A stretch of 64,000 bases of DNA from Pseudomonas antarctica. GTDB taxonomy: Bacteria > Pseudomonadota > Gammaproteobacteria > Pseudomonadales > Pseudomonadaceae. Positions 1 through 64,000 of this stretch are shown here, piece after piece. The notes under the pieces are model-generated. The model was not told the DNA's origin. It made no database searches and worked only from the letters and a program-made list of their open reading frames with translations. The stretch covers positions 1 through 64,000 of the forward strand of contig NZ_UYXQ01000020.1 in NCBI RefSeq assembly GCF_900624995.1, written 5' to 3'. Each line of letters starts with the position of its first letter. Within the stretch, counting starts at the first letter, position 1. Both the position numbers and the translations under genes were made by a program.

Positions 1-284
1 AAGAAGCGACCCAGATGATCCTGCAAGGGACGCAGCTGGAGATTGAATATGCTCGCGATACCATGCCGCGCGGCGTGTTGGGCATGAATGCGGCGATGAT
101 GGAGGATTACCTCAAGTTCATCGCGAACCGTCGCCTGTCGCAGATTGGGTTGAAGGAAGAGTATCCGGGGACGACGAATCCGTTCCCTTGGATGAGCGAG
201 ATTATGGACTTGAAGAAAGAGAAGAATTTCTTTGAGACTCGGGTGATCGAGTATCAGACGGGTGGTGCGTTGAGCTGGGATTGA
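1..284 (+). CDS. nrdB: Ribonucleotide reductase class Ia beta subunit, C-terminal part
   Basis: The last 93 codons of the small (R2) subunit of aerobic ribonucleotide reductase, which carries the diiron-tyrosyl radical used to reduce ribonucleotides to deoxyribonucleotides. The 5' end lies outside the window; the frame is open from base 3. The fragment has the family's final helices (RGVLGMNAAMMEDYLKFIAN, then PFPWMSEI) and the acidic C-terminal tail that docks on the R1 subunit (ends in GALSWD). A strong terminator follows at 343-380. The identification rests on recognising the sequence; the catalytic residues are upstream of the window. Confidence 0.93.
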   Translation, partial: EATQMILQGTQLEIEYARDTMPRGVLGMNAAMMEDYLKFIANRRLSQIGLKEEYPGTTNPFPWMSEIMDLKKEKNFFETRVIEYQTGGALSWD

Positions 285-342
285 TGATACGGTAAATTTG
301 TTGTAGATCGCGCTTTACCTGGGCATGGATGTTGGGGTAGCG

Positions 343-380
343 AAAATAGAGACCCCGCCATTGCGGGGTTTTTCTATTTT
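343..380. terminator. Rho-independent terminator after nrdB, readable both ways
   Basis: Arms AAAATAGA plus ACCCCGC and GCGGGGT plus TCTATTTT close over a CATT loop, with a T-rich tract on one side and an A-rich tract on the other. It ends 13 bases before the GTG of the SIR2 gene, so it lies in the leader of that operon unless a promoter sits inside it. Confidence 0.9.
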
Positions 381-393
381 ATAAGGACATCCA

Positions 394-1623
394 GTGAGCG
401 AGTCAGTACACAACCCTGATCAATATATGTTCGGCTTCCGTCAGGCAATTACTAACGGAAAGAAAAAAATTGGATTGCTTTTAGGGGCCGGAGCTCCATT
501 TAGCATAAACATTGGCGGGGACGGTCCTTGGCAACCGCTGATCCCGAACGTAGTAGGCCTAACCAAAACGATCAAAGAAAATCTTGAAAGAGACGACTTA
601 ACAGTCTTCAACCTAATAGAAGAGTCAATACCGGATAAGAACTTTGAAAAAGTCCTTTCAAAAATAAGAACTCTCGCAGACGTCATTGGTAGCTCTACAG
701 TCCACGATTACGATAGTAAAAAATTCTCACAACTAACCGAAAATATCTGCAACGCCATTAAACAGGTGGTGAACAAGGACTTACCACCTGGAAAAAACCC
801 ATACTCCGAATTAATATCTTGGATAAATGGAATAAAAAGAAGATACGGCGTTGAAATATTTACCACCAACTACGACTTGTTATTAGAGCAGGCACTTGAG
901 AGAGTTAAGACGCCCTACTTTGATGGCTTTAGCGGGTCAAGAAACGCCTTTTTCGACCCATCAAGCATTTCACGAAATGACCTTCCTCCACGCTGGGTTA
1001 GATTATGGAAGCTGCATGGATCCATAGGCTGGGAAATTAGTGAAAATCAGGAGGTGATCAGACTACCATTTTCAACTAATACAAATATGGTCTACCCATC
1101 CCATATAAAATACGACCAAACCCAAGCTGCTCCATTCTCTTCACTATTTGAAAGATTTAAAAATTTCCTGAATGAAAGCGACACACTCACCATAGCATCC
1201 GGTTTCTCCTTTGCTGATGCGCATATATCTTCAAAAATAACTGAAAGTCTTATAGCCAACCCATCAACTGCACTATTTGCGTTTCAATATAACAACTTAG
1301 AAAAAGAACCGCACGCGCGTGAAATCGCATTCAACTGCCCCAACTTCAGTTTATTCTGTAGAGACGGCGCAGTAATAAACGGAGTAGAGGCACCTTGGAG
1401 GACAGGAATATTACCCGCAAAAAACTGGCAATCCATAAGAGATGAGTATTTTAAGAATAAAGAATTTCAGCTCGGCGATTTTAATGCGCTAACCCGCTTT
1501 CTAGCAACAGCAGGCGGTGATTTTGGATTTGAGATAGAAAACCCAATCCCCGCCCTAGTAGAGGAACAACAACCCGACCTCGATTTCCAACTGCCTGTCG
1601 TAGATGAGCCAAAAAATGATTAA
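394..1623 (+). CDS. SIR2-domain protein of a SIR2-HerA type defence operon
   Basis: 409-residue SIR2-like (SIR2_2 type) protein. SIR2 domains of defence systems cleave NAD+ to starve infected cells. Visible motifs: the nucleotide-binding GAGAP loop at 31-35, TTNYD at 157-161 (the Asn-Asp pair of the NAD pocket) and LHGS at 207-210, with His208 as the expected catalytic His; a second Rossmann edge reads IASGFSFADAH near 266. The start is GTG at 394 with AAGGA at 382-386. Codon use (ATA, AGA, TTA) is much more AT-rich than in nrdB or the HAD gene, which suggests transfer. The 3' end overlaps the HerA gene, as expected for translational coupling in a two-protein complex. The defence role is inferred from the pairing with HerA. 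Confidence 0.88.
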   Translation: MSESVHNPDQYMFGFRQAITNGKKKIGLLLGAGAPFSINIGGDGPWQPLIPNVVGLTKTIKENLERDDLTVFNLIEESIPDKNFEKVLSKIRTLADVIGSSTVHDYDSKKFSQLTENICNAIKQVVNKDLPPGKNPYSELISWINGIKRRYGVEIFTTNYDLLLEQALERVKTPYFDGFSGSRNAFFDPSSISRNDLPPRWVRLWKLHGSIGWEISENQEVIRLPFSTNTNMVYPSHIKYDQTQAAPFSSLFERFKNFLNESDTLTIASGFSFADAHISSKITESLIANPSTALFAFQYNNLEKEPHAREIAFNCPNFSLFCRDGAVINGVEAPWRTGILPAKNWQSIRDEYFKNKEFQLGDFNALTRFLATAGGDFGFEIENPIPALVEEQQPDLDFQLPVVDEPKND

Positions 1624-3394
1624 TAACCCGACATATATGGGCAGCATAAGCTCAGTTTCCAGCTCATCTATAATAGTAGAACTCGCGGAATCAATGGAAT
1701 CAGGAATTATAATAATTGAGGGTAAAAACTACAGAATCGGCCAAGTCGGAAGCTTCGTAAAGATACCTATTGGTTACAACCAGCTTTTTGGTGTCACCTC
1801 AGAGTCAAATGAATCATCTGGCAACGAAAATGAAAATATAATATCCAAAGGTCGACGATGGATAAAAGTTGAATTAATAGGCGAAATGATAGGTGGGGAA
1901 TTTGATCGAGGAATTAGCGAATATCCAAGCATTGGAGATGATGTACATGTTGTAGTAGATAGTGACCTAAAGAAGATTTTTGGATTATCCTCAACGGGTC
2001 AATTTACCATCGGCAAGCTCTCAAGCTCAGATGGCATTGACGTGAGCTTAGACTTAGACAAATTGGTTTCTCGCCACTCGGCGATCCTTGGATCTACAGG
2101 CTCAGGTAAGTCAACCAGCACAGCCTCCATCATCAGATCGCTCGTTACAAAAAACGAAGCAATACGGTTGCCGTCCTCCAGGATTTTGTTAATAGACATT
2201 CATGGAGAATACGAATCAGCCCTCGGAGATATAGCAAAGGTATTCTCTGTTCTTCCCGACAGCAAAAACCCTCTTTATATCCCATACTGGTGCGTGTCAC
2301 CAGAGAGCCTACTGGAATTCCTATGCGGAAACTTAACAGAAAGCCAGAAAACTCAATACTTAGATAAAACAATTGATGAAAAAAAGCTTTCCATAAAAAC
2401 AAATAAAATAAAACACACATTAGAAGAATCAGTCAACACACTCTCCCCCTTACCTTATCGAATTAAAAAGATCTGGCACGAACTATATTACGATGACACC
2501 GTAAACTGGCAGGAGAAAGAACATATAAGACCCGCATGGGCTGAAAACGGAGAAGGAGATGCGGAAAAACTACTTCCTCCACGTTTTCTACCGCCGGCAA
2601 CAGGAGGAGCCGCTCCCTACAAAGGAGGTCCGGGATCAATGAAAAGACAGTTGGAGCTAATGAAATCCAGACTGCTAGATTCGCAGTATTCGTTTCTATT
2701 GAACCCTGGCCCCTGGTGCCCCGATAAAAATGGAGTTATTGCTAAAGATTTAGACCAATTACTTACGGACTGGTTAGGACACGACAAGCCCATTACAATT
2801 TTAGATCTCTCGGGAATGCCTTCCACTCGCCTAAGCTTACTACTTGGCTCTATCCTAGATATACTTTTTGAATCATCGATATGGGGGAAAAACCTTAATA
2901 CAGGCATGAGAAAACGCCCTCTACTGGTAGTACTCGAGGAAGCCCATAGATACTTATCAAACAAAGAAGATGGGCTAGCAAAACAAATGGTCCAGCGTAT
3001 CGCAAAAGAAGGCAGAAAATTTGGTGTCGGGGCGATGATAGTGAGTCAGCGACCTTCAGAAATCGATGAAACTATTTTATCTCAATGCGGAACAATTATT
3101 GCCTTGCGAATTAACAACTCTACTGATCGTAGCATAGTAAAGTCTGCAATGTCAGAAGGTCTAGCTGGCATCATTGACTCCCTCCCTATACTACGAACGG
3201 GTGAAGCTATTATAGTGGGCGAAGCCGCAAAACTTCCAACAAGATGTCGTATTAACATACTTCCTTCAAATAAGTATCCAAACAGCAAAGACCCAGAAGT
3301 CTCTAGCAATTGGGCGAAGGATAGAGCCATAGAGGATTATGAACCACTAGTATCGGCCTGGCGAAACCAGGTAATTAGAAAGGAAGAAAAATAA
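1604..3394 (+). CDS. HerA-type hexameric ATPase/translocase, partner of SIR2
   Basis: 596-residue FtsK/HerA-superfamily ATPase. An N-terminal HAS-barrel-like beta domain (about 1-130) is followed by a RecA-like core: Walker A GSTGSGKS at 163-170, a long insertion at about 230-370, Walker B LVVLEEAH at 441-448, and the SQRP sensor segment at 481-484. HerA proteins form hexameric rings; in SIR2-HerA defence the ring assembles with SIR2 into a large NADase/nuclease complex. ATG at 1604 overlaps the SIR2 gene by 20 bases; a second in-frame ATG at 1616, which overlaps the SIR2 stop, is equally plausible. AT-rich like its neighbours. The family call is firm; the activity is inferred. Confidence 0.9.
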   Translation: MSQKMINNPTYMGSISSVSSSSIIVELAESMESGIIIIEGKNYRIGQVGSFVKIPIGYNQLFGVTSESNESSGNENENIISKGRRWIKVELIGEMIGGEFDRGISEYPSIGDDVHVVVDSDLKKIFGLSSTGQFTIGKLSSSDGIDVSLDLDKLVSRHSAILGSTGSGKSTSTASIIRSLVTKNEAIRLPSSRILLIDIHGEYESALGDIAKVFSVLPDSKNPLYIPYWCVSPESLLEFLCGNLTESQKTQYLDKTIDEKKLSIKTNKIKHTLEESVNTLSPLPYRIKKIWHELYYDDTVNWQEKEHIRPAWAENGEGDAEKLLPPRFLPPATGGAAPYKGGPGSMKRQLELMKSRLLDSQYSFLLNPGPWCPDKNGVIAKDLDQLLTDWLGHDKPITILDLSGMPSTRLSLLLGSILDILFESSIWGKNLNTGMRKRPLLVVLEEAHRYLSNKEDGLAKQMVQRIAKEGRKFGVGAMIVSQRPSEIDETILSQCGTIIALRINNSTDRSIVKSAMSEGLAGIIDSLPILRTGEAIIVGEAAKLPTRCRINILPSNKYPNSKDPEVSSNWAKDRAIEDYEPLVSAWRNQVIRKEEK

Positions 3395-3604
3395 ATGGAA
3401 AGAACTCCAGTAAGCTCCAGCAATATCGCGAGTGTCGGGTACGACACTGCTACCTCCTCACTTCAAATTGAGTTTCTTAGTGGAAAAGTCTACGAGTATT
3501 ATGACGTCCCGGAAAGCGAATTCGATGGATTGGTAAATGCCGGATCCCCCGGGGGCTACTTCCACGCGAACATAAAGAACGTTTACAGCTACAACGAAAT
3601 CTGA
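3395..3604 (+). CDS. KTSC-domain protein, third gene of the SIR2-HerA operon
   Basis: 69-residue single-domain protein that matches the KTSC pattern (domain also seen at the C-terminus of some lysyl-tRNA synthetases): VGYD near 14, FLSGKVYEYYDVP in the middle, and a GGYFHANIKNVY end. Its ATG directly abuts the HerA stop (TAAATG), so it is the third cistron of the operon and probably translationally coupled. Its role is unknown. Position and shared AT-rich codon use suggest it belongs to the system, perhaps as a regulator or a substrate-sensing or antitoxin-like part, but nothing in the sequence proves this. Confidence 0.85.
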   Translation: MERTPVSSSNIASVGYDTATSSLQIEFLSGKVYEYYDVPESEFDGLVNAGSPGGYFHANIKNVYSYNEI

Positions 3605-3654
3605 AACGTTACAAAAAACTCAGCGACAAATTCAATTTAGCTCCGCTCTCTGTC

Positions 3655-3683
3655 TTGACCGAAACCCTGGAAGCCAATAGGCT
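3655..3683 (+). promoter_or_regulatory. Candidate sigma-70 promoter of the C4/Bro-N cassette
   Basis: TTGACC (3655-3660), a 17-base spacer, and TAGGCT (3678-3683). It sits 51 bases after the KTSC stop and just before the first pair of C4 target sites, as expected if antisense RNA and target share one transcript. The -10 box is only a fair match. Confidence 0.5.
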
Positions 3684-3697
3684 TCTAACCCGGTGCC

Positions 3698-3716
3698 TAA
3701 GAAACACCTCACACAG
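3698..3716 (+). promoter_or_regulatory. Upstream C4 target site pair (b1/a1)
   Basis: TAAGAAA at 3698-3704 and CACACAG at 3710-3716 are the same two words, in the same order, found at 3876-3897 before the leader ORF. Both are complementary to the single-stranded antisense words at 3841-3857 of the C4 candidate. Phage P1/P7 immI regions are known to carry such a duplicated a1/b1 and a2/b2 arrangement. Confidence 0.55.
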
Positions 3717-3790
3717 CGGACTGACCGCACCCGACAGTAGCGGCTTTTTTGTGCCTACGGTTTTCCCGTGGGCATCGAAAATCTCTGTTA

Positions 3791-3867
3791 TGCCGGGAGT
3801 GGGCTAATACAAGACCCGAAAGGGGAATATGTCCGGCCCTCTGTGTGGGGTTTCTTAACTCCCGGCA
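3791..3867 (+). ncRNA. c4: Candidate C4 antisense RNA (P1/P7 immI type)
   Basis: A closing stem of 10 perfect base pairs (3791-3800 with 3858-3867) encloses a small hairpin CCC-GAAA-GGG at 3815-3824 and the antisense region. CCTCTGTGTG at 3838-3847 is the exact complement of CACACAGAGG at 3891-3900, which overlaps the Shine-Dalgarno region of the leader ORF; TTTCTTA at 3851-3857 is the complement of TAAGAAA at 3876-3882. In phages P1 and P7, C4 RNA is processed from the ant operon transcript and blocks translation of a small ORF on which ant expression depends. The downstream gene here is a Bro-N (Ant-like) protein, which fits. Confidence 0.75.
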
Positions 3868-3875
3868 CCCAGCCC

Positions 3876-3900
3876 TAAGAAAGCTGACATCACACAGAGG
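3876..3900 (+). promoter_or_regulatory. C4 target sites at the leader ribosome-binding site (b2/a2)
   Basis: TAAGAAA (3876-3882) and CACACAGAGG (3891-3900) pair with the C4 candidate. AGAGG is also the Shine-Dalgarno element for the ATG at 3903 or, with better spacing, the ATG at 3909, so pairing would hide the ribosome-binding site. Confidence 0.65.
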
Positions 3901-3902
3901 TA

Positions 3903-4001
3903 ATGGAAATGCCTAGAATTTTCACCTTCCTTGCGAAGGCTATCTACTGCATAAGAACGGTCCTTCAAGCACCTCTGATAAAGGCGGTGCGCCATGCATG
4001 A
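3903..4001 (+). CDS. 32-codon leader peptide translationally coupled to the Bro-N gene
   Basis: An open frame of 32 codons begins at ATG 3903 (alternative ATG 3909) right after AGAGG at 3896-3900, and its TGA (3999-4001) overlaps the Bro-N start (ATG 3994-3996). The peptide begins MEMPRIFTFLAKAIYC and is basic and hydrophobic. Its position matches the small ORF before ant in P1/P7 immI, whose translation is the direct target of C4 RNA. That the ORF is translated is inferred from its layout. Confidence 0.6.
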   Translation: MEMPRIFTFLAKAIYCIRTVLQAPLIKAVRHA

Positions 4002-4524
4002 TCCCTTCTCCCCTACTGTCTTCACCCGCCAAAACCTCCCATTGCACGCCCTCCTTCTGGAGAACCAACCGTGGTTCTGCGCTCGCGATCTTGGGCGCTT
4101 AATGGGGTGGTTCCTAGATGAGCGCACGACTCGCAAGCTCGATGAAGACCAACGAAGAACTGTAAAACTGCTGTTCCACGGTCAGCCCGAAGAAATGCTG
4201 ATGATTAGCGAATCCGGTGCTTACGCGTTGTTGGTCTATCACTACACACCAGGAAATCGCCTGCTACGTAGCTGGTTGACTCATGAAGTAGTTCCGACGT
4301 TGCGGGACGAACGCCAGCCAAGGACGTTGGAACGCCCATTGTTGAGCATGCTGGACTGGCCGGAGATGTCGTTGAACCTGCTGCATTGGCAAGACGAAGG
4401 CTGGATAAGGCTTCGGGATATGCCGTATTTACTGGTTAATCGGACCTACCAGAGGAAGTCAGCAAAGATTTCGTGGTGGCGAAAGCTCACCCAATTTTTC
4501 CGAATGAAGCCGCGAATGTACTGA
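3994..4524 (+). CDS. Bro-N domain protein, Ant-like antirepressor candidate
   Basis: 176-residue protein with an N-terminal Bro-N DNA-binding fold over about residues 10-110 (WFCARDLGRLMGW, then EEMLMISESGAYALLVYHYT and SWLTHEVVPTLR, the hallmark of this family). Bro-N domains are found in phage antirepressors such as P1 Ant. The C-terminal 65 residues carry no domain I recognise and end in a basic tail. Start ATG 3994 overlaps the leader stop, so expression probably depends on leader translation. No repressor, integrase or other phage gene is nearby, so this is a solitary cassette. Confidence 0.8.
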   Translation: MHDPFSPTVFTRQNLPLHALLLENQPWFCARDLGRLMGWFLDERTTRKLDEDQRRTVKLLFHGQPEEMLMISESGAYALLVYHYTPGNRLLRSWLTHEVVPTLRDERQPRTLERPLLSMLDWPEMSLNLLHWQDEGWIRLRDMPYLLVNRTYQRKSAKISWWRKLTQFFRMKPRMY

Positions 4525-4595
4525 CGCAAACGAACGGTAAGTCCCACCGACTCGTAGGAAATTTCGTAGACGCAATAATGGCTACTCAGTATCGT

Positions 4596-4616
4596 CCGAG
4601 GGTTTTCTACCCTCGG
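4596..4616. repeat. Hairpin immediately before the HNH gene
   Basis: CCGAGGG (4596-4602) and CCCTCGG (4610-4616) form a 7-base-pair stem with a 7-base loop, ending 7 bases before the HNH start codon. It occupies the place of the ribosome-binding site and could limit translation initiation; there is no T tract that would make it a terminator. Confidence 0.5.
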
Positions 4617-4623
4617 CGGCTGT

Positions 4624-5337
4624 ATGGATACGAAAAAAAGTAATACCGGATGGAGCGATCAGGAGCTTGAAGCGTCCGTCGATAGCTATCTGAAAATGTG
4701 GACCCTTGAACGAACTGGTCAAGCCTTTAAAAAATCAGCTGAGAACCGGTTACTGCGAGAGGGGCCACTCAACCTGCGCAGCGCTTCGTCAATTGAATAT
4801 CGCATGCAGAACATCTCTTCGGTATTTGAACAGCTCGGTTTGCAACGTGTCACTGGCTATATGCCTGCGAAAAACATCGGTGCCGGAGTTAGTGAACGTA
4901 TTCGCAAAATGCTAGCAACAAAACCAGGCCTGCACTCTGAGCCTGGTCTGGCGGCCGAAGATAAACCACTGCCCGACGAGCGCCCTACCCTTTCTAAGCC
5001 TTTCCTTGTAATCGAGCCACAAGGCGTTCTGAATCCGCGGCAGTTGTTCACTGTCAGTCTTTCTTACGCACGCGCAGAGCATGTACGAAAGCTGGTACTA
5101 CAGTTTGCGAATGGGGTCTGCGAAGGTTGCGATTTGCCAGCGCCTTTCGCCGGAATTGATGGCCAGCCATTTCTTGAAGTACATCACGTCAAGCACCTCG
5201 CCCAGAAGGGTTCGGATCGCACGACCAATGCTGTAGCCTTGTGCCCCAATTGCCATCAGCGTTGTCACCGGTCGAGTGACCGGGATGCTTTCACCGAGAC
5301 GCTTTACGCCAAGATCGGAAGATTGGCACGGGAGTAA
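4624..5337 (+). CDS. HNH endonuclease, restriction-type
   Basis: 237 residues. The N-terminal half (10-95) matches the domain that precedes HNH nucleases in many restriction-like proteins (SIEYRMQNIS at 56-65 and GYMPAKNIG at 78-86). The C-terminal half is an HNH nuclease with a zinc knuckle: Cys166-x2-Cys169, EVHH at 185-188, Asn202, Cys207-x2-Cys210 and His211. The linker at 100-140 is variable. It is expected to cut DNA, perhaps modified or foreign DNA. No methyltransferase is adjacent, so it is a stand-alone nuclease at the right edge of the island. No good Shine-Dalgarno sequence precedes the start. Confidence 0.85.
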   Translation: MDTKKSNTGWSDQELEASVDSYLKMWTLERTGQAFKKSAENRLLREGPLNLRSASSIEYRMQNISSVFEQLGLQRVTGYMPAKNIGAGVSERIRKMLATKPGLHSEPGLAAEDKPLPDERPTLSKPFLVIEPQGVLNPRQLFTVSLSYARAEHVRKLVLQFANGVCEGCDLPAPFAGIDGQPFLEVHHVKHLAQKGSDRTTNAVALCPNCHQRCHRSSDRDAFTETLYAKIGRLARE

Positions 5338-5395
5338 ACTCCTGCTGTCACACCTGATGCACGCTTAAAAAATACTAGATAGGACCGAGGCCACC

Positions 5396-6052
5396 GTGAA
5401 CCCAGACATGCTCGAAGCCGGCCCTGTAGACGCCAAAGTACTCTCCGTCTTTGACTTCGACGGCACCCTGACTCACCACGACAGTTTCGTGCCCTTCCTC
5501 AAGTTTGCCTTCGGCACCGGCGAGTTTTATGGCCGGATGACGAAGTTGGCGGTGCCTGGGCTGCGCTTTTTGCTGCGGCAGATCAGCCGGGATGAGTTGA
5601 AGGCGCAGTTGATCCGCACCTTTATGACGGGGGTGGAGAAGGCGTGGGTTCAGCAGCAGGCGGAGGCGTATTGCCAGCGTACTTGGAGCAAGCTGATGCG
5701 CCCGACTGGGTTGCAGTCGGTGGCGGATGAGGTGAAGTCCGGGGCGCAGGTGACCTTGTGTTCGGCGTCGCCGGCGTTGGTGTTGCAGCCGTTTGCGAAC
5801 CGGCTGGGGATCAAGTTGATTGGCACTGAGCTTGAGGTGGTCGACGGGGTGTTGACGGGCAAGCTCACGGGGAATAATTGCCGCTGTGAGAACAAGGTGC
5901 TGCGGCTTGAGGCGGTGTATGGGGATTTGGGCGAGTATCGGCTGCGGGCCTGGGGCGATACGCGTGGGGATCGGGAGTTGTTGGCCGCGGCGCAGGATGC
6001 GCATTTTCGGCATTTTCATTCGAAGAAGAAGCAGGGCAAGTTGCAGCGGTGA
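5396..6052 (+). CDS. HAD-superfamily IB phosphatase
   Basis: 218-residue phosphoserine-phosphatase-like HAD hydrolase. Motif I FDFDGTLT at 19-26 gives the nucleophile Asp20 and acid/base Asp22; motif II is TLCSAS; motif IV GDTRGD lies near residue 188. A helical cap (about 40-100) follows motif I as in subclass IB. The substrate is unknown; a small phosphomonoester is likely. GTG 5396 is used as start; ATG 5408 is an alternative. This is the first gene with normal high-GC codon use to the right of the island. Confidence 0.85.
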   Translation: MNPDMLEAGPVDAKVLSVFDFDGTLTHHDSFVPFLKFAFGTGEFYGRMTKLAVPGLRFLLRQISRDELKAQLIRTFMTGVEKAWVQQQAEAYCQRTWSKLMRPTGLQSVADEVKSGAQVTLCSASPALVLQPFANRLGIKLIGTELEVVDGVLTGKLTGNNCRCENKVLRLEAVYGDLGEYRLRAWGDTRGDRELLAAAQDAHFRHFHSKKKQGKLQR

Positions 6053-6086
6053 TGCGGGTGGATGGGGTGGGCAGGTGGACCGAGTC

Positions 6087-6259
6087 GATCCCATCGCTGC
6101 CTCGCTGGGGCTCGATAGCTCCCAAATTTTGAGCGGTGCCAGATGGATAGCGCACTAGCATGGGGTGCTGGGGGGCGATGCAGATGGATGGGTTCGGCAA
6201 CTGGACCTAAGTGATCCCTTCGCAGCCTCGCTGGGGCTCGACAGCTCCCACATTTGAGC
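6087..6259. repeat. Two direct copies of a REP-like element
   Basis: Two copies about 125 bases apart (6087-6134 and 6212-6259) share GATCCC, GCCTCGCTGGGGCTCGA and AGCTCCCA followed by ATTTGAGC. They lie between convergent genes. The copies have the same orientation, unlike the inverted REPIN pairs elsewhere in the window. The rest of the 6053-6292 gap holds no ORF that I can support. Confidence 0.65.
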
Positions 6260-6292
6260 TTTGTCAGCCTGTTGATCGGTGTTCGGCGGGGG

Positions 6293-7252
6293 TTATGTCG
6301 CGGCCTTGAGGTCTACGCCCAGGGCTGTTGCGAAGGCTTTTACCATCGGGCTTCTTGGCGCGTTATGGCGCAGGATCAGGTTGAAGGCGGTGCTCAGGTG
6401 AACCTGTTCCGGGCACAGTGCGCGCAGGCGCCCTTCCCTGACCAGTGGCGCGGCGTAGTGTTCCGGCAAGAAGCCTAAGAAGCGGCCGGTGAGGATCAGG
6501 ATGGCGACGGCTTCCACCTGTGAGGCCGAGGCGGACTGGCTGTCGTAGGTGACGAAGTTGGCTTTGTCGCGGTGGATCGCATACCGGTGGTTGACCACTT
6601 CGTGTTGGCGCAGCACCTCCGGCGTAATATCGCTCGCGTTGAACAGTGGGTGTCCTACGGCGCAGTAGGCGTGGGCCTTTTCTTCGTATAGCGGGAAGTA
6701 GTCGAATTCTTCGCGGCGTTGGTACACCGGGACGATGCCGACAATCAGCCGCCCTTCCACCACACCGCGCTCAACTTCGTCCAATTGCGAGGCCTGTAGG
6801 CGCAATCTAATTTTTGGCGATGCGCTATGTAATTTCCCCAACGCAGTAATCAACGGTGAATTAACGTCGGAGACGGTGTTATCAATAACGCCGACACTAA
6901 GGTCACCAATCAGCTCGTTTTGCGCCGAACTAAGCTTGTCTCTGAAACTGTCCACCGAGGTAAATAACTCGATGGAAGCTTGATACACCAACTTGCCTTC
7001 TTCGGTCAGGCCGAAGCCTTCGCGGCCCCGTGTGCACAGGCGCATGCCGATGCGGATTTCGAGGTCGGAGATCTGTTTGCTGATGGCCGCCAGGCCCACG
7101 TTCAGCTCGTTTTGCGCAGCGCTGAAGCCGCCGGCTTCGACCACGGCCATGAACACGCGCAGTAATTTGAAGTCCAGCCCGCTCAGTTGCAAAGGCGGTC
7201 GCGTGCCGGGTTTTGGCGGCATGTTTCCAGAAGTGGAAAGTGGGGTTTCCAT
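6293..7252 (-). CDS. LysR-family transcriptional regulator
   Basis: 319 residues from ATG 7252. The winged helix-turn-helix spans about 30-90 (LLRVFMAVVEAGGFSAAQ, then GLAAISKQISDLE), followed by a type-2 periplasmic-binding-fold effector domain. It is divergent from the argininosuccinate-lyase-like gene at 7481, with a 228-base gap between, so it probably controls that gene and the downstream importer. An upstream in-frame TTG at 7270 is possible. The effector is not evident. Confidence 0.85.
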   Translation of the reverse strand: METPLSTSGNMPPKPGTRPPLQLSGLDFKLLRVFMAVVEAGGFSAAQNELNVGLAAISKQISDLEIRIGMRLCTRGREGFGLTEEGKLVYQASIELFTSVDSFRDKLSSAQNELIGDLSVGVIDNTVSDVNSPLITALGKLHSASPKIRLRLQASQLDEVERGVVEGRLIVGIVPVYQRREEFDYFPLYEEKAHAYCAVGHPLFNASDITPEVLRQHEVVNHRYAIHRDKANFVTYDSQSASASQVEAVAILILTGRFLGFLPEHYAAPLVREGRLRALCPEQVHLSTAFNLILRHNAPRSPMVKAFATALGVDLKAAT

Positions 7253-7480
7253 AATACGCGTTGACCTCAAGTGCCCTATTCAACAGGCTTCAACCCAATC
7301 CTTGAACATCGCCAGGCGGCGATAATGAACATAAACATCCGCCCTTGGCAACCTTGAATATAGCGGCTTGAACAGCACACAGAGGCTGATTTAACACCCC
7401 GCAAAACCTGGCACTGCGATCAGGACTTTTTACTTTTTGACTGCCTCCGACTCTTCTAAAAACAAGCGTGAGGAATACCG

Positions 7481-8908
7481 ATGTCCCAGCCCACCGACCG
7501 CCTTTGGGGCGCTCGTTTCAAGACCGGTCCGTCTGCTGCACTGGCCGCGTTGTCGCGTTGCCCTGAGCGCTATTTCCGCCTCACGCCCTACGACCTGGCC
7601 GGCTCCCGTGCCCATGCCCGTGAGTTGCAGCGCGCCGGCTTGCTGGATGAGTCAGAGACCCTGCGCACCCTGGAGGCCCTGGACCGCATCGGTGAGGACT
7701 TCGCCGCTGGGCGCCTGCATCCAACCCTGGATGACGAGGACGTGCACACCTTTATCGAACGCGTATTGACCGAGCGCCTGGGCGCCTTGGGCGGCAAGTT
7801 GCGCGCCGGGCGTTCGCGTAATGATCAAACTGCCAATGATCTGCGCCTGTTCCTACGCGACCATGCGCGCACCATCACCACCGAGGTGTTGAGCTTGCAG
7901 CAGGCGTTGGTGGAGCAGGCTGAACAGCATGTGGAGAGCATCTGCCCAGGGTTTACCCATTTGCAGCAGGCGCAACCGATTGTGTTTGCCCATCATTTGC
8001 TGGCCCACGCGCAGTCGATGTTGCGCGATGTGCAGCGCCTGGTGGATTGGGATGCGCGCACGGCGTTGTCGCCGTTGGGCGCAGCCGCAATGGCAGGTTC
8101 AGCAATTGCGCGGCAGCCAGAGCATTCGGCCAAGGAAATGGGCTACACCGGGCCGTGCGAAAACTCTATCGACGCCGTCGCCAGCCGTGACCATGTGGCG
8201 GAGTTCCTGTTTGTGGCGGGCATGCTCGGGGTGAATATTTCGCGGCTGTCGGAGGAGTTTTGCCTGTGGTCGTCGCGCCAATTTCGCTGGGTGGTGTTGG
8301 ACGATGCCTACGCCACCGGCAGCTCAATCATGCCGCAGAAAAAGAACCCGGACATTGCCGAACTGGCGCGGGGCAAGGCTGGGCGTTTGATTGGCAACCT
8401 GACCGGGTTGATGTCGACGCTCAAGTCGTTGCCGCTGTCGTACAACCGCGATTTGAGTGAAGACAAGCACAGCGTGTTGGACAGCGTGGACACCTTGCTG
8501 TTGGTGTTGCCGGCGATGGCGGGGATGGTCGCGACCATGAAGGTGCAGGTGGAAGAGCTGCGCAGGCAAGCGCCGATGGGCTTCACCTTGGCGACTGAGG
8601 TGGCGGATTGGCTGGCCACGCGCGGTGTGCCGTTTAAAGAGGCGCATGAAATTACCGGCGCGCTGGTGCAGGCCTGTGAGAAGCATGAGATTGAGTTGTG
8701 GGAAGCCTCGCCAGCGATGTTGGCGGAGGTGGATGCTCGGCTGCTGCCTGAGGTGCGGGACTGCTTGACCCTGGAGGCGGCGATTGCGGCGCGCAGTGGT
8801 TGGGGCGGCACAGCGCCGGATCGGGTTCGCGAGCAGATTGGGCGGTTGAAGGTGGCGTTGGCTGAGCAGCAAAAGTGGGCTGAGGGTTATCAGGGGTTTC
8901 GGATTTAA
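7481..8908 (+). CDS. argH: Argininosuccinate lyase family protein
   Basis: 475 residues, normal length for the fumarase/aspartase superfamily. RSRND at 111-115, FTHLQ with His160, and the signature GSSIMPQKKNPD at 280-291 carrying the catalytic Ser are all present, so it should perform a beta-elimination releasing fumarate. The lone LysR regulator and the amino-acid importer directly downstream argue for catabolism of an imported argininosuccinate-like or other N-substituted amino acid rather than arginine biosynthesis; it is probably a second ArgH-type paralogue. The symbol denotes the family only. Confidence 0.85.
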   Translation: MSQPTDRLWGARFKTGPSAALAALSRCPERYFRLTPYDLAGSRAHARELQRAGLLDESETLRTLEALDRIGEDFAAGRLHPTLDDEDVHTFIERVLTERLGALGGKLRAGRSRNDQTANDLRLFLRDHARTITTEVLSLQQALVEQAEQHVESICPGFTHLQQAQPIVFAHHLLAHAQSMLRDVQRLVDWDARTALSPLGAAAMAGSAIARQPEHSAKEMGYTGPCENSIDAVASRDHVAEFLFVAGMLGVNISRLSEEFCLWSSRQFRWVVLDDAYATGSSIMPQKKNPDIAELARGKAGRLIGNLTGLMSTLKSLPLSYNRDLSEDKHSVLDSVDTLLLVLPAMAGMVATMKVQVEELRRQAPMGFTLATEVADWLATRGVPFKEAHEITGALVQACEKHEIELWEASPAMLAEVDARLLPEVRDCLTLEAAIAARSGWGGTAPDRVREQIGRLKVALAEQQKWAEGYQGFRI

Positions 8909-8930
8909 GCCTGGGCCTTTGTGGTGAGTT

Positions 8931-8966
8931 TGCTGGCGCTTTCGCAGGCAAGCCAGCTCCCACATT
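8931..8966. repeat. Solo REP element
   Basis: TTCGCAGGCAAGCCAGCTCCCACA, a GII-type Pseudomonas REP half, lies between the lyase and permease genes, so the importer may be on the same transcript with a REP in the spacer. Confidence 0.7.
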
Positions 8967-9014
8967 TGGACCGTGTTTTAACAGTTGGATCGAGTACAGC
9001 AGTGGAGTGACACC

Positions 9015-9893
9015 ATGAACCAAACCCCGGCGGAGCGCTTGGAAGCCGAGCGCAAGTTGTCCGAGAACCAGTTCGATATCACGCAGTACGAGCACGTGCC
9101 GCGTCGTTATTACGGGCGGATGTTTTTTGCCACGTTGATCGTGATCGCCCTGGCCGCGTTGTTGCGTGCCTTTGCCAATGGCCAGATCGAATGGTCCTAC
9201 ATCGGTCAGTTCCTCACGTCGCAGGCCATCCTGTGGGGCCTGGTCAACACCATCGTCATGTCGATTCTGGCGATGGCGCTGGGCGTGGTGATCGGCGTGA
9301 TCACAGCGATCATGCGCATGTCGGCCAACCCGATCCTGCGGTATGTGGCCATCACCTACACCTGGCTGTTTCGCGGTACGCCGCTGATTCTGCAACTGCT
9401 GCTGTGGTTCAACCTGGCGCTGATTTTCCCGGTGATCGCGATTCCGGGCCTGTTCAGCATCGACACCTTCGACCTGATGACGCCGTTCGTGGCCGCCCTG
9501 CTCGGCCTCAGCATCAACCAGGGCGCGTACACCGCCGAGGTGGTGCGCGCCGGTTTGCTGTCGGTCGACACTGGCCAGTACGAAGCCGCCAAGTCCATCG
9601 GCATGCCGAGCCTGCAGGCGCTGCGTAGGGTAATTCTGCCGCAGGCGATGCGGGTGATCATTCCGCCTGTCGGCAACGAGTTCATCAGCATGGTGAAAAT
9701 GACCAGCCTGGCCAGCGTGATCCAGTATTCGGAGTTGTTGCACAACGCACAAAACATCTACTACGCCAACGCCCGGGTGATGGAGCTGCTGATTGTGGCC
9801 GGCATCTGGTATTTGGCCGTGGTGACTGTTCTTTCATTGGGTCAAAGCCGCCTCGAGCGTCGTTTTGCCCGCGGCGCCGGCAAGCGTTCGTAA
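9015..9893 (+). CDS. Polar amino-acid ABC transporter permease (HisM/GlnP family)
   Basis: 292 residues from ATG 9015 (GGAG at 9004-9007; an in-frame TTG at 8985 is less likely). A cytoplasmic head of about 40 residues is followed by roughly five membrane spans. The EAA coupling loop reads EAAKSIGMPSLQALRRVILP near 195, the contact to the ATPase. It is the only permease gene in the cluster, so a homodimer is expected. Cluster order: permease, ATPase, binding protein, directly behind the lyase. Confidence 0.9.
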   Translation: MNQTPAERLEAERKLSENQFDITQYEHVPRRYYGRMFFATLIVIALAALLRAFANGQIEWSYIGQFLTSQAILWGLVNTIVMSILAMALGVVIGVITAIMRMSANPILRYVAITYTWLFRGTPLILQLLLWFNLALIFPVIAIPGLFSIDTFDLMTPFVAALLGLSINQGAYTAEVVRAGLLSVDTGQYEAAKSIGMPSLQALRRVILPQAMRVIIPPVGNEFISMVKMTSLASVIQYSELLHNAQNIYYANARVMELLIVAGIWYLAVVTVLSLGQSRLERRFARGAGKRS

Positions 9894-9917
9894 GCCTGGG
9901 TTGAGGAGATTTGCCCC

Positions 9918-10682
9918 ATGAGAAGCATCGTCAAGGCCGTCAACCTGAACAAGTATTACGACGAGTATCACGCGCTGCGTGACATCAATATCGAGGTCGA
10001 GCAAGGCGAGGTCATGTGCATCATCGGCCCGTCCGGCTCGGGTAAAAGCACGCTGCTGCGGTGTGTGAACCAGCTGGAAAAAATCGACAAGGGCGGCCTA
10101 TGGGTCGACGGCGAACTGGTGGGTTATCGCGTCGTCGGCAACAAGCTGCATGAGATGAATGAAGCGCAGATCGCGCGCCAGCGCCTGGCAACCGGCATGG
10201 TGTTCCAGCGCTTCAATTTGTTCCCGCACATGACCGTGCTGCAGAACATCATCGAAGGCCCGGTGCAGGTGCTCAAGCGCTCGCCCAAGGAAGCCATTGA
10301 AGATGCACTGGAACTGCTGGCCCGCGTAGGCCTGGCGGACAAGCGCAATGCCTACCCGGTGGAATTGTCCGGCGGCCAGCAACAGCGTGTGGCCATTGCC
10401 CGCGCGTTGGCGATGCGCCCCAAGTTGATGTTGTTTGACGAACCCACGTCAGCCCTCGACCCGGAGCTGGTAGGCGAAGTGCTGTCGGTGATGCGTGATT
10501 TGGCCACCAGCGGCATGACCATGATCGTGGTCACCCATGAGCTGGGCTTTGCCCGCGAAGTGTCCAACCGCATGGTGTTTATGGACGCCGGTCAGATTGT
10601 GGAAGCCGGCAGCCCTGAAGAAATTCTAATAAGCCCACAAAACCCGCGTACCCAAAGCTTTATTTCTGCCGTTCGCACTTAA
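9918..10682 (+). CDS. Amino-acid ABC transporter ATP-binding protein
   Basis: 254-residue GlnQ/HisP-type ATPase: Walker A GPSGSGKS at 37-44, signature LSGGQQQR at 150-157, Walker B LMLFDE at 170-175 and a switch His in VVTHE. It powers import with the upstream permease and downstream binding protein; gaps to both are about 25 bases, so this is one operon. A short insertion near 65-90 is typical of the HisP branch. Confidence 0.93.
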
Positions 10683-10707
10683 CTAAAAAACTAACGAGAA
10701 CGCCCCC

Positions 10708-11529
10708 ATGAAAAAATTGTTTATCCCAACGTTGCTCGCAGGCCTGATGGCCTCCACCTGTGTATTCGCGGCATTGCCGGCGGCAATCAAGGAAAAAGGC
10801 GAGATCAGCGCGGCCATTGTGCCGAACTACCCGCCGATGGATTTCAAGGACCCGGCCACCAACAAACTCACCGGTTTTGACTTCGACCTGGGCAACGCCC
10901 TCGCCGAGCGCCTGGGCGTGAAGATCAAGTGGCAGGAAACCGGCTTCGAGCAGATGCTCAGCGGCCTGACCACCAAGCGCGTCGACATCGTGCTGTCGGG
11001 CATGACTGACACCGCCGAGCGCCAAAAAGCCGTGACCTTCATCGACTACTTCACCAGCGGCCCGCAGTTGTACACCCTGGCCAAGCGTGAAGACCTCAAG
11101 GCATTGACCGACCTGTGCGGTAAAAAAGTCGGCACCAGCCGCCGTACCACTTGGCCGTCGGAAATTGCCGCGTGGAGCAAGGAAAACTGCGAAGCGGCGG
11201 GTAAGCCGGCGATTGTGGTGATCGGCACCGAAGGCTCGGCGGATGCACGCGCGCAGTTGCAGCAGAACCGTTTGGATGCGGCGATGCAGGGCAGCGAGAC
11301 CATTCCTTATTTGATGTCGTTGGATAAGGGCAAGTACAAGCCGGTGGGCCTGGCGATTTCCAAGCAGTTCACGGGGCTGGGGATTGAGAAGAGCAATACT
11401 GAGCTGGTCACGGCGATCAGTGAGGCGTTGCAGGGCATGCTTGAGGATGGGACGTACGGCAAGATATTGAAGAAGTGGGACCTGGAGCAGGGTGCAGTCC
11501 AGAAAATCAGCATCAACGCCGGCCAGTAA
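10708..11529 (+). CDS. Periplasmic amino-acid-binding protein of the ABC importer
   Basis: 273 residues with a Sec signal peptide of about 22 residues (Met-Lys-Lys start, hydrophobic core, cleavage near VFA-ALP). The mature part is a family-3 solute-binding protein: PNYPPMDF near 40, GFDFDLGNALAERLGV near 56, and RVDIVLSGM near 91. It delivers the substrate to the permease encoded by the same operon. The ligand cannot be read from sequence; the genomic link to an argininosuccinate-lyase-like enzyme is the best clue. Confidence 0.9.
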   Translation: MKKLFIPTLLAGLMASTCVFAALPAAIKEKGEISAAIVPNYPPMDFKDPATNKLTGFDFDLGNALAERLGVKIKWQETGFEQMLSGLTTKRVDIVLSGMTDTAERQKAVTFIDYFTSGPQLYTLAKREDLKALTDLCGKKVGTSRRTTWPSEIAAWSKENCEAAGKPAIVVIGTEGSADARAQLQQNRLDAAMQGSETIPYLMSLDKGKYKPVGLAISKQFTGLGIEKSNTELVTAISEALQGMLEDGTYGKILKKWDLEQGAVQKISINAGQ

Positions 11530-11539
11530 CTCGATCTAA

Positions 11540-11628
11540 CTGTGGGAACGGGCTTGCTCGCGAATGCGCTGGATCAGCCAGTAAATTTGGCACTGACACA
11601 CCGCATTCGCGAGCAAGCCCGCTCCCAC
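11540..11628. repeat. REPIN (inverted REP pair)
   Basis: CTGTGGGAACGGGCTTGCTC at the left and its near reverse complement GAGCAAGCCCGCTCCCACA at the right, flanking about 50 bases. It follows the importer operon and could act as a 3' end. Confidence 0.85.
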
Positions 11629-11695
11629 ATCTATGATCTGTGTTCACATTTGAATTGCGTTGTCTTGGAAAAATAAAAAGGACATCCGCCCCACC

Positions 11696-12871
11696 GTGGC
11701 CACCTACTCCCTGGTAATCCGCCGCCTGATGATCTGCTCGGTGACCATCGTGGTCAGCCGCGCCATGACCAGTCCCTTGCTGGCCTTGCTGCTGAGCGCC
11801 CGCCTGGGCCTCAATCAACAGGACATCGGGCTGCTGATGGGTATTGCCGTGTTCATCGCCACACTGCTCGGCCTCTACGGCGGCTACATCATTGACCGCC
11901 TGGAAAAGCGCAAGCTGCTGATCCTGGCCATGCTCTCCAGCGCCATCGGTTTTCTGTTGCTGACCTTTGCCAGCAACCTCTACCTCACCACCTTGACCCT
12001 GGTCATCACCGAAGCCGCCTCGGCGCTGTTCCTGATTGGCTCCAAGGCCATCATCAGCGAGAACCTGCCGGTGGGTGAGCGCGCCAAAGTGTTTTCCCTG
12101 CGCTACACCTTGACGAACGTCGGCTATGCCACCGGCCCGATGGTCGGTGTAGTGATCGCCGGCCACATGCAACTGGCGCCGTTCCTGATCGCCAGTGCCA
12201 TCGCGTTTGGCAGCCTGTTCCTGATGATCGGCATCCCGCCCACCCTACGGGACGACAGCAACAAACCCCTGAGTTTTCTGAGCACCCTGCGCACGTTGCG
12301 CAGCGATCGCACGCTGATCCTGTTCACCAGTGGCAGTTTGTTGAGCACCATTGTCCACGGGCGCTACACCCTTTATCTGTCGCAGTTTTTGCTGGTGGCC
12401 TACAAACCGGCCGAGGCGCTGAAGATTCTGTCGGCGGTGCTGGCCTGCAACGCCATTACCGTGATTTTGATGCAGTACCAGATCGGCCGTTTTCTCAAGC
12501 GCGAGCAACTGCGCTACTGGATCGTGCTGGGCACGTTGCTGTTTATCGCCGGGCTGATCGGCTTCAGCCAGGCGCACAGCTTGCTCACGTGGTGCCTGGC
12601 GATGTTCGTGTTCACCTTGGGCGAGATGATTATCTACCCCTGCGAGTTCCTGTTTATCGACACCCTCGCCCCGGATGCGCTGCGCGGCAGTTATTACGGC
12701 GCGCAGAATCTGGCGGCCTTCGGTGGCGCGCTCAGCCCGGTGATTTGCGGGTACCTGTTGATCAATGCGGCACCGGTCAGCATGTTCTATGCCCTCGGCG
12801 CACTGACCGCCGTGGGGGGTACTTTGTGTTTCTTGAGTGGACGGCGTGTCGCCAACACGCCTCATATCTAA
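11696..12871 (+). CDS. MFS transporter, YdeE-like
   Basis: 391 residues from GTG 11696, with about 12 membrane spans. The loop DRLEKRK after span 2 is the MFS motif A region; FSLRYTLTNVGYATGP and FTLGEMIIYPCEFLFID are very like E. coli YdeE, an exporter of dipeptides/arabinose-like solutes. The start is uncertain: in-frame TTGs at 11660 and 11666 would add about a dozen polar residues. It follows the amino-acid importer, so it may export a related product; this is inference. Confidence 0.85.
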   Translation: MATYSLVIRRLMICSVTIVVSRAMTSPLLALLLSARLGLNQQDIGLLMGIAVFIATLLGLYGGYIIDRLEKRKLLILAMLSSAIGFLLLTFASNLYLTTLTLVITEAASALFLIGSKAIISENLPVGERAKVFSLRYTLTNVGYATGPMVGVVIAGHMQLAPFLIASAIAFGSLFLMIGIPPTLRDDSNKPLSFLSTLRTLRSDRTLILFTSGSLLSTIVHGRYTLYLSQFLLVAYKPAEALKILSAVLACNAITVILMQYQIGRFLKREQLRYWIVLGTLLFIAGLIGFSQAHSLLTWCLAMFVFTLGEMIIYPCEFLFIDTLAPDALRGSYYGAQNLAAFGGALSPVICGYLLINAAPVSMFYALGALTAVGGTLCFLSGRRVANTPHI

Positions 12872-12875
12872 ACGT

Positions 12876-12897
12876 GCGAGCAAGCCCACGCCCACAT
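12876..12897. repeat. Degenerate REP half
   Basis: GCGAGCAAGCCCACGCCCACA right after the MFS stop; a single degraded copy. Confidence 0.5.
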
Positions 12898-12963
12898 TTT
12901 TGATCTCCATAATGGCGAAGTTTTGCGTAATATCCAGCAACTCATCTCACGGACCCGAGCCCC

Positions 12964-13917
12964 ATGAAATTCGACACGGCCTACAGCCTGAGTCTCGACG
13001 ACAAGCTGTCGATCTATGACGTACGAGACCTGAATTTCGACGAAACCAGCCCTTTCGACTCCGACAAGGACAGCTTCTTGTGCCCCAACGACGAATGCCG
13101 CGCAGCATTCGATCCGGGCAATGCGCTGAGCACCTTCAACGCGAAAAACGTCAACTACCAGCGCACGCCGCACTTCAAGAACAAGGCCAGCACCCAGCAC
13201 ATTGACGGCTGCCGCTATGCCAGCACGCATAAGACCGCGACCGGTGAAGGTGATGACCAACGCGAGGAAAATTTCCCATCAGAATTTGTACTGACGCGGC
13301 GTCAATACGAACGCAACACACCGGTGGTTGGCACCCAAGTCAGCGTCCCACTAGATCCAACGAAAGTGCCTTCAACTCGCACGAACTCATCCCATAGCAC
13401 CAACGACACCACCCCGGACAAAACCAGCGTGTTCGCCCACCCGGTGGAATGCTATGTGTCGAATATCGACGACAAAGACACGCTCAAGGCCATGCCGCTG
13501 AAGATCGGCGAGCACACCGCGACCTACTGGGCGTTTTTCAAGAAGATCGAATACCTGCAAGACAACAAAGGCCTGATCTACTGGGGCAAGATCAAAGCGA
13601 TCAAGGACTACACCAGCAGCTTTCGCATCGACTTCGAAAAGAAGGTGTGGCTCGACAAGAAGCCCTATTCGGTCAACGTCTACCTGAGTAAAAAACTCAT
13701 CGAGAACTACCGCAAGCGCAAGGCGTTCCTGGAGCAGATCAAGGCAGCGGTGGACAGTGAACGGGCATTGTATTGCTTCTTCTACGGGGTGACCCCGGAG
13801 TTGAAACAAGTGCCGAGCAAGAAAAACCCCGAGCAGACCTTCGGGGTGTTCAGCGCGAATATCGAGAACCTGGACCACCTGATCATTCGCGAGGCGCCGG
13901 GGCTGCAAGGGCATTAA
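12964..13917 (+). CDS. Uncharacterised protein with an N-terminal Cys/His zinc-site pattern
   Basis: 317 residues; I do not recognise the family. The N-terminal 90 residues carry a metal-site pattern: Cys40-x4-Cys45, His70-Phe, His79-x3-Cys83, spaced as in the zinc region at the start of CoiA-like and similar nuclease-associated proteins. A polar, Ser/Thr-rich linker (about 110-155) is followed by a folded C-terminal part (about 160-310) rich in aromatic and basic residues. It faces a two-gene operon on the other strand and lies between ordinary metabolic genes, so it may belong to an accessory patch. No function is assigned. Confidence 0.75.
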   Translation: MKFDTAYSLSLDDKLSIYDVRDLNFDETSPFDSDKDSFLCPNDECRAAFDPGNALSTFNAKNVNYQRTPHFKNKASTQHIDGCRYASTHKTATGEGDDQREENFPSEFVLTRRQYERNTPVVGTQVSVPLDPTKVPSTRTNSSHSTNDTTPDKTSVFAHPVECYVSNIDDKDTLKAMPLKIGEHTATYWAFFKKIEYLQDNKGLIYWGKIKAIKDYTSSFRIDFEKKVWLDKKPYSVNVYLSKKLIENYRKRKAFLEQIKAAVDSERALYCFFYGVTPELKQVPSKKNPEQTFGVFSANIENLDHLIIREAPGLQGH

Positions 13918-13953
13918 GGCAGAGAGCGTGACCGATGGGTTTGCCGATATTTT

Positions 13954-14619
13954 TCACGTGGCTGTTGAGCGTTCGCAGCATCCCCCCCCCACTGCCGTCA
14001 ACCAATAAATCAGCATTTCTTCCTCGGGCCAGCCATAACCCTTTAATCCTGTAATGGTTCTGGGCGTCCGGTTAATGGTCGCGTCATAACGGCGGGCGCT
14101 CCAGGGTTGCGTCACAAAGTCGAAATCTTCGGCATCCCCGTTGAAAATACGCAGGATTTCGTTGATTTGCCCTTGACTGCTGCGGTCGCCGCGCTGGACC
14201 AGGCGATAGGTGTTCCCCAAGTCGCTCAATAGCCGGTCATACGCCTGTGGTTCGATCATATCCAGTACATCACACTTCAAGGCCAGGTCCATGACACCAT
14301 CGATCCAGCGATGGGTAAATGCTTGCACAAAGCCCGCGTGGTCGGCCTTCTTCATATCGAAGAACAGCATGCTGTAGCGCGTTTTCAAGTGTGTCACCAC
14401 CAGCACATGCTTACGCTTAACCGTCGCGGCGTGGACCAGCCACTGGTTAGGGTCTGCGTGTAGCCCTTCAGCCTCGGCACTTGGAATCGGCGGCTTTTCA
14501 ACTGGGGTTATTTTTTTCCCTTTGTGAATGCGGCTGAAGAAGTCGCAGGCGGTCTGCGAGCAATTGAATGTCAGCACGCTGTGCTCCTGTATAAATTGGT
14601 CAGCATTGAGTGTGCCCAT
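13954..14619 (-). CDS. DUF6933-like protein, C-terminus set by a G9 tract
   Basis: 221 residues. The core resembles DUF6933 proteins: VLTFNCSQTACDFFSRIHKG near 15, QWLVHAATVKRKHVLVV near 60, and TRYSMLFFDM; function unknown. The reading frame runs through nine consecutive G residues (C9 at 13982-13990 on the plus strand) and then ends after ERSTAT. With eight G's it would continue about 25 residues in a different frame, so the C-terminus is uncertain. The ATG overlaps the end of the upstream gene once that gene's frameshift is corrected. Confidence 0.7.
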   Translation of the reverse strand: MGTLNADQFIQEHSVLTFNCSQTACDFFSRIHKGKKITPVEKPPIPSAEAEGLHADPNQWLVHAATVKRKHVLVVTHLKTRYSMLFFDMKKADHAGFVQAFTHRWIDGVMDLALKCDVLDMIEPQAYDRLLSDLGNTYRLVQRGDRSSQGQINEILRIFNGDAEDFDFVTQPWSARRYDATINRTPRTITGLKGYGWPEEEMLIYWLTAVGGGCCERSTAT

Positions 14620-14970
14620 TAATCGAGGAGGGGTCGCTCTTCAACCCACTCAAGCTCATAGGGCTGGATGATGGCCTGAAGGCGTTTCTTCGCTGAGCAT
14701 CGCCAGCTCGGCATCGGTCAGAAGGTCGTGACGCACCATCAACGCCAGACACGAACAGGCCCACGAGCGACTGTAATGGTCAAACATATCGGCCATGTCC
14801 CTGTTGCGGTCGTGAATCACGCCGTACAACATTCCGTAGCGGGCATGAGCGGACAGCGCACCGTGCATGCTGATGGTCTTGGCGTCGGCCAATACGCCCT
14901 GGCAAAAGCGGTCGAGGGCCAACGCCCTTAAACTTTTGAATTTCTTCCAATCGTTTTCAGAAATAGACAT
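14616..14970 (-). pseudogene. Uncharacterised conserved protein with an apparent frameshift
   Basis: The uninterrupted frame (14656-14970) gives 104 residues, starts MSISENDWKKFKSLRALALD, and ends in an unconvincing SGHHPAL tail. Dropping one A at the GAAGAAACGCC run near 14687 restores a sensible end (LQAIIQPYELEWVEERPLLD) whose TAA overlaps the next gene's ATG as TAATG. So it is either a one-base insertion, a sequencing error, or frameshifting. Family unknown; it is helical and hydrophilic with no motif I can name. Co-transcribed with the DUF6933-like gene. Confidence 0.65.
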
Positions 14971-15106
14971 TACGCCTTCCTCTGGTCAGCCCTATCGCAT
15001 CCCGGATTTTCCTATTGATACATGAGCGCTGCAACCTCCTGAGCTCATCATGGAGGCCGCAGGGGTAGCCATGATAAAAAATCCAGTTGATGAGCGGTCA
15101 AAACAA

Positions 15107-15122
15107 CTGTACAAAAACACAG
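15107..15122. promoter_or_regulatory. LexA (SOS) box
   Basis: CTGT-N8-ACAG with an A-rich core, flanked by AA and TA: a full match to the gammaproteobacterial/Pseudomonas LexA consensus. It ends 38 bases before the HTH gene start. Confidence 0.75.
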
Positions 15123-15160
15123 TATAGTTTGCCCTCCCCCGTCGAACCTGGAGAAACCCC

Positions 15161-15541
15161 ATGTCCTCTCTGGCAATGAGCTCTTTCGTAGAACAGCAGA
15201 TCGTCCTGCATCAATTCACCACCAAACACAGCGTGCAGGCCCGCGCGATGCTCGGTTGGAGCCGCGAAGAACTGGCCCGACAAGCCGGGTTGGCAGTGGA
15301 AGCGGTACAACGCTTTGAAAGCCAGGGTGATGTGGATGATGAAACCCGCCTGGCATTGGCTTTTAGATTGGAGGCTGAAGGCTTGGTGTTTTTCCCAGGG
15401 TTTGCGCCGGGCTGGGGCATGAGTGCGCGCCGGTTTGACGCCCCCCCAACTGAGCCCGCTGCGCAAGGCATCATTTCGCGGCTGATGAGTTCAACAGCGG
15501 CATCAGTTGATTCACCAACGCCTCAGCCGAATGGTGCGTAG
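15161..15541 (+). CDS. Small helix-turn-helix protein under a LexA box
   Basis: 126 residues. Residues about 26-75 form an XRE-type HTH (QARAMLGWSREELARQAGLA then VQRFES). The C-terminal 45 residues are low in predicted structure and rich in Pro/Ser/Ala. GGAG precedes ATG 15161. Its last 71 bases overlap the 3' end of the convergent P-loop gene. A consensus SOS box lies in its promoter, so it is probably induced by DNA damage. Target genes are unknown. Confidence 0.75.
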   Translation: MSSLAMSSFVEQQIVLHQFTTKHSVQARAMLGWSREELARQAGLAVEAVQRFESQGDVDDETRLALAFRLEAEGLVFFPGFAPGWGMSARRFDAPPTEPAAQGIISRLMSSTAASVDSPTPQPNGA

Positions 15542-16028
15542 AGTCCAGCCGGATCACTGGACAGGTCAGTGGCTTCAGCCAGCTTTCATGCCGACGCAGG
15601 CTGCGTAGGCTGTGGTTGCCACCCTCGTAACGGGCAGCCCAGGCGAGGAAAGCGACGCTGTTTTCATGGCGACTGCCGCCTTCAAGAACTCGCTCGCCGT
15701 AGCGCTGAATTTCCCGCAACTGCAAGCGGTGCAGGCGAACGTGCGGGTCCACACGCAGGAACGTCACATGGGTGAATTGCGCAATCATGGCATCACCCCA
15801 TCCGCACACTGAGCCGGAGAGTACCCAGCCTTCGAGGTCGGCGCTCTGTTCCTGTAGCAGCCGGGTGCGCTCATCTCGCAGCCGAGCGACGGTGAAGGGC
15901 TCTGCGGTTGGCTGCCAATAGAAATCGTCGGAGTCGAAGTAAGCGACATTCAGGCGTTCGGCCAGGGCTTTGCCCAAGGTCGTGGTACCTGCGCCCGCAG
16001 CGCCCAGGATGTGAATTTTATAGCTCAT
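15471..16028 (-). CDS. Adenylate-kinase-like P-loop NTPase
   Basis: 185 residues from ATG 16028, chosen because GGAGG lies 6 bases upstream. P-loop GAAGAGTT at 9-16, YFDSDDFYW near 30 (the substrate-side Asp pair seen in shikimate/adenylate-kinase-like proteins), and an arginine-rich lid region near 100 (RLHRLQLREIQRYGERVL). The substrate is unknown. Convergent with, and overlapping, the HTH gene. Confidence 0.8.
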   Translation of the reverse strand: MSYKIHILGAAGAGTTTLGKALAERLNVAYFDSDDFYWQPTAEPFTVARLRDERTRLLQEQSADLEGWVLSGSVCGWGDAMIAQFTHVTFLRVDPHVRLHRLQLREIQRYGERVLEGGSRHENSVAFLAWAARYEGGNHSLRSLRRHESWLKPLTCPVIRLDSTHHSAEALVNQLMPLLNSSAAK

Positions 16029-16154
16029 GGCGTCCCTCCGAGGCATTGAGTGTAATCCGTTGAGGCATCAGGCCTGCAATTGCAGCGCATGGCGCATCAT
16101 GTGTGGCAGCCGGCCGAAGGCGCACAGGAAGGCGCGGCGCCTGCGCTCGGGGTC

Positions 16155-16388
16155 ACCCAAACCGAATTCTGGGATGTCGCGGGCCTGCCGGTGAACAACC
16201 TGCCAGAGACGATGGTGATGAGCATGGAAAACCTGGGAGAGGCCGCCTTGGCAGGCTTCACTTAGGGGGAGAAGGTCACCATCGCGTCGCTGCCCGACAG
16301 CCTGAATTGGGGTGCCTACGAAACTGCTCGCTTGGCGCTGGGCCCTGACCTGTCGCACCGCCGCCCCGCTGCACGGTACGGCGTTTAA
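16155..16388 (+). pseudogene. C-terminal remnant of a short-chain dehydrogenase
   Basis: In one frame the bases read TEFWDVAGLPVNNLPETMVM, then an in-frame TAG (16263-16265), then GEKVTIASLPDSLNWGAYE and a final LSHRRPAARYGV, which is the normal end of an SDR-family protein. The catalytic and NAD-binding parts are missing. It is therefore a decayed fragment with both a 5' truncation and a stop codon. Confidence 0.75.
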
Positions 16389-16400
16389 CCGTTAGGCCGA

Positions 16401-17930
16401 TCAAAGCTCAGGTTGGGTAGTCGCCTGAGCCGCCTGCTCATACCCATAGGCCATGGCCAGCAAGGTGGGCTCGGTCCAGCGGGTGCCGAAAAAGTAGGCG
16501 CCGGTCGGCAGGCCATCATCATTGGTCCCGGAAGGCACAGTAATGCCTGGGTAACCGGCTATTGCCACGCCGAAGTAAGTGTTGCTATCAACGTCCGAAA
16601 CCATGGCATCCAGGTTTTGTGCGTTGATGGGGTCATCCACCGTGCTGCGAAAATCCTGGATAAGCTCGTCCCAAAGCGTCTTGCGTTGCGCCGACGTCAG
16701 AGTGGCCGCGCTGACTTCCTCAAGCACTGGCTGGTGATCCGCCACGGTGCCATCACGGTCTTCGTTGAACTTGATCAGCTCAGTCAGCGACTTGACCGGT
16801 AACCCTGTGCGCTTGGCCAGGTAGCCATTCAACGCCTCCTTCACGTCCGAGAGCAGTACTTCGCCGTAGCGTGAAGCGTCCGCCAGTCGCAGGTTGACCG
16901 GTACCAAAATAGCGCCCTGCTCGCGAAGCACCTGGAGTGTCTTGCGAAATAGCGTGCTGTTTTCCACCGGCAGGTTTTCACCGTTTGCGGTAAACGTCTC
17001 GGGATAGCCAATCCGCTTTCCCTTCAAGGCGTCAGGCACCAGCAGTTGGGTGTAATCAATACCTTGCGGGGCGCCCAGGCTTTCGGGATCGCGGGGGTCA
17101 CTGCCCGACATCGCATTGAGCATCAACGCGACGTCATAGACCGAGCGCGCCATGGGGCCAGGGGTGTCTTGGCGCTGGCTGGCGGGAATAATACCGTTGC
17201 GATCCAACAGCCCGAGGCTGGGCTTGAGCCCTACCACCCCGTTGAGTGCCGCCGGTACTATAATCGAACCGTTGGTTTCAGCGCCGACCGCCAAGGGCGC
17301 CAGCCCGGCAGCGACCGCGGCGGCTGACCCGGAGCTTGAGCCGCCGACGTCGGCGTCGTGTTTATACGGATTGCGTGTTTGCCCGCCCCGGCTACTCCAA
17401 CCATCAGGGCCACCGCGAAAGCCCGCAAGTTCAGTCATATTGGTTTTACCCAGGATCACCGCGCCCTGCTCGATCAGGTAATCGACAAGCGGCGCATTCT
17501 TGTCGGCCGCCGCGCCTACAAGTCCAAAAGCACCTGCACTGGTTTGCATACCTGTGGTTTCGATGGTGTCCTTGAGCAAAATGGGGACGCCATGCAATGG
17601 GCCACGAACGTTGCCATTGGCCCGCTCGCGGTCCAGCGCCCGCGCGCTCGCAAGCGCCTCGGGGTTGGTTTCGATGATTGAGCGCAGTTGGGGGTCCAAC
17701 TGGCGGATACGCGCTTGCAGGTAGCTGACCAAATCAACCGAGGTAAGCCCGTTCGGTTTCGCCATTTGCTCGCCCAATTCGCGAACACTGGCGTACTCAG
17801 TACCCGGGGGGACGGGTTTCGCATCGGCAGGTGAATGCCCCCTGGTCAGCGGCTGTGCTCTGTGCCGAATGATCGAATACATGCCATAAGCAACGCCCAA
17901 CATAAGGACTCTCCTGAGTTGCGAATTCAC
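16401..17930 (-). CDS. Amidase signature family hydrolase
   Basis: 509 residues with a short N-terminal hydrophobic stretch (RRVLMLGVAYGMYSII) that may anchor or export it. The Ser-cisSer-Lys machinery is visible: Lys in LLKDTIETTG near 119, the serine-rich GGSSSGSAAAVAAGL segment near 195, and the following glycine loop GAETNGSIIVPA carrying the nucleophile Ser. It hydrolyses amides, substrate unknown. A related but catalytically empty protein lies next to it at 18002-18760 on the same strand. Confidence 0.9.
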   Translation of the reverse strand: MNSQLRRVLMLGVAYGMYSIIRHRAQPLTRGHSPADAKPVPPGTEYASVRELGEQMAKPNGLTSVDLVSYLQARIRQLDPQLRSIIETNPEALASARALDRERANGNVRGPLHGVPILLKDTIETTGMQTSAGAFGLVGAAADKNAPLVDYLIEQGAVILGKTNMTELAGFRGGPDGWSSRGGQTRNPYKHDADVGGSSSGSAAAVAAGLAPLAVGAETNGSIIVPAALNGVVGLKPSLGLLDRNGIIPASQRQDTPGPMARSVYDVALMLNAMSGSDPRDPESLGAPQGIDYTQLLVPDALKGKRIGYPETFTANGENLPVENSTLFRKTLQVLREQGAILVPVNLRLADASRYGEVLLSDVKEALNGYLAKRTGLPVKSLTELIKFNEDRDGTVADHQPVLEEVSAATLTSAQRKTLWDELIQDFRSTVDDPINAQNLDAMVSDVDSNTYFGVAIAGYPGITVPSGTNDDGLPTGAYFFGTRWTEPTLLAMAYGYEQAAQATTQPEL

Positions 17931-18001
17931 GAAGGATCAAGGTTGATCCGTTCGCCATTCTAAGAACCCCAGCCCGGTGCGGACGTTAAGACCGCAGCTA
18001 A

Positions 18002-18760
18002 TCACATCGTAGGAGGGCTCAGCACACCACGTAGTTGCCCTTGACTGCCTGACGCGCCAGCGCTGATATGTCGATAGGCACACAACAACACCGGCAACGC
18101 ATCACGTGACCATCGTGCGCCATAAAACCAGAGCTTCGTGCCATCCTCAAACGGTTCGCACAGCGATGGATACCCGCTTATGCAAGCCCGATGAAACGCG
18201 GCACTCTGGTCGTCAGACACCAAGGCATCAAGACGATGTTCGGTCACGAGGTGGTCGATTTCATTACGTTGCAGGGTAAATTGGAGGCCGTGATCTTCAC
18301 GTCGCGCATCCACCGCCACCAAGTGCGCACCGGCCTGGCGCAGTATGTCGAAGGCTCGATACATGGCTGCGCGGTGTTCGAGGGGTTCGCCATGATCACC
18401 ACGCACGTACCGGTCAGCAAAACCGATACGCCACCCCGCCAGCATCTGGGAGGCGGTGAACGTGGTGTTATTGAGCACCAAGGGGACTTCCACCAACACC
18501 GGGCCGGTGGGGTCGATACCACTCAAGGCAATGAGTGATAACGCAGGATCCTGTACGGGCCTCAACGGCGGAGCCAAGGTGTTATAACCGGGAATCAGTG
18601 GGACGCTCCTCTGATGCTCGGCACTGAAGACGACACTGCCCTGGTTCGTTTTGTCAGCTTGAGAAGGGACGGCATTGAGCACTTCGCCGACCATTGACTG
18701 CGAATCGCCTAAGTGACAAGGCATCCCTAGGAACCAACGTGTCCTACAATCTTTTTCCAT
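18002..18760 (-). CDS. Amidase-like C-terminal domain protein without the catalytic triad
   Basis: 252 residues. The last 90 (ALVSDD, then ISGYPSLCEPFEDGTKLWFYGARW) align by eye with the C-terminus of the neighbouring amidase (AMVSDVD, then IAGYPGITVP and GAYFFGTRW), and the middle (GWRIGFADRY, FDILRQAGAHLVAV) matches the amidase segment GKRIGYPETF, LQVLREQGAILVPV. The Lys and Ser-Ser-Ser motifs are absent. ATG 18760 opens a clean frame, so it is either a stand-alone non-enzymatic protein or a truncated amidase. Confidence 0.65.
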   Translation of the reverse strand: MEKDCRTRWFLGMPCHLGDSQSMVGEVLNAVPSQADKTNQGSVVFSAEHQRSVPLIPGYNTLAPPLRPVQDPALSLIALSGIDPTGPVLVEVPLVLNNTTFTASQMLAGWRIGFADRYVRGDHGEPLEHRAAMYRAFDILRQAGAHLVAVDARREDHGLQFTLQRNEIDHLVTEHRLDALVSDDQSAAFHRACISGYPSLCEPFEDGTKLWFYGARWSRDALPVLLCAYRHISAGASGSQGQLRGVLSPPTM

Positions 18761-18868
18761 AGAACCTGCACCCCGAGAATAAATTGCCCGGGATCATCGC
18801 ACCGTCATCTGACGTTTGTCGCAAGGCTGAAACACCCTGAAAACTCATTTTTCCAGGGCCCACGCTCG

Positions 18869-19927
18869 TCAGCCCGCAGCGTGCTCTTGCGCACCTTGAG
18901 TTTCCACGTCCAGCCACCACGCATGACCGCGCTCAGGCTGGTTCAAGCTGAACGCCTGACCCATCGCCGGCGTGGTAATCGACACGTTGCGCTCCCAGGC
19001 CAGGGCCATGATGCGGTCGAACGGTTCGTGCCAGGCGTGGAACGCCAAGTCGAAGGTGCCGTTGTGAATCGGCAGCAACCAACGCCCCTTTAGGTCGATG
19101 TGTGCTTGCAGGGTTTGTTCCGGCTGCATGTGCACGTGCGGCCAATCGACGTTGTAAGCACCTGTTTCCATCAGCGTCAGGTCAAACGGGCCGTAGTGTT
19201 CGCCAATACGTTTGAAACCGTCGAAATAACCGGTGTCGCCGCTGAAAAAGATTCGCCGTGCGCCGTCGATCATCACCCAGGAACACCACAGGGTCTGGTT
19301 GCTATCAAACAGGCCACGCCCGGAAAAGTGCTGGGCCGGCGTGGCGACAAAACGAATGCCGTCCACTTCAGTGCCTGCCCACCAATCCAGTTGCCTCACT
19401 TTGCTGGCGTCCACACCCCATTTGATCAGGATGTCGCCTACGCCCAGCGGGGCGAGAAAGTAGCGGGTTTTGTCGGCCAGTTGCACCACGGCCTTGTGGT
19501 CAAGATGGTCGTAATGATTGTGGGAAAGAATCACCGCTTCCAGTGGGGGCAGGTCTTCCAGGCTGATAGGTGGCGGGTGGAAGCGCTTGGGCCCGGCCCA
19601 ACTGAACGGTGAGGCGCGCTCGGCGAACACCGGGTCGGTTACCCAGAATTTACCGCGCATTTTCAGCAAGACGGTGGAATGCCCAAGGCGGAACACACTG
19701 TGATCGGGAGCGGCCAGAAGCTGCTCACGCGTCAGCGGTTGCACCGGGACCTTGCCCACGGGCCGCGTGCTGCGTGGCTTGTTGAAAAGCATGTTCCAGA
19801 AAATCCGCAACGTTTTGCCAAAGCCCCCGTGTTGCACCGGGGCTTCGTTGCTGAAATATCCTTGCTCCTGATCGGCAGGCTTGCGTGCCGTTGGCGCTGG
19901 ATCGAGTCGGCTTGAAATCGTGGCCAT
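18869..19927 (-). CDS. Metallo-beta-lactamase-fold hydrolase, NAPE-PLD-like
   Basis: 352 residues. Metal-binding motif HNHYDHLD at 136-143, further ligands in FVATPAQHFSGRG and in FFSGDTGYFDG, and a final His in LLPIHNGTFDLAFH. The family hydrolyses phosphodiesters or lactones; membrane-lipid hydrolysis is a common assignment. It is transcribed away from a TetR regulator and shares its operator region, so TetR repression is likely. Confidence 0.88.
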   Translation of the reverse strand: MATISSRLDPAPTARKPADQEQGYFSNEAPVQHGGFGKTLRIFWNMLFNKPRSTRPVGKVPVQPLTREQLLAAPDHSVFRLGHSTVLLKMRGKFWVTDPVFAERASPFSWAGPKRFHPPPISLEDLPPLEAVILSHNHYDHLDHKAVVQLADKTRYFLAPLGVGDILIKWGVDASKVRQLDWWAGTEVDGIRFVATPAQHFSGRGLFDSNQTLWCSWVMIDGARRIFFSGDTGYFDGFKRIGEHYGPFDLTLMETGAYNVDWPHVHMQPEQTLQAHIDLKGRWLLPIHNGTFDLAFHAWHEPFDRIMALAWERNVSITTPAMGQAFSLNQPERGHAWWLDVETQGAQEHAAG

Positions 19928-19960
19928 TGTTGAGTGACTCCTACATTCCGCCCTTATAGT

Positions 19961-19976
19961 TACACTGCACAGTGTA
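19961..19976. promoter_or_regulatory. Palindromic operator between the MBL and tetR genes
   Basis: TACACTG-CA-CAGTGTA is a perfect 7+7 palindrome 34 bases before the MBL-gene start. An imperfect relative (ACTACCGAGTGTAA, about 20010-20023) lies near the tetR start. It is the obvious TetR binding site. Confidence 0.75.
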
Positions 19977-20041
19977 GTTTCTAGATTGCAACAAAACCCG
20001 GAGCAAGTAAACTACCGAGTGTAATTTTCCCTTAGAGCTGA

Positions 20042-20692
20042 ATGCTATCCATGACTGCGCCCCAACGCCTCACCGACCGTAAACGCGAAGCCATCGTGGC
20101 CGCGGCTATCACCGAGTTTCGGGCTAACGGGTTCGAGGTCACCAGCATGGACAAAATCGCTGCCACCGCCGGCGTTTCCAAGCGTACGGTGTACAACCAC
20201 TTCCCCAGCAAGGAAGAGTTATTTGCAGAAATTCTCCACCAACTGTGGGCCAGCAGTGTTGCCCAGTTGGACCTGAGCTACGCCAGTGACCGCCCATTGC
20301 GCGATCAATTACGCGGCTTGCTGCAGGCGAAAATGCAGATGATGTCGGACGCCAACTTCCTCGACCTGGCCCGTGTCGCGATTGCCGCGACCATTCATTC
20401 GCCGGAACGCGCGCAAGACATGGTCAACCGCCTGAGCAAGCGCGAAGAGGGTTTTACCCTGTGGGTACGCGCCGCTCAGGAAGATGGCCGCCTCAACTGC
20501 ACCGACCCGGCCTTCGCGGCCCTTCAGATACAAAGCCTGCTCAAAGCTTTCGCGTTCTGGCCACAAATCACCCAGGGCCAACCGACGCTTGACGACGCCA
20601 GCCAGGCTGACGTTATCGAGTCGGCTATCGACCTGTTCCTCGCCGGCTACGAAGTCAGCGCTTCCCGCCCGCAGCAAAAGCCGGTTGCATGA
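20042..20692 (+). CDS. TetR-family repressor
   Basis: 216 residues. HTH at about 15-60 (AAAITEFRANGFEVTSMDKI then GVSKRTVYNHFPSKEELF), with an AefR-like C-terminal ligand domain. ATG 20042 or ATG 20051 can serve as start. Divergent from the MBL-fold hydrolase and separated by a palindromic operator, so it probably represses that gene and itself. Confidence 0.9.
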   Translation: MLSMTAPQRLTDRKREAIVAAAITEFRANGFEVTSMDKIAATAGVSKRTVYNHFPSKEELFAEILHQLWASSVAQLDLSYASDRPLRDQLRGLLQAKMQMMSDANFLDLARVAIAATIHSPERAQDMVNRLSKREEGFTLWVRAAQEDGRLNCTDPAFAALQIQSLLKAFAFWPQITQGQPTLDDASQADVIESAIDLFLAGYEVSASRPQQKPVA

Positions 20693-20868
20693 GCGACATT
20701 CCAGGTCGTTTTTAACCCATTTGCACACTGCATTGCACAAATGGCCTGGAAGGACACTGATTATTCCTACGCGAATAACTGACAATATTCACAACTATTA
20801 TCCGATCAACGGTTCTAGCCGCTGACGCACGCTGTCGTATCTGCAAAAAAGAGCTGACCCGGAACATT

Positions 20869-21927
20869 ATGGAAAACAGACGAGGCAAAGGGCTTTCATT
20901 TGCCAGGCGTATCTACAAGCCAAGGATCATCGGCCTGGGTATCGGTTGTATCAGTGTCGTCGGCGCCCTTTACCCTTTGGCTATGCCGGGTTGGGTCTGG
21001 GCGTTCCTGATATTCAATGGCTACGCTTGGGCGCATGTGGCCTACCAGCTATCAACGCGCTCACAGTTTCCCTACCAGGCTGAACAGCGCAACTTACTTT
21101 ATGACTCGCTGTTCGGCGGCTTCTGGGCGGCGGCTACCCAGTTCACGCCGCTGACGGCCGTGACCATCTTGTCGATGATGACCATGAACAACGTCGCGGC
21201 CGGCGGCAAGCGCCTGTTCCTTCGCGGGGTGCTGGCGCAGTTCGTCGGTATCGGGGTCGCGTGGGGGGTGTTCGGGATCAAGTTCAACCCCAACGTCGGC
21301 CTAGCCCAGGTCTACACCTGCCTGCCCATGTTGATGCTCTATCCAGTGGCCATCGGCATGGTCTGCTATCAGTTGGCAATCAAGTTGTCGGAACATAAAC
21401 GCGCGCTCAGCGCCCTGAGCCGCACCGACAGCCTGACCGGCTTGCTTAACCACGGGTCCTGGAAAGACCTGTTGCACCTCAAATTCCACAAGTGCCAACA
21501 GCAACAAAGCCACGCCACCATCGCGCTGATCGATATCGACCACTTCAAGCAGATCAATGACACCCACGGCCATATCGTGGGTGATGCAGTGCTGCGGCAA
21601 CTTAGCCTGGAGTTGCGCAGAGTCCTGCGGGAAAACGACTTGGCCGGCCGTTACGGAGGTGACGAGTTCTGTGTGATTCTTCCGCAAATGCCCCTGGAGG
21701 TAGCCGCACAGGTCATGGAACACATGCGCGAAACATTCAGTAACTATCGCAACCCTCACATCCCCGAGCTGCACGTGAGCCTGAGCATTGGCCTGGCTGA
21801 CTTTCAACCGTCCTTCAGCGATGCCGCAATGTGGCTCAACGCCGCGGATCGTGCGCTGTATGCCGCCAAAGACACCGGTCGCAACCGAGTCAAGGTCAGC
21901 GACTACGTGGTCGCCCACTCGGCCTAA
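20869..21927 (+). CDS. MASE2-GGDEF diguanylate cyclase, DgcC/AdrA-like
   Basis: 352 residues. A MASE2 membrane sensor (about 15-175, four to five hydrophobic spans, with GWVWAFLIFNGYAWAHVAYQ near 41) is followed by a GGDEF domain with an intact active site (GGDEF at 263-267) and an I-site RxxD (Arg254, Asp257) five residues before it, so product inhibition is expected. It makes c-di-GMP at the inner membrane, typically promoting exopolysaccharide and attachment. It stands alone, and PAS-MCP receptor genes of the BdlA type lie nearby. Confidence 0.92.
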   Translation: MENRRGKGLSFARRIYKPRIIGLGIGCISVVGALYPLAMPGWVWAFLIFNGYAWAHVAYQLSTRSQFPYQAEQRNLLYDSLFGGFWAAATQFTPLTAVTILSMMTMNNVAAGGKRLFLRGVLAQFVGIGVAWGVFGIKFNPNVGLAQVYTCLPMLMLYPVAIGMVCYQLAIKLSEHKRALSALSRTDSLTGLLNHGSWKDLLHLKFHKCQQQQSHATIALIDIDHFKQINDTHGHIVGDAVLRQLSLELRRVLRENDLAGRYGGDEFCVILPQMPLEVAAQVMEHMRETFSNYRNPHIPELHVSLSIGLADFQPSFSDAAMWLNAADRALYAAKDTGRNRVKVSDYVVAHSA

Positions 21928-22152
21928 GTCGTCCTACGGCATCTCGTCTGAATGTTCCGCCGCTGCGTCGCCGCGATAGCATAATGCCGCCATTGGTCGC
22001 ATAGCCCATAAGATCGCGGCCGTTGCGGCGAACTTCTTGGCCGGCCGATCACTCTGAGTCCGTTGTTCAACCCCCCTCTGTCGGCACAAGGAAGCTGACA
22101 ATGAGCACGTCAACCGTAAGGCTCAGCGCCCTACGGGGGCAGGCGCATATTC

Positions 22153-23511
22153 ATGGATACCTCAGACGCGTGCTTCCCCGAGCTCTCGAACATGCTATTC
22201 AACGCCCATAAAAAAACCATCAACACCCTGCAACACACCAACGCCCAACAAGCCAGCCTGCTGGATGCCATCGAGCGCTCCATGGCAGTGATCGAATTCG
22301 ACCTGCAAGGCACGGTATTACGGGCCAACGACAATTTCCTCAAGACCATGAGCTACCGCGCCGAACAAATCGCGGGCCAGGCCCACCGGATGTTCTGCAC
22401 GCCCACGTTCGCCCGCAGCGCCGAGTACAACCAGCTGTGGACGCAGTTGCGCAATGGCCACTTCCAATCGGGCACCTTTGAACGGGTGGCCGGCGACGGC
22501 CAGTCGGTGTGGCTGGAAGCCAGCTACAACCCGGTGCGCGATGAAGCCGGCCAGGTCATCAAAGTGGTGAAGTACGCGATGGACGTCACCCCACGCCTGC
22601 AGGCCGAAAGCGAAGCCAACGCCAAGCTGGGCGCCATCGACCGCGCGATGGCCGTGATCGAGTTCAACCTCGACGGCACCATCCTTACCGCCAACCCGAA
22701 CTTTTTACAGCGTATGGGCTACAGCCTGGCGCAGATCCAGGGCAAGCATCACCGCCTGTTCTGCAAGCCGGAGTTGGCCAGTAGTGCCACGTACGCCGAG
22801 TTCTGGAAACGCTTGAACCAGGGCGAGCTGTTCAGCGGCCAGTTCGAGCGCATCGACAGAAACGGTCAGACGGTCTGGCTCGAAGCCAATTACAACCCGG
22901 TGTACGACGCCAGCGGGCGACTGTGCAAGGTGGTGAAGTTCGCCTCCGACATCACCGCCAGAGTGCAGCAACACGCCGCCGACGCCGCAAGCGCAGCGCA
23001 GGCTTACCACATCTCCCTGAGCACCCGTGACATCGCCGAAAAAGGCGCCGATGTGATCCAGCAAACCGCCACTGGCATGCGCGAAATTGCCGCCGACATT
23101 GAAGGCTCTTCGCAACTGATCGCCAAGCTGGGCGAGCGCTCGCAACAGATCACCGCCATCGTCAACACCATTCGCGGGATTGCCGACCAGACCAACTTGC
23201 TCGCACTCAACGCCGCCATCGAAGCCGCACGCGCCGGCGAGCAAGGCCGCGGCTTTGCTGTGGTCGCCGATGAAGTGCGGCAGCTGGCAGCGCGCACCAG
23301 CGGCTCGACAGCGGAGATTTCCAGCATGATCGCGATGATCCAGGAGCAAACCCGCCAAGCCATCGACAGCATGGAAGGCACCCGCGACCGCGCCGCACAG
23401 GGCGTGGAGTTGGCCAACCAGGCGGGCACGGTGATCTTGCAGATTCGCGAAGGCACCGGCGAAGCCGTCCAAGCGGTGAGTGCGTTTGCCAATGAGCGAG
23501 GCACCAGCTGA
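22153..23511 (+). CDS. PAS-PAS-MCP cytoplasmic chemoreceptor, BdlA-like
   Basis: 452 residues without membrane spans. Two PAS domains (about 35-150 and 155-275), each opening with RSMAVIEF or RAMAVIEF, contain [20 protein letters not shown]-type cores. A methyl-accepting signalling hairpin follows with a tip near 350 ([20 protein letters not shown]). The architecture equals Pseudomonas BdlA, which links redox/c-di-GMP cues to biofilm dispersal. The gene at 56670 has the same architecture. The cyclase at 20869 is upstream on the same strand, but over 200 bases separate the two. Confidence 0.85.
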
Positions 23512-23587
23512 CCCGATCTTCATGTGTCTGGCCTGGCGGCTCGGTCTATAGTGCTGATTGTCTTTACGCTCAGGATTCGAGCCCGCC

Positions 23588-24106
23588 ATGCCCCCAGACA
23601 AACCAGAAGCTGCCCCCGTCGATCACCTGCGTTTCCACCGTGTTCACGCCCACCTGACGTCGACCTTCGGGAACGACACATTTGCCCTTAAAGCCGAAGC
23701 CTTCGCTCGGTTCTTCGGGACGCCGACGTTCCTAGGCGCGCAAACCGTGATCGTGTTGGTGTGGATCGTGCTGAACATAACCGGCATCACCCACTTCGAC
23801 GTGTACCCGTTCATCCTGCTCAACCTCGCCTTCAGCCTGCAAGCAGCCTATGCAGCGCCGCTGATCCTGCTGGCCCAGACACGCCAGGCCGCCCGCGACA
23901 AAGCGCAGTCCGAGGCCGATGCGCAACACCGCGAAGATATCGCCATTGCTAACATTGAGCGCCAGGCCCAGGCCGCGCAAACCACCCAACAGCTGCTGGA
24001 ATTGCTGGAGCAGAACACCCGCCTGACGGAATTGACCAAGCAACTGACCGAGCGTATCGAGACCCTGACGTGCGAAATGCATGATCAGTTTGTGCGCAAA
24101 CCCTGA
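23588..24106 (+). CDS. DUF1003 membrane protein
   Basis: 172 residues from ATG 23588. Core of DUF1003: FGTPTFLGAQTVIVLVWIVL as span 1, then FDVYPFILLNLAFSLQAAYA as span 2 with APLILLAQTRQAARDK after it. The C-terminal 70 residues form a predicted coiled coil (repeated Gln/Ala/Leu). Function unknown; the family is a two-span inner-membrane protein. Confidence 0.88.
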   Translation: MPPDKPEAAPVDHLRFHRVHAHLTSTFGNDTFALKAEAFARFFGTPTFLGAQTVIVLVWIVLNITGITHFDVYPFILLNLAFSLQAAYAAPLILLAQTRQAARDKAQSEADAQHREDIAIANIERQAQAAQTTQQLLELLEQNTRLTELTKQLTERIETLTCEMHDQFVRKP

Positions 24107-24112
24107 AAAAAC

Positions 24113-24150
24113 AGCGGGCTTGCGCACACAACCTCTGTGGCAAGCCCGCT
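24113..24150. terminator. Hairpin between convergent DUF1003 and lysR genes
   Basis: AGCGGGCTTG (24113-24122) and CAAGCCCGCT (24141-24150) form a perfect 10-base-pair stem just after the DUF1003 stop. It is built from REP-like sequence and lacks a clear T tract. Confidence 0.5.
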
Positions 24151-24185
24151 CGCCACAGTAATCCCACTGGCCAAAAAAGCGCTGT

Positions 24186-25091
24186 TCACGGCAACCGCAC
24201 ATGCCGCCCCAGCTCATCAAATAACGTCACCACCGACCGCAGCGCCCGGCAGTCTGGGCGCGTGAGCAGCCACAGCGCGGTGTCACGCCCGGCCAATGCA
24301 GGGCCCAGTGGTTGCAGGCCATCGCCCAATAGAAAGTCCGGCAGTGCCGCCACGCCCAGCCCCGCGCGCACCAGTTCGGTGACCGACAACATACTGTTGC
24401 AGCGATAACTGGGGCGTACGCCCGGCAAGTGCTCGCGACGCCAAACAACGCTGGGGTGATCGGGCAGGAAGTCATCCGGCGCGATCCAAGGCAGGTCGGC
24501 CAACTCGTGGCCGTCATGCTGACGGGCGAAACCGGCACTGGCACACACCTGATAGTTCACCGTGCCCAGGCAACGGCCAACAAGGTGCTCCGGCGGTGTC
24601 TTGGTCAGGCGCAGGGCGATGTCCGCATCGCGACGGCTGAGGTTGGCGAAATCATTCGACGTGCTCAGCTCCAGGGTCAACGCCGGATACCCGGGCATAA
24701 ACTGCGCCAGCGCCGGCAGCAGCAAACCTTGCAGCACCGAATCGGTACAGGTCAGGCGCACGGTGCCACTGATCACTTCACCGCCCTGCTCCACGCCAAT
24801 GCGCGCCGCTTCCAAGGCCTGTTCCGCGCGCTCGGCCTGTTGCGCCAGGTTGCTGGCCAAGCTGGTGGGCAGGTAACCGGCGCGGTTTTTTTCAAACAGC
24901 GTCTGGCCCAGGGCCGCCTCCAGCCGCCGCACGGCGCGAAACACCGTGGACACATCCACCCGCAACAGCGCCGCCGCTCGCGCAAGCGTGCCGCCGCGCA
25001 CCAAGGCGAGGATCAGCGAGAGGTCGGGGTAGTCAATTTGATAGTGCGTGGCTGCATTGAACATATGGGCAAACGCCAATACTGATTGCAT
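24186..25091 (-). CDS. LysR-family transcriptional regulator
   Basis: 301 residues from ATG 25091 (ATG 25064 is also possible). HTH at about 20-75 (LILALVRGGTLARAAALL, then VSTVFRAVRRLE), then a substrate-binding fold. It is divergent from the glutamine-amidotransferase-like gene at 25145 with only 53 bases between, so it most likely controls that two-gene unit. Confidence 0.85.
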   Translation of the reverse strand: MQSVLAFAHMFNAATHYQIDYPDLSLILALVRGGTLARAAALLRVDVSTVFRAVRRLEAALGQTLFEKNRAGYLPTSLASNLAQQAERAEQALEAARIGVEQGGEVISGTVRLTCTDSVLQGLLLPALAQFMPGYPALTLELSTSNDFANLSRRDADIALRLTKTPPEHLVGRCLGTVNYQVCASAGFARQHDGHELADLPWIAPDDFLPDHPSVVWRREHLPGVRPSYRCNSMLSVTELVRAGLGVAALPDFLLGDGLQPLGPALAGRDTALWLLTRPDCRALRSVVTLFDELGRHVRLP

Positions 25092-25144
25092 GAACGCCAA
25101 TCTATAGTGCCTATCAGGACACAACAAGCCATGGGACGTACACG

Positions 25145-25852
25145 ATGAAAGCCAGCACCCTGCAACTCGCCCTGATTGGCGATTACAACCCTGACGTGAT
25201 TGCGCACCAGGCCATTCCCGTGGCGCTGCAACAGGCAGCCAACGCCCTGAACCTGAACGTTCACGTGCAATGGCTCGACACAGACTCGATCACGCCCACC
25301 ACTGAACTGCAGACCTTCGACGGCTTCTGGTGTGTTCCCGCCAGCCCCTACCGCGACACCGACGGTGCATTGCGGGCGATTGGTTTTGCCCGCAAGCACA
25401 AGCGGCCTTTGCTCGGCACGTGCGGTGGTTTTCAACATGCGGTGCTCGAATATGCCCGCAACGTACTGGGCTGGGCAGATGCCGAACATGGCGAGATGGC
25501 CCCGGACGCAAAACGCGCGGTGATCGCACCGCTCAGTTGCGCGCTGACAGAGGCGACTGACACTGTGCGTCTGGCGCCTTACACCCGTATCGCCGAGGCT
25601 TATGGGACGCTGGATATCCACGAAGGTTATCGCTGCCGCTACGGCATCAACCCCGAGTTCGCCAACGCACTGCTCGAAGGCGACTTGATTCCAAGCGGCC
25701 ACGATTCGGCGGGCGATCTGCGCGCCGTGGAGTTGCTGGATCACCCGTTTTTCGTCGCCACCTTATTCCAACCCGAACGCGCCGCGCTCAAGGGCGTCAC
25801 ACCGCCGTTGGCGGTGGCCTTGCTCAAGGCCTGTCAGGAGATGGCTGGATGA
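25145..25852 (+). CDS. Class I glutamine-amidotransferase-like protein (CTP-synthase C-terminus related)
   Basis: 235 residues. The nucleophile elbow GTCGGFQH near 97 matches class I glutamine amidotransferases. The usual His-Pro-Glu motif reads QPE (ATLFQPERAAL), so the catalytic His appears replaced by Gln. This matches the family often labelled CTP synthase C-terminal region-related. Glutaminase activity is therefore doubtful. It forms an operon with the ABM gene (ATGA overlap at 25849). Confidence 0.8.
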   Translation: MKASTLQLALIGDYNPDVIAHQAIPVALQQAANALNLNVHVQWLDTDSITPTTELQTFDGFWCVPASPYRDTDGALRAIGFARKHKRPLLGTCGGFQHAVLEYARNVLGWADAEHGEMAPDAKRAVIAPLSCALTEATDTVRLAPYTRIAEAYGTLDIHEGYRCRYGINPEFANALLEGDLIPSGHDSAGDLRAVELLDHPFFVATLFQPERAALKGVTPPLAVALLKACQEMAG

Positions 25853-26169
25853 TCGCCAAGACACCCGCAGCGCCCTACTACGCCGTGATTTTCAGCTCGC
25901 TGCGCACCGAGGGTGATCAAGGCTACGCAAAGGCTGCCGCCCGCATGCTGGAACTGGCGCACGAACAACCGGGGTTTCTCGGGGTGGAATCGGCGCGCGA
26001 GGACGGTTTGGGGATCACGGTGTCCTACTGGGAGAGCGAGCCAGCGATCCTGGCCTGGAAGCAGCAGGCCGAGCATCGCCAAGTGCGCGAGCAAGGGCGC
26101 GCCACCTGGTACTCGGCGTTTCATACACGCGTGTGCAAAGTGGAGCGGGCCTACACCTTCCAAAATTGA
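25849..26169 (+). CDS. Antibiotic biosynthesis monooxygenase (ABM) domain protein
   Basis: 106-residue ferredoxin-like ABM fold: YYAVIFSSLRT as strand 1, GFLGVESARED, then VSYWESEPAILAWKQQAEHR. Small dimers of this family include cofactor-free oxygenases and heme-degrading enzymes; which one this is cannot be told. Translationally coupled to the amidotransferase-like gene by a four-base overlap. Confidence 0.85.
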   Translation: MIAKTPAAPYYAVIFSSLRTEGDQGYAKAAARMLELAHEQPGFLGVESAREDGLGITVSYWESEPAILAWKQQAEHRQVREQGRATWYSAFHTRVCKVERAYTFQN

Positions 26170-26223
26170 AAAGCTGCCCGCTCCCACTTTGGGGATCTCC
26201 ACCGTGCAGCGTTCTTCTATGAA

Positions 26224-26547
26224 TTAACTGACCAAACTACGCAACGCGCTGATCTGCGGGATCTCCACCCGGCGCATATACGCGCGCAACGGCTCGGTGA
26301 TGTTGATGCGATCGTCGATGTTTTGGTCCAGCAGCAATTGCAGGCGCTCGCGCGACAGGGTCATGGCGTGGTCGGCGGCCGGCAGCCAGACAAATTCGGC
26401 GGTGGGAATGATGCCGTCATCGGCCACGTCCATGCCGAAGGCGTCTTCGCTGAAACGTACGATGTATTGACCGGTTTTGCGGTTCAGGCCGACAAAACCG
26501 TGGAGCTGGTCGGCGGCCTGGCAGATAAGTTCGGACGTGATGCGCAT
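26224..26547 (-). CDS. Small conserved hypothetical protein
   Basis: 107 residues from ATG 26547, chosen because AGGT sits 6 bases upstream and longer frames have an implausible N-terminus. Starts MRITSELICQAADQLHGFVG and contains NRKTGQYIVRFSEDAFGMD. Acidic, with no signal peptide, membrane span or motif that I recognise. Divergent from glpQ with a 230-base gap between. Confidence 0.7.
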   Translation of the reverse strand: MRITSELICQAADQLHGFVGLNRKTGQYIVRFSEDAFGMDVADDGIIPTAEFVWLPAADHAMTLSRERLQLLLDQNIDDRINITEPLRAYMRRVEIPQISALRSLVS

Positions 26548-26778
26548 GGTAAACCTCACTGAAAAGCCCCACAGGGACTGGAAAGATGGTTTACACGCGT
26601 GGCAGAAACTACAGCCCTCTAACGGGGCAGCTCGGCCAAGAATACTGCAATGGCGCACAAAAAAACCCAGAAAAATGCCGCGTAAGCACCTTAATGTCGG
26701 TTTGGTGATAGCGCCGCTCGCAATCAATTGTTAAAAAGGATGCCTTCTCAAAGTTACCTCCACGAAAGGACTTCGCAT

Positions 26779-27906
26779 ATGCCTGTCACGTTTACCAAGA
26801 GCGCTTTGCTGCTCGCTCTGATGCTCGGCCTCGGCCAGGCGCAGGCTGCCGACCCGATCAGCCCGGCTGAGTTGGCGACAAACGAAGGCATTCCGTACCC
26901 GGCCGTCATCGCCCACCGTGGCGCGTCCTACGACGCCCCCGAATCCACCGCCGCGGCCTACAAGCTCGCCCGCGACCTGGGCGCGGACTACCTGGAAATG
27001 GACCTGCAGCGCAGTAAAGACGGCGTGCTGTTCGCCCTGCACGACAACAACCTGCAGCGCACCACCGACGTGGCCACCAAGTTCCCGGAGCGCAAAGACG
27101 CCCCGGCCAACGAATTCACCTGGGCCGAATTGCGCACCCTGGACGCCGGCAGCTGGTTCAACACCGCCTACCCAGACCGCGCGCGCCCTGCGTTCGTCGG
27201 CCTGAAAATCCAGAGCCTGGACGAGATCATCAAGATCGCCGAAGGCAACCCGCAGCACAAACCCGGCCTGTACATCGAAACCAAAGAACCCAAGCAATTC
27301 CCGGGCATCGAAGCCGACCTGAAAAACAAGCTGCTGGACAAGGGCTGGTTGAGCTCCGCTGGCTCCAAGCTGGGCAAGAGCAACACCGGCGTTGGCCAAG
27401 GCAAGGGCCGGGTAGTGCTGCAAACGTTTGAAAAAGACAGCTTGAAAGCGCTGCAAAAAGAAATGCCCAACACCCCAAAAATCCTGCTGTTGTGGGTTGG
27501 CCCAGGCAGCATCGAGCCGAAATCCGCACAGACGTTCGCCGAGTCCGGTGAACCGACCAAGGCCGCTTACTACGCCAAGCAAGAGCCGAAGGATGCCGCC
27601 GAGTTCGAAAAATGGGTCGACGAAGCCAAGAGCCTCGGCGCCATCGGTACCGGCCCATCGGCCGAGCTGACCCACCACGGCGACCAGAGCTACACCGACC
27701 TGGTCAAACCTGAGATGAACAAGCTGACCCACGACAAAGGCCTGCTGGTACACGTCTATACCGTCGATGAGCCGGTGGACTTCGAGAAAGTGATGAAAGC
27801 CGGCGTCGATGGCATCTTCACCAACCGCGCCGCCGAGCTGCTGAAGTTCTACAAGCGCTGGCCGTCGTCGAGTGTGCAGGACCTGCTGCAGGACAACGGT
27901 TACTAA
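26779..27906 (+). CDS. glpQ: Periplasmic glycerophosphodiester phosphodiesterase
   Basis: 375 residues from ATG 26779 (GAAAGGA just upstream). Sec signal peptide of 24 residues (ALLLALMLGLGQAQA-AD). GDPD catalytic residues are His46-Arg47 in IAHRG, Glu73 and Asp75 in LEMD, and His88 in LHD. It splits glycerophosphodiesters to glycerol-3-phosphate plus alcohol in the periplasm. No glpT is adjacent. Confidence 0.92.
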   Translation: MPVTFTKSALLLALMLGLGQAQAADPISPAELATNEGIPYPAVIAHRGASYDAPESTAAAYKLARDLGADYLEMDLQRSKDGVLFALHDNNLQRTTDVATKFPERKDAPANEFTWAELRTLDAGSWFNTAYPDRARPAFVGLKIQSLDEIIKIAEGNPQHKPGLYIETKEPKQFPGIEADLKNKLLDKGWLSSAGSKLGKSNTGVGQGKGRVVLQTFEKDSLKALQKEMPNTPKILLLWVGPGSIEPKSAQTFAESGEPTKAAYYAKQEPKDAAEFEKWVDEAKSLGAIGTGPSAELTHHGDQSYTDLVKPEMNKLTHDKGLLVHVYTVDEPVDFEKVMKAGVDGIFTNRAAELLKFYKRWPSSSVQDLLQDNGY

Positions 27907-27936
27907 GCGTCAGGCCGTAATAGGTGCCCGTGCGCC

Positions 27937-27953
27937 ATTAAGGATGAATTAAG
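27937..27953. promoter_or_regulatory. Direct hexamer repeat before the PepSY gene
   Basis: ATTAAG-GATGA-ATTAAG; on the other strand CTTAAT-N5-CTTAAT. This is the layout of a PmrA/BasR-type response-regulator box, 55 bases upstream of the PepSY start. Confidence 0.4.
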
Positions 27954-28007
27954 TTGCGCCCGTTAATCTGGCGCCACTTAAACAGCTCACCCAGAAGGAC
28001 ACACACG

Positions 28008-28313
28008 ATGAAAACCCTGACTGCCTTGTTCGCCGCTACCGCCCTGACCCTGACTGCCGGGCTGGCCCAAGCGGATGTTCGTCCGGATCACATTGAAGGT
28101 CTGCTCAAATCCGGCGCCGTGATGCCCTTCGAGAAACTCAACGCCAACGCCGTGGCCGCACACCCAGGCGCCAACATCACCGACACCGAGCTGGACCACA
28201 AAAACGGCGTGCTGGTTTACGAAGTTGACGTCACCGACACCGCCGGCAAACGCTTTGAAGTGAAGCTCGATGCTAAGACCGGCGCGGTGCTGCAAACCAA
28301 GCAAGACACCTGA
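28008..28313 (+). CDS. Secreted PepSY-domain protein
   Basis: 101 residues from ATG 28008 with GAAGGA upstream. Signal peptide of about 22 residues ending ALAQA-like (AGLAQA-DV); the mature part is a single PepSY domain (NGVLVYEVDVTDTAGKRFEV and LDAKTGAVL). Such small periplasmic proteins often sit in regulons of PmrAB/ColRS-type systems. Monocistronic, with a strong terminator after it. Confidence 0.85.
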   Translation: MKTLTALFAATALTLTAGLAQADVRPDHIEGLLKSGAVMPFEKLNANAVAAHPGANITDTELDHKNGVLVYEVDVTDTAGKRFEVKLDAKTGAVLQTKQDT

Positions 28314-28322
28314 GTCAACCGC

Positions 28323-28361
28323 AAAAAAACCGCGTCACTGTTTAAGTGACGCGGTTTTTTT
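28323..28361 (+). terminator. Rho-independent terminator
   Basis: AAACCGCGTCACT and AGTGACGCGGTTT form a 13-base-pair stem closed by GTTTA and followed by a T run. Confidence 0.95.
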
Positions 28362-28496
28362 ATGCCTGCTCGAAAACCAAGCGCAGGAAAGTACCCACCT
28401 GGTTAATGAAATCCCCCCTACAACGTGCAAGGTCGCTAGAATCCCACTCATTGGCCTGGGCACACCGCTCACCTCCTTGCGTAACGAGATCGCTGC

Positions 28497-29669
28497 ATGG
28501 CGCAGAAAGCCGTCGACATCGCCACCATTGGCCGCATCAGTGCCGTCCCCGCGATGCTCAAAGTCATCAGCGACATGACCGGCCTGCGCTTTGCCGCCGT
28601 GGCCCGGGTGACCGACAAGACCTGGACCGCCTGCGCCGTGCTCGACCAACTGGAGTTCGGCCTCGGTGTGGGTGGCGAGCTGGACCTGACCACCACGATC
28701 TGCCACGAAATTCGCGGCTCCCACGTGTCGGTCGTGATCGACAAGGCCAGCGAAGACCCGCTCTACTGCGACCATCACACCCCGCGCATGTACCAGTTTG
28801 AAAGCTACATCTCGGTGCCGGTGTTCCGCACCGACGGGCGCTTCTTCGGCACTATTTGCGCGCTGGACCCCAACCCCGCACAGCTGCGCAGCAGCACGAT
28901 CCAGTCGACCATGGAGTCGTTTGCCCGGGTGCTGTCCTTGCAGATCGAAGCCGAAGAAACCTTGCAAACCACCCAGGCGCAATTGCAGGAAGAACGCGGC
29001 ACCGCCGAGCTGCGCGAGCAGTTCATCGCGGTGCTTGGGCATGACTTGCGCAACCCGCTGTTCGCCATCAACTTCGGCGCCGAGCGGTTGCTGCGCAAAT
29101 ACCCCAACCCGGCTACCGACCCGCTCGTTCGGCACATCCTCGCCAGCGGCCGGCGCGCTTCGCAACTGGTTGAAGATGTATTGGACTTTGCCCGTGGGCG
29201 CATGGGCAGTGGTATTGCGCTGAATATCGCCGATTGCAAGGGCCTGCGCGAGGCGCTGCTGCATGTGGTGTCGGAAGTGCAAAGCGTGCACCCGCAGCGC
29301 GTGATTCATGCCCAGATCGGCAACCTTGACGGGGTCAGAGGCGATCGCGATCGGCTGGCACAGTTGCTGTCCAATCTGGTAGCCAATGCTGTCCATCACG
29401 GCAGCAAGGATGGCCCGGTGGACGTCACGGCGCTGATCGAGCATGACCATCTCAAACTGTCGGTGAAAAACGCCGGGCAGATCCGCGAGCAGGCCTTGCC
29501 CCGTTTATTCGAGCCCTACTCACGCCCGCTCACCCAAACGCCCCAGGCGGGCCTTGGCCTGGGGTGGTATATCGTCAAGCAGATCGCCCAGGCGCATGGC
29601 GGTGAACTGAGCGTGGCCACCGACGAGCAGCACGGCACGGTGTTCACCTTCAGCCTGCCGACGGGCTGA
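28497..29669 (+). CDS. GAF-domain sensor histidine kinase
   Basis: 390 residues, soluble. A GAF sensor spans about 20-155, a short coiled linker, a HisKA dimerisation domain with phospho-acceptor His182 in LGHDLRNP, and an HATPase_c domain (N-box near LLSNLVANAVHHG, G-boxes GLGLGWYIVK). No response regulator is adjacent, so it is an orphan kinase. It ends exactly where the convergent chemoreceptor gene ends (29669/29670). Confidence 0.9.
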   Translation: MAQKAVDIATIGRISAVPAMLKVISDMTGLRFAAVARVTDKTWTACAVLDQLEFGLGVGGELDLTTTICHEIRGSHVSVVIDKASEDPLYCDHHTPRMYQFESYISVPVFRTDGRFFGTICALDPNPAQLRSSTIQSTMESFARVLSLQIEAEETLQTTQAQLQEERGTAELREQFIAVLGHDLRNPLFAINFGAERLLRKYPNPATDPLVRHILASGRRASQLVEDVLDFARGRMGSGIALNIADCKGLREALLHVVSEVQSVHPQRVIHAQIGNLDGVRGDRDRLAQLLSNLVANAVHHGSKDGPVDVTALIEHDHLKLSVKNAGQIREQALPRLFEPYSRPLTQTPQAGLGLGWYIVKQIAQAHGGELSVATDEQHGTVFTFSLPTG

Positions 29670-31298
29670 TCAGGCGCCCAAGCGCGCCGTCACTTCGTTC
29701 AGCTCAGCCGACAAACCACGCAGGTTCTGGCTCGCCGCTTCAGTGCGCTGCACATTGTCCATGTTCGCCGTGGCCACCGTGGTGATCTGGGTGATATTGC
29801 GCGAGATATCCTCGGCCACCGAAGTCTGCTCCTCTGCGGCGGTGGCGATCTGGCGATTCATGTCACGGATTGCCTCCACGGCCTGGGTGATGTGGTTGAG
29901 CATGGCTCCGGCCTGGGAGACTTTTTCCACGCTGTCATCGCTGCATGACTGGCCGCTGACAATGGCCTCGGCCGCATCCACTGCACCCGTTTGCACCGCG
30001 TGAATAATCTGGTTGATCTCGATGATCGACGCCGCCGTGCGCTGCGCCAGGCTGCGCACTTCATCGGCCACCACCGCAAACCCACGGCCTGCCTCACCCG
30101 CCCGCGCCGCTTCAATCGCGGCGTTGAGCGCGAGCAGGTTGGTCTGTTCGGCGATCCCACGGATCACCTCGAGCACCTTGCCGATGCGCACGCTGTCGGT
30201 TTCCAGGCGGCGGATGATGGTGCCGGTGTTGAGGATTTCATTGCGCATCTGGCCGATGGTGGCAATGGTGACTCTCATCACTTCCCCGCCTTCGCGGGCC
30301 GAATGATCCGCCTCGTCGGCGGCGCGCGAGGCACTGGCGGCGTGGCGTGCAACTTCTTGGGCCGTGGCGGACATCTCGGTCATGGCCGTGGCCACTTGGT
30401 CAGTGCGGTTGAATTGTTCGTGGGTGCCGTTTGCCATCTGCCCGGCAATCGAACTCAACTCGCCGCTGGCGCTGACCAGGTCGGTGGCGCTGCGCTGCAA
30501 GCGGCTGAAGGTTTCAGCAAGGAAGTCACGCAAGGTATTGGCGGCGGCGGCCAAGTGGCCCAGTTCATCCTGGCGGCGGCTGGCGACGCGCTCGGCAAAC
30601 CGGCCGCGGCTCAGTTGCGTCACATAGTCGATCAAGCTGCGAATCGGCAGGATCAGGTTACGGTTGATCAACCACAAGCTGAACAGGCCGATCAACACGC
30701 CCGACAGCAACATGATCGCCAAGCCCACCATGACCGTGCGCTCGGCATAAGCGCTGATGGCTTGGGATTGCTGGCTACCCTGCGCACGCAGGTCACTGAC
30801 CAGGGTGCTCATCTGTTCACTGGTGGCCCGGTCGACACCTTTGACGGCGTTATCGCCGGCAGTCGGGTCGCCACCCGCGGCTACGTAGGCATCGCGGCCC
30901 TTTTGATAGGCCGCACCCAACTGCAGGTGTTCCTGGCGCAGGTTGTCAATGCGCCGGCTCAAGGCTGGGTCATCTTGGGTCTGGGTGACCAGCCGCGTCA
31001 GGATGCCCTGCACATCGCGCTGCCGGTCCTGGAACTGGCCCCAGTATTTCTCCAGGTCTTGGGGCTGTTTGCCGCGTAGCAGGACGTTTTTCCACTCCTG
31101 CACTTGCACCTTGAATTGCAGGTTGGCTTCATCAATCAGTTGAGACGTGAGCAAGGGCCCGTCGATCAAACTGCGATAACTCTGTACCCCGTTGGAGAGG
31201 AAGTTGAAACAGGCCAGGGCGATCAACAACATCGCAAGCAGACTGCCACCGAGCAGCGACAAAATTTGTGCTCTCAAGGACGTGCGCAAAATATTCAT
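29670..31298 (-). CDS. Membrane methyl-accepting chemotaxis protein
   Basis: 542 residues from ATG 31298. One membrane span at about 12-34, a four-helix-bundle-like periplasmic sensor (35-190), a second span at about 190-215 ([20 protein letters not shown]), HAMP, and a signalling hairpin with tip [20 protein letters not shown]. Ligand unknown. Orphan receptor with no che genes nearby. Confidence 0.92.
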
Positions 31299-31558
31299 GG
31301 AGGGATGCCTCAAAACAAGGAAAAGGTGCAAGCACGCCATAACGTCCCTGTTATCAAGGCTCAGCCCATTCGCAGCGGTCCTTATGCCTTGAGTCGGCCG
31401 TTCCAGAGGCTTCTTGAACGATCTCAGACCGTCGGTGAATAAAATGTCATTTCAGCGAAACCAACCGTAAGCCGTCACAATTTTGTCAAATTTCCTTGTA
31501 ATGATTCGCCCACGCGAACCTGTGAAACGTCCTACAGGCGCTTTCTCTGCGAGCCTAC

Positions 31559-32581
31559 ATGAACCACAGCATCGACCACGGCCATCAGGATCCGGACCTG
31601 TTTGGCCTGCTCTACGGTTTTCGTTTTCGCCCCGGTGAAAAAGGCGAGCAGATTGATTCGGCCACCGCACTGGCGGCCTTGCAGGCGCCACAAGCCCCAG
31701 AAGAATTCCTCTGGTTGCACCTGAACCTCGCCCACGCCGCGTGCGAACGTTGGATGCAAACGCACTTGTCATTGCCTGAGGAGTTTTTTGAAGCCTTGCA
31801 CGAAGGCTCGCGCTCCACGCGTATCGAGCACGTTGACTCGGCCTTGCTGGCGGTGGTCAACGACGTGGTGTTCAACTTCAGCAGCATGGTTTCCTCGGAT
31901 ATTTCCACGCTGTGGGTGTGTGCACGCAGCCGCTTGCTGGTGAGTGCGCGCCTGCAACCGTTGCACTCGGTGGACAAATTACGCTCGTCGGTGAAGGCCG
32001 GTGAACGCTTTCGCTCGCCACTGGAACTGCTGGTGCATTTGTTGCGCGACCAAGGCGAAGTGTTAACGCAGATCGTGCGCAAGACCAGCCTCAGCGTCGA
32101 CCATATCGAAGACCAGTTGCTGTCCTCGCGACTGTCCACCAACCGTACCGAACTGGGTGCCGCGCGCCGGGTGCTGGTGCGCTTGCAACGCCTGCTGGCG
32201 CTTGAGCCAGGCTCGCTGCTGCGCCTGCTCAATCGCCCGCCACAGTGGCTGCAAAAGGAAGACGTGAAGGAGTTGCGCAAATCCACCGAGGAGTTTGCGC
32301 TGATCATCAACGACCTGACGGCCCTGGGCGAGCGCATCAAGTTGTTGCAGGAAGAGATCGCCGCCAACCTCAACGAGCAAAGCAACCGCACGCTGTTCAC
32401 CCTCACGGTGGTGACGGTGCTGGCGTTGCCGATCAACATCATTGCCGGTTTTTTCGGCATGAATGTGGGGGGCGTGCCGCTTTCCACTGACCCGCAAGGG
32501 TTTTGGATTCTGGTGGCGTTGGTGGCGACGTTTACCTTGATTGCCGGGCGCTGGGCGTTTCGCAAACGCAAAGATTACTGA
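31559..32581 (+). CDS. zntB: CorA-superfamily metal transporter, ZntB-like
   Basis: 340 residues: a large cytoplasmic domain (1-275) and two C-terminal spans. The pore signature GMN appears in FFGMNVGGVP, the ZntB version. Known ZntB proteins move zinc with protons as pentamers. The 260 bases upstream hold no gene. Confidence 0.88.
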   Translation: MNHSIDHGHQDPDLFGLLYGFRFRPGEKGEQIDSATALAALQAPQAPEEFLWLHLNLAHAACERWMQTHLSLPEEFFEALHEGSRSTRIEHVDSALLAVVNDVVFNFSSMVSSDISTLWVCARSRLLVSARLQPLHSVDKLRSSVKAGERFRSPLELLVHLLRDQGEVLTQIVRKTSLSVDHIEDQLLSSRLSTNRTELGAARRVLVRLQRLLALEPGSLLRLLNRPPQWLQKEDVKELRKSTEEFALIINDLTALGERIKLLQEEIAANLNEQSNRTLFTLTVVTVLALPINIIAGFFGMNVGGVPLSTDPQGFWILVALVATFTLIAGRWAFRKRKDY

Positions 32582-32599
32582 CCTTGGAATGCAATCAAA

Positions 32600-32720
32600 C
32601 TGTGGGGGCGGGCTTGTGTGGGAGCGGCGGTGCGACGACTCGACTTGCTCGCGAAGGCGGTGGGTCAGCCAGCTCATGTGTAACTGACCCACCGCATTCG
32701 CGAGCAAGCCCGCTCCCACA
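32600..32720. repeat. REPIN
   Basis: CTGTGGGGGCGGGCTTG at the left and CGAGCAAGCCCGCTCCCACA at the right. The left side carries an extra TGTGGGAGCGGCGGTG segment, making this copy longer than the others. Confidence 0.8.
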
Positions 32721-32755
32721 TTGGGATCTCATTACATCAGCTAGATAGGGTGGTG

Positions 32756-32821
32756 CTCTGCTTCTGCTCTGCTTCTGCCCTGCTTCTGCTCTGCTTCTGC
32801 TCTGCTTCTGCCCTGCTTTTG
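32756..32821. repeat. Six tandem 11-base repeats
   Basis: Units CTCTGCTTCTG, CTCTGCTTCTG, CCCTGCTTCTG, then the same three again with one change (last unit CCCTGCTTTTG). The order gives a 33-base higher period. Confidence 0.9.
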
Positions 32822-32909
32822 CTTCTACCACTCAGGTCGGCTACTAGGCCGCCGTGCTCTTGCTTTTGATCTTGATCTGAGGCGCCCCGTTAAACCACGC
32901 TGGCCGAAC

Positions 32910-33004
32910 GCAGGCTTGAATCCGTGGGTAACCCGGCAGGACGCCGGGTTAGCCGCGCTGGGCCAAGGATGGCCCATCGCGGCGGCCCACGGATTCAAGC
33001 CTGC
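32910..33004. repeat. Long foldback element
   Basis: A 19-base perfect outer stem (32910-32928 with 32986-33004) encloses two inner hairpins (ACCCGGC with GCCGGGT, and GGGCCA with TGGCCC). I recall this as a dispersed Pseudomonas element, not checked here. Sequence from about 33005 to 33110 (GAGCCTAGGCGAGGTGCCGA onward) seems to belong to the same unit. Confidence 0.75.
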
Positions 33005-33206
33005 GTGCGGGCACACCGAGCCTAGGCGAGGTGCCGAGTGGTGGGGCAAAGACCTTTTGCTTACTTTTGGGTCTTTCCAAAAGTGAGCCGCTGTAAGAGC
33101 GGAACCCTACTAAGCCGTTACCGCAGCAACGGATATGTACTCATATCTACCTAAAAACCCCGTCAAAAGCTTAGCCCAACACAAAAATTTGCGTAGATAC
33201 CCATGG

Positions 33207-33233
33207 CTATCGCAGGCAAGCCAGCTCCCACAT
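33207..33233. repeat. Solo REP element
   Basis: ATCGCAGGCAAGCCAGCTCCCACA, the same GII type as at 8931 and 47715. Confidence 0.7.
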
Positions 33234-33374
33234 TGATTGCACTCTGACATTAGTTTTGCGGGGGGTTGTAGACCAGTGGCACACCCAATGCCCTAAACAC
33301 TGACTTACCGCAGCATCTCTGTAACATTCTGCAATGATCATCAACGACATCCTCCTCACACTGGATGCTCCGGC

Positions 33375-34991
33375 ATGGCCACCCCTTCCCTGACTGCCTC
33401 CACTAGCGCCTCACACGCAGATCCCAAACCCCGGCTGGACAAGAAACCCGGCCTGGTGACGGTGATCATGTTCTTCGCCGTGCTTGCCATGGGCCTGTTG
33501 TTCACCGCCTACAGCTTGATGCACGACATGCACGAACTGGGCACGGTAGTGACCACCTGGACGCCGTTTCTGCTGCTCGGCGTGGCGCTGTTGATCGCCC
33601 TGGGTTTCGAGTTCGTCAACGGTTTCCACGACACCGCCAACGCGGTGGCCACGGTGATCTACACCAACTCGCTGCCGCCGCAATTTGCGGTGGTGTGGTC
33701 GGGTTTTTTCAACTTCCTCGGCGTGCTGCTGTCCAGCGGTGCGGTGGCGTTCGGCATCATTGCCTTGCTGCCGGTCGAGCTGATTTTGCAGGTGGGTTCC
33801 TCGGCCGGTTTCGCGATGATCTTCGCCTTGCTGATCGCGGCGATCCTGTGGAACCTCGGCACTTGGTGGCTGGGCCTGCCCGCATCGTCTTCGCACACCT
33901 TGATCGGCTCGATCATCGGCGTCGGCGTGGCGAATGCCCTGATGCACGGGCGTGAAGGCACCAGTGGCGTCGACTGGAGCCAAGCGATCAAGATTGGTTA
34001 TGCGCTGCTGCTGTCGCCGCTGATCGGCTTCGCCTTTGCCGCCTTGCTGTTGCTGGCCCTGCGCGCCTTTGTGAAAAACCGCTCGCTGTACAAAGCACCG
34101 ACGGGCGATACCCCGCCGCCTTGGTGGATTCGCGGCATGTTGATCCTCACCTGCACCGGCGTGTCATTCGCCCACGGCTCCAACGATGGCCAGAAAGGCA
34201 TGGGCCTGATCATGCTGATCCTGGTCGGCACCCTGCCGATGGCCTATGCGCTGAACCGCACCATGCCCGCCGAGCAGTCCTTGCAGTTTGCGGCGGTGGC
34301 CGAAGTCACCCAGGTGGCACTGATGAAAAGCGCGCCGCAAGCCTTGCCGGGCGACCCGCGGCCGATTCTTTCGACCTACGTGCGCACTAAGGAAGCCACG
34401 CCGGAGCTGGTGCCGGCCCTCGCCGCCCTCGCCGGTCAGATCGGTGATGAAGTCAAAGGCTACGGTTCCCTGGCCAAAGTCCCCGCCGAAGCGGTCGGTA
34501 ACGTGCGTAACGACATGTACCTGAGCAGCGAAACCATTCGCCTGATGGACAAGGGCAAAGTCGGCAACTTCGATGCCGACACCCAAGGCAAGCTGCAATT
34601 GTTCAAGCAACAGATCGACAACTCCACACGTTTTATTCCGCTGTGGGTGAAGATCGCCGTGGCCATCGCCCTTGGGCTGGGCACCATGGTCGGTTGGAAG
34701 CGCATCGTGGTGACGGTGGGCGAGAAGATTGGCAAGACGCACCTGACGTACGCCCAAGGCGCCTCGGCCGAGACGGTGACGATGCTGACGATTGGTGCAG
34801 CGGATATGTTCGGGTTACCGGTGTCGACCACCCATGTGCTGTCGTCGGGTGTGGCCGGGACCATGGTGGCCAATGGCGGTGGGTTGCAGATGAAGACCAT
34901 CCGCAATCTGCTGATGGCCTGGGTGCTGACGTTACCGGCGGCGATTCTGTTGTCGGGCAGTTTGTACTGGCTGTTCACCCAACTGTTCTGA
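33375..34991 (+). CDS. pit: Low-affinity inorganic phosphate transporter (PiT)
   Basis: 538 residues with about 10 spans. Both PiT signature copies are present: GFEFVNGFHDTANAVATVIY near 77 and the C-terminal GLPVSTTHVLSSGVAGTMVA near 484, plus ASSSHTLIGS. Moves phosphate as a metal-phosphate complex with protons. A soluble loop at about 300-420 separates the halves. The Pro/Ser-rich N-terminal 28 residues are cytoplasmic. Confidence 0.92.
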   Translation: MATPSLTASTSASHADPKPRLDKKPGLVTVIMFFAVLAMGLLFTAYSLMHDMHELGTVVTTWTPFLLLGVALLIALGFEFVNGFHDTANAVATVIYTNSLPPQFAVVWSGFFNFLGVLLSSGAVAFGIIALLPVELILQVGSSAGFAMIFALLIAAILWNLGTWWLGLPASSSHTLIGSIIGVGVANALMHGREGTSGVDWSQAIKIGYALLLSPLIGFAFAALLLLALRAFVKNRSLYKAPTGDTPPPWWIRGMLILTCTGVSFAHGSNDGQKGMGLIMLILVGTLPMAYALNRTMPAEQSLQFAAVAEVTQVALMKSAPQALPGDPRPILSTYVRTKEATPELVPALAALAGQIGDEVKGYGSLAKVPAEAVGNVRNDMYLSSETIRLMDKGKVGNFDADTQGKLQLFKQQIDNSTRFIPLWVKIAVAIALGLGTMVGWKRIVVTVGEKIGKTHLTYAQGASAETVTMLTIGAADMFGLPVSTTHVLSSGVAGTMVANGGGLQMKTIRNLLMAWVLTLPAAILLSGSLYWLFTQLF

Positions 34992-35007
34992 CACAACACA
35001 GATCAAA

Positions 35008-35097
35008 CTGTGGGAGCGGGCTTGCTCGCGAATGCGGTGTGCCAGTACCGAATATGCTGGCTGACACACCGCCTTCGCGAGCAAGCCCGCTCCCACA
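35008..35097. repeat. REPIN
   Basis: CTGTGGGAGCGGGCTTGCTC and GAGCAAGCCCGCTCCCACA are perfect inverted arms; located between convergent pit and pxpC. Confidence 0.9.
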
Positions 35098-35114
35098 TTT
35101 GGCCCTATGTGTTT

Positions 35115-36089
35115 TTAGGTATTGAATAAACTGGCCATTATTTTCAGCCGCTTCTTGTACACCCGCCGCGCCTCCAACGCCTCCTCCAGGCTGACCGCCA
35201 CAAACCCCGCCCGTTGATTCGGCTGCATCTGCCCGATCACATCCAGGTCCGCACTGATCACCGTGCCAATCATCGCGTAACCACCGCCCGACACCGCATC
35301 CCTGTGCAACACAATCGGCTCCAGCCCCGCCGGCACCTGAATCGAGCCAATCGGGTAGCAACTGTCGACGATGTTCGACGGATCCGAGCCTGCGCCAAAC
35401 GGTTGCTCGCGGGGCTGAAAGCTCAACGCACTGCCGCCCTTGAAGCGATAGCCGATACGATCCGCCTCCGAGCCCACCGTCCACGGCTCGGCAAAAAAGC
35501 TGCTTTTCGCGCCGTCAGTCAGCCGGTCGTAATACAGCCCCGGCACCACGCGCAACGTCACGTCGCCGCCGACTGAGCGACGCAAGGCCATCGGCAAACT
35601 GTTGCCCGCACGCCCCTGCCCGCTGGCCTCGCCGATCGGCAGTTGATCACCTTCCTGCAAGCGTCGCCCCTCAAACCCACCGAGTGCGCCCAGGGTGTAG
35701 GTCGAGCGGCTACCGAGTACCAACGGCACATCAATGCCGCCCGCCACCGCCAGATAAGTCCGCGCGCCCGCCTTGGGAAATTCAAAGCGCAGCACCTGCC
35801 CGGCGCGTACCTGGAAGGCGGTGTCCTGGTGCACCACCTCACCGTCCAGGCGCGGCGACATCAGCGCGCCGCTGAGGGCCACCAACGCGTCCTGTTGAAA
35901 CTGCAACTCGGGGCCAATCAACGTGCATTCCAAGCCCGCCGCGCCGAGTGGGTTACCCACCAAATGGTTGGCCGCACTCAACGCATACTGGTCCAGCGCA
36001 CCCGAGGGCGGAATGCCCAGGTGGTAATAGCCTTCACGGCCAAGGTCCTGCACGGACGTGGCGAGGCCGGGTTTGAGCACCTTGATCAT
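35115..36089 (-). CDS. pxpC: 5-oxoprolinase subunit C (biotin-dependent carboxylase-like)
   Basis: 324-residue KipA/PxpC family protein: GLATSVQDLGREGYYHLGIP at the start, GALDQYALSAANHLVGNP, and a GGYAMIGTVI segment near 275. With PxpA and PxpB it forms the prokaryotic ATP-dependent 5-oxoprolinase that opens 5-oxoproline to glutamate. Last gene of the operon pxpA-pxpB-pxpC; its ATG overlaps the pxpB stop (ATGA). Confidence 0.92.
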   Translation of the reverse strand: MIKVLKPGLATSVQDLGREGYYHLGIPPSGALDQYALSAANHLVGNPLGAAGLECTLIGPELQFQQDALVALSGALMSPRLDGEVVHQDTAFQVRAGQVLRFEFPKAGARTYLAVAGGIDVPLVLGSRSTYTLGALGGFEGRRLQEGDQLPIGEASGQGRAGNSLPMALRRSVGGDVTLRVVPGLYYDRLTDGAKSSFFAEPWTVGSEADRIGYRFKGGSALSFQPREQPFGAGSDPSNIVDSCYPIGSIQVPAGLEPIVLHRDAVSGGGYAMIGTVISADLDVIGQMQPNQRAGFVAVSLEEALEARRVYKKRLKIMASLFNT

Positions 36090-36964
36090 GCCAGCGCCTC
36101 CTGCAGGGTTTTCGGATAGCCGATGGGGTCGGCGAGAAAGGCATCCAGGGAAAATTCCACCGGGCGGATGCGCAGCTCGAAACGCCCCGCGTCCACCTCG
36201 GCAACCGCCAGGTCATAGGCGTTACGGTCGATGGGTTTGAACTGCACGATGTCACCGGGGCGGAAGAACACCATGTGTTCCTTGAGGTACGCCAACTGCT
36301 GCGCCGGGTCGTAGATCGGCGCCGGGGTCACGCCGAACATCTGGTAGCCACCGGCGCCGCGTACTGAGTAGATGCAGCCGAAACAGCCGCCATGGCCGAG
36401 GGTCAATTTGGGCGTGTCGGTGCGCGGGCGCAGGTACTTGGGCACCTGCAATTGCCGCTCGCGCTCGACCATCTGGAACATGAACGGCAAGCCCGCGACA
36501 AAGCCGACCATCGACACAAACCACGGCGCGCCACTGTGGGCGGCGATAAACGTGTCCACATCGGCGAGGCCGTTGATGCGCGCGGCGTACTCCAAGTCAG
36601 TGCCGCTGGGGTCTTGATGACGGTCGCGAAAACGCATCAGCGTTTCATGGGTCCAGGGGTCGTTGTAGAGCACCGGGATTTCGATGATGCGCGTGTGCAA
36701 GGTGCGTTCGGCCACCGCCAGGGCTTCGGCGCTTTGCACCGCGTCGAGCAGCACATGCGGCGCGATGCGATCGGGGTCGAAGCGAATCTGGAACGATGCA
36801 TTGGCCAGGCACACGTCCAGCACACCGTCCAGCGCCAGGCGCTCCACGGCGCGGGTCACGGCCATGCCTTTGAAAAAAGCCTGCAGGGACATGCTGTCGC
36901 TGACCTCGGCAAACAGGTGTTCATCAGCGCCGAAGCTGTAGCGGATGGGGGACGTTTGAGCCAT
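36086..36964 (-). CDS. pxpB: 5-oxoprolinase subunit B (KipI family)
   Basis: 292 residues from ATG 36964 (AGAGGA upstream); an in-frame start at 36985 is less likely. The carboxyltransferase-type fold is visible in VSMVGFVAGLPFMFQM and in GGCFGCIYSVRGAGGYQMFG. Partner of PxpC in 5-oxoprolinase. Longer at the N-terminus than the E. coli/Bacillus versions. Confidence 0.9.
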   Translation of the reverse strand: MAQTSPIRYSFGADEHLFAEVSDSMSLQAFFKGMAVTRAVERLALDGVLDVCLANASFQIRFDPDRIAPHVLLDAVQSAEALAVAERTLHTRIIEIPVLYNDPWTHETLMRFRDRHQDPSGTDLEYAARINGLADVDTFIAAHSGAPWFVSMVGFVAGLPFMFQMVERERQLQVPKYLRPRTDTPKLTLGHGGCFGCIYSVRGAGGYQMFGVTPAPIYDPAQQLAYLKEHMVFFRPGDIVQFKPIDRNAYDLAVAEVDAGRFELRIRPVEFSLDAFLADPIGYPKTLQEALA

Positions 36965-37051
36965 GTCTGTTCCTCTTGGAATCATTGTAGAAAGGCAGGC
37001 AAAAAGGGCTGTTTCAATCTTATTGGGGAGCTCTCTTATTGGAGAACTCTC

Positions 37052-37810
37052 TTATTGAAGAGCTCTGACTTCAATGCCCGCCTGGTCCAAGGCTTCGCGG
37101 GTGGCTTCCACCAGTTCCAGGGCGCCCGGGGTGTCGCTGTGCAGGCAGATGGAATCAAATTCGATCAGCAGGTCTTCGCCTTCGACGGTGCGCACCCGGC
37201 CTGTCTGACAAGCACGTAAGACCCGCACCGCGACCGTTGCAGGGTCCAGCGCACGCACGTTACGGGTAAACACGATGGAGCCGCTCAGATCGTACTCACG
37301 GTCGGCATAAAACTCGCGCACCACCGGCTGCCCGAGTTCTTTGGCGACGCGCCAGATCACCGAGTTGGGCATGCAGTACAGCAACAGTGTCGGCTCGATG
37401 AGTTGCAGGTTTTGCACCAGCAATCGTGCGGCTTCTTCGTCGCGAGCCAAGTGCATGTAGAGCGCGCCGTGGGGTTTGATGTGCTGCAGGGCCACGCCTT
37501 GGGCACGCGCGATTTCGCGCAGGGCGCCGAGCTGGTAGAGCATGTCGTCCACCAGTTCCTGGGCCGGGGCATTGATATGCCGACGGCCAAAGCCCACCAG
37601 GTCGCGAAAGCCCGGATGCGCGCCGATGGCCACGCCCAGTTGCTTGGCGCGCGCGACGGTGCGGCGCATGGTGCCGGGGTCGCCGGCGTGGAAGCCGGTG
37701 GCGATATTGGCTGAGCTGATGTATGCCATCAGTTCCGCGTCGACGCCATCGCCGATGGTCCAGGGGCCAAAGCCTTCGCCCATGTCTGAATTGAAATCCA
37801 CTGCCTGCAT
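37052..37810 (-). CDS. pxpA: 5-oxoprolinase subunit A (LamB/YcsF family)
   Basis: 252 residues. Starts with the family hallmark [14 protein letters not shown], then [19 protein letters not shown] and [16 protein letters not shown], and [10 protein letters not shown]. First gene of the pxp operon, divergent from a LysR gene at 38041. The gap to pxpB contains a short imperfect repeat of CTCTCTTATTG/GGAG units at about 37026-37065 that also encodes the C-terminus. Confidence 0.94.
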
Positions 37811-37913
37811 TGGGGCTGCTCCGCCAAAGGGTGATGGCTGAAAGTAGGCTGACGCTTGACCCCTTGGGAAGATCTATTATCAGATGGGCTATCTTCTGAA
37901 AATCAGATACACA

Positions 37914-38025
37914 CAGATCGTTCCTATGCTCCGCGTGGGAATGCCTCTTGTGACGCTCGGCGTCACGCATTGGGATGCAGAGCGTCCCTGGGCTGCATTT
38001 CCACGCAGAGCGTGGGAACAATCTG
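37914..38025. repeat. Palindromic dispersed repeat, copy 1
   Basis: About 112 bases whose ends pair (CAGATCGTTCC with GGAACAATCTG) and whose middle contains GTGACGCTCGGCGTCAC and GCAGAGCGTCC. About 80% of it reappears at 51048-51156. It lies in the pxpA-lysR promoter region. Confidence 0.8.
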
Positions 38026-38040
38026 TTATCGGAGCGTTGA

Positions 38041-38958
38041 ATGTCATTGACCTTGCGCCAAATCCGCTACTTCGTCGCCACGGCCGAGATCGGCCAGATT
38101 TCCCAGGCGGCGATTCACCTGAACATCTCCCAGTCGGCGGTGACCACGGCGATCAAGGAGCTGGAAGCCATGCTCGGTGTGCAACTGTTTGTGCGCTCGG
38201 CCCAGGGCATGAACCTGACCGACGCCGGGCGGCATTTTCTCAACCGTGCCTATGTGATTGTGCGCAGCGTGGACGACGCGCTGAACAGCCCGCTGCCGGA
38301 CTACCGCGCCAGCGGCGTGCTGCGGGTGGCGGCCAGCTACACGGTGCTCGGTTATTTCCTGCCGCACCACCTGCAGCGCATGGAGCACTGGCACCCGGAC
38401 GTGAGCATTGAGGTGTTCGAGCAGGAGCGCCAGGCCATCGAACACGGTTTACTCAACGGCCAATTCGACATGGCCGTGGTGCTCACCGCCAACCTTACTC
38501 ACGCGGATATCGTTTCCGAGATCCTGTTCAATTCGGAACGTCGCCTATGGCTGCCCAGCCACCACCCGTTATGTGAACGCGGTGCTGTGAGCCTGGCCGA
38601 TGTGGCGCAAGAACCCTACATCCTGCTCACCGTCGACGAAGCCGAACACAGCGCCATGCGTTACTGGGAACAGGCCGGGCAAACGCCAGAGGTGCGGCTG
38701 CGCACCAGCTCGGTGGAGGCGGTGCGCAGCATGGTCGCCAATGGCAGCGGCGTGGCGATTCTGTCAGACCTGGTGCACAGGCCCTGGTCGCTGGAAGGCA
38801 AGCGCATCGAGACGCTGACCGTGACCGACCCGGTAATGCCGATGAGCGTGGGCCTGGCCTGGCACCGCGAGCGTGCATTTACCCCGGCGATGCAGGCGTT
38901 TCGGGACTACTTCCACGATGCCTTCCTGGCACCGCAGCAGTTGTCGGCGCGGCGTTAA
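38041..38958 (+). CDS. LysR-family regulator divergent from pxpA
   Basis: 305 residues. HTH over residues 5-60 (LRQIRYFVATAEIGQISQAA and NISQSAVTTAIKELEAML). Likely controls pxpABC, given the divergent layout; the repeat element occupies much of the shared promoter region. Its end overlaps the stop of the next, convergent LysR remnant by 4 bases. Confidence 0.9.
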   Translation: MSLTLRQIRYFVATAEIGQISQAAIHLNISQSAVTTAIKELEAMLGVQLFVRSAQGMNLTDAGRHFLNRAYVIVRSVDDALNSPLPDYRASGVLRVAASYTVLGYFLPHHLQRMEHWHPDVSIEVFEQERQAIEHGLLNGQFDMAVVLTANLTHADIVSEILFNSERRLWLPSHHPLCERGAVSLADVAQEPYILLTVDEAEHSAMRYWEQAGQTPEVRLRTSSVEAVRSMVANGSGVAILSDLVHRPWSLEGKRIETLTVTDPVMPMSVGLAWHRERAFTPAMQAFRDYFHDAFLAPQQLSARR

Positions 38959-39780
38959 ATCTGGGCTTGCAGCGTGGCGGCCAGCCAGTCCATAAACACC
39001 CGCACCCGTTGTGGCAGGTGCCGTTGCCCGGCATAGAGTAACGACACATCCAGCGCTGGCGCCGGGTAGTCAGGCAACACGGCCACCAACTCACCGCTGT
39101 CGAGTAAGTCGCGAATCCCCAATACCGGCACTTGAGTAATGCCAAAGCCGCCCAGGCACGCCGACTTATACGCGTCAGCGCTGTTGACCGTGACCCGCCC
39201 GGCCATCGGCACACGGTGCACCTTGTTGCCGTGCTGATATTCAAACCCCGCCGAACGTGAACCCAATGGCCGCACGTAATGCACCAACTGGTGATGCGCC
39301 AAATCCGCCAAGGTCTCGGGCCGGCCATAGCGCTGAATGTATTCGGCGCTGACACAGTTGATCATCGCCATGCTGCACAACAACCGCGCCACCACCGACT
39401 GGTCGGGCTGCGCGCCCACGCGCAACACACAGTCGAAACCTTCGGCGAGCAGGTCGACCTGGCGGTCGGTGGTGCTGATTTCCAGCTCGATCAACGGGTG
39501 TGCGTGCATGAATTCGGGCAGGCGCGGCAGGATCAAGTCCCGCGCCATCACGTTGGGCATGTCCACGCGAATGCGCCCGCTGAGTTGCGCTTCATCCTGG
39601 CGAAACAAGCCTTCAAGTTCCTCCATGTGTGCGAGCACATCCTTGCTGCGCTCATACAGCACGCGCCCGTCCTGAGTGGCTTGCACCTTGCGCGTGGTGC
39701 GTTGCAGCAGGCGCGCGCCGAGCAGTTCTTCCAGCGCCTGCACATGCTCGGACACGGTGGAGCGCGGCAGGCCCAGGCGG
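38955..39780 (-). pseudogene. LysR-family regulator, 5' end deleted
   Basis: The frame is a normal LysR protein from LGLPRSTVSEHVQALEE onward to the natural C-terminus (FMDWLAATLQAQI). The first 25 or so residues, which should hold the start and first helix, are missing; upstream the frame continues only as antisense of the SDR gene. No start codon gives a complete HTH. The junction lies at about 39765-39785, exactly where the divergent SDR also begins. Confidence 0.8.
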
Positions 39781-40409
39781 TGGTTGAACAGATTGAAGCC
39801 TCGGGTGGCCGCGCCGCCATGCTGCAATTGGATGTCAGCCAGAGCGGCTGCTTCAATGCTTTCGTCGGTCAAGTCGCCACGCTGCTCAAGGATGTTTTCG
39901 CACAGGATCACTTCAACTTTCTGATCAACAACGCCGGTATCGGTGCCCACGCCAGCTTTGCCGACACCACCGAAGAACAGTTCGACCACCTGGTGGCCAT
40001 CCACTTCAAGGCGCCGTTCTTCCTGACGCAAAAACTGCTGCCGCTGATCAGCGACGGCGGGCGCGTCATCAATATCTCCAGCGGTTTGGCGCGGTTCAGC
40101 CTGCCGGGGTATTCGGCCTACGCCTCGATGAAGGGCGCGGTGGAAGTGCTGTCGCGTTACCAGGCCAAAGAGCTGGGCCCGCGCGCGATTACCGTAAACA
40201 CCCTGGCACCCGGCGCGATTGCCACCGACTTCAGCGGCGGCGCGGTGCGCGACAACCCGGATGTGAATGCAATGGTCGCCAACAACACTGCGCTGGGCCG
40301 TGCCGGTTTGCCGGACGATATCGGCGGGGCGATTTCGAGCTTGCTGGCCGATGGCAGTCACTGGATCACCGGGCAGCGCATCGAAGCCTCGGGCAGCATG
40401 TTTCTGTAG
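39770..40409 (+). pseudogene. Short-chain dehydrogenase, 5' end deleted
   Basis: From QAVVEQIEASGGRAAMLQLD onward this is a regular SDR: NNAG in LINNAGIGAH, Ser in NISSG, catalytic YSAYASMKGA (Tyr-x3-Lys equivalent), and the end HWITGQRIEASGSMFL. The N-terminal Rossmann glycine motif TGxxxGIG is absent. Together with the LysR gene it has lost its start in a single deletion that also removed the shared promoter region. Confidence 0.8.
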
Positions 40410-40459
40410 GCATTGCGCGCTGGCATCAATGCCTACAGATCGCTGACAGGCAATCACCG

Positions 40460-40586
40460 ATGAGTTTTGATCCCGGTGTGGCCGGCGGCATGGGGGTGTT
40501 CGCCGCCGTGGTCGACAGCGGCAGTTTTGCCCGCCGCCAAGGTGCGGGCGTTTCTGGATTTTGTCGCGGCCCTCAAGCTTGACTAA
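40460..40586 (+). pseudogene. LysR remnant with large internal deletion
   Basis: It starts as a LysR N-terminus (GMGVFAAVVDSGSFA) and, after a frame change at about 40525-40535, ends as a LysR C-terminus (AAKVRAFLDFVAALKLD, stop 40584-40586). Nearly all of the gene between is gone. Confidence 0.7.
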
Positions 40587-41013
40587 CCAGGCGCCGCTGT
40601 ACGAACTTTTCCCGCAGCACGTCGTAGCCCCAGTGATACACATAGGTGTACGGCAGGAAGAACAGCAGCACGCCGATGTCGAGGATGAACGCCTGCATCA
40701 GGCTGATATTCAGCCACGCCGCGATCAACGGTACGCACACCAGAATCAGGCCGCCCTCGAACATCAGCGCGTGCAGCACTCGGGTCCAACCATTGTTGGC
40801 CAGTTTCCAGCGCGCCTTCAGGCGGTCGAACAAGCCGTTGAAGATCACGTTCCAGGTCAACGCCATCAGGCTGATCGCCAGGGTGACCATGCCCATTTCC
40901 AGAGCGGGCTTATCCATGATCCACGCCAGCAACGGGGTGCAGATCAACAACGCCAGCACCTCAAAACCAATGGCCTGGCAAACACGTTCAGTAATCGACT
41001 TGGTAGGGTTCAT
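40573..41013 (-). CDS. PACE-family multidrug efflux transporter
   Basis: 146 residues with four spans arranged as two bacterial transmembrane pairs: ERVCQAIGFEVLALLICTPL with the conserved Glu in span 1, TWNVIFNGLFDR after span 2, VLHALMFEGGLILVCVPLIA in span 3, and YTYVYHWGYDVLR at the end. AceI-type proteins export chlorhexidine and short-chain diamines. Divergent from a LysR gene at 41102, the usual regulator pairing. Confidence 0.92.
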   Translation of the reverse strand: MNPTKSITERVCQAIGFEVLALLICTPLLAWIMDKPALEMGMVTLAISLMALTWNVIFNGLFDRLKARWKLANNGWTRVLHALMFEGGLILVCVPLIAAWLNISLMQAFILDIGVLLFFLPYTYVYHWGYDVLREKFVQRRLVSQA

Positions 41014-41101
41014 GACCCGGCTCCGTGAGTGAAGAGGGTTGCCATGATTACCCTTTGACTCGATACTTCATAACCAATAACCATCGATCAAGGCGATAGT
41101 C

Positions 41102-41956
41102 ATGGCCTCCAATGAAGTGCTGCAGGCGTTTGTGCAGGCGGCTACGCAGGGTTCGTTTTCTGCGGCGGCGCGCAAGTTGGGCAAAAGTCAGTCCACCGTC
41201 AGCGCGGCGGTGGCGAGTTTGGAAATTGATCTGGATGTGGTGTTATTTGATCGCAGCAGCCGCAAGCCTGCGCTCACACCGGCCGGCCATGTGTTGTTGC
41301 AACGCGCGGAGCAGGTGCTGGAGGCCAGCAGTCGCCTGGCGTTGGCCGCGAGTCAGCTGTCACAAGGCTTGGAGCCGAAGTTGACGATTGCCATGTCGGA
41401 CACTTACCAATCCGACCGTTTTGAAATCGCCCTCAAAGCGTTTGAACAACGCTATCCAGACCTTGAGCTGGAGTGCTTGATTGCCGAATGCGAAGACCTG
41501 ATTGCCTTGGTCCAGAGCGGACGAGCGCAGATTGCGTTTATTGAAAAGCAGGACACCTACCCGCCCGACCTGACGGGTGCACCGGTGGAAGAACGCACCG
41601 AAATTGCCCTGTTCGTTGCGCCCACACACCCATTGGCCCACCTTAAAAACATTTGCTCACAGACCTTGCAGCACCACCGCGAACTGCGCCTGGCGAGCAT
41701 CATCAACCCGAATGAAACCCGCGCCACCGGGCGTGTGTGGTCGGCGCCCAGTTACTTGATGCTGATGGAAATGGCGCAGCTGGGGTTCGGCTGGGCACCG
41801 ATTCCACGTTGGTTGGTGGAGCGGTTTGGCGGCGACCATTTGGTCGAGCTCAAGGCGCGCAGTTGGCCACGCTCGGTGGCGGTGGATGCGCTGTGGTCAA
41901 GGCACCACCCGCCGGGGCCAGCGGGGAGTTGGTTGCTCGCAAAGATGTTGGAGTGA
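41102..41956 (+). CDS. LysR-family regulator of the PACE gene
   Basis: 284 residues. HTH at 5-60 (LQAFVQAATQGSFSAAARKL, QSTVSAAVASLE). Placed 88 bases from the divergent PACE efflux gene, which it probably activates. The 3' end lies beside the convergent sigma-factor gene with no gap. Confidence 0.9.
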   Translation: MASNEVLQAFVQAATQGSFSAAARKLGKSQSTVSAAVASLEIDLDVVLFDRSSRKPALTPAGHVLLQRAEQVLEASSRLALAASQLSQGLEPKLTIAMSDTYQSDRFEIALKAFEQRYPDLELECLIAECEDLIALVQSGRAQIAFIEKQDTYPPDLTGAPVEERTEIALFVAPTHPLAHLKNICSQTLQHHRELRLASIINPNETRATGRVWSAPSYLMLMEMAQLGFGWAPIPRWLVERFGGDHLVELKARSWPRSVAVDALWSRHHPPGPAGSWLLAKMLE

Positions 41957-43177
41957 TTATCTGGGTTGGTTGAGTTCGGTCAGGCGCCGTTCGAGGAAGT
42001 GTTTTTCTGGGGCTTGCTGGGTCAGTAACAGCGCTTTTTCGTACGCCGCCCTGGCCTCTTCGGTACGCCCCAACTGCCGACAAAACTCACCACGCGCCGA
42101 ATACGCCAAGTGGTAATCCAGCAACTCGCCCCGCGCCAAAATCCCGTCCACCCCCTGCAAGCCTGCCAACGGCCCATCACGCATGGCCACCGCCACCGCG
42201 CGGTTCAACTCGATCACCGGCGACGGCACGGCCCTGAGCAACACGTCATAGAGCCCGACAATCTGCAGCCAGTCCGTTTCCCCGGCGCTCGGCGCTTCGG
42301 CGTGCACCGCCGCAATCGCGGCTTGCAGGCAATACGGGCCAAAGCGCCGTGTGCTCAGTGCGTGCTCCACCAGCGCGCAGCCTTCAGCAATCAGGGACGC
42401 GTCCCACAACCCACGGTCCTGTTCATCCAACAACACCAACCCACCGCCGGCCGAGGTGCGTGCCACTCGGCGCGACTCGTGGAGCAGCATCAGCGCCAGC
42501 AAGCCCATGACTTCCGGTTCCGGCAGCAATTCCATCAGCAGGCGCCCTAGCCGAATCGCTTCGCGAGTTAAATCCTCCCGGGTGAGGTCCGCGCCCATAG
42601 ACGCCGAATAGCCCTCGTTGAACACCAGGTAGACCACGCGCAACACGCTGTCCAGGCGCTCGGGCAATTCGTCGCGGGACGGCACCTGATAGGGAATCTT
42701 GGCTTCGCGGATCTTGCCTTTGGCCCGCACGATGCGCTGGGCGATGGTGGTGGGCGTGGCCAAAAAGGCGCGGGCGATTTCCTCGGTGGTGAGGTCGCAG
42801 ATCTCACGCAAGGTCAACGCCGCTTGGGCATCGGGCGCCAGCGCCGGGTGGCAGCAGGTGAAGATCAGGCGCAGGCGGTCGTCTTCCAGGTCTTGCTCAC
42901 TCCACTGCGCCGCTTGCAGCGCGTCGGCTTGCGCCTGCAATAACGGCGTGAAGCGCGCTTGGCGGCGCAGGCGGTCGATGGCTTTGAAACGGCCGGTCGA
43001 GACCAGCCAGGCGCGTGGATTGCTCGGCACGCCGTCTTGCTGCCAGCGCTCGACCGCGACGAAGAACGCCTCGTGCAAGGCGTCTTCGGCGAGGTCGAAA
43101 TCACCGAGCAGGCGGATCAGCGTGGCGAGGACGCGGCGTGATTCGCGGCGGTAAATCGCCTCGATTTGAGGCGTCAA
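41957..43177 (-). CDS. ECF RNA polymerase sigma factor, long YciI-associated type
   Basis: 406 residues, far longer than a plain ECF sigma. Region 2 lies near 5-75 (RRESRRVLATLIRLLGDFDL, PRAWLVSTGRFKAIDRLRR), region 4 near 115-170 (TLREICDLTTEEIARAF, PTTIAQRIVRAKGKIREA), followed by a C-terminal SnoaL/TPR-like extension of about 230 residues. This matches the ECF group that travels with YciI/DGPF proteins. Operon here: SnoaL-like, YciI, SRPBCC, sigma, with an ATGA overlap to SRPBCC. The extension probably replaces an anti-sigma factor. Confidence 0.88.
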   Translation of the reverse strand: MTPQIEAIYRRESRRVLATLIRLLGDFDLAEDALHEAFFVAVERWQQDGVPSNPRAWLVSTGRFKAIDRLRRQARFTPLLQAQADALQAAQWSEQDLEDDRLRLIFTCCHPALAPDAQAALTLREICDLTTEEIARAFLATPTTIAQRIVRAKGKIREAKIPYQVPSRDELPERLDSVLRVVYLVFNEGYSASMGADLTREDLTREAIRLGRLLMELLPEPEVMGLLALMLLHESRRVARTSAGGGLVLLDEQDRGLWDASLIAEGCALVEHALSTRRFGPYCLQAAIAAVHAEAPSAGETDWLQIVGLYDVLLRAVPSPVIELNRAVAVAMRDGPLAGLQGVDGILARGELLDYHLAYSARGEFCRQLGRTEEARAAYEKALLLTQQAPEKHFLERRLTELNQPR

Positions 43178-43650
43178 TCGGGCATGCCTTGGGTCACCAG
43201 CGTCACCAGGCGGTCGAGGCTCTGGCCCCAGCCGTCATGAAAACCCATGGCTTCGTGGGCGTGCTTGTCGGCTTCGCTCCAGTGCATGGCGCGGGCGGTG
43301 TAGAGGGTTTTGCCGTCGACTTCTTCGAAAGTGACTTCGGCGGTCATGAATGCCTTGCCCGATGGAATCCAGCCAGGCGAATACGCATCGGTGAATACCA
43401 GCCGGCTCGGCGCCTGGATCTCCAGGAACACGCCTTGGGTCGGGTACTCGGCGCCATCCGGCGCACGCATCAGGGTGCGAAACAGGCCACCGACCCACAG
43501 GTTCATTTCGCACTCGGGCGTGGTCATGCCGTGTGGGCCCCACCATTGTTGCAACAAGGCAGGCTCGGTCCAGGCGCGAAACACACGGTTGCGTGGGGCG
43601 TCGATCAAGCGGCTGATGCACAGTTCAAATTCGGCAGGTTGCGTTGTCAT
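43174..43650 (-). CDS. SRPBCC/AHSA1-domain protein
   Basis: 158 residues from ATG 43650. Bet v 1-like START fold: FELCISRLIDAPRNRVFRAW, WWGPHG, PSRLVFTDAY, VTFEEVDGKT. A small-ligand or chaperone-like cavity protein. Overlaps the sigma gene by four bases, so it is co-translated with it. Confidence 0.88.
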   Translation of the reverse strand: MTTQPAEFELCISRLIDAPRNRVFRAWTEPALLQQWWGPHGMTTPECEMNLWVGGLFRTLMRAPDGAEYPTQGVFLEIQAPSRLVFTDAYSPGWIPSGKAFMTAEVTFEEVDGKTLYTARAMHWSEADKHAHEAMGFHDGWGQSLDRLVTLVTQGMPD

Positions 43651-43685
43651 GGGGTAAACCTCCTGAAGTCTTTTGGTTGTTGTGT

Positions 43686-44030
43686 TCAGAGATTCAATGT
43701 ACGCACGGGGCGTACTTCCACACTGCCGACCCTGGCGGCCGGAATGCCACCGGCCACTTGGATCGCTTCGTTCAAGTCCTTGGCCTCGATCAGGTAAAAC
43801 CCGGCGAGCTGCTCCTTGGTTTCGGCAAACGGCCCGTCGGTGATCGACAGCTTGCCATTGCGCATGCGTACGGTGGTGGCGCTGCTCACCGACTCCAGTG
43901 GCTCGGCGGCAAGCAGGCGCCCGCTGGCCTGGATCGCCTCGGCATAGGCGAAACACTCAGGGTCCGCCGGGCTGTCCGGCGAGGTGTGCAGCACCTGTTC
44001 GTTGCTGTAGATCAGGCAGAGGTATTTCAT
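43686..44030 (-). CDS. YciI/DGPF family protein
   Basis: 114 residues. MKYLCLIYSNEQ start, and the name-giving motif DGPFAETKEQLAGFYLI near 60-76. The family is a ferredoxin-like fold of unknown activity, strongly linked to long ECF sigma factors; here it lies two genes upstream of one. Confidence 0.92.
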   Translation of the reverse strand: MKYLCLIYSNEQVLHTSPDSPADPECFAYAEAIQASGRLLAAEPLESVSSATTVRMRNGKLSITDGPFAETKEQLAGFYLIEAKDLNEAIQVAGGIPAARVGSVEVRPVRTLNL

Positions 44031-44072
44031 GTGCGTCTCCGTTTTCGGACTACTGACTATAGTTCGTGGCGG

Positions 44073-44492
44073 TCAGGGTTTCAGGTCGAACAGCGCCGTG
44101 CCGCTTTCCATATCGAAAGGCGCCGACCAGTGCTCATGCACCACGCGCCAGTGGCCGTTGATCCGCTGGTAACCGGCGGTCACCCGCATCCAGCAAGCCT
44201 TCACTACGCCGTCCGGCCCGGCCCCGCCGCAATGGGCCAGCCAATGCGCAAACGCACTGTCTGACGCCTCCACAATGTGCACCTCATGAAACTCAAAAAT
44301 GCCGGGGCCGGGGCAATGCTTCATGCACGCGTCCCAGTGCGCACGGTAGGCGGCCTTGCCTTTAAACTGCAGCGCGGTGACGGCATCGAACGAGACGATA
44401 TCGTCGGCGTAAAAGCTGACAATTTTGTCGATATCCCGGTCAAGCACGGCGTGCTTCCATTGCTCGATCAGGTGGTTGATTGCAGTACTCAT
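44073..44492 (-). CDS. SnoaL/NTF2-like protein
   Basis: 139 residues. NTF2 cone fold: INHLIEQWKHAVLDRDIDKI, VSFYADDIVSFD, AYRAHWDACM, NGHWRVVHEHWS. First gene of the YciI-SRPBCC-sigma unit (about 40-base gap). Confidence 0.85.
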   Translation of the reverse strand: MSTAINHLIEQWKHAVLDRDIDKIVSFYADDIVSFDAVTALQFKGKAAYRAHWDACMKHCPGPGIFEFHEVHIVEASDSAFAHWLAHCGGAGPDGVVKACWMRVTAGYQRINGHWRVVHEHWSAPFDMESGTALFDLKP

Positions 44493-44638
44493 GGCGACAC
44501 TCCTGGGGGGTGGAAATCACGAAGGACACCCTTAGTCGAATGGCTTCCAGGGAAATCGACACGCGTTGAAAAATAATTTCGCCACCTGCAAACCCGCTAG
44601 AATCCACGCCTCTTTGTAGGATTTCGGATGCGTCCCCG

Positions 44639-45127
44639 ATGGAAACCCGCCTCGTCCCCTATGAGACGCTGAGCCTTGTGCAAAAACAGCAGCTCGACAC
44701 CCTGCAAGTGCACCCCGAGCAACTGGCGTATTCCGGCGACATCTACTGCGCGCTGAACAGCCTGCTGGTCAATCCCAACCCCGGCGCTATCAAAGGCTTT
44801 GCCCTGCTCGCCGACGATTTACCCGTGGCCTTTCTGCTGCTCAAGCGCCCGCCTTGCCTGCCCCATTGGGCGGATGAACACAGCGCCACGCTGCATGCCT
44901 TGCAGGTGGACCGGCATCAGCAGGGGCGTGGCTTTGGCAGGGCGTGTTTGCAGGCGCTGCCGACAGTGGCGCTGCAGGCCTGGCCGCAGATCAAAGGGTT
45001 GGAGTTGTCGGTGGACACCGACAATGTGGCGGCGATGGGCTTGTATCTGGGCGCCGGATGGGTGGACAGCGGGGAGGCGTATAAGGGGCGGGTTGGGTAT
45101 GAGCGCCGGCTGGCGTTGGTGTTTTGA
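44639..45127 (+). CDS. GNAT acetyltransferase
   Basis: 162 residues. Acetyl-CoA loop DRHQQGRGFGRACLQAL near 93-109 (the Q/RxxGxG/A motif), then LELSVDTDNVAAMGLYLGAG. Substrate unknown. Monocistronic or paired with the PPOX gene 20 bases downstream. Confidence 0.88.
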   Translation: METRLVPYETLSLVQKQQLDTLQVHPEQLAYSGDIYCALNSLLVNPNPGAIKGFALLADDLPVAFLLLKRPPCLPHWADEHSATLHALQVDRHQQGRGFGRACLQALPTVALQAWPQIKGLELSVDTDNVAAMGLYLGAGWVDSGEAYKGRVGYERRLALVF

Positions 45128-45147
45128 ACGATAAGGAGGCGGTGAAT

Positions 45148-45753
45148 ATGCTGACAACCCTAGAACAACTCGAAACGCTCTACGGCCTCCCCCACGAGCG
45201 GGCGGTGCGAAAGGAAATCGCGTTTCTCAATGAGGATTACCAGGCCATGGTGCGGGCGTCGCCGTTGGTGGTGGTGAGTTCATCCGGGCCGGACGGCATT
45301 GATGGCTCGCCGCGCGGCGATGTGCCAGGGTTTGTACGGATTATCGATGAGCGCACCTTGGCGATTCCGGATCGGCCGGGAAACAACCGCCTCGATACTC
45401 TGCGCAATCTGGTGCAGGATCCACGGATTGCATTGCTGTTCGTCATCCCCGGCATCGGCGAGACGTTGCGCGTGAGTGGCCGGGCGCAGATTTCCATCGA
45501 GCCCGACTTTCTGGACAGTTTTGCGGTCAATGGCAAACCGCCGCGCTCGGTGATTCTGGTGCAGGTGCAAGCCGCGTATTTCCATTGTTCCAAAGCCTTT
45601 GTGCGCTCGGACTGCTGGAACCCCGAGAAGCATCTGGACCGCTCGGCGCTGCCATCGGCCGGGGCGTTTCATAAGCGGCTCAATGATGGGCAATTTGACG
45701 CCGAAGCGTATGACCGCGAGATGCCGGAGCGGGTCAGAAGCACGTTGTACTGA
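45148..45753 (+). CDS. Pyridoxamine-5'-phosphate-oxidase-fold flavoprotein
   Basis: 201 residues from ATG 45148 (AAGGAGG 8 bases upstream). Split-barrel FMN-binding fold: ASPLVVVSSSGPDGIDGSPR, FVRIIDERTLAIPDRPGNNR, DPRIALLFVIPGIGETLRVS. Matches the MSMEG_1061-type branch of the PPOX superfamily; activity unknown. Confidence 0.85.
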   Translation: MLTTLEQLETLYGLPHERAVRKEIAFLNEDYQAMVRASPLVVVSSSGPDGIDGSPRGDVPGFVRIIDERTLAIPDRPGNNRLDTLRNLVQDPRIALLFVIPGIGETLRVSGRAQISIEPDFLDSFAVNGKPPRSVILVQVQAAYFHCSKAFVRSDCWNPEKHLDRSALPSAGAFHKRLNDGQFDAEAYDREMPERVRSTLY

Positions 45754-45758
45754 CCCCA

Positions 45759-45788
45759 TTGCAAGAGCCGGCTGGCCGGCTCTTGCAA
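45759..45788. terminator. Perfect inverted repeat between convergent genes
   Basis: TTGCAAGAGCCGGC and its exact complement GCCGGCTCTTGCAA separated by TG, between the PPOX and GyrI-like stops. No T run follows, so it may be a stabilising or Rho-assisted end. Confidence 0.6.
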
Positions 45789-45796
45789 GGCGGCAG

Positions 45797-46279
45797 TCAG
45801 CCTCTTTCCCCAATCGGCAACCAGATTTCCACCGTCCCGATACCCTTGTGCCCATCAAAATCGGCGCTATAGCGCTCGAAATCCGCCCCCATCACCTTGT
45901 AGCCCGAGTGCGGCAGCCATTCGAACATGATGCGCTCGTACGTTTGCTCAAGTGCCTGCACTGGCCCGTAATGCGGGAACACGGCGTAGTTGAGTGGCGG
46001 GATTTCGATGCACTCGAAGTTGCTCGGCACATCGCCCCGGGTGGGGACTTCAACCCCGGCCATGTAATCGAATTCACCGTGACTGGGGTTATGGCAAACC
46101 CCATAGGTCACGCCGCCGACACGCTTTTTGATGTCTTTGACACTGCTATCGAACACCTCCCACAGTTGTGGAATATCACCCACGGTGGCCTTCGAATAAC
46201 GCCCTTGGACGCCTGCGATCACCAGGGTTTTACCGGCTTCCATGCGTGGCTCTAACGGTTGTTTTGTCTGCTGATCCAT
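45797..46279 (-). CDS. GyrI-like effector-binding domain protein
   Basis: 160 residues from ATG 46279. Single AraC-type effector-binding (SOUL/GyrI-like) fold: [53 protein letters not shown], and a last EIWLPIG. Probably binds a small hydrophobic molecule. The long open frame to 47587 is antisense to alaC and is not used. Confidence 0.85.
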
Positions 46280-46474
46280 CTGAACAGTCTCCTTCTTATG
46301 AGGGAACAAACCCGCATCGAGTATAGGGGCATATCCACGCCTCACTCCACGCAGAAATTTTTCCTGCCCCTCTGGACAACTGGCCACTATCGACCGTATT
46401 GTCTGCCCCGCAGGCCACCGCAGTGGCCGACGTCGCTCGGACGGTTCCGGGCGCTTACGTACCTCGAGGCAACA

Positions 46475-47686
46475 ATGGCAGACCAAGGTTCGCCGCGCCG
46501 CTTTGCGCGCATAGATCGACTCCCCCCTTACGTGTTTAATATCACTGCTGAGCTGAAGATGGCTGCGCGTCGGCGCGGCGAAGACATCATCGACTTGAGC
46601 ATGGGTAACCCTGACGGTGCCACGCCTCCACACATTGTGGAAAAAATGGTCACCGTCGCCAGGCGTGAAGACACCCACGGCTACTCCACCTCCAAAGGCA
46701 TTCCGCGTCTGCGCCGGGCCATTTCGCGCTGGTACAAAGACCGCTATGCAGTGGACATCGACCCGGAAACCGAGGCCATCGTCAGCATCGGTTCCAAGGA
46801 AGGCCTGGCGCACTTGATGCTGGCCACCCTGGACCAGGGCGACACCGTGCTGGTGCCCAACCCGAGCTACCCGATTCACATCTACGGCGCCGTGATTGCC
46901 GGCGCCCAGGTGCGGTCGGTGCCGCTGGTGCCGGGTGTGGACTTTTTCGCCGAGCTGGAACGGGCGATTCGCGGCTCGATCCCCAAGCCGAAGATGATGA
47001 TCCTGGGCTTCCCGTCCAACCCGACCGCGCAGTGCGTGGAGCTGGACTTCTTCGAACGGGTGATCGCCCTGGCCAAACAGTACGACGTCCTGGTGGTGCA
47101 CGATTTGGCCTACGCCGACATCGTCTACGATGGCTGGAAAGCGCCATCGATCATGCAAGTGCCCGGCGCCAAGGACATTGCGGTGGAGTTTTTCACCCTG
47201 TCCAAGAGCTACAACATGGCCGGCTGGCGCATTGGTTTTATGGTCGGCAACCCGGAACTGGTCAACGCCCTGGCGCGCATCAAGAGTTACCACGACTACG
47301 GCACCTTCACCCCGCTGCAGGTGGCGGCGATTGCCGCGTTGGAAGGCGATCAGCAGTGCGTGAAGGACATCGCCGAGCAGTACCGTCAGCGCCGTAACGT
47401 GCTGGTCAAAGGCCTGCATGAGTTGGGCTGGATGGTCGAGAACCCAAAAGCGTCGATGTACGTCTGGGCGAAAATTCCCGAGGCATATGCCGCCATGGGC
47501 TCGCTGGAGTTTGCCAAGAAACTGCTGCTGGAGGCGAAGGTGTGCGTGTCGCCGGGGATCGGGTTTGGTGAGTATGGGGACGATCATGTGCGCTTTGCGC
47601 TGATCGAGAACCAGGACCGGATTCGCCAGGCGGTGCGTGGGATTCGCGGGATGTTCCGGGCAGATGGGTTGATCCCCAAAGCCTGA
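46475..47686 (+). CDS. alaC: Alanine transaminase AlaC
   Basis: 403 residues from ATG 46475, a PLP-dependent class I/II aminotransferase. [18 protein letters not shown] and MGNPDGATP open the protein; the Schiff-base Lys lies in [13 protein letters not shown] near 236-248. Converts pyruvate plus glutamate to alanine plus 2-oxoglutarate. The upstream frame to 46259 lacks family similarity. Confidence 0.93.
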
Positions 47687-47714
47687 CGCTTAACTACCTG
47701 AAGAAACCGAACGA

Positions 47715-47787
47715 GTGCGGGAGCTGGCTTGCCTGCGATGGCGGTGGTGGATTCACCATCGCCATCGCAGGCAAGCCAGCTCCCACA
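47715..47787. repeat. REPIN, GII type
   Basis: GTGCGGGAGCTGGCTTGCCTGCG and its near complement ending AAGCCAGCTCCCACA, spanning a symmetrical GATGGCGG..CATCGCCATC centre. Confidence 0.9.
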
Positions 47788-47825
47788 TTTACCCCATTTC
47801 CACAGTAGGTTCTGTGGGGTGTGGG

Positions 47826-49178
47826 TTACACCACCAACGACAGCAGCATGATAAAGATCAACGCCACCACCGACAGAATCGTCTCCATCGCCGTCCAAGT
47901 CTTGAACGTCTCGAGCACGGTCATGTTGAAGTACTGCTTCACCAGCCAGAACCCTGCATCGTTGACGTGAGACAACACCAGCGAGCCCGCCCCCGTCGCC
48001 AACACCAACAGCTCACGGTTCACGCCCGGGATCATGCCCACCACCGGCACCACAATGCCGGCGCCGGTAATGGTCGCCACAGTCGCCGAACCGGTGGCCA
48101 CACGAATCACCGCCGCCACCAGCCACGCCAGCAGAATCGGGTTGATCTGCGCATTCACAGCCATGTGGCCGATCACATCACCCACGCCGCTGGTCACCAG
48201 CATCTGCTTGAAACCGCCACCGGCGCCGATGATCAGGATGATCGCCGCGGTCGGCGCCAGGCTGGCATCGAGCAGCTTGAGGATTTGCTTGGAGTGAATG
48301 CCCTGGCGATGGCCAAAGGTATACAGCGACAGCAGCAACGCCAGCAGCAACGCGGTGATCGGGTGGCCGATCATGTCCATCCAGTTACGGATGGCGTGGC
48401 CGTCCGGTAGCGCGACGTCAGCAAAGGTTTTGAGCAGCATCAGGAACACCGGCAGCAGCACGGTGATCAGGGTAATGCTGAAGCTCGGCAGGTCTTTGGA
48501 CTCCGGCTCGCGGGCCAGTTGGTCGACCAGTTCCTGAGACGGGTTGCCCGGGATGTACTTGGCGATAAACGTACCGAAAATCGGGCCAGCAATGATGGCA
48601 GTCGGCAGTGCGACGATCAGGCCGTACAGGATGGTCTTGCCGATGTCCGCGCCAAACACGCCGATGGCCAGCAGCGGGCCCGGGTGCGGTGGCACCAGGC
48701 CGTGTACTGCCGACAGGCCGGCGAGCAGCGGGATGCCGATCTTGATCAGCGACACGCCGGTGCGGCGCGCAACGATAAATACCAGCGGGATCAGCAGCAC
48801 AAAGCCGATCTCGAAGAACAGCGGGATGCCCACCAGGAACGCGGCGAACATCATGGCCCACTGGACTTTGTCTTTGCCGAAGGCGCGGATCAGCGTCTGC
48901 GCAATCTGATCGGCACCGCCGGACTCGGCCATCATCTTGCCGAGCATCGTGCCCAGCGCGAGGATGATGCCGACAAAGCCGAGCACCCCGCCGAAGCCGT
49001 CTTGGAACGCCTTGATGATCTTGTCCACGGGCATGCCCGAGGTCAGGCCAAGGAAGCCGGCCGCGATGATCAGTGCAATGAACGGGTGCACCTTGAACTG
49101 GGTGATCAGAACGATCAACCCGATGATAGTGACCACTGCATCTAGCAGCAGGTAGGACTCGTGGGACATGCCAAACAT
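47826..49178 (-). CDS. gntP: Gluconate permease, GntP family
   Basis: 450 residues with about 12-14 spans. Typical GntP segments: MPVDKIIKAFQDGFGGVLGF, LFFEIGFVLLIPLVF, HGLVPPHPGPLLAIG. Imports gluconate with protons for GntK. Third gene from the regulator in the cluster gntR / gntK / gntP; a GntR operator lies at 49236. Confidence 0.93.
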   Translation of the reverse strand: MFGMSHESYLLLDAVVTIIGLIVLITQFKVHPFIALIIAAGFLGLTSGMPVDKIIKAFQDGFGGVLGFVGIILALGTMLGKMMAESGGADQIAQTLIRAFGKDKVQWAMMFAAFLVGIPLFFEIGFVLLIPLVFIVARRTGVSLIKIGIPLLAGLSAVHGLVPPHPGPLLAIGVFGADIGKTILYGLIVALPTAIIAGPIFGTFIAKYIPGNPSQELVDQLAREPESKDLPSFSITLITVLLPVFLMLLKTFADVALPDGHAIRNWMDMIGHPITALLLALLLSLYTFGHRQGIHSKQILKLLDASLAPTAAIILIIGAGGGFKQMLVTSGVGDVIGHMAVNAQINPILLAWLVAAVIRVATGSATVATITGAGIVVPVVGMIPGVNRELLVLATGAGSLVLSHVNDAGFWLVKQYFNMTVLETFKTWTAMETILSVVALIFIMLLSLVV

Positions 49179-49235
49179 GGGGGGTCTCTCCTGTTTGTTG
49201 TTGTTATTAAAGCGGGTGTTGAACTTCCTGCCGGG

Positions 49236-49247
49236 GATAGCGCTATC
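49236..49247. promoter_or_regulatory. GntR operator before gntP
   Basis: GATAGCGCTATC, a perfect 12-base palindrome with a central CpG as expected for a LacI-family site, 58 bases upstream of gntP. Confidence 0.75.
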
Positions 49248-49261
49248 TTTCCGGCAAAAAG

Positions 49262-49795
49262 TTAATGGGTTGGTTCAAAGCCGTGTTGCAGCCACCAGGC
49301 GTTGGTTTGCTCGGCCAGGTCCTTGACGCTGACTTCACTGGCGTTGAGCGCCAGGGTCAGCGGTTCGCCCACGGGCGATTCAAGGGTGGCGAACTGGCTG
49401 TCGATCAGGCTGGCAGGCATGAAATGGCCAGGACGATGAGACACACGGTCAGCGGCCACGGCGCGGGTCAGCTCCAGGAACACAAAGCCCAGGCCCGGCG
49501 CGGCTTCGCGCAGGTGGTCACGGTATTTTTTCTTCAGCGCTGAACAGGTGAGCACTGGGTGTTCACCGGCCTTGAGCGAGCGGCGCAGTTCATCGCACAG
49601 GATGTCGAGCCAGCCGGCGCGGTCGTCGTCGTTGAGGGGGTGGCCGGCGCTCATCTTCTCGATGTTCGCGGCGGGGTGAAAGCTGTCGCCTTCAATGGCG
49701 GTGGCGCCGTTCAGGCGACACAGGGCTTCGCTGACGCTGGACTTGCCACAGCCGGAAACACCCATGATGACCAGGGCGGTAACAGGTTGACTCAT
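49262..49795 (-). CDS. gntK: Gluconokinase
   Basis: 177 residues, P-loop GVSGCGKS at 12-19, then EGDSFHPAANIEKMSAGHPL and VLTCSALKKKYRD, all hallmarks of GntK. Phosphorylates gluconate to 6-phosphogluconate. Lies between gntP and the divergent gntR. Confidence 0.94.
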   Translation of the reverse strand: MSQPVTALVIMGVSGCGKSSVSEALCRLNGATAIEGDSFHPAANIEKMSAGHPLNDDDRAGWLDILCDELRRSLKAGEHPVLTCSALKKKYRDHLREAAPGLGFVFLELTRAVAADRVSHRPGHFMPASLIDSQFATLESPVGEPLTLALNASEVSVKDLAEQTNAWWLQHGFEPTH

Positions 49796-49813
49796 GAAAC
49801 ACCTCAGGACGCA

Positions 49814-49825
49814 GATAGCGCTACC
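49814..49825. promoter_or_regulatory. GntR operator before gntK
   Basis: GATAGCGCTACC, 11 of 12 identical to the gntP site, 18 bases upstream of the gntK start. Confidence 0.7.
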
Positions 49826-49965
49826 TTTGCACGCTGTAAGGCTAGTGCAAAAACAGGCTTTTCCCGCGCCGACTTGTCATTTTTATGGAGTGACGCGTGC
49901 ATCCTCTCCAAAACCGTTGAACCGGATCAGGCAACCCTGTGTTCAAGCATTTGCAGCCTTTTGGA

Positions 49966-49977
49966 GACAGCGCTACC
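49966..49977. promoter_or_regulatory. GntR operator before gntR
   Basis: GACAGCGCTACC, 33 bases before the gntR ATG; suggests autoregulation. Confidence 0.65.
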
Positions 49978-50010
49978 TTAGTGCCTCGATTTTTGTTTGG
50001 CAACTGCCTG

Positions 50011-51039
50011 ATGACCTCCAAGAACGATAAAAACACCCGCACTACCGGTCGTCCGACCTTGAATGAAGTCGCCCGCCTGGCCGGCGTCAGCCCGATTACC
50101 GCGTCCCGCGCCTTGCGTGGCGTCAGCACCGTCGCCACCGAACTGGTGGAAAAAGTGCAACTGGCCGCCGCCGAACTCAACTACGTGGTCAACCCCGCCG
50201 CCCGCGCCTTGGCCTCGGCGCAAAGCCATTCGGTGGTGGTCATCGTGCCGTCGCTGTCCAACCTGCTGTTTATCGAAACCCTCGAAGCCATCCACCAGGT
50301 GCTGCGGCCCAAGGGCTTTGAAGTGCTGATCGGCAACTCTCACTATTCGCGTGATGAAGAAGAAAACCTGCTGCGTAACTACATGGCCTACCAGCCACGC
50401 GGTTTGCTGCTGACCGGGTTTGACCGCACTGAAAGCGCGCGACGGATGGTCGAGGCCAGCAATGTGCCGTGTGTGTACATGATGGACCTGGACCCGAATG
50501 CCGGCGTGAACTGCGTAGGGTTCTCGCAGTTGAGTGCGGGTGAAACCGCGGCGGCGCATTTGATCTCCCGTGGGCGCAAGCGCCTGGCGTATATCGGCGC
50601 GCAGTTGGACCAACGCACGTTGCTGCGCGGTGAAGGTTTTCGCCGCGCGTTGCAACAGGCGGGCTTGTATGACCCGGCGCTGGAATTGCTGACGCCGCGC
50701 CCCTCCTCCGTGGGCCTGGGTGGCGAGTTGTTTTTGCAGTTGCTGGCCAGCCATCCGGATGTGGATGCGATCTTCTTTGGCAACGACGACTTGGCCCAAG
50801 GTGCGCTGCTCGAAGCCATGCGCCACGGTATCAACGTGCCGGAGCGCGTGGCGGTGCTGGGCTTTAACGACTTGCCGGCATCGTCGTTCATGGTGCCGCG
50901 CTTGAGCAGCATCAGCACACCGCGTGAAGCGATTGGGCGGCGGTCGGCGGAGCATTTGCTGACCATCATGGCGGGCAACAAGATTGCCAAGCCGGTGGTG
51001 GATATGGGGTTTGAGTTGCAGGTGCGCGAAAGCACCTGA
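50011..51039 (+). CDS. gntR: LacI-family gluconate regulator GntR
   Basis: 342 residues from ATG 50011. HTH and hinge at 15-65 (TLNEVARLAGVSPITASRAL, ALASAQSHSVVVIVPSL), then a periplasmic-binding-type effector domain (FFGNDDLAQGALLEAM). Represses gluconate uptake and phosphorylation until gluconate or its phosphate binds. A longer frame to 49939 would overlap its own operator, so the later ATG is preferred. Confidence 0.92.
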   Translation: MTSKNDKNTRTTGRPTLNEVARLAGVSPITASRALRGVSTVATELVEKVQLAAAELNYVVNPAARALASAQSHSVVVIVPSLSNLLFIETLEAIHQVLRPKGFEVLIGNSHYSRDEEENLLRNYMAYQPRGLLLTGFDRTESARRMVEASNVPCVYMMDLDPNAGVNCVGFSQLSAGETAAAHLISRGRKRLAYIGAQLDQRTLLRGEGFRRALQQAGLYDPALELLTPRPSSVGLGGELFLQLLASHPDVDAIFFGNDDLAQGALLEAMRHGINVPERVAVLGFNDLPASSFMVPRLSSISTPREAIGRRSAEHLLTIMAGNKIAKPVVDMGFELQVREST

Positions 51040-51047
51040 GCGCGGCC

Positions 51048-51156
51048 TGATCGCTCCCACGCTCTGCGTGGCAATGCCTCTTGTGACGCCCTGCGTCATG
51101 CTTTGGACGCAGAGCGTCCAGGGCTGCATTCCCACGCGGGAGCGTGGGAACGATCA
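51048..51156. repeat. Palindromic dispersed repeat, copy 2
   Basis: TGATCGCTCCCACGCTC at the left pairs with the right end GAGCGTGGGAACGATCA. Middle parts (AATGCCTCTTGTGACG, GACGCAGAGCGTCCAGGGCT) match copy 1 at 37914-38025. Confidence 0.8.
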
Positions 51157-51505
51157 GAGTGGTGTAGGACGCCTGTAGGACGCGACTGACATTGCGGTAA
51201 GCGCCTTGCCCGGTTGCCTACGCTTACGTCAGAATCCGCCGGCTTGTGCGCTTGGGTATGGAGTTCTAAGGTTTGCCGGTCACTGAATTTCTCGGTGATC
51301 GGGTTTAGTAGCCCGGACTGTCCCGTATAAAGTGCGTGAGCTTCATCTATCGGACTTAACTGTCCGTGCTTGATGGTGGCTGTACGTAGGGCGCCCTTGT
51401 GGCGCGCCGGGCTTTGTACGGGCTAACCGGTCTACTAACCTGCGTACAGCTGCCACCCTCTCGTTTAGTAGCGATCAGGTGACGGCCCAGCAAGAGTCCG
51501 TACTT
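51157..51505 (+). promoter_or_regulatory. Structured leader of the DUF6124 gene
   Basis: About 350 bases without a gene. GGTGGCTGTACG (51375-51386) pairs with CGTACAGCTGCCACC (51443-51457): 12 base pairs with a three-base bulge, holding an inner hairpin around GGCGCC..GGCGCGCC. Upstream are TCACTGA/TCGGTGA and TAGTAGCCCGG/CCGGACTG foldbacks. I remember similar leaders before DUF6124 genes in related strains; unverified here. Confidence 0.55.
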
Positions 51506-51829
51506 ATGTTCAAAATAACGCCGAATCCTCCGCTTAACGATACAAAACTCAACAAAGCCGCCCACCGTGCGATTGATCATTACCTCAACCCCACAACCGA
51601 TCCCGCACCCGAACCCTCTGCACTGTTCACCGTCAGCCCCGACGCCAGTCCTGAAAGCCTGATTGCCAACAGCTACGAAACCGTGTGTTCCGTCAGCGCC
51701 TTGTTGCTCGACCTGTCCGATGACCTAACCGGCAAAGAGCGCGACGTGGCCCTCGCCATTCATCAACTGAGCGAGCTATCAGTCTTGATGGTAGGCAAGG
51801 CCATGGACCAGCAAACACCGCGAACCTAA
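51506..51829 (+). CDS. DUF6124 family protein
   Basis: 107 residues from ATG 51506. Start MFKITPNPP, then KLNKAAHRAIDHYLNP, and a helical end (ESLIANSYETVCSVSALLLD, LAIHQLSELSVLMVGKAMDQ). Family of unknown function in fluorescent pseudomonads. A long structured leader precedes it. Confidence 0.85.
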   Translation: MFKITPNPPLNDTKLNKAAHRAIDHYLNPTTDPAPEPSALFTVSPDASPESLIANSYETVCSVSALLLDLSDDLTGKERDVALAIHQLSELSVLMVGKAMDQQTPRT

Positions 51830-51848
51830 AGCCCTATTCGGTCAAAAA

Positions 51849-51937
51849 TGTGGGAGTTGGCTGGCCTGCGATGGCGGCGGGTCAGCTACAGATGGGCTAA
51901 CTGACCCAGCGCATTCGCGAGCAAGCCCGCTCCCACA
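51849..51937. repeat. REPIN with two different REP types
   Basis: The left arm TGTGGGAGTTGGCTGGCCTGCG is GII-like; the right arm CGCGAGCAAGCCCGCTCCCACA is GI-like. Only the outer TGTGGGAG/CTCCCACA bases are symmetrical. Confidence 0.8.
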
Positions 51938-52018
51938 TTTGGCCCCTGTGCACTTATCGCCCTCGCTGTCGTTCCCGCCCCCTGCTAGATTGGTCATCTC
52001 CATCGTCAGGGAAGCACC

Positions 52019-52651
52019 ATGGGACACTCACTGAAAATCTTAGGCCGCACCTCCTCCATCAACGTGCGCAAAGTGCTCTGGACCTGCCAGGAACTGGGCA
52101 TCGACTACGTGCGCGAAGACTGGGGCATCGGCTTCAAGCCCACCCAGTCGCCTGAATTCCTCGCCCTGAACCCCAACGCCCAAGTGCCGGTGCTGATCGA
52201 CGACCATGGTGTGCTGTGGGAATCCAACACCATCTGTCGCTACCTGATCGGCCTTTACCAACGCACGGACCTGCTACCCGTCGAACCCGCGCCCCGTGCG
52301 CGCATCGAGCAATGGGTGGACTGGCAAGCCGTGGAACTCAACCGCGCCTGGGGCGATGCCTTTACCGCGCTGGTGCGCAACAACCCGGACGGCCTGGACG
52401 CCGCGCAGATTGCCGCCGCGGTACACCGGTGGAATGACAAGATGGGCCTGCTGGAGCAACAGCTGGCGAAAACCTGCGCCTATGTGGCCGGCGATGAATT
52501 CACCCTCGCCGATATACTCATCGGCCTCTCGGTGCACCGCTGGCAGAACACGCCCATGGCGCGCCCGCCCTACCCCGCCATTGCGGCGTACTACCAACGC
52601 CTCAGCCAGCGTCCAGGCTTCAAGACCTTTGCCCTCGACGGCCATAACTAA
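52019..52651 (+). CDS. Glutathione S-transferase family protein
   Basis: 210 residues. N-terminal thioredoxin fold (GRTSSINVRKVLWTCQELGI with Ser in the catalytic place, then PVLIDDHGVLWESNTICRYL), and an all-helical C-terminal domain (TCAYVAGDEFTLADILIGLS). Substrate unknown. 14-base gap to the epimerase gene, so they are likely co-transcribed. Confidence 0.9.
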   Translation: MGHSLKILGRTSSINVRKVLWTCQELGIDYVREDWGIGFKPTQSPEFLALNPNAQVPVLIDDHGVLWESNTICRYLIGLYQRTDLLPVEPAPRARIEQWVDWQAVELNRAWGDAFTALVRNNPDGLDAAQIAAAVHRWNDKMGLLEQQLAKTCAYVAGDEFTLADILIGLSVHRWQNTPMARPPYPAIAAYYQRLSQRPGFKTFALDGHN

Positions 52652-52665
52652 CACAAGGACACTCC

Positions 52666-53403
52666 GTGAAAGGACTCAACGTACTGCTCACCGGCGCCTG
52701 CGGCAGAATCGGCAAGACGTTTTTCGAAGCCTCGAAAAACCGCTACCGCTTCACCCTCACTGACCGCATCGCGCCGGATTTCGACCTGGGCGAGCACCGT
52801 TTTGTGCACGCCGACCTCAGCGACAAGTCCAGCTTGGCCGCCCTGCTCGACGGCATCGATGTGATCGTGCACCTGTCGGGCATCCCCCACGCCAGCGCTT
52901 CATTCGATGAGTTACTGCCGAACAACATCCTCGCCACCACCTACTTGTTCGAAGCCGCCGTGGCCGCCGGGGTTAAACGCCTGGTATTCGCCAGCAGTGC
53001 GCAAACCATCGAAGGCTATCCGGTGGACCGGCAGATCACCCCCGGCATGCCAGTATTGCCCGCCAACCTGTATGGCGTGAGCAAATGCTACGGCGAAGCG
53101 CTGTGCGGCTATTACGCAGCCAAGACGCCCCTGTCGACCATTGCCCTGCGCATCGGCGCCTTCGAATTCCCCGAAACTCACGACCTGAACAACGCCCGCG
53201 ACCTCAGCGCGTGGCTCAGCCCGCGTGACGCCGTGCAACTGCTGCAACGTTCGGTGGAGGCCGAGGGCGTGAAGCACCTGATCGCCCATGGCATTTCCAA
53301 TAACCGCTTCAAGCGCCTGGACTTGAGCGAGACCACGCGGATACTGGGCTATCAGCCGGTGGATGACGCGTTCCAGACCTTCGAGATCCCCATCACTTAC
53401 TGA
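52666..53403 (+). CDS. NAD-dependent sugar/uronate dehydrogenase-like protein
   Basis: 245 residues from GTG 52666. Extended SDR with TGACGRIG at 9-16, Ser-Ser in FASSAQTIEGY and catalytic YGVSK near 143. Length and GxxGxxG context are closest to uronate dehydrogenase (hexuronate to aldaric acid lactone). Followed by an MFS transporter of the sugar-acid class. Confidence 0.8.
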   Translation: MKGLNVLLTGACGRIGKTFFEASKNRYRFTLTDRIAPDFDLGEHRFVHADLSDKSSLAALLDGIDVIVHLSGIPHASASFDELLPNNILATTYLFEAAVAAGVKRLVFASSAQTIEGYPVDRQITPGMPVLPANLYGVSKCYGEALCGYYAAKTPLSTIALRIGAFEFPETHDLNNARDLSAWLSPRDAVQLLQRSVEAEGVKHLIAHGISNNRFKRLDLSETTRILGYQPVDDAFQTFEIPITY

Positions 53404-53543
53404 GCCCCGCGCCATAAAACCTTGAAACCTGACACCCTGGCGCAATAAATCGGCGAATGTGTGGCCTGCCGCACGCAACTTCACACACAACGGTTTCCGT
53501 TAGCCCGCTAAGATTCCAGGTCACTGCCCCTGGAATCCGCCCC

Positions 53544-54959
53544 ATGTCGACACTCACCGCCTCAGCCACGGACGGCATCGACCCGCTCCGCGCCGCCCAT
53601 ATCAGCGCACGCATTGACCGCCTGCCCGCGGTCGCCACGCTCTGGCGCCTAGTGGCGTTGCTGTCGATCGGCGGTTTTTTCGAGCTGTATGACCTGTTCC
53701 AGACCGCCTACATCAGCCCCGGCCTGATCAGCAACGGGATTTTCCACACCGGCAGCGAAGGCGTATTCGGCTTCTCCGACCAAGCGGCGTTTGCCTCGGC
53801 GACCTTTCTGGGCCTGTTCCTCGGCGCCAGCCTGCTCAGCCCCATCGCCGACCGTTTCGGGCGCCGCGCGATCTTCACCTTTGCGTTGATCTGGTACACC
53901 GTCGCCACGGTGTTGATGGGCATTCAGACGTCCGCCCTGGGCATCATCGGCATGCGCTTTCTGGTGGGCATCGGCTTAGGGATTGAGCTGGTGACCATCG
54001 ACGCCTACCTCTCGGAACTGGTGCCCAAACGCATGCGCAGCTCGGCGTTCGCCTTTGCGTTTTTCATCCAGTTTTTGTCCGTGCCAGCGGTGGCGTTGAT
54101 GTCGTGGTGGCTGGTGCCACAGTCGCCGTTCGGCGTCTCCGGCTGGCGCTGGGTGGTGCTGAGCAGTGCGGTATTTGCGCTGTTTATCTGGCAACTGCGC
54201 AAACGCCTGCCGGAATCACCGCGCTGGCTGGCACAGAAAGGCCGCTTTGACGAAGCCGGGCAGATCATGGACAGCCTGGAAGCACGCTGCCAGAAAGATT
54301 ACGGCAAACCGCTGGATGAACCCGAACCCGAAGCGGTCAGCGTGCAAGGTAACGGGCGTTTTGCCGATATCTGGCAACCGCCGTATCGCCGCCGCGCCTT
54401 GATGTTGATTGTGTTCCATGTGTTCCAGGCCATCGGCTTTTTCGGTTTCGGCAATTGGTTGCCGGCGCTGCTCTCCGGTCAGGGCGTCAGCGTGACTCAC
54501 AGTTTGCTGTACGCCTTTATCATCACCCTCGCCTACCCGCTGGGGCCGTTGCTGTTTGTGAAGGTGGCCAACCGCTTTGAAAACAAATGGCAGATCGTCG
54601 GCTCGGCCCTGGGCGCGATGATCTTCGGCAGCCTGTTTGCCCTGCAGACCACGGCGGTGGGGCTGGTGATTTGCGGGGTGATGATCACCTTCTGCAACGC
54701 CTGGCTGAGCTTCAGTTATCACGCGTACCAAAGCGAACTGTTCCCGACCAACATCCGCGCGCGCGCGGTAGGGTTCTGCTATTCGTTCAGCCGCTTGTCC
54801 ACGGTGTTCAGCAGTTTGTTGATCGGCTTTATCCTCGAACACCTGGGCACGCCTGGGGTTCTGGCGTTTATTGCCAGCAGCATGTTGATCGTGATGATCA
54901 CCATCAGTTGGTTCGGGCCGCGTACGCGTAACCTGGCACTGGAGAATATTGCGCACTGA
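53544..54959 (+). CDS. MFS transporter, sugar/organic-acid type
   Basis: 471 residues from ATG 53544 with 12 spans. Motif A-like LSPIADRFGRRAIFTF near span 2/3, GIELVTIDAYLSELVPKRMR near span 4/5, and LFPTNIRARAVGF near span 11. Substrate may be linked to the upstream dehydrogenase, by context only. Confidence 0.88.
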   Translation: MSTLTASATDGIDPLRAAHISARIDRLPAVATLWRLVALLSIGGFFELYDLFQTAYISPGLISNGIFHTGSEGVFGFSDQAAFASATFLGLFLGASLLSPIADRFGRRAIFTFALIWYTVATVLMGIQTSALGIIGMRFLVGIGLGIELVTIDAYLSELVPKRMRSSAFAFAFFIQFLSVPAVALMSWWLVPQSPFGVSGWRWVVLSSAVFALFIWQLRKRLPESPRWLAQKGRFDEAGQIMDSLEARCQKDYGKPLDEPEPEAVSVQGNGRFADIWQPPYRRRALMLIVFHVFQAIGFFGFGNWLPALLSGQGVSVTHSLLYAFIITLAYPLGPLLFVKVANRFENKWQIVGSALGAMIFGSLFALQTTAVGLVICGVMITFCNAWLSFSYHAYQSELFPTNIRARAVGFCYSFSRLSTVFSSLLIGFILEHLGTPGVLAFIASSMLIVMITISWFGPRTRNLALENIAH

Positions 54960-55023
54960 CGGCAACGCTTGGCCACCAGTGGGACAATTATTGCCGCAAT
55001 GGCCGTGCCATCCCCAATAAAAC

Positions 55024-55042
55024 CGGGTGCTTCACACCCGGC
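55024..55042. terminator. Hairpin after the MFS gene
   Basis: CCGGGTG (55024-55030), loop CTTCA, CACCCGG (55036-55042). T tract weak; plausible end of the MFS transcript. Confidence 0.5.
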
Positions 55043-55092
55043 ATGCTATTTGCTCCACCTGTGGCACCGAACATACCCACAGGTGACCGATC

Positions 55093-55605
55093 ATGCTGGT
55101 TAACAACAATACCCAAGCTGTGTCGACCGTCCAACAGCTCAAGCGACCTGACATGGACCCTGCCAACGCCGCCGCCAGCGCGCTCTACAGCGGCGCCGTA
55201 CAAACGGCGCAGCAAAGCGTCACGATGCCAACTGCGCAGAAGGACCTGGACAAGGCCAACAACCGGATCGACGAAGCCTTCGCCAAGACGCGCGTGCAAT
55301 TGCAAGCCACCACAGCGGCAACCACCGCCACCACTGATGTGCCTGCGTCCGGCTCGACCAGCAGCAGCGCACGCGCAGACTTCACCGACTACATGAGCAA
55401 ATCCCCGGCCGAACGCATTCGCGAACAACTGCTCAAGGAGCAGGGTTTGACCGAGGCAAAAGTGCAGGCGATGCCGCAGGAAAAGCAGGACGCCATTTCC
55501 AAGCAAGTGGCCGATCGCGTGAAGCAGCAGCAAGAGCAGCAAGTCGCGGCGAAGACCACTGACCCACAGGCGCAGACCGTGAAAGAGACCTTGGCTGCGA
55601 TCTGA
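55093..55605 (+). CDS. Uncharacterised Ala/Gln-rich protein
   Basis: 170 residues, no family I recognise. Residues 1-65 and 95-165 are helical; 70-95 is a Thr/Ala/Ser-rich linker. C-terminal half contains FTDYMSKSPAERIREQLLKE and a Gln-rich coiled segment. No signal peptide. GGTGACC upstream gives a weak ribosome site. Confidence 0.7.
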   Translation: MLVNNNTQAVSTVQQLKRPDMDPANAAASALYSGAVQTAQQSVTMPTAQKDLDKANNRIDEAFAKTRVQLQATTAATTATTDVPASGSTSSSARADFTDYMSKSPAERIREQLLKEQGLTEAKVQAMPQEKQDAISKQVADRVKQQQEQQVAAKTTDPQAQTVKETLAAI

Positions 55606-55620
55606 AAACGCGGCCAGTGA

Positions 55621-55646
55621 GGCGAGGAGCAGCGCTGCTCCCCGCC
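55621..55646. terminator. Bidirectional hairpin between convergent genes
   Basis: GGCG-A-GGAGCAGCGCTGCTCC-CCGCC; the core is a perfect 16-base palindrome. Confidence 0.6.
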
Positions 55647-55661
55647 TTGCCTGAATACCCC

Positions 55662-56552
55662 TTACAACGCGTTACCCGGCTGATCTGTCGGGGTGCTGAA
55701 CATCTGCTCCATCTGTGCCGAAAACGGCACGTTCAAATTAAGCGTCTTGGTCACAATCGGCGCATCAAACCATTTCGCATAGAGTGTTTTGGCTTCTCCC
55801 GATGCCATCAAGCCAGTCAGGGTCGTGTCCACAGTCCGTTTCAACGCGGGGTTATGTTTCGGCATGATCAACGCCAGGTGTTCCACCACCAGTACATCCT
55901 GCAAAAACTGATAACGCGCTGGCTCGGCGGCGCTCGCCATTAACGGGGCCACCACCACTTCATCAAACACCAGGCTGTCGGCTTTGTTCTCGACCAACAG
56001 CTTGAAGCCCTCGGTCAAGTTCTTGGCATGGACCTTTTTAAGGCTCCAGCCTTCGCGCTGTTCGAGCTGCTTAACCACCTCGCCCACCGTGGTGCCGTCG
56101 ACGATCACCACGGAACGACCATTGAGCTGCTTCAAGGTGTCCAACTTCTCGCCAACCCTGGAAACCACCTTGATCGAGGCTGCAAAGGTTGAAACACTGA
56201 AATCAACCTGCTTCTGACGCTCCAGCGTATTGGTGGTGGAACCACACTCCAGATCCACCGCGCCGCTGCTGACGGCACGGATACGGTCTTTGAAACTCAA
56301 GGGTTTGAAGCTCAAGGCCAGTTCGTCGAGCTTGAGGTTTTTCTTCACCTCACTGGCGATACGCCGGCAAAGGTCGATGGAGTAACCCACCGGCTCACCG
56401 GCGCCGAGTTGATAGGAGAACGGCAAGGCCTCAGCCGGATAACCAATCACCATTCGTTTGTTTTCGCGGATTTTTTCCAGAACGGCATCGTTCGCGACCG
56501 CACCAGCTGACAACATGCACAGCGACAGGAATAAGGCACCTTGCAACTTCAT
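55662..56552 (-). CDS. Orphan amino-acid-binding protein, GltI-like
   Basis: 296 residues. Signal peptide of about 21 residues (GALFLSLCMLSAGAVA-ND). Family-3 solute-binding fold: NKRMVIGYPAEALPFSY, GYSIDLCRRIASEV, SSGAVDLECGSTTNTLERQK. Closest to glutamate/aspartate-binding GltI. No permease or ATPase gene next to it. Confidence 0.88.
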   Translation of the reverse strand: MKLQGALFLSLCMLSAGAVANDAVLEKIRENKRMVIGYPAEALPFSYQLGAGEPVGYSIDLCRRIASEVKKNLKLDELALSFKPLSFKDRIRAVSSGAVDLECGSTTNTLERQKQVDFSVSTFAASIKVVSRVGEKLDTLKQLNGRSVVIVDGTTVGEVVKQLEQREGWSLKKVHAKNLTEGFKLLVENKADSLVFDEVVVAPLMASAAEPARYQFLQDVLVVEHLALIMPKHNPALKRTVDTTLTGLMASGEAKTLYAKWFDAPIVTKTLNLNVPFSAQMEQMFSTPTDQPGNAL

Positions 56553-56669
56553 AGTTCGTCCTACTCAATGAATAAACCCGAGTCTTATACGTCCCCCTGT
56601 GGAACCGCTCTGTAGGCTTAATCGCAAAGCTCGCTGCCGCCCCTGCGCCGACAGCGAACGACAAGCCGT

Positions 56670-57989
56670 CTACTGCAGCTGCAACGTCGAATTGAACTGA
56701 CTGATGGCGTCCACCACATGCCGTGAGCCTTCCTGAATTTCCAGGATCACCTGCCCCGCTTCATTCGCCAGTTCGACGCCCAGCCCTGTGCGACTCAGGC
56801 TCGACTGCATGCTCGACACCGCGCTCAACGACAGGTCGTGGTTCTTGCGCACTACATCCACAATTTCCACCGTCGCCTGACTGGTGCGTGCCGCGAGGCT
56901 GCGCACTTCATCGGCTACCACCGCAAACCCGCGCCCATGCTCGCCCGCCCGCGCAGCCTCGATGGCCGCATTGAGCGCGAGCATATTGGTCTGCTCGGCG
57001 ATGCTGCGGATGGTCTGCACAATGGTGCCGATAATGTCCGACTGCTTGTTCACCGCATCAATGCTCTGGGCGGCCTGGTTCAGGTCGTTGGAAATGTCCT
57101 CAATGATCTGCACGGTCTGCTGCACCACCTCCGAACCTTTGCGCGCACAGGCGTCGTTTTGTACCGAGGTGGCGTGGGCCGAATCGGCGGCAGTACGCAG
57201 CGTGGTGACCTGATCGGTGATGTCGCTGGCGAACTTCACCACTTTGTACAGGCGCCCGTTGGTATCGAAAATCGGGTTGTAAGACGCCTCCAGAAACAGG
57301 GTTTTGCCGTATTTGTTCTTACGCTCAAAGCGATGAGAGTGATATTCGCCACGGTTGAGCAACGCCCAAAATGCCTTATACGCCGGTGACTCAACCTCGG
57401 CGCGATGGCAGAACATGCTGTGGTGCTGGCCGATGATTTCTTCGCGCGAATACTGCACGGTGCGCAGGAAGTTGTCGTTGGCGTTGATGATCTGGCCCTG
57501 CGGGGTGAACTCGATCACCGCCATAGAGCGGCTGATGGCGTCGATCAGGCTCTGGTTCTCGTGTTCATGGTGGACCCGTGCGGAGATATCCGACGCCACT
57601 TTGATCACGCTCTGCACCTGGTTGCTGCTGTCCAGCACCGGCATGTAACTGGCTTCGAGCCAAACCTCTTCGCCGCGCTTGTTCAGGCGCATAAAAGTGC
57701 CGCTGATGGCTTCGCCGCTTGCCAGGTCACGCCATAGCGTGGTGTAGGCCTCGGTGTGGGTATAGGCCTCTTCGCAAAAGACCCGGTGATGTTTGCCGCG
57801 AATCTCCTCAACGCTGTAACCCATGGTTTTGCAGAAGTTGGGGTTGGCGTCGAGGATCACGCCATGGCGGTCGAACTCGATCATCGCCATGGAACGGCTG
57901 ATAGCGGCGAGTTTGGCGTTGGCTTCGGTGAGGGCACAGGAAAAACGTTCGATTGCTTGCTGGTCGGATTTGTGATTTCGGTTGAACAT
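56670..57989 (-). CDS. PAS-PAS-MCP cytoplasmic chemoreceptor, second copy
   Basis: 439 residues, same layout as the gene at 22153: two PAS domains (RSMAMIEF near 34, RSMAVIEF near 157) and a signalling hairpin ([20 protein letters not shown] near 345-365). No membrane span. BdlA-like; sensing of redox or flavin/heme through PAS is likely. Confidence 0.87.
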
Positions 57990-58156
57990 GGTCAGATCAC
58001 CCTAGATTCCCGGCGCCTGAAAAGGCGCATTCCATTCTTCTGTTGGCTATTGCTGGCACGCCTTCTGGGGAAAAAACCATCCGAATCGCTTTATATGCCA
58101 AGCGTCATCAACGGTTCTGGGTGAGCATAGACAGGGCTTGGCGCTATGCAAGGCCA

Positions 58157-59026
58157 CTAGTCAGCCAGCATTTTTAACAACGCGCTGACCGCCGCCGAGG
58201 GTGGCTGGGTGTGTGAACCGACCAAGGCAAATTCGCGGTGCAGCGCCACGGTCAGCGGCATCACGCGCAGGCCATTGCGCTGGGTCGGCAAGGCCATTTC
58301 AGGCACCAATGTGACGCCGACACCCTCGCGCACGAGGCTGTAGGCGCTGTTCCATTCGCGCACTTGCACGCGGATATCGCGCAGGCTCAACCCTGCGGCG
58401 GTGGCCAGGCTACGGGCATTCGCGGTGCAACCACCGGTAGCCAGCACGAAAGGTTGTTCGAGTAATTCTTCGAGTGACACGCTGGCATCGGCGGCGCGTT
58501 GGGCCAGCGGGTGGTTCGTCGCCAGTACGGCCATCCACTGGTCTCGGCCCAATACCGTGGCGTGGCGTTCAGGTTTGGGATTGAGCACCACGCCCAGGTC
58601 GATGAGGCCCGCGTCGAGCAAGGTGTGCACTTCGCTGTCGGTGACATCCAAGGTGGTGACCTCAATACCCGGATTCAACTGACGGAAACGCTGCAACAAC
58701 GGCGTCAGAAAGGTCGCCATCACCATCGGGAAACTGGCGATGCGAATGCTCCCACGCAGCAATGGCCTTGCTTCATCGACCGTTGTGCGAATGGCCTGCA
58801 ACGCGCCCATCATCACCCGCGCCTGCTCGATCACACTCAACCCGAGCGCCGTGGGCAAGGTCTTGCGCGGCTCACGCGTAAACAATTGCGCCCCCAGCGT
58901 CGCCTCCATGGACGCCATGGCCTGGCTGGCGGCAGATTGAGTCATGCCCACCTGCTCGGCGGCCGCCGTGATGCTGCCGTGGTCGGCCACCGCCACCAGC
59001 AAACGCCAATGCATCAGGTTCATCAT
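58157..59026 (-). CDS. LysR-family regulator
   Basis: 289 residues from ATG 59026. HTH at 5-60 (WRLLVAVADHGSITAAAEQV, QSAASQAMASME), then a substrate-binding domain (CTANARSLATAAGL). Divergent from the GST gene at 59123 with a 96-base gap; likely its regulator. Confidence 0.9.
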   Translation of the reverse strand: MMNLMHWRLLVAVADHGSITAAAEQVGMTQSAASQAMASMEATLGAQLFTREPRKTLPTALGLSVIEQARVMMGALQAIRTTVDEARPLLRGSIRIASFPMVMATFLTPLLQRFRQLNPGIEVTTLDVTDSEVHTLLDAGLIDLGVVLNPKPERHATVLGRDQWMAVLATNHPLAQRAADASVSLEELLEQPFVLATGGCTANARSLATAAGLSLRDIRVQVREWNSAYSLVREGVGVTLVPEMALPTQRNGLRVMPLTVALHREFALVGSHTQPPSAAVSALLKMLAD

Positions 59027-59122
59027 GGCAGTAGCTGTCCTTATGGATAGGGTCTGAAGGTTTAATTTTACGCAAGGTGCCATGCCGGTGAGACTGGCGC
59101 AAACCCAACAGAGTGGCCCAAC

Positions 59123-59725
59123 ATGAAACTGTATTTTTCCCCGAATGCCTGCTCCCTCGCCCCACATATCGTGCTGCACGAATTGGCGTTGCCATTCGAC
59201 TTGGTGCTGGTCGACAACACAGCCAAAACCACCGCCAACGGCGAAGACTTTCTGCAGATCAACCCAAAGGGCTACGTGGCCGCGCTGCAACTGGACAACG
59301 ACGAAGTGCTGACCGAAGCCAGTGCGATCCTGCAATACCTGGCCGACCTGAAACCCGCCGCCGAGTTGGCCCCGGCCAATGGTAGTTGGGAGCGCGTGCG
59401 CTTGCAGGAGTGGCTGAACTTTATCGCCAGCGAGATTCATGGCGGGCTGGCGATTTTCTTTAATGCTGCGATTCAGGGCGACGTGCGGGCGATGTTCCTG
59501 GCCACGTTGTACAAACGGTTTGCGATTCTGGTGCAGACGTTGGAGAGCCAGGACTATCTGCTGGGCGAGCAGTATTCGGTGGCGGATACGTATCTGTTTG
59601 TGGTGCTGCGCTGGGCCGATTTTCACGATATTGACCTGCAACAGTGGCCGGCGCTGGCCGCGTTTCAGCAGCGGATTGGCAAGCGGCAGAGCGTGATCGC
59701 TGCCTTGGCGAGCGAAAACCCCTGA
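59123..59725 (+). CDS. Glutathione S-transferase (beta-class-like)
   Basis: 200 residues. MKLYFSPNACSLAPHIVLHE opens the protein with the beta-class Cys10 present; NPKGYVAALQLDNDEVLTEA and SAILQYLAD form the GSH site; C-terminal SVADTYLFVVLRWA. Gene is divergent from a LysR regulator. Confidence 0.92.
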   Translation: MKLYFSPNACSLAPHIVLHELALPFDLVLVDNTAKTTANGEDFLQINPKGYVAALQLDNDEVLTEASAILQYLADLKPAAELAPANGSWERVRLQEWLNFIASEIHGGLAIFFNAAIQGDVRAMFLATLYKRFAILVQTLESQDYLLGEQYSVADTYLFVVLRWADFHDIDLQQWPALAAFQQRIGKRQSVIAALASENP

Positions 59726-59874
59726 CTTGGAATGCACTCCAATGTGTGGCTTGCCCCGCGTTGGGCTGCGAAACGGCCCCATTCCAGACCACCGAGCCCC
59801 CTGACACACCGCGGCGGAGGGTTTTGGGGCTGCTGCGCAGCCCGCTCGCCACAGCGGCGTTGTGCAATGCTCAG

Positions 59875-60816
59875 TTACGGGGCTTTGAACACGATCTGTT
59901 GCACATCGACTTTTTTCGGGATCAGGCCGTTGGCGAAGAACAGGTCGGCGGTGCGTTGCTGGTTGGCGATGTCCACGGTTTGCAGTGGGCGAATCGGCGC
60001 GGTTGAGCGGTGCTCGAAATAGCTTTTGACCACGGCCGGTGGCAGGCCCAAAGTGCTGGCCATCAGTGCGATGCTTTCCTCGGGTTGGTCCAAGGACAGG
60101 CGCTGCGCTTTGGCGAGGGCCTTGATAATCGTGCCGACGGCCTGCGGGTGTTGTTTGGCATACGGGCTGCTGACCACAAAGAAACTGCCGGCCGGGTTGA
60201 GGCCTTGGCCGTCACCTAGCACGCGGGCGGAACCGTCGACCACGGCCGCCGAGTAATACGGGTCCCACACCACCCAGGCGTCGACCTTGCCTTGTTCGAA
60301 CGCGGCGCGACCGTCGGACGGCGACAGGTACACCACGTTCACATCCTTGTATTGCAAACCGGCGCGCAGCAGGCTTTTGAGGAATAGGTTGTGCGCACTG
60401 GAGCCCTTGAGCAGCGCCACGCGCTTGCCCTTAAGTTCGGCCACGCGCTGAACAGTGCTGGCCTTGGGCACCAGCACGGCTTCGGTTTTGCCCTCGTTGG
60501 GCTCGACGGCGAAGTACTGCAAATCAATGCCGGCGGCCTGGGCGAAGATCGGCGGAATGTCGCCGATATTACCGATGTCCAGGCTGCCGCCGTTCAGCGC
60601 TTCGATCAGCGCCGGGCCGCCGAGGAACTCGATCCATTGCACTTGGGTGCCGGGCAGCGCTGCTTCGAAAAGCTTATGCTCACGGGCCAACACCATGCTC
60701 ACTGAGCTTTTCTGGTAGCCGATGCGCAAGGTGGAAGGTTCGGCGGCGGGTGCTGACTGCGCCAGAACGGTCAGTGCCAATAGCGAGCCACCGAGCAGGT
60801 TTTTTAGTTTTCTCAT
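59875..60816 (-). CDS. Sulfonate/aliphatic sulfonate ABC-type binding protein, SsuA-like
   Basis: 313 residues from ATG 60816 (AAGAGG upstream; the GTG at 60843 is less likely). Signal peptide of about 24 residues. SsuA/TauA fold: LRIGYQKSSVSMVLAREH, WIEFLGGPALIEALNGGSLD, IGNIGDIPPIFA, and VDAWVVWDPYYSAA. No permease or ATPase adjacent, so it is an orphan. The 3' gap to the GST gene holds a REP-like GCTGCTGCGCAGCCCGCTCG. Confidence 0.88.
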   Translation of the reverse strand: MRKLKNLLGGSLLALTVLAQSAPAAEPSTLRIGYQKSSVSMVLAREHKLFEAALPGTQVQWIEFLGGPALIEALNGGSLDIGNIGDIPPIFAQAAGIDLQYFAVEPNEGKTEAVLVPKASTVQRVAELKGKRVALLKGSSAHNLFLKSLLRAGLQYKDVNVVYLSPSDGRAAFEQGKVDAWVVWDPYYSAAVVDGSARVLGDGQGLNPAGSFFVVSSPYAKQHPQAVGTIIKALAKAQRLSLDQPEESIALMASTLGLPPAVVKSYFEHRSTAPIRPLQTVDIANQQRTADLFFANGLIPKKVDVQQIVFKAP

Positions 60817-60851
60817 CAGTAGCCTCTTGAAGAGTCGGTTCACAACACGTT

Positions 60852-60885
60852 CAAAGGTGGGAGGAGCAAGCCCCTCCCACCTTTG
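60852..60885. repeat. Perfect hairpin between ssuA-like and sigma genes
   Basis: CAAAGGTGGGAGG and CCTCCCACCTTTG around an 8-base loop. Could end the sigma transcript. Confidence 0.7.
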
Positions 60886-60915
60886 ATCTCTGCAGCATTC
60901 AAGATCGGTGAAACC

Positions 60916-61371
60916 TCAAAACTGAGCCGCGTGCAGCAGAGCGCCGCTTTCGGCGCGATCGGCGACAGGTCGCTGTATGGCAGGCCTGGCGTCTGCCGTC
61001 AGCGGCGGCTGAAGGCGTCGGGTTAGGTTCAAGGCGTGAGCCCTGTAGTCACTGACCGAACGACGGGAAATCCCCAGTTCGGCGGCGATCTGGGGGTAAG
61101 TGAGGCCATTGAGTTGCGACAGCAGGAAGGTCGCCTTGACCTTAGCCGGCAAGCCGTCGAGCGACTGGTCGATGGTGGTCAGCACGGCGCGGGGTTGGCG
61201 AACAGGCACCACACCCGGCGAACTCAGGAGTTGGACGAAGGCGTCGGCGGCGATGGCTTCGGCGTGGGCACGCGAATCGAGGTGGCGCTGCAAACGGCTG
61301 CACAGCCCGTCGTAATGACTGCGAAACAGTCCGCCCACGTAATCGCTGTGAGAAGTGTCGGCGCCGGACAT
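60916..61371 (-). pseudogene. FecI-like sigma factor with an in-frame internal deletion
   Basis: 151 residues, versus about 165-175 in FecI-type ECF sigmas. Region 2 starts normally (LFRSHYDGLCSRLQRHL, AEAIAADAFVQLL, VRQPRAVLTTI) and region 4 is intact (DGLPAKVKATFLLSQL, GLTYPQIAAELGISRRSV), but everything from the end of 2.3/2.4 (RNA polymerase and -10 contact) to the linker is missing; the junction is in LTTI-DQSLDG near 61170. The frame stays open. No FecR or FpvA-type gene follows. Probably not functional as a sigma factor. Confidence 0.75.
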
Positions 61372-61417
61372 AGTGGCTCCATCTGAGTAGGTTGCGCGGT
61401 ATGTCCGGTGTTCCGGT

Positions 61418-61488
61418 GGAGCGATCCTAGCAAGGCTGCTTATTCATTAATAATATTTAAAAGGTATTTTTATATAACTGATCGCTCC
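61418..61488. repeat. Inverted repeat flanking an AT-rich stretch
   Basis: GGAGCGATC (61418-61426) and GATCGCTCC (61480-61488) flank 53 bases of strongly AT-rich sequence (TTATTCATTAATAATATTT). The stretch is in the promoter region of the sigma remnant; a Fur-like or sigma-type site is possible. Confidence 0.5.
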
Positions 61489-61508
61489 AACGTTCCGCAT
61501 GGGTACGC

Positions 61509-61855
61509 TCAGTGCAGGTTCGGGTAGCCGGCGTTGGCGGCTTTTTGCTGGTAGTCCAACAACACCTGGTAGTCGTCTTCGCTGGCGGGTAAACCGTCTG
61601 AATACCCAGCGTTTCGACGACCTGCGGCAAGTCCTGCAACGCCAGGTTCATCGCCTGACGGATCTGCGCCACCTGTTCATCGCTCAACTGCAGCGACCCG
61701 ATGTAGGCCAAGGTCGGGCTCGGCGCGCTGTGGGTGACGATGCGCAGCCCCGCCACTTCCTGCGGGGCAAAACGGGCGAAGTCGTCGTAGGTGACGCTGT
61801 CAATGGCCTTGAGGCCGTGGCGGCTCAGAGCAGGTGTTTCCTGCTCTGTGCAGCG
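61509..61855 (-). pseudogene. phnD: Phosphonate/phosphate-binding protein (PhnD-like) remnant
   Basis: One frame reads KAIDSVTYDDFARFAPQEVA, RIVTHSAPSPTLAYIGSLQL, and ends sensibly at VETLGIQTVYPP; then a one-base shift at the GCCAGCGAAG run is needed to recover EDDYQVLLDYQQKAANAGYP and the stop (61509-61511). The N-terminal two thirds and signal peptide are absent. Truncated and frameshifted. Confidence 0.7.
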
Positions 61856-61898
61856 AGACCTAAAAATCTTGCAGATCGTTGGGTTCCAAGCGTGTAAC

Positions 61899-62015
61899 TC
61901 AGTGACCGAACAGGCCTGTCTCGGTTTTCTTGGCTTTCTTGTCGGCGCGTTTTTCATCGGCGGTTTTTGCCGGTTTCTTCTTCGCGGCTTTCTTTGAATC
62001 CATACCTTTGGCCAT
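61899..62015 (-). CDS. 38-residue lysine-rich small protein
   Basis: ATG 62015 with GTGGAG upstream, stop 61899-61901. Starts MAKGMDSKKAAKKKPAKT and ends KKTETGLFGH. Strongly basic, like short Lys/Ala-rich proteins annotated in many Pseudomonas genomes. Independent of the PhnD remnant. Confidence 0.7.
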   Translation of the reverse strand: MAKGMDSKKAAKKKPAKTADEKRADKKAKKTETGLFGH

Positions 62016-62119
62016 GATGCATGCTCCACTAAAAGGGGATGTAAGACTGGGTATACCACCTATTGCCCGGCGGAACGCGCTTATAATCCCCGGCCCTTGA
62101 AAACGCTGGCTTAAAGACC

Positions 62120-62551
62120 ATGCCCGAACTGCACCTCGAACCGCTGGCAGAGCCGCTGTGGCCGCTGCTGAACAAGTTTTACCGCCGCCATAATTCGCCG
62201 ATGAAGGCGCTTAAGGGCGGGCGTTTATGGGTGGCGCGCGACGGCGAAATTGTGGCCGGGTTGTGCCTCACGCCTGTGGTCGGGGGGCAATGGCTGACCG
62301 GGGTGTTTGTCGACCCGGCGTATCGCGGCCAAGGGTTGGCGGCTCGCTTGATTTTGCAGGCCGTGGCCGATGTGGAAGGGAGCGTATGGCTACTGTGCCA
62401 TCCTGATTTGGAAAGTGTGTATCAGCGTATGGGGTTTACTCAGGACACCGTGCTGCCGCAGTCCCTCAGCGAGCGGTTGGTGCGCTACAAACGTAACAAG
62501 CCAATGATCGCGATGGGGCTTATAACTCACGCAAAGGTCGACCTCGGATAA
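62120..62551 (+). CDS. GNAT acetyltransferase
   Basis: 143 residues. Acetyl-CoA-binding loop VDPAYRGQGLAARLILQAV near 67-85, ending with YQRMGFTQDT. Substrate unknown; C-terminal RYKRNKPMIAMGL is basic. Confidence 0.88.
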   Translation: MPELHLEPLAEPLWPLLNKFYRRHNSPMKALKGGRLWVARDGEIVAGLCLTPVVGGQWLTGVFVDPAYRGQGLAARLILQAVADVEGSVWLLCHPDLESVYQRMGFTQDTVLPQSLSERLVRYKRNKPMIAMGLITHAKVDLG

Positions 62552-62617
62552 TGTGTGATCGACGCGTATACGGCCCGTGCTAGCCTCGACGGCACAGTGG
62601 CCCCATACAGGATGATC

Positions 62618-63436
62618 ATGAAAACGACGCTTGCAGCTCTGTCCCTCACCGCCCTTCTCGCCCCAACTGTCAGCCAGGCAGCCGAGGCACCGATAACCGC
62701 CAAGCAATACGCCAGCGTGCTCGCCGGCAGTTGGCGCGACCCGGCCAACAGCGCGCGCGACGGCTATCGCCATCCGCAGCAGACACTGGCGTTTTTCGGT
62801 TTGGGCGCCAAGCAGACCGTGATCGAAATGACCCCAGGCGGTGGCTGGTACAGCGAAATACTGGCGCCATTGCTCAAGGACCACGGGCATTACATCGCCG
62901 CCGTACAGGCCGCGAGCAGCAGCGCCTACGCACGCACCGCCGAAGAGAACCTGAAAAATAAATTCGCCGCCGACCCGGCGCGTTATGCCAAGGCCCAGGT
63001 GGTGGCGTTCGACCCTAAGGCGCCGGTATTCGGCAAGCCTGCCTCGGCCGATGCCGTGCTGACCTTTCGCAATGTGCATAACTGGGTAGCGGCCGACACT
63101 GCAAACGCTACGTTCAGTGCGTTTTACGCCGTGCTCAAACCGGGTGGCGTGCTGGGTGTAGAAGATCACCGCGCCAAGAACGGGGCGGATCTGGGAGCGA
63201 TCAAGGACAGTGGTTACGTGACCACCGCGCAGGTGGTGAAGCTAGCCACCGATGCCGGGTTTGAGCTGGCGGGGCAAAGCGAGGTGAATGCCAACCCCAA
63301 AGACACCAAGGACTATCCGGGTGGCGTGTGGACGTTGCCGCCGACGTTGAAGCTGGGGGAGCAGGACAAGGCCAAGTATGTGGCGATTGGGGAATCGGAT
63401 CGGATGACGTTGCGGTTTGTGAAGCCGGCTAAATAA
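62618..63436 (+). CDS. Exported class I methyltransferase-like protein
   Basis: 272 residues from ATG 62618 (ATG 62612 also in frame). A signal peptide of about 22 residues (AALSLTALLAPTVSQA-AE) precedes a SAM-methyltransferase fold: EMTPGGGWYSEILAPLL (motif I variant), LTFRNVHNW, and AFYAVLKPGGVLGVEDHR. An exported methyltransferase is odd since SAM is cytosolic; such proteins are common in proteobacteria and their role is unknown. Confidence 0.85.
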   Translation: MKTTLAALSLTALLAPTVSQAAEAPITAKQYASVLAGSWRDPANSARDGYRHPQQTLAFFGLGAKQTVIEMTPGGGWYSEILAPLLKDHGHYIAAVQAASSSAYARTAEENLKNKFAADPARYAKAQVVAFDPKAPVFGKPASADAVLTFRNVHNWVAADTANATFSAFYAVLKPGGVLGVEDHRAKNGADLGAIKDSGYVTTAQVVKLATDAGFELAGQSEVNANPKDTKDYPGGVWTLPPTLKLGEQDKAKYVAIGESDRMTLRFVKPAK

Positions 63437-63454
63437 CCCCATGTGAAATGCAAC

Positions 63455-63488
63455 CCAACGGTGGGAGCAAACCTGCTCCCACCGTTGG
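63455..63488. terminator. Perfect 15-base-pair hairpin between convergent genes
   Basis: CCAACGGTGGGAGCA and TGCTCCCACCGTTGG around AACC. It has REP-like GTGGGAG sequence and lies between the methyltransferase-like gene and def. Confidence 0.7.
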
Positions 63489-63507
63489 ACCTCACTGGGC
63501 CTGGAAG

Positions 63508-64000
63508 CTATTCGTCCGCTGTCGGATCCATGTCTGGAAACATCACTTCGATAAACCCGAACTTGCTGAAGTCGGTAATCCGCGACGGGTACAACCGGCC
63601 GATCAGGTGATCGCATTCATGCTGCACCACCCGCGCGTGGAAGCCCTCGGCAATACGCACAATCGGCTCGCCTTTAGGGTCGAAACCCTCGTAGCGAATC
63701 TGCTGATAACGGTCCACGGCGCCACGCAGCCCGGGCACGGACAGGCAGCCTTCGTAGCCCTCTTCCAGCACTGGGCTGAGCGGCGTGATCAATGGGTTGA
63801 TCAGGATGGTCTGCGTCACTGGCGGTGCGTCCGGGTAGCGTTCACTGGCCTCAAAACCAAAGATCACCAGTTGCAGGTCGACACCAATCTGCGGGGCGGC
63901 AAGGCCGACGCCGCCGACGTGTTCCATGGTCTGGAACATGTCATCAATCAACTGCCACAGCTCAGGGCTGTCGAACATCTCCGGCGGAACCGGTGAAGCA
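63508..64000 (-). CDS. def: Peptide deformylase, 5' end outside the window
   Basis: 164 codons visible. All three motifs are present: [18 protein letters not shown] with the metal Cys, and QHECDH with the metal His pair and catalytic Glu. Removes formyl from N-formylmethionine of new proteins. The visible frame starts [12 protein letters not shown] at the window edge; the true start lies beyond 64000. It stands alone here, not next to fmt, so it may be a second deformylase copy. Confidence 0.93.

Follow-up and report, generated by a model that had tools for sequence, protein, structure and literature searches.

What kind of RNA lies ahead of a Bro-N gene in Pseudomonas antarctica, and does it act on that gene by the antisense logic of P1/P7 C4? 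The window, meaning the whole stretch of DNA that was analysed, comprised 64,000 nt of the forward strand of contig NZ_UYXQ01000020.1 (assembly GCF_900624995.1), and the locus occupies 3655-4524 on the + strand. The following elements were delineated.

3655-3683, + strand: probable promoter, read by eye (-35 TTGACC at 3655-3660, 17-nt spacer, -10-like TAGGCT at 3678-3683)
3692-3708, + strand: upstream target hairpin GGTG-CCTAAGAAA-CACC, with word a1 (TAAGAAAC, 3698-3705) largely within the loop
3710-3716, + strand: upstream target word b1, CACACAG
3716-3750, + strand: terminator-like element (GCGG at 3716-3719, CCGC at 3725-3728, a second GCGG and a T run)
3792-3874, + strand: sRNA-Xcc1 RNA (RF02221), 83 nt, closing stem 3792-3800/3858-3866
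3838-3848, + strand: word b', CCTCTGTGTGG, in the last hairpin of the sRNA-Xcc1 RNA
3850-3857, + strand: word a', GTTTCTTA, at the junction of the sRNA-Xcc1 RNA
3870-3886, + strand: downstream target hairpin CAGC-CCTAAGAAA-GCTG, with word a2 (TAAGAAA, 3876-3882)
3891-3900, + strand: downstream target word b2, CACACAGAGG, containing the ribosome-binding site of the leader ORF
3909-4001, + strand: leader ORF (ATG at 3909, 30 codons and stop; TGA at 3999-4001 overlaps the Bro-N start)
3994-4524, + strand: antirepressor-like Bro-N protein, 176 aa (PF02498; PHROG anti-repressor families)
4624-5337, + strand: HNH protein adjoining Bro-N (PADLOC candidate PDC-S36 and type IV restriction models)

The leader start at ATG 3909 was preferred because the alternative ATG at 3903 does not stay in frame in two related loci (L003 and L054). 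Overlap of the leader stop with the Bro-N ATG (3994), as originally claimed, was found in the window and in 13 of 16 other Xcc1-type loci; in the remaining three, the leader either reads through into the Bro-N frame (L036) or was read from the wrong ATG (L003 and L054). The claimed position of the leader ribosome site within the second target also held, being contained in b2. For the promoter the outcome was divided: TTGAC starts 39-42 nt 5' of CCTAAGAAA in 16 of 17 Xcc1-type Pseudomonas leaders, in surrounding sequence that differs among them, and generic scans of 3600-4100 reported neither promoter nor terminator. Within the HNH protein at 4624-5337, the match to PDC-S36 lies in the N-terminal part and those to type IV restriction models in the C-terminal part.

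Identification of the RNA

Covariance search assigned 3792-3874 to sRNA-Xcc1 (RF02221) with 75.8 bits against a cut-off of 53, over model positions 1-87. The original prediction had described a C4-like RNA closed by 10 base pairs and had named an empty search with the C4 model as refuting. No match to the C4 model (RF01695) was found in 3600-4050 at E <= 10, nor to the isrK model in that interval at that threshold, and membership of the C4 family was ruled out in favour of RF02221. The closure itself stood, as the nine pairs of the RF02221 model plus an extra T-A pair (3791/3867) make ten. The antisense mechanism survives the empty C4 search because RF02221 follows the same logic, with a' and b' complementary to copies on both sides of the RNA and the second copy at a ribosome site. 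Judged by its sequence, sRNA-Xcc1 works like P1/P7 C4, though it is not a C4 family member.

RF02221 was detected in 58 of 398 Pseudomonadota genomes at E <= 0.001, 40 of them above the cut-off. Plasmid matches were in Providencia, Pseudomonas, Arsenophonus and Nitratidesulfovibrio, and the Xanthomonas originals were not among them. No published link of sRNA-Xcc1 to C4 or to an antirepressor was found in the literature searched, in which few subscription papers were covered. One cited paper, by its title, reportedly places sRNA-Xcc1 under HrpG/HrpX control. The Xanthomonas RNA measures 88 nt by end mapping and about 100 nt on northern blot and was given computed targets in the accessible text of PMC2996969; it thus differs from the window copy, which precedes a leader ORF and Bro-N, in having been published as a small RNA with computed targets. 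The available part of PMC12444791 places sRNA-Xcc1 ahead of symE in integron cassettes of Xanthomonas (13 species), no mechanism being settled in that text. For P1/P7 C4, the available text of PMC5320573 attributes occlusion of the ribosome site to b' and specificity to a', and it also describes C4-like RNAs in Acinetobacter; a c4-a1b1 motif is listed in the part of PMC2864571 that was available. C4 of P1/P7 (RF01695) and sRNA-Xcc1 share bipartite a'/b' words and a target on either side, of which the downstream one is close to where the next gene begins.

Complementary words within the locus

The word pair TAAGAAA...CACACAG was present at 3698-3716 and again at 3876-3897, which confirmed both of the duplicated target pairs originally proposed. 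When exact matches with a spacer of 2-16 were sought elsewhere in the 6.2 Mb assembly, the pair was found only inside the RNA, on the opposite strand (3841-3857); as exact words, the target pair is unique to the window locus within the genome. On the downstream side, RNA 3838-3848 is complementary to 3890-3900 over 11 nt and RNA 3851-3857 to 3876-3882 over 7 nt, so that the complements claimed for the second site were recovered with G-T pairs allowed. Upstream, again allowing G-T, RNA 3841-3851 is complementary to 3706-3716 over 11 nt and RNA 3850-3857 to 3698-3705 over 8 nt. Computed duplex energies of the word segments were -25.5 kcal/mol at the downstream site and -27.0 kcal/mol at the upstream site; when binding by the folded RNA was modelled, the net gain was a modest -5.0 kcal/mol downstream, against -14.3 kcal/mol upstream.

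Co-variation of the RNA with its flanks

RF02221 loci in genomes were taken from 103 listed matches, and 90 of these entered the analysis, comprising 29 supplied directly as loci, 60 whose sequence was fetched, and the window; 13 weak ones were omitted. By flank length, 89 of the 90 could be read for words such as those quoted below for L125 and L106, 87 entered the own-versus-cross test and 84 entered the controls. For each locus, the longest Watson-Crick run of the RNA 3'-half part was determined within its own flanks and within the flanks of every other locus, the downstream flank reaching up to 60 nt past the RNA and the upstream flank running from 150 to 40 nt before it. Since the best run was taken in every pair, own or cross, own pairs gain nothing from the choice of site.

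At the 87 genome loci, the mean own run was 6.54 downstream, against 5.24 +- 0.10 under permutation (z 12.7), and 8.32 upstream, against 5.88 +- 0.12 (z 20.4). Runs of at least 7 were present upstream in 78/87 loci (22.7% of cross pairs) and downstream, within 60 nt, in only 44/87 (10.7% of cross pairs). With 55 non-redundant genome loci, z was 9.6 downstream and 17.2 upstream, and the observed value was reached in 0 of 10,000 permutations in each of these four tests. At the median, a genome locus's own flank beat 80% of flanks downstream and 91% upstream. The controls on 84 loci gave z 0.2 for far downstream and 2.1 for far upstream flanks, 0.7 and 0.8 for the RNA 5' part, and 0.0 and 1.6 for same-sense matching.

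The same test was applied to a viral set, obtained by a pattern scan of viral contigs that yielded at least 80 loci, 79 places being used and 33 being non-redundant. Among the matches listed, the 33 non-redundant places gave downstream means of 7.06 against 5.21 (z 10.6), with runs of at least 7 in 27/33, against 9.6% of cross pairs, and shorter runs in 6/33. Upstream, likewise among the matches listed, the means were 7.52 and 5.61 (z 9.8), and runs of at least 7 were found in 25/33 (16.3% of cross pairs). As a positive control, 30 listed C4 loci and the window's own C4 at 51369 were treated in the same way: 30/31 had runs of at least 7 downstream (12.0% of cross pairs) and 30/31 upstream (18.8%), and the C4 RNA 5' part gave z 0.8 and -0.8. 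sRNA-Xcc1 therefore carries the statistical signature of C4 (RF01695) in this test, downstream less cleanly than C4 does.

The words vary by locus and yet match their own targets, so that RNA and target co-vary. Among the 17 Xcc1-type Pseudomonas loci, 11 carry one allele, which combines CTCTGTGTG in the RNA with CACACAG as both target words, and six carry a second, CTCTGGT in the RNA with ACCAGAG targets; at one locus of the second allele (L005) the upstream copy is GCCAGAG, one base changed, with a G-T pair still possible. Further afield, GTCTGATTGC matches GCAATCAGAC-c-ATG at the start of the next gene at L125, and CTGATAAG matches CTTATCAG-gagaccacc-ATG at that of L106. With two target copies, a leader ribosome site, an antirepressor-type gene and co-variation across loci, the P1/P7 immI logic originally read from the window was borne out; as in that unit, a leader ORF is followed by an antirepressor-like gene, Bro-N having this putative role from its matches to anti-repressor PHROGs.

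These data also bear on whether the local complementarity is incidental, the RNA acting mainly on distant host genes. Many host genes are indeed named in the published predictions for sRNA-Xcc1 and its Xylella relatives, the latter with 212 predicted targets (accessible text of PMC2996969 and PMC12189769). The cross-pair, far-flank, 5'-part and same-sense controls all argue against such a reading, and we regard it as very improbable; additional host targets with imperfect words may nevertheless exist, the genome word search having covered exact words only.

Genes following the RNA

The downstream target of RF02221 RNAs is usually found where the following gene begins. Candidate next ORFs numbered 82 (none in seven loci), and 55 of these were scanned together with the Bro-N of the window, giving 56; the other 27 were dropped by eye for doubtful frames or as near copies, so the family shares that follow are not unbiased. 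Pfam matches were Bro-N (6), SymE (6), Phage_pRha (4), P22_AR_N (1) and KilA-N (1), with single matches to HSDR_N, HSDR_N_2, Rap1a, HTH_38, ORF6C and DUF4901. Most of the 56 had no Pfam match, antirepressor or SymE families accounting for at most 18/56, and each PHROG anti-repressor family was matched by up to 7/56. Among the viral matches listed, a next ORF was identified and scanned for 30 of the 33 non-redundant places, and these gave P22_AR_C 10, KilA-N 8, Bro-N 5, P22_AR_N 3, pRha 3, AntA 2 and ORF6N 2, some proteins being counted repeatedly. The recognised next genes of RF02221 RNAs are thus, by domain prediction, mostly phage antirepressors or SymE.

In named phages the RNA is directly followed by ant (Haemophilus phage Aaphi23), anti-repressor Ant (Pasteurella phage Pmp3) or a KilA-N protein (Acinetobacter phage 4316), and at all three loci words of 6-10 bases match on both sides of the RNA. 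Of the six SymE loci, five have a b'-matching word (6-9 bases, G-T allowed) at the ribosome site and L111 has a 7-base match overlapping the start codon; no clear upstream copy was seen at L126 and L153. SymR is encoded on the strand opposite SymE. It differs as a cis-encoded antisense RNA from Xcc1, which precedes its gene on the same strand. SymR controls its SymE gene by antisense pairing (as cited in the available part of PMC12444791), which is what would be expected of Xcc1 at the SymE loci.

Predicted mode of action

We consider it likely that the sRNA-Xcc1 segment is a bipartite antisense RNA that silences the leader ORF and with it Bro-N. This reading builds on what was observed: the RNA is complementary to its targets and co-varies with them from locus to locus, many targets sit where the following gene begins, and those following genes that could be recognised are mostly antirepressors or SymE. 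From these we infer that the segment is processed, acts in trans and represses, and which way the upstream arm works. The transcript would begin near 3690, and the segment 3792-3874 would fold into a multi-helix RNA that places b' in its last hairpin and a' at the junction. These words would pair with a2, in the loop of a small hairpin, and with b2, at the leader ribosome site, and so block leader translation; as the leader stop and Bro-N start overlap, this block would also keep Bro-N off. The segment would presumably be freed as a small RNA acting in trans, in the manner of C4, which RNase P processes into an RNA of about 77 nt. Weighing against this reading are the loci with short downstream runs, the minority of next ORFs that match an antirepressor or SymE family, the empty generic promoter and terminator scans, and the modest modelled gain at the downstream site.

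Alternatively, the segment may never be free, and the leader may act as a cis-only, attenuator-like riboregulator, toggling between pairing with the upstream copy (on) and the downstream copy (off). All parts do lie in one stretch and in one orientation, and the other leader type found before Pseudomonas Bro-N genes (below) resembles such a cis switch. The predicted fold of the leader (3684-3900) also agrees in pairing the antisense segment with the upstream copy; it leaves b2 free, so that a cis block of b2 is not the predicted default. The founding Xanthomonas sRNA-Xcc1 is, however, a discrete RNA (accessible text of PMC2996969), and C4 is a processed antisense RNA (accessible text of PMC5320573). 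On balance we judge a cis-only switch unlikely and prefer the antisense RNA acting in trans.

Upstream target and terminator-like element

A hairpin followed by a T run was present between the upstream target and the RNA in 133 of 167 family loci (redundant ones included), the corresponding rate being 8% in shuffles and 17% on the opposite strand, and these elements comprised 38 distinct stems. At the window, the stem is of 4 bp (CCGC/GCGG) with an 11-nt loop and is not reported by the generic scan; within 3716-3750, CCGC is able to pair with either GCGG copy. Such a hairpin, common in the Xcc1 type and counted there only, may set Xcc1 apart from C4. The upstream a-word lay within a hairpin loop in 71/76 family loci and the downstream a-word in 25/50, against 160/870 random places; in the C4 set the corresponding counts were 23/31 and 16/30, against 71/310 random places.

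By analogy, the a1-b1 copies ahead of the terminator-like element are most likely a feedback arm. The closest worked example is IsrK/orf45/anrP of Gifsy-1, in which, according to the accessible text of PMC4825925, the short RNA ends at a terminator, the read-through message is untranslated, the short RNA activates in trans, and the leader ORF orf45 is coupled to the antirepressor-like anrP. The window shares the coupling of a leader ORF to an antirepressor-like gene, and gave no isrK match in 3600-4050 at E <= 10. One option would be IsrK-like, a short a1-b1 RNA binding the antisense RNA and thereby releasing Bro-N. In the other, the antisense RNA would affect termination at the upstream arm, as described for the P4 CI RNA, a processed leader RNA with complementary sites on both sides (seqA/seqC) that resembles sRNA-Xcc1 by description and differs in acting on transcription termination (PMC4825925, accessible part).

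The Bro-N locus in Pseudomonas

The module had been described as isolated, beside a defence operon and with no phage around it. The last point was upheld: the seven neighbours scanned carry ribonucleotide reductase small chain, SIR2_2, HerA, KTSC, Bro-N, HNH and HAD domains, with no phage structural or integration genes among them. The ribonucleotide reductase small chain gene is one that we take to be nrdB. Isolation was not upheld, as Bro-N relatives occur in 154 of 249 Pseudomonas genomes at E <= 0.001 (several copies in some), with nrdB and HNH as the usual neighbours. Of the best 80 of 132 Bro-N loci, all titled Pseudomonas and presumably from strains of the fluorescens group, 69 had a match to nrdB on the upstream side of the stretch fetched, and 70 had a match to HNH close by (on the same strand in 59, on the opposite strand only in 11). 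The SIR2-HerA-KTSC trio was found in only two of these 80. In the window, 394-3604 encodes the SIR2-HerA defence pair together with a small gene that has a KTSC domain, and the trio lies at the equivalent place in L036 and L054.

An Xcc1-type leader was present in 16 of the best 80 Bro-N loci and in the window (17 in total). The 64 of these 81 loci that had no Xcc1 core carried a second conserved leader type before Bro-N: 60/64 share the a1 word, and 49/64 have, by pattern match, both halves of a stem that would mask the ribosome site. In L008 (5790-6000) and similar loci, the segment CTCTACGTTGGG can pair with the upstream copy or with the ribosome site, and no convincing Rfam match was obtained for this leader type in L008, the sole locus scanned. 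The distance between nrdB and Bro-N match starts exceeded 1.5 kb in 10/10 Xcc1-type loci against 11/59 others (Fisher p 1e-6), distances being read by eye at loci with nrdB in reach and related loci not being independent. Inserted genes between nrdB and Bro-N go with the Xcc1-type leader and are often of defence type (window 15-4524, L002-L081). In a scan of 43 of 58 listed ORFs of at least 110 aa from 27 loci (none from L043), together with the SIR2 and HerA of the window, and with the 25 commonest families listed, the genes between nrdB and Bro-N gave model matches to PtuA, type II methylase, EcoRII-C and SIR2-HerA, and one to an IS66 transposase.

A quick tree was built from 80 of 81 Bro-N proteins (one of < 140 aa was excluded), on which the leader type switches 10 times, at least four of them on well supported branches; a single Xcc1 clade was rejected (p-AU 4e-124). 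Compared with the window, L078 has a Bro-N only 60% identical and a leader 93% identical, and L007 has a Bro-N 89% identical and yet the other leader type. From the switches and this contrast, leader and gene have been exchanged independently of each other. Genome G130 has Bro-N paralogues behind RNAs of both families, one behind a true C4 and another behind an Xcc1 RNA.

It had also been suggested that the unit guards the island or responds to incoming phage, as a captured immunity module that would sense or block phages sharing its words. The same logic does stand before antirepressors in viral contigs and phages, and defence genes are in the neighbourhood; against this, no phage-like site with these words was found in the sampled viral collection, blastn gave no match of the module to the phage records, and Bro-N is a common chromosomal gene. 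A phage origin or phage target was sought by words in that collection and rejected: there was one viral match to the words of the window and three to those of the sister allele, which look like chance, and the contigs concerned had no RNA core and no Rfam RNA of the sRNA-Xcc1/C4 kind at the gathering threshold. Against plasmids the module gave one blastn match, over 27% of the query and beside a gene annotated as a BRO family protein. A captured immunity module is accordingly a most doubtful description of this locus, and we retain antisense control of the resident Bro-N gene.

What was found across the family is of greater interest than the window copy. Tentatively, sRNA-Xcc1 could form a second class of immunity-type antisense RNA that is widespread and bipartite and has a decoy arm bearing a terminator. 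In Pseudomonas it could have been domesticated as an exchangeable leader cassette that silences a chromosomal operon of Bro-N and HNH genes (possibly a defence nuclease), located next to nrdB at a hotspot of defence genes. If so, an RNA switch employed by phages in lysogeny would gate the expression of defence, which suggests that lysogeny-type RNA switches control resident bacterial genes. For an RNA family so far discussed as a possible virulence small RNA, antisense control of the downstream gene would be a testable job, and the target of a member should be predictable from its own locus and not from genome-wide target scans.

Other RNAs in the window

A TwoAYGGAY RNA motif (RF01731, 54 bits) was found at 32897-33017. 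The window also contains a true C4 RNA (RF01695, 66.9 bits) at 51369-51460, with complementary words in its flanks (region 51302-51829), a short distance ahead of ORF 51506-51829, a DUF6124 gene. Across the assembly as a whole there are 21 C4 matches, 20 of them above the cut-off.
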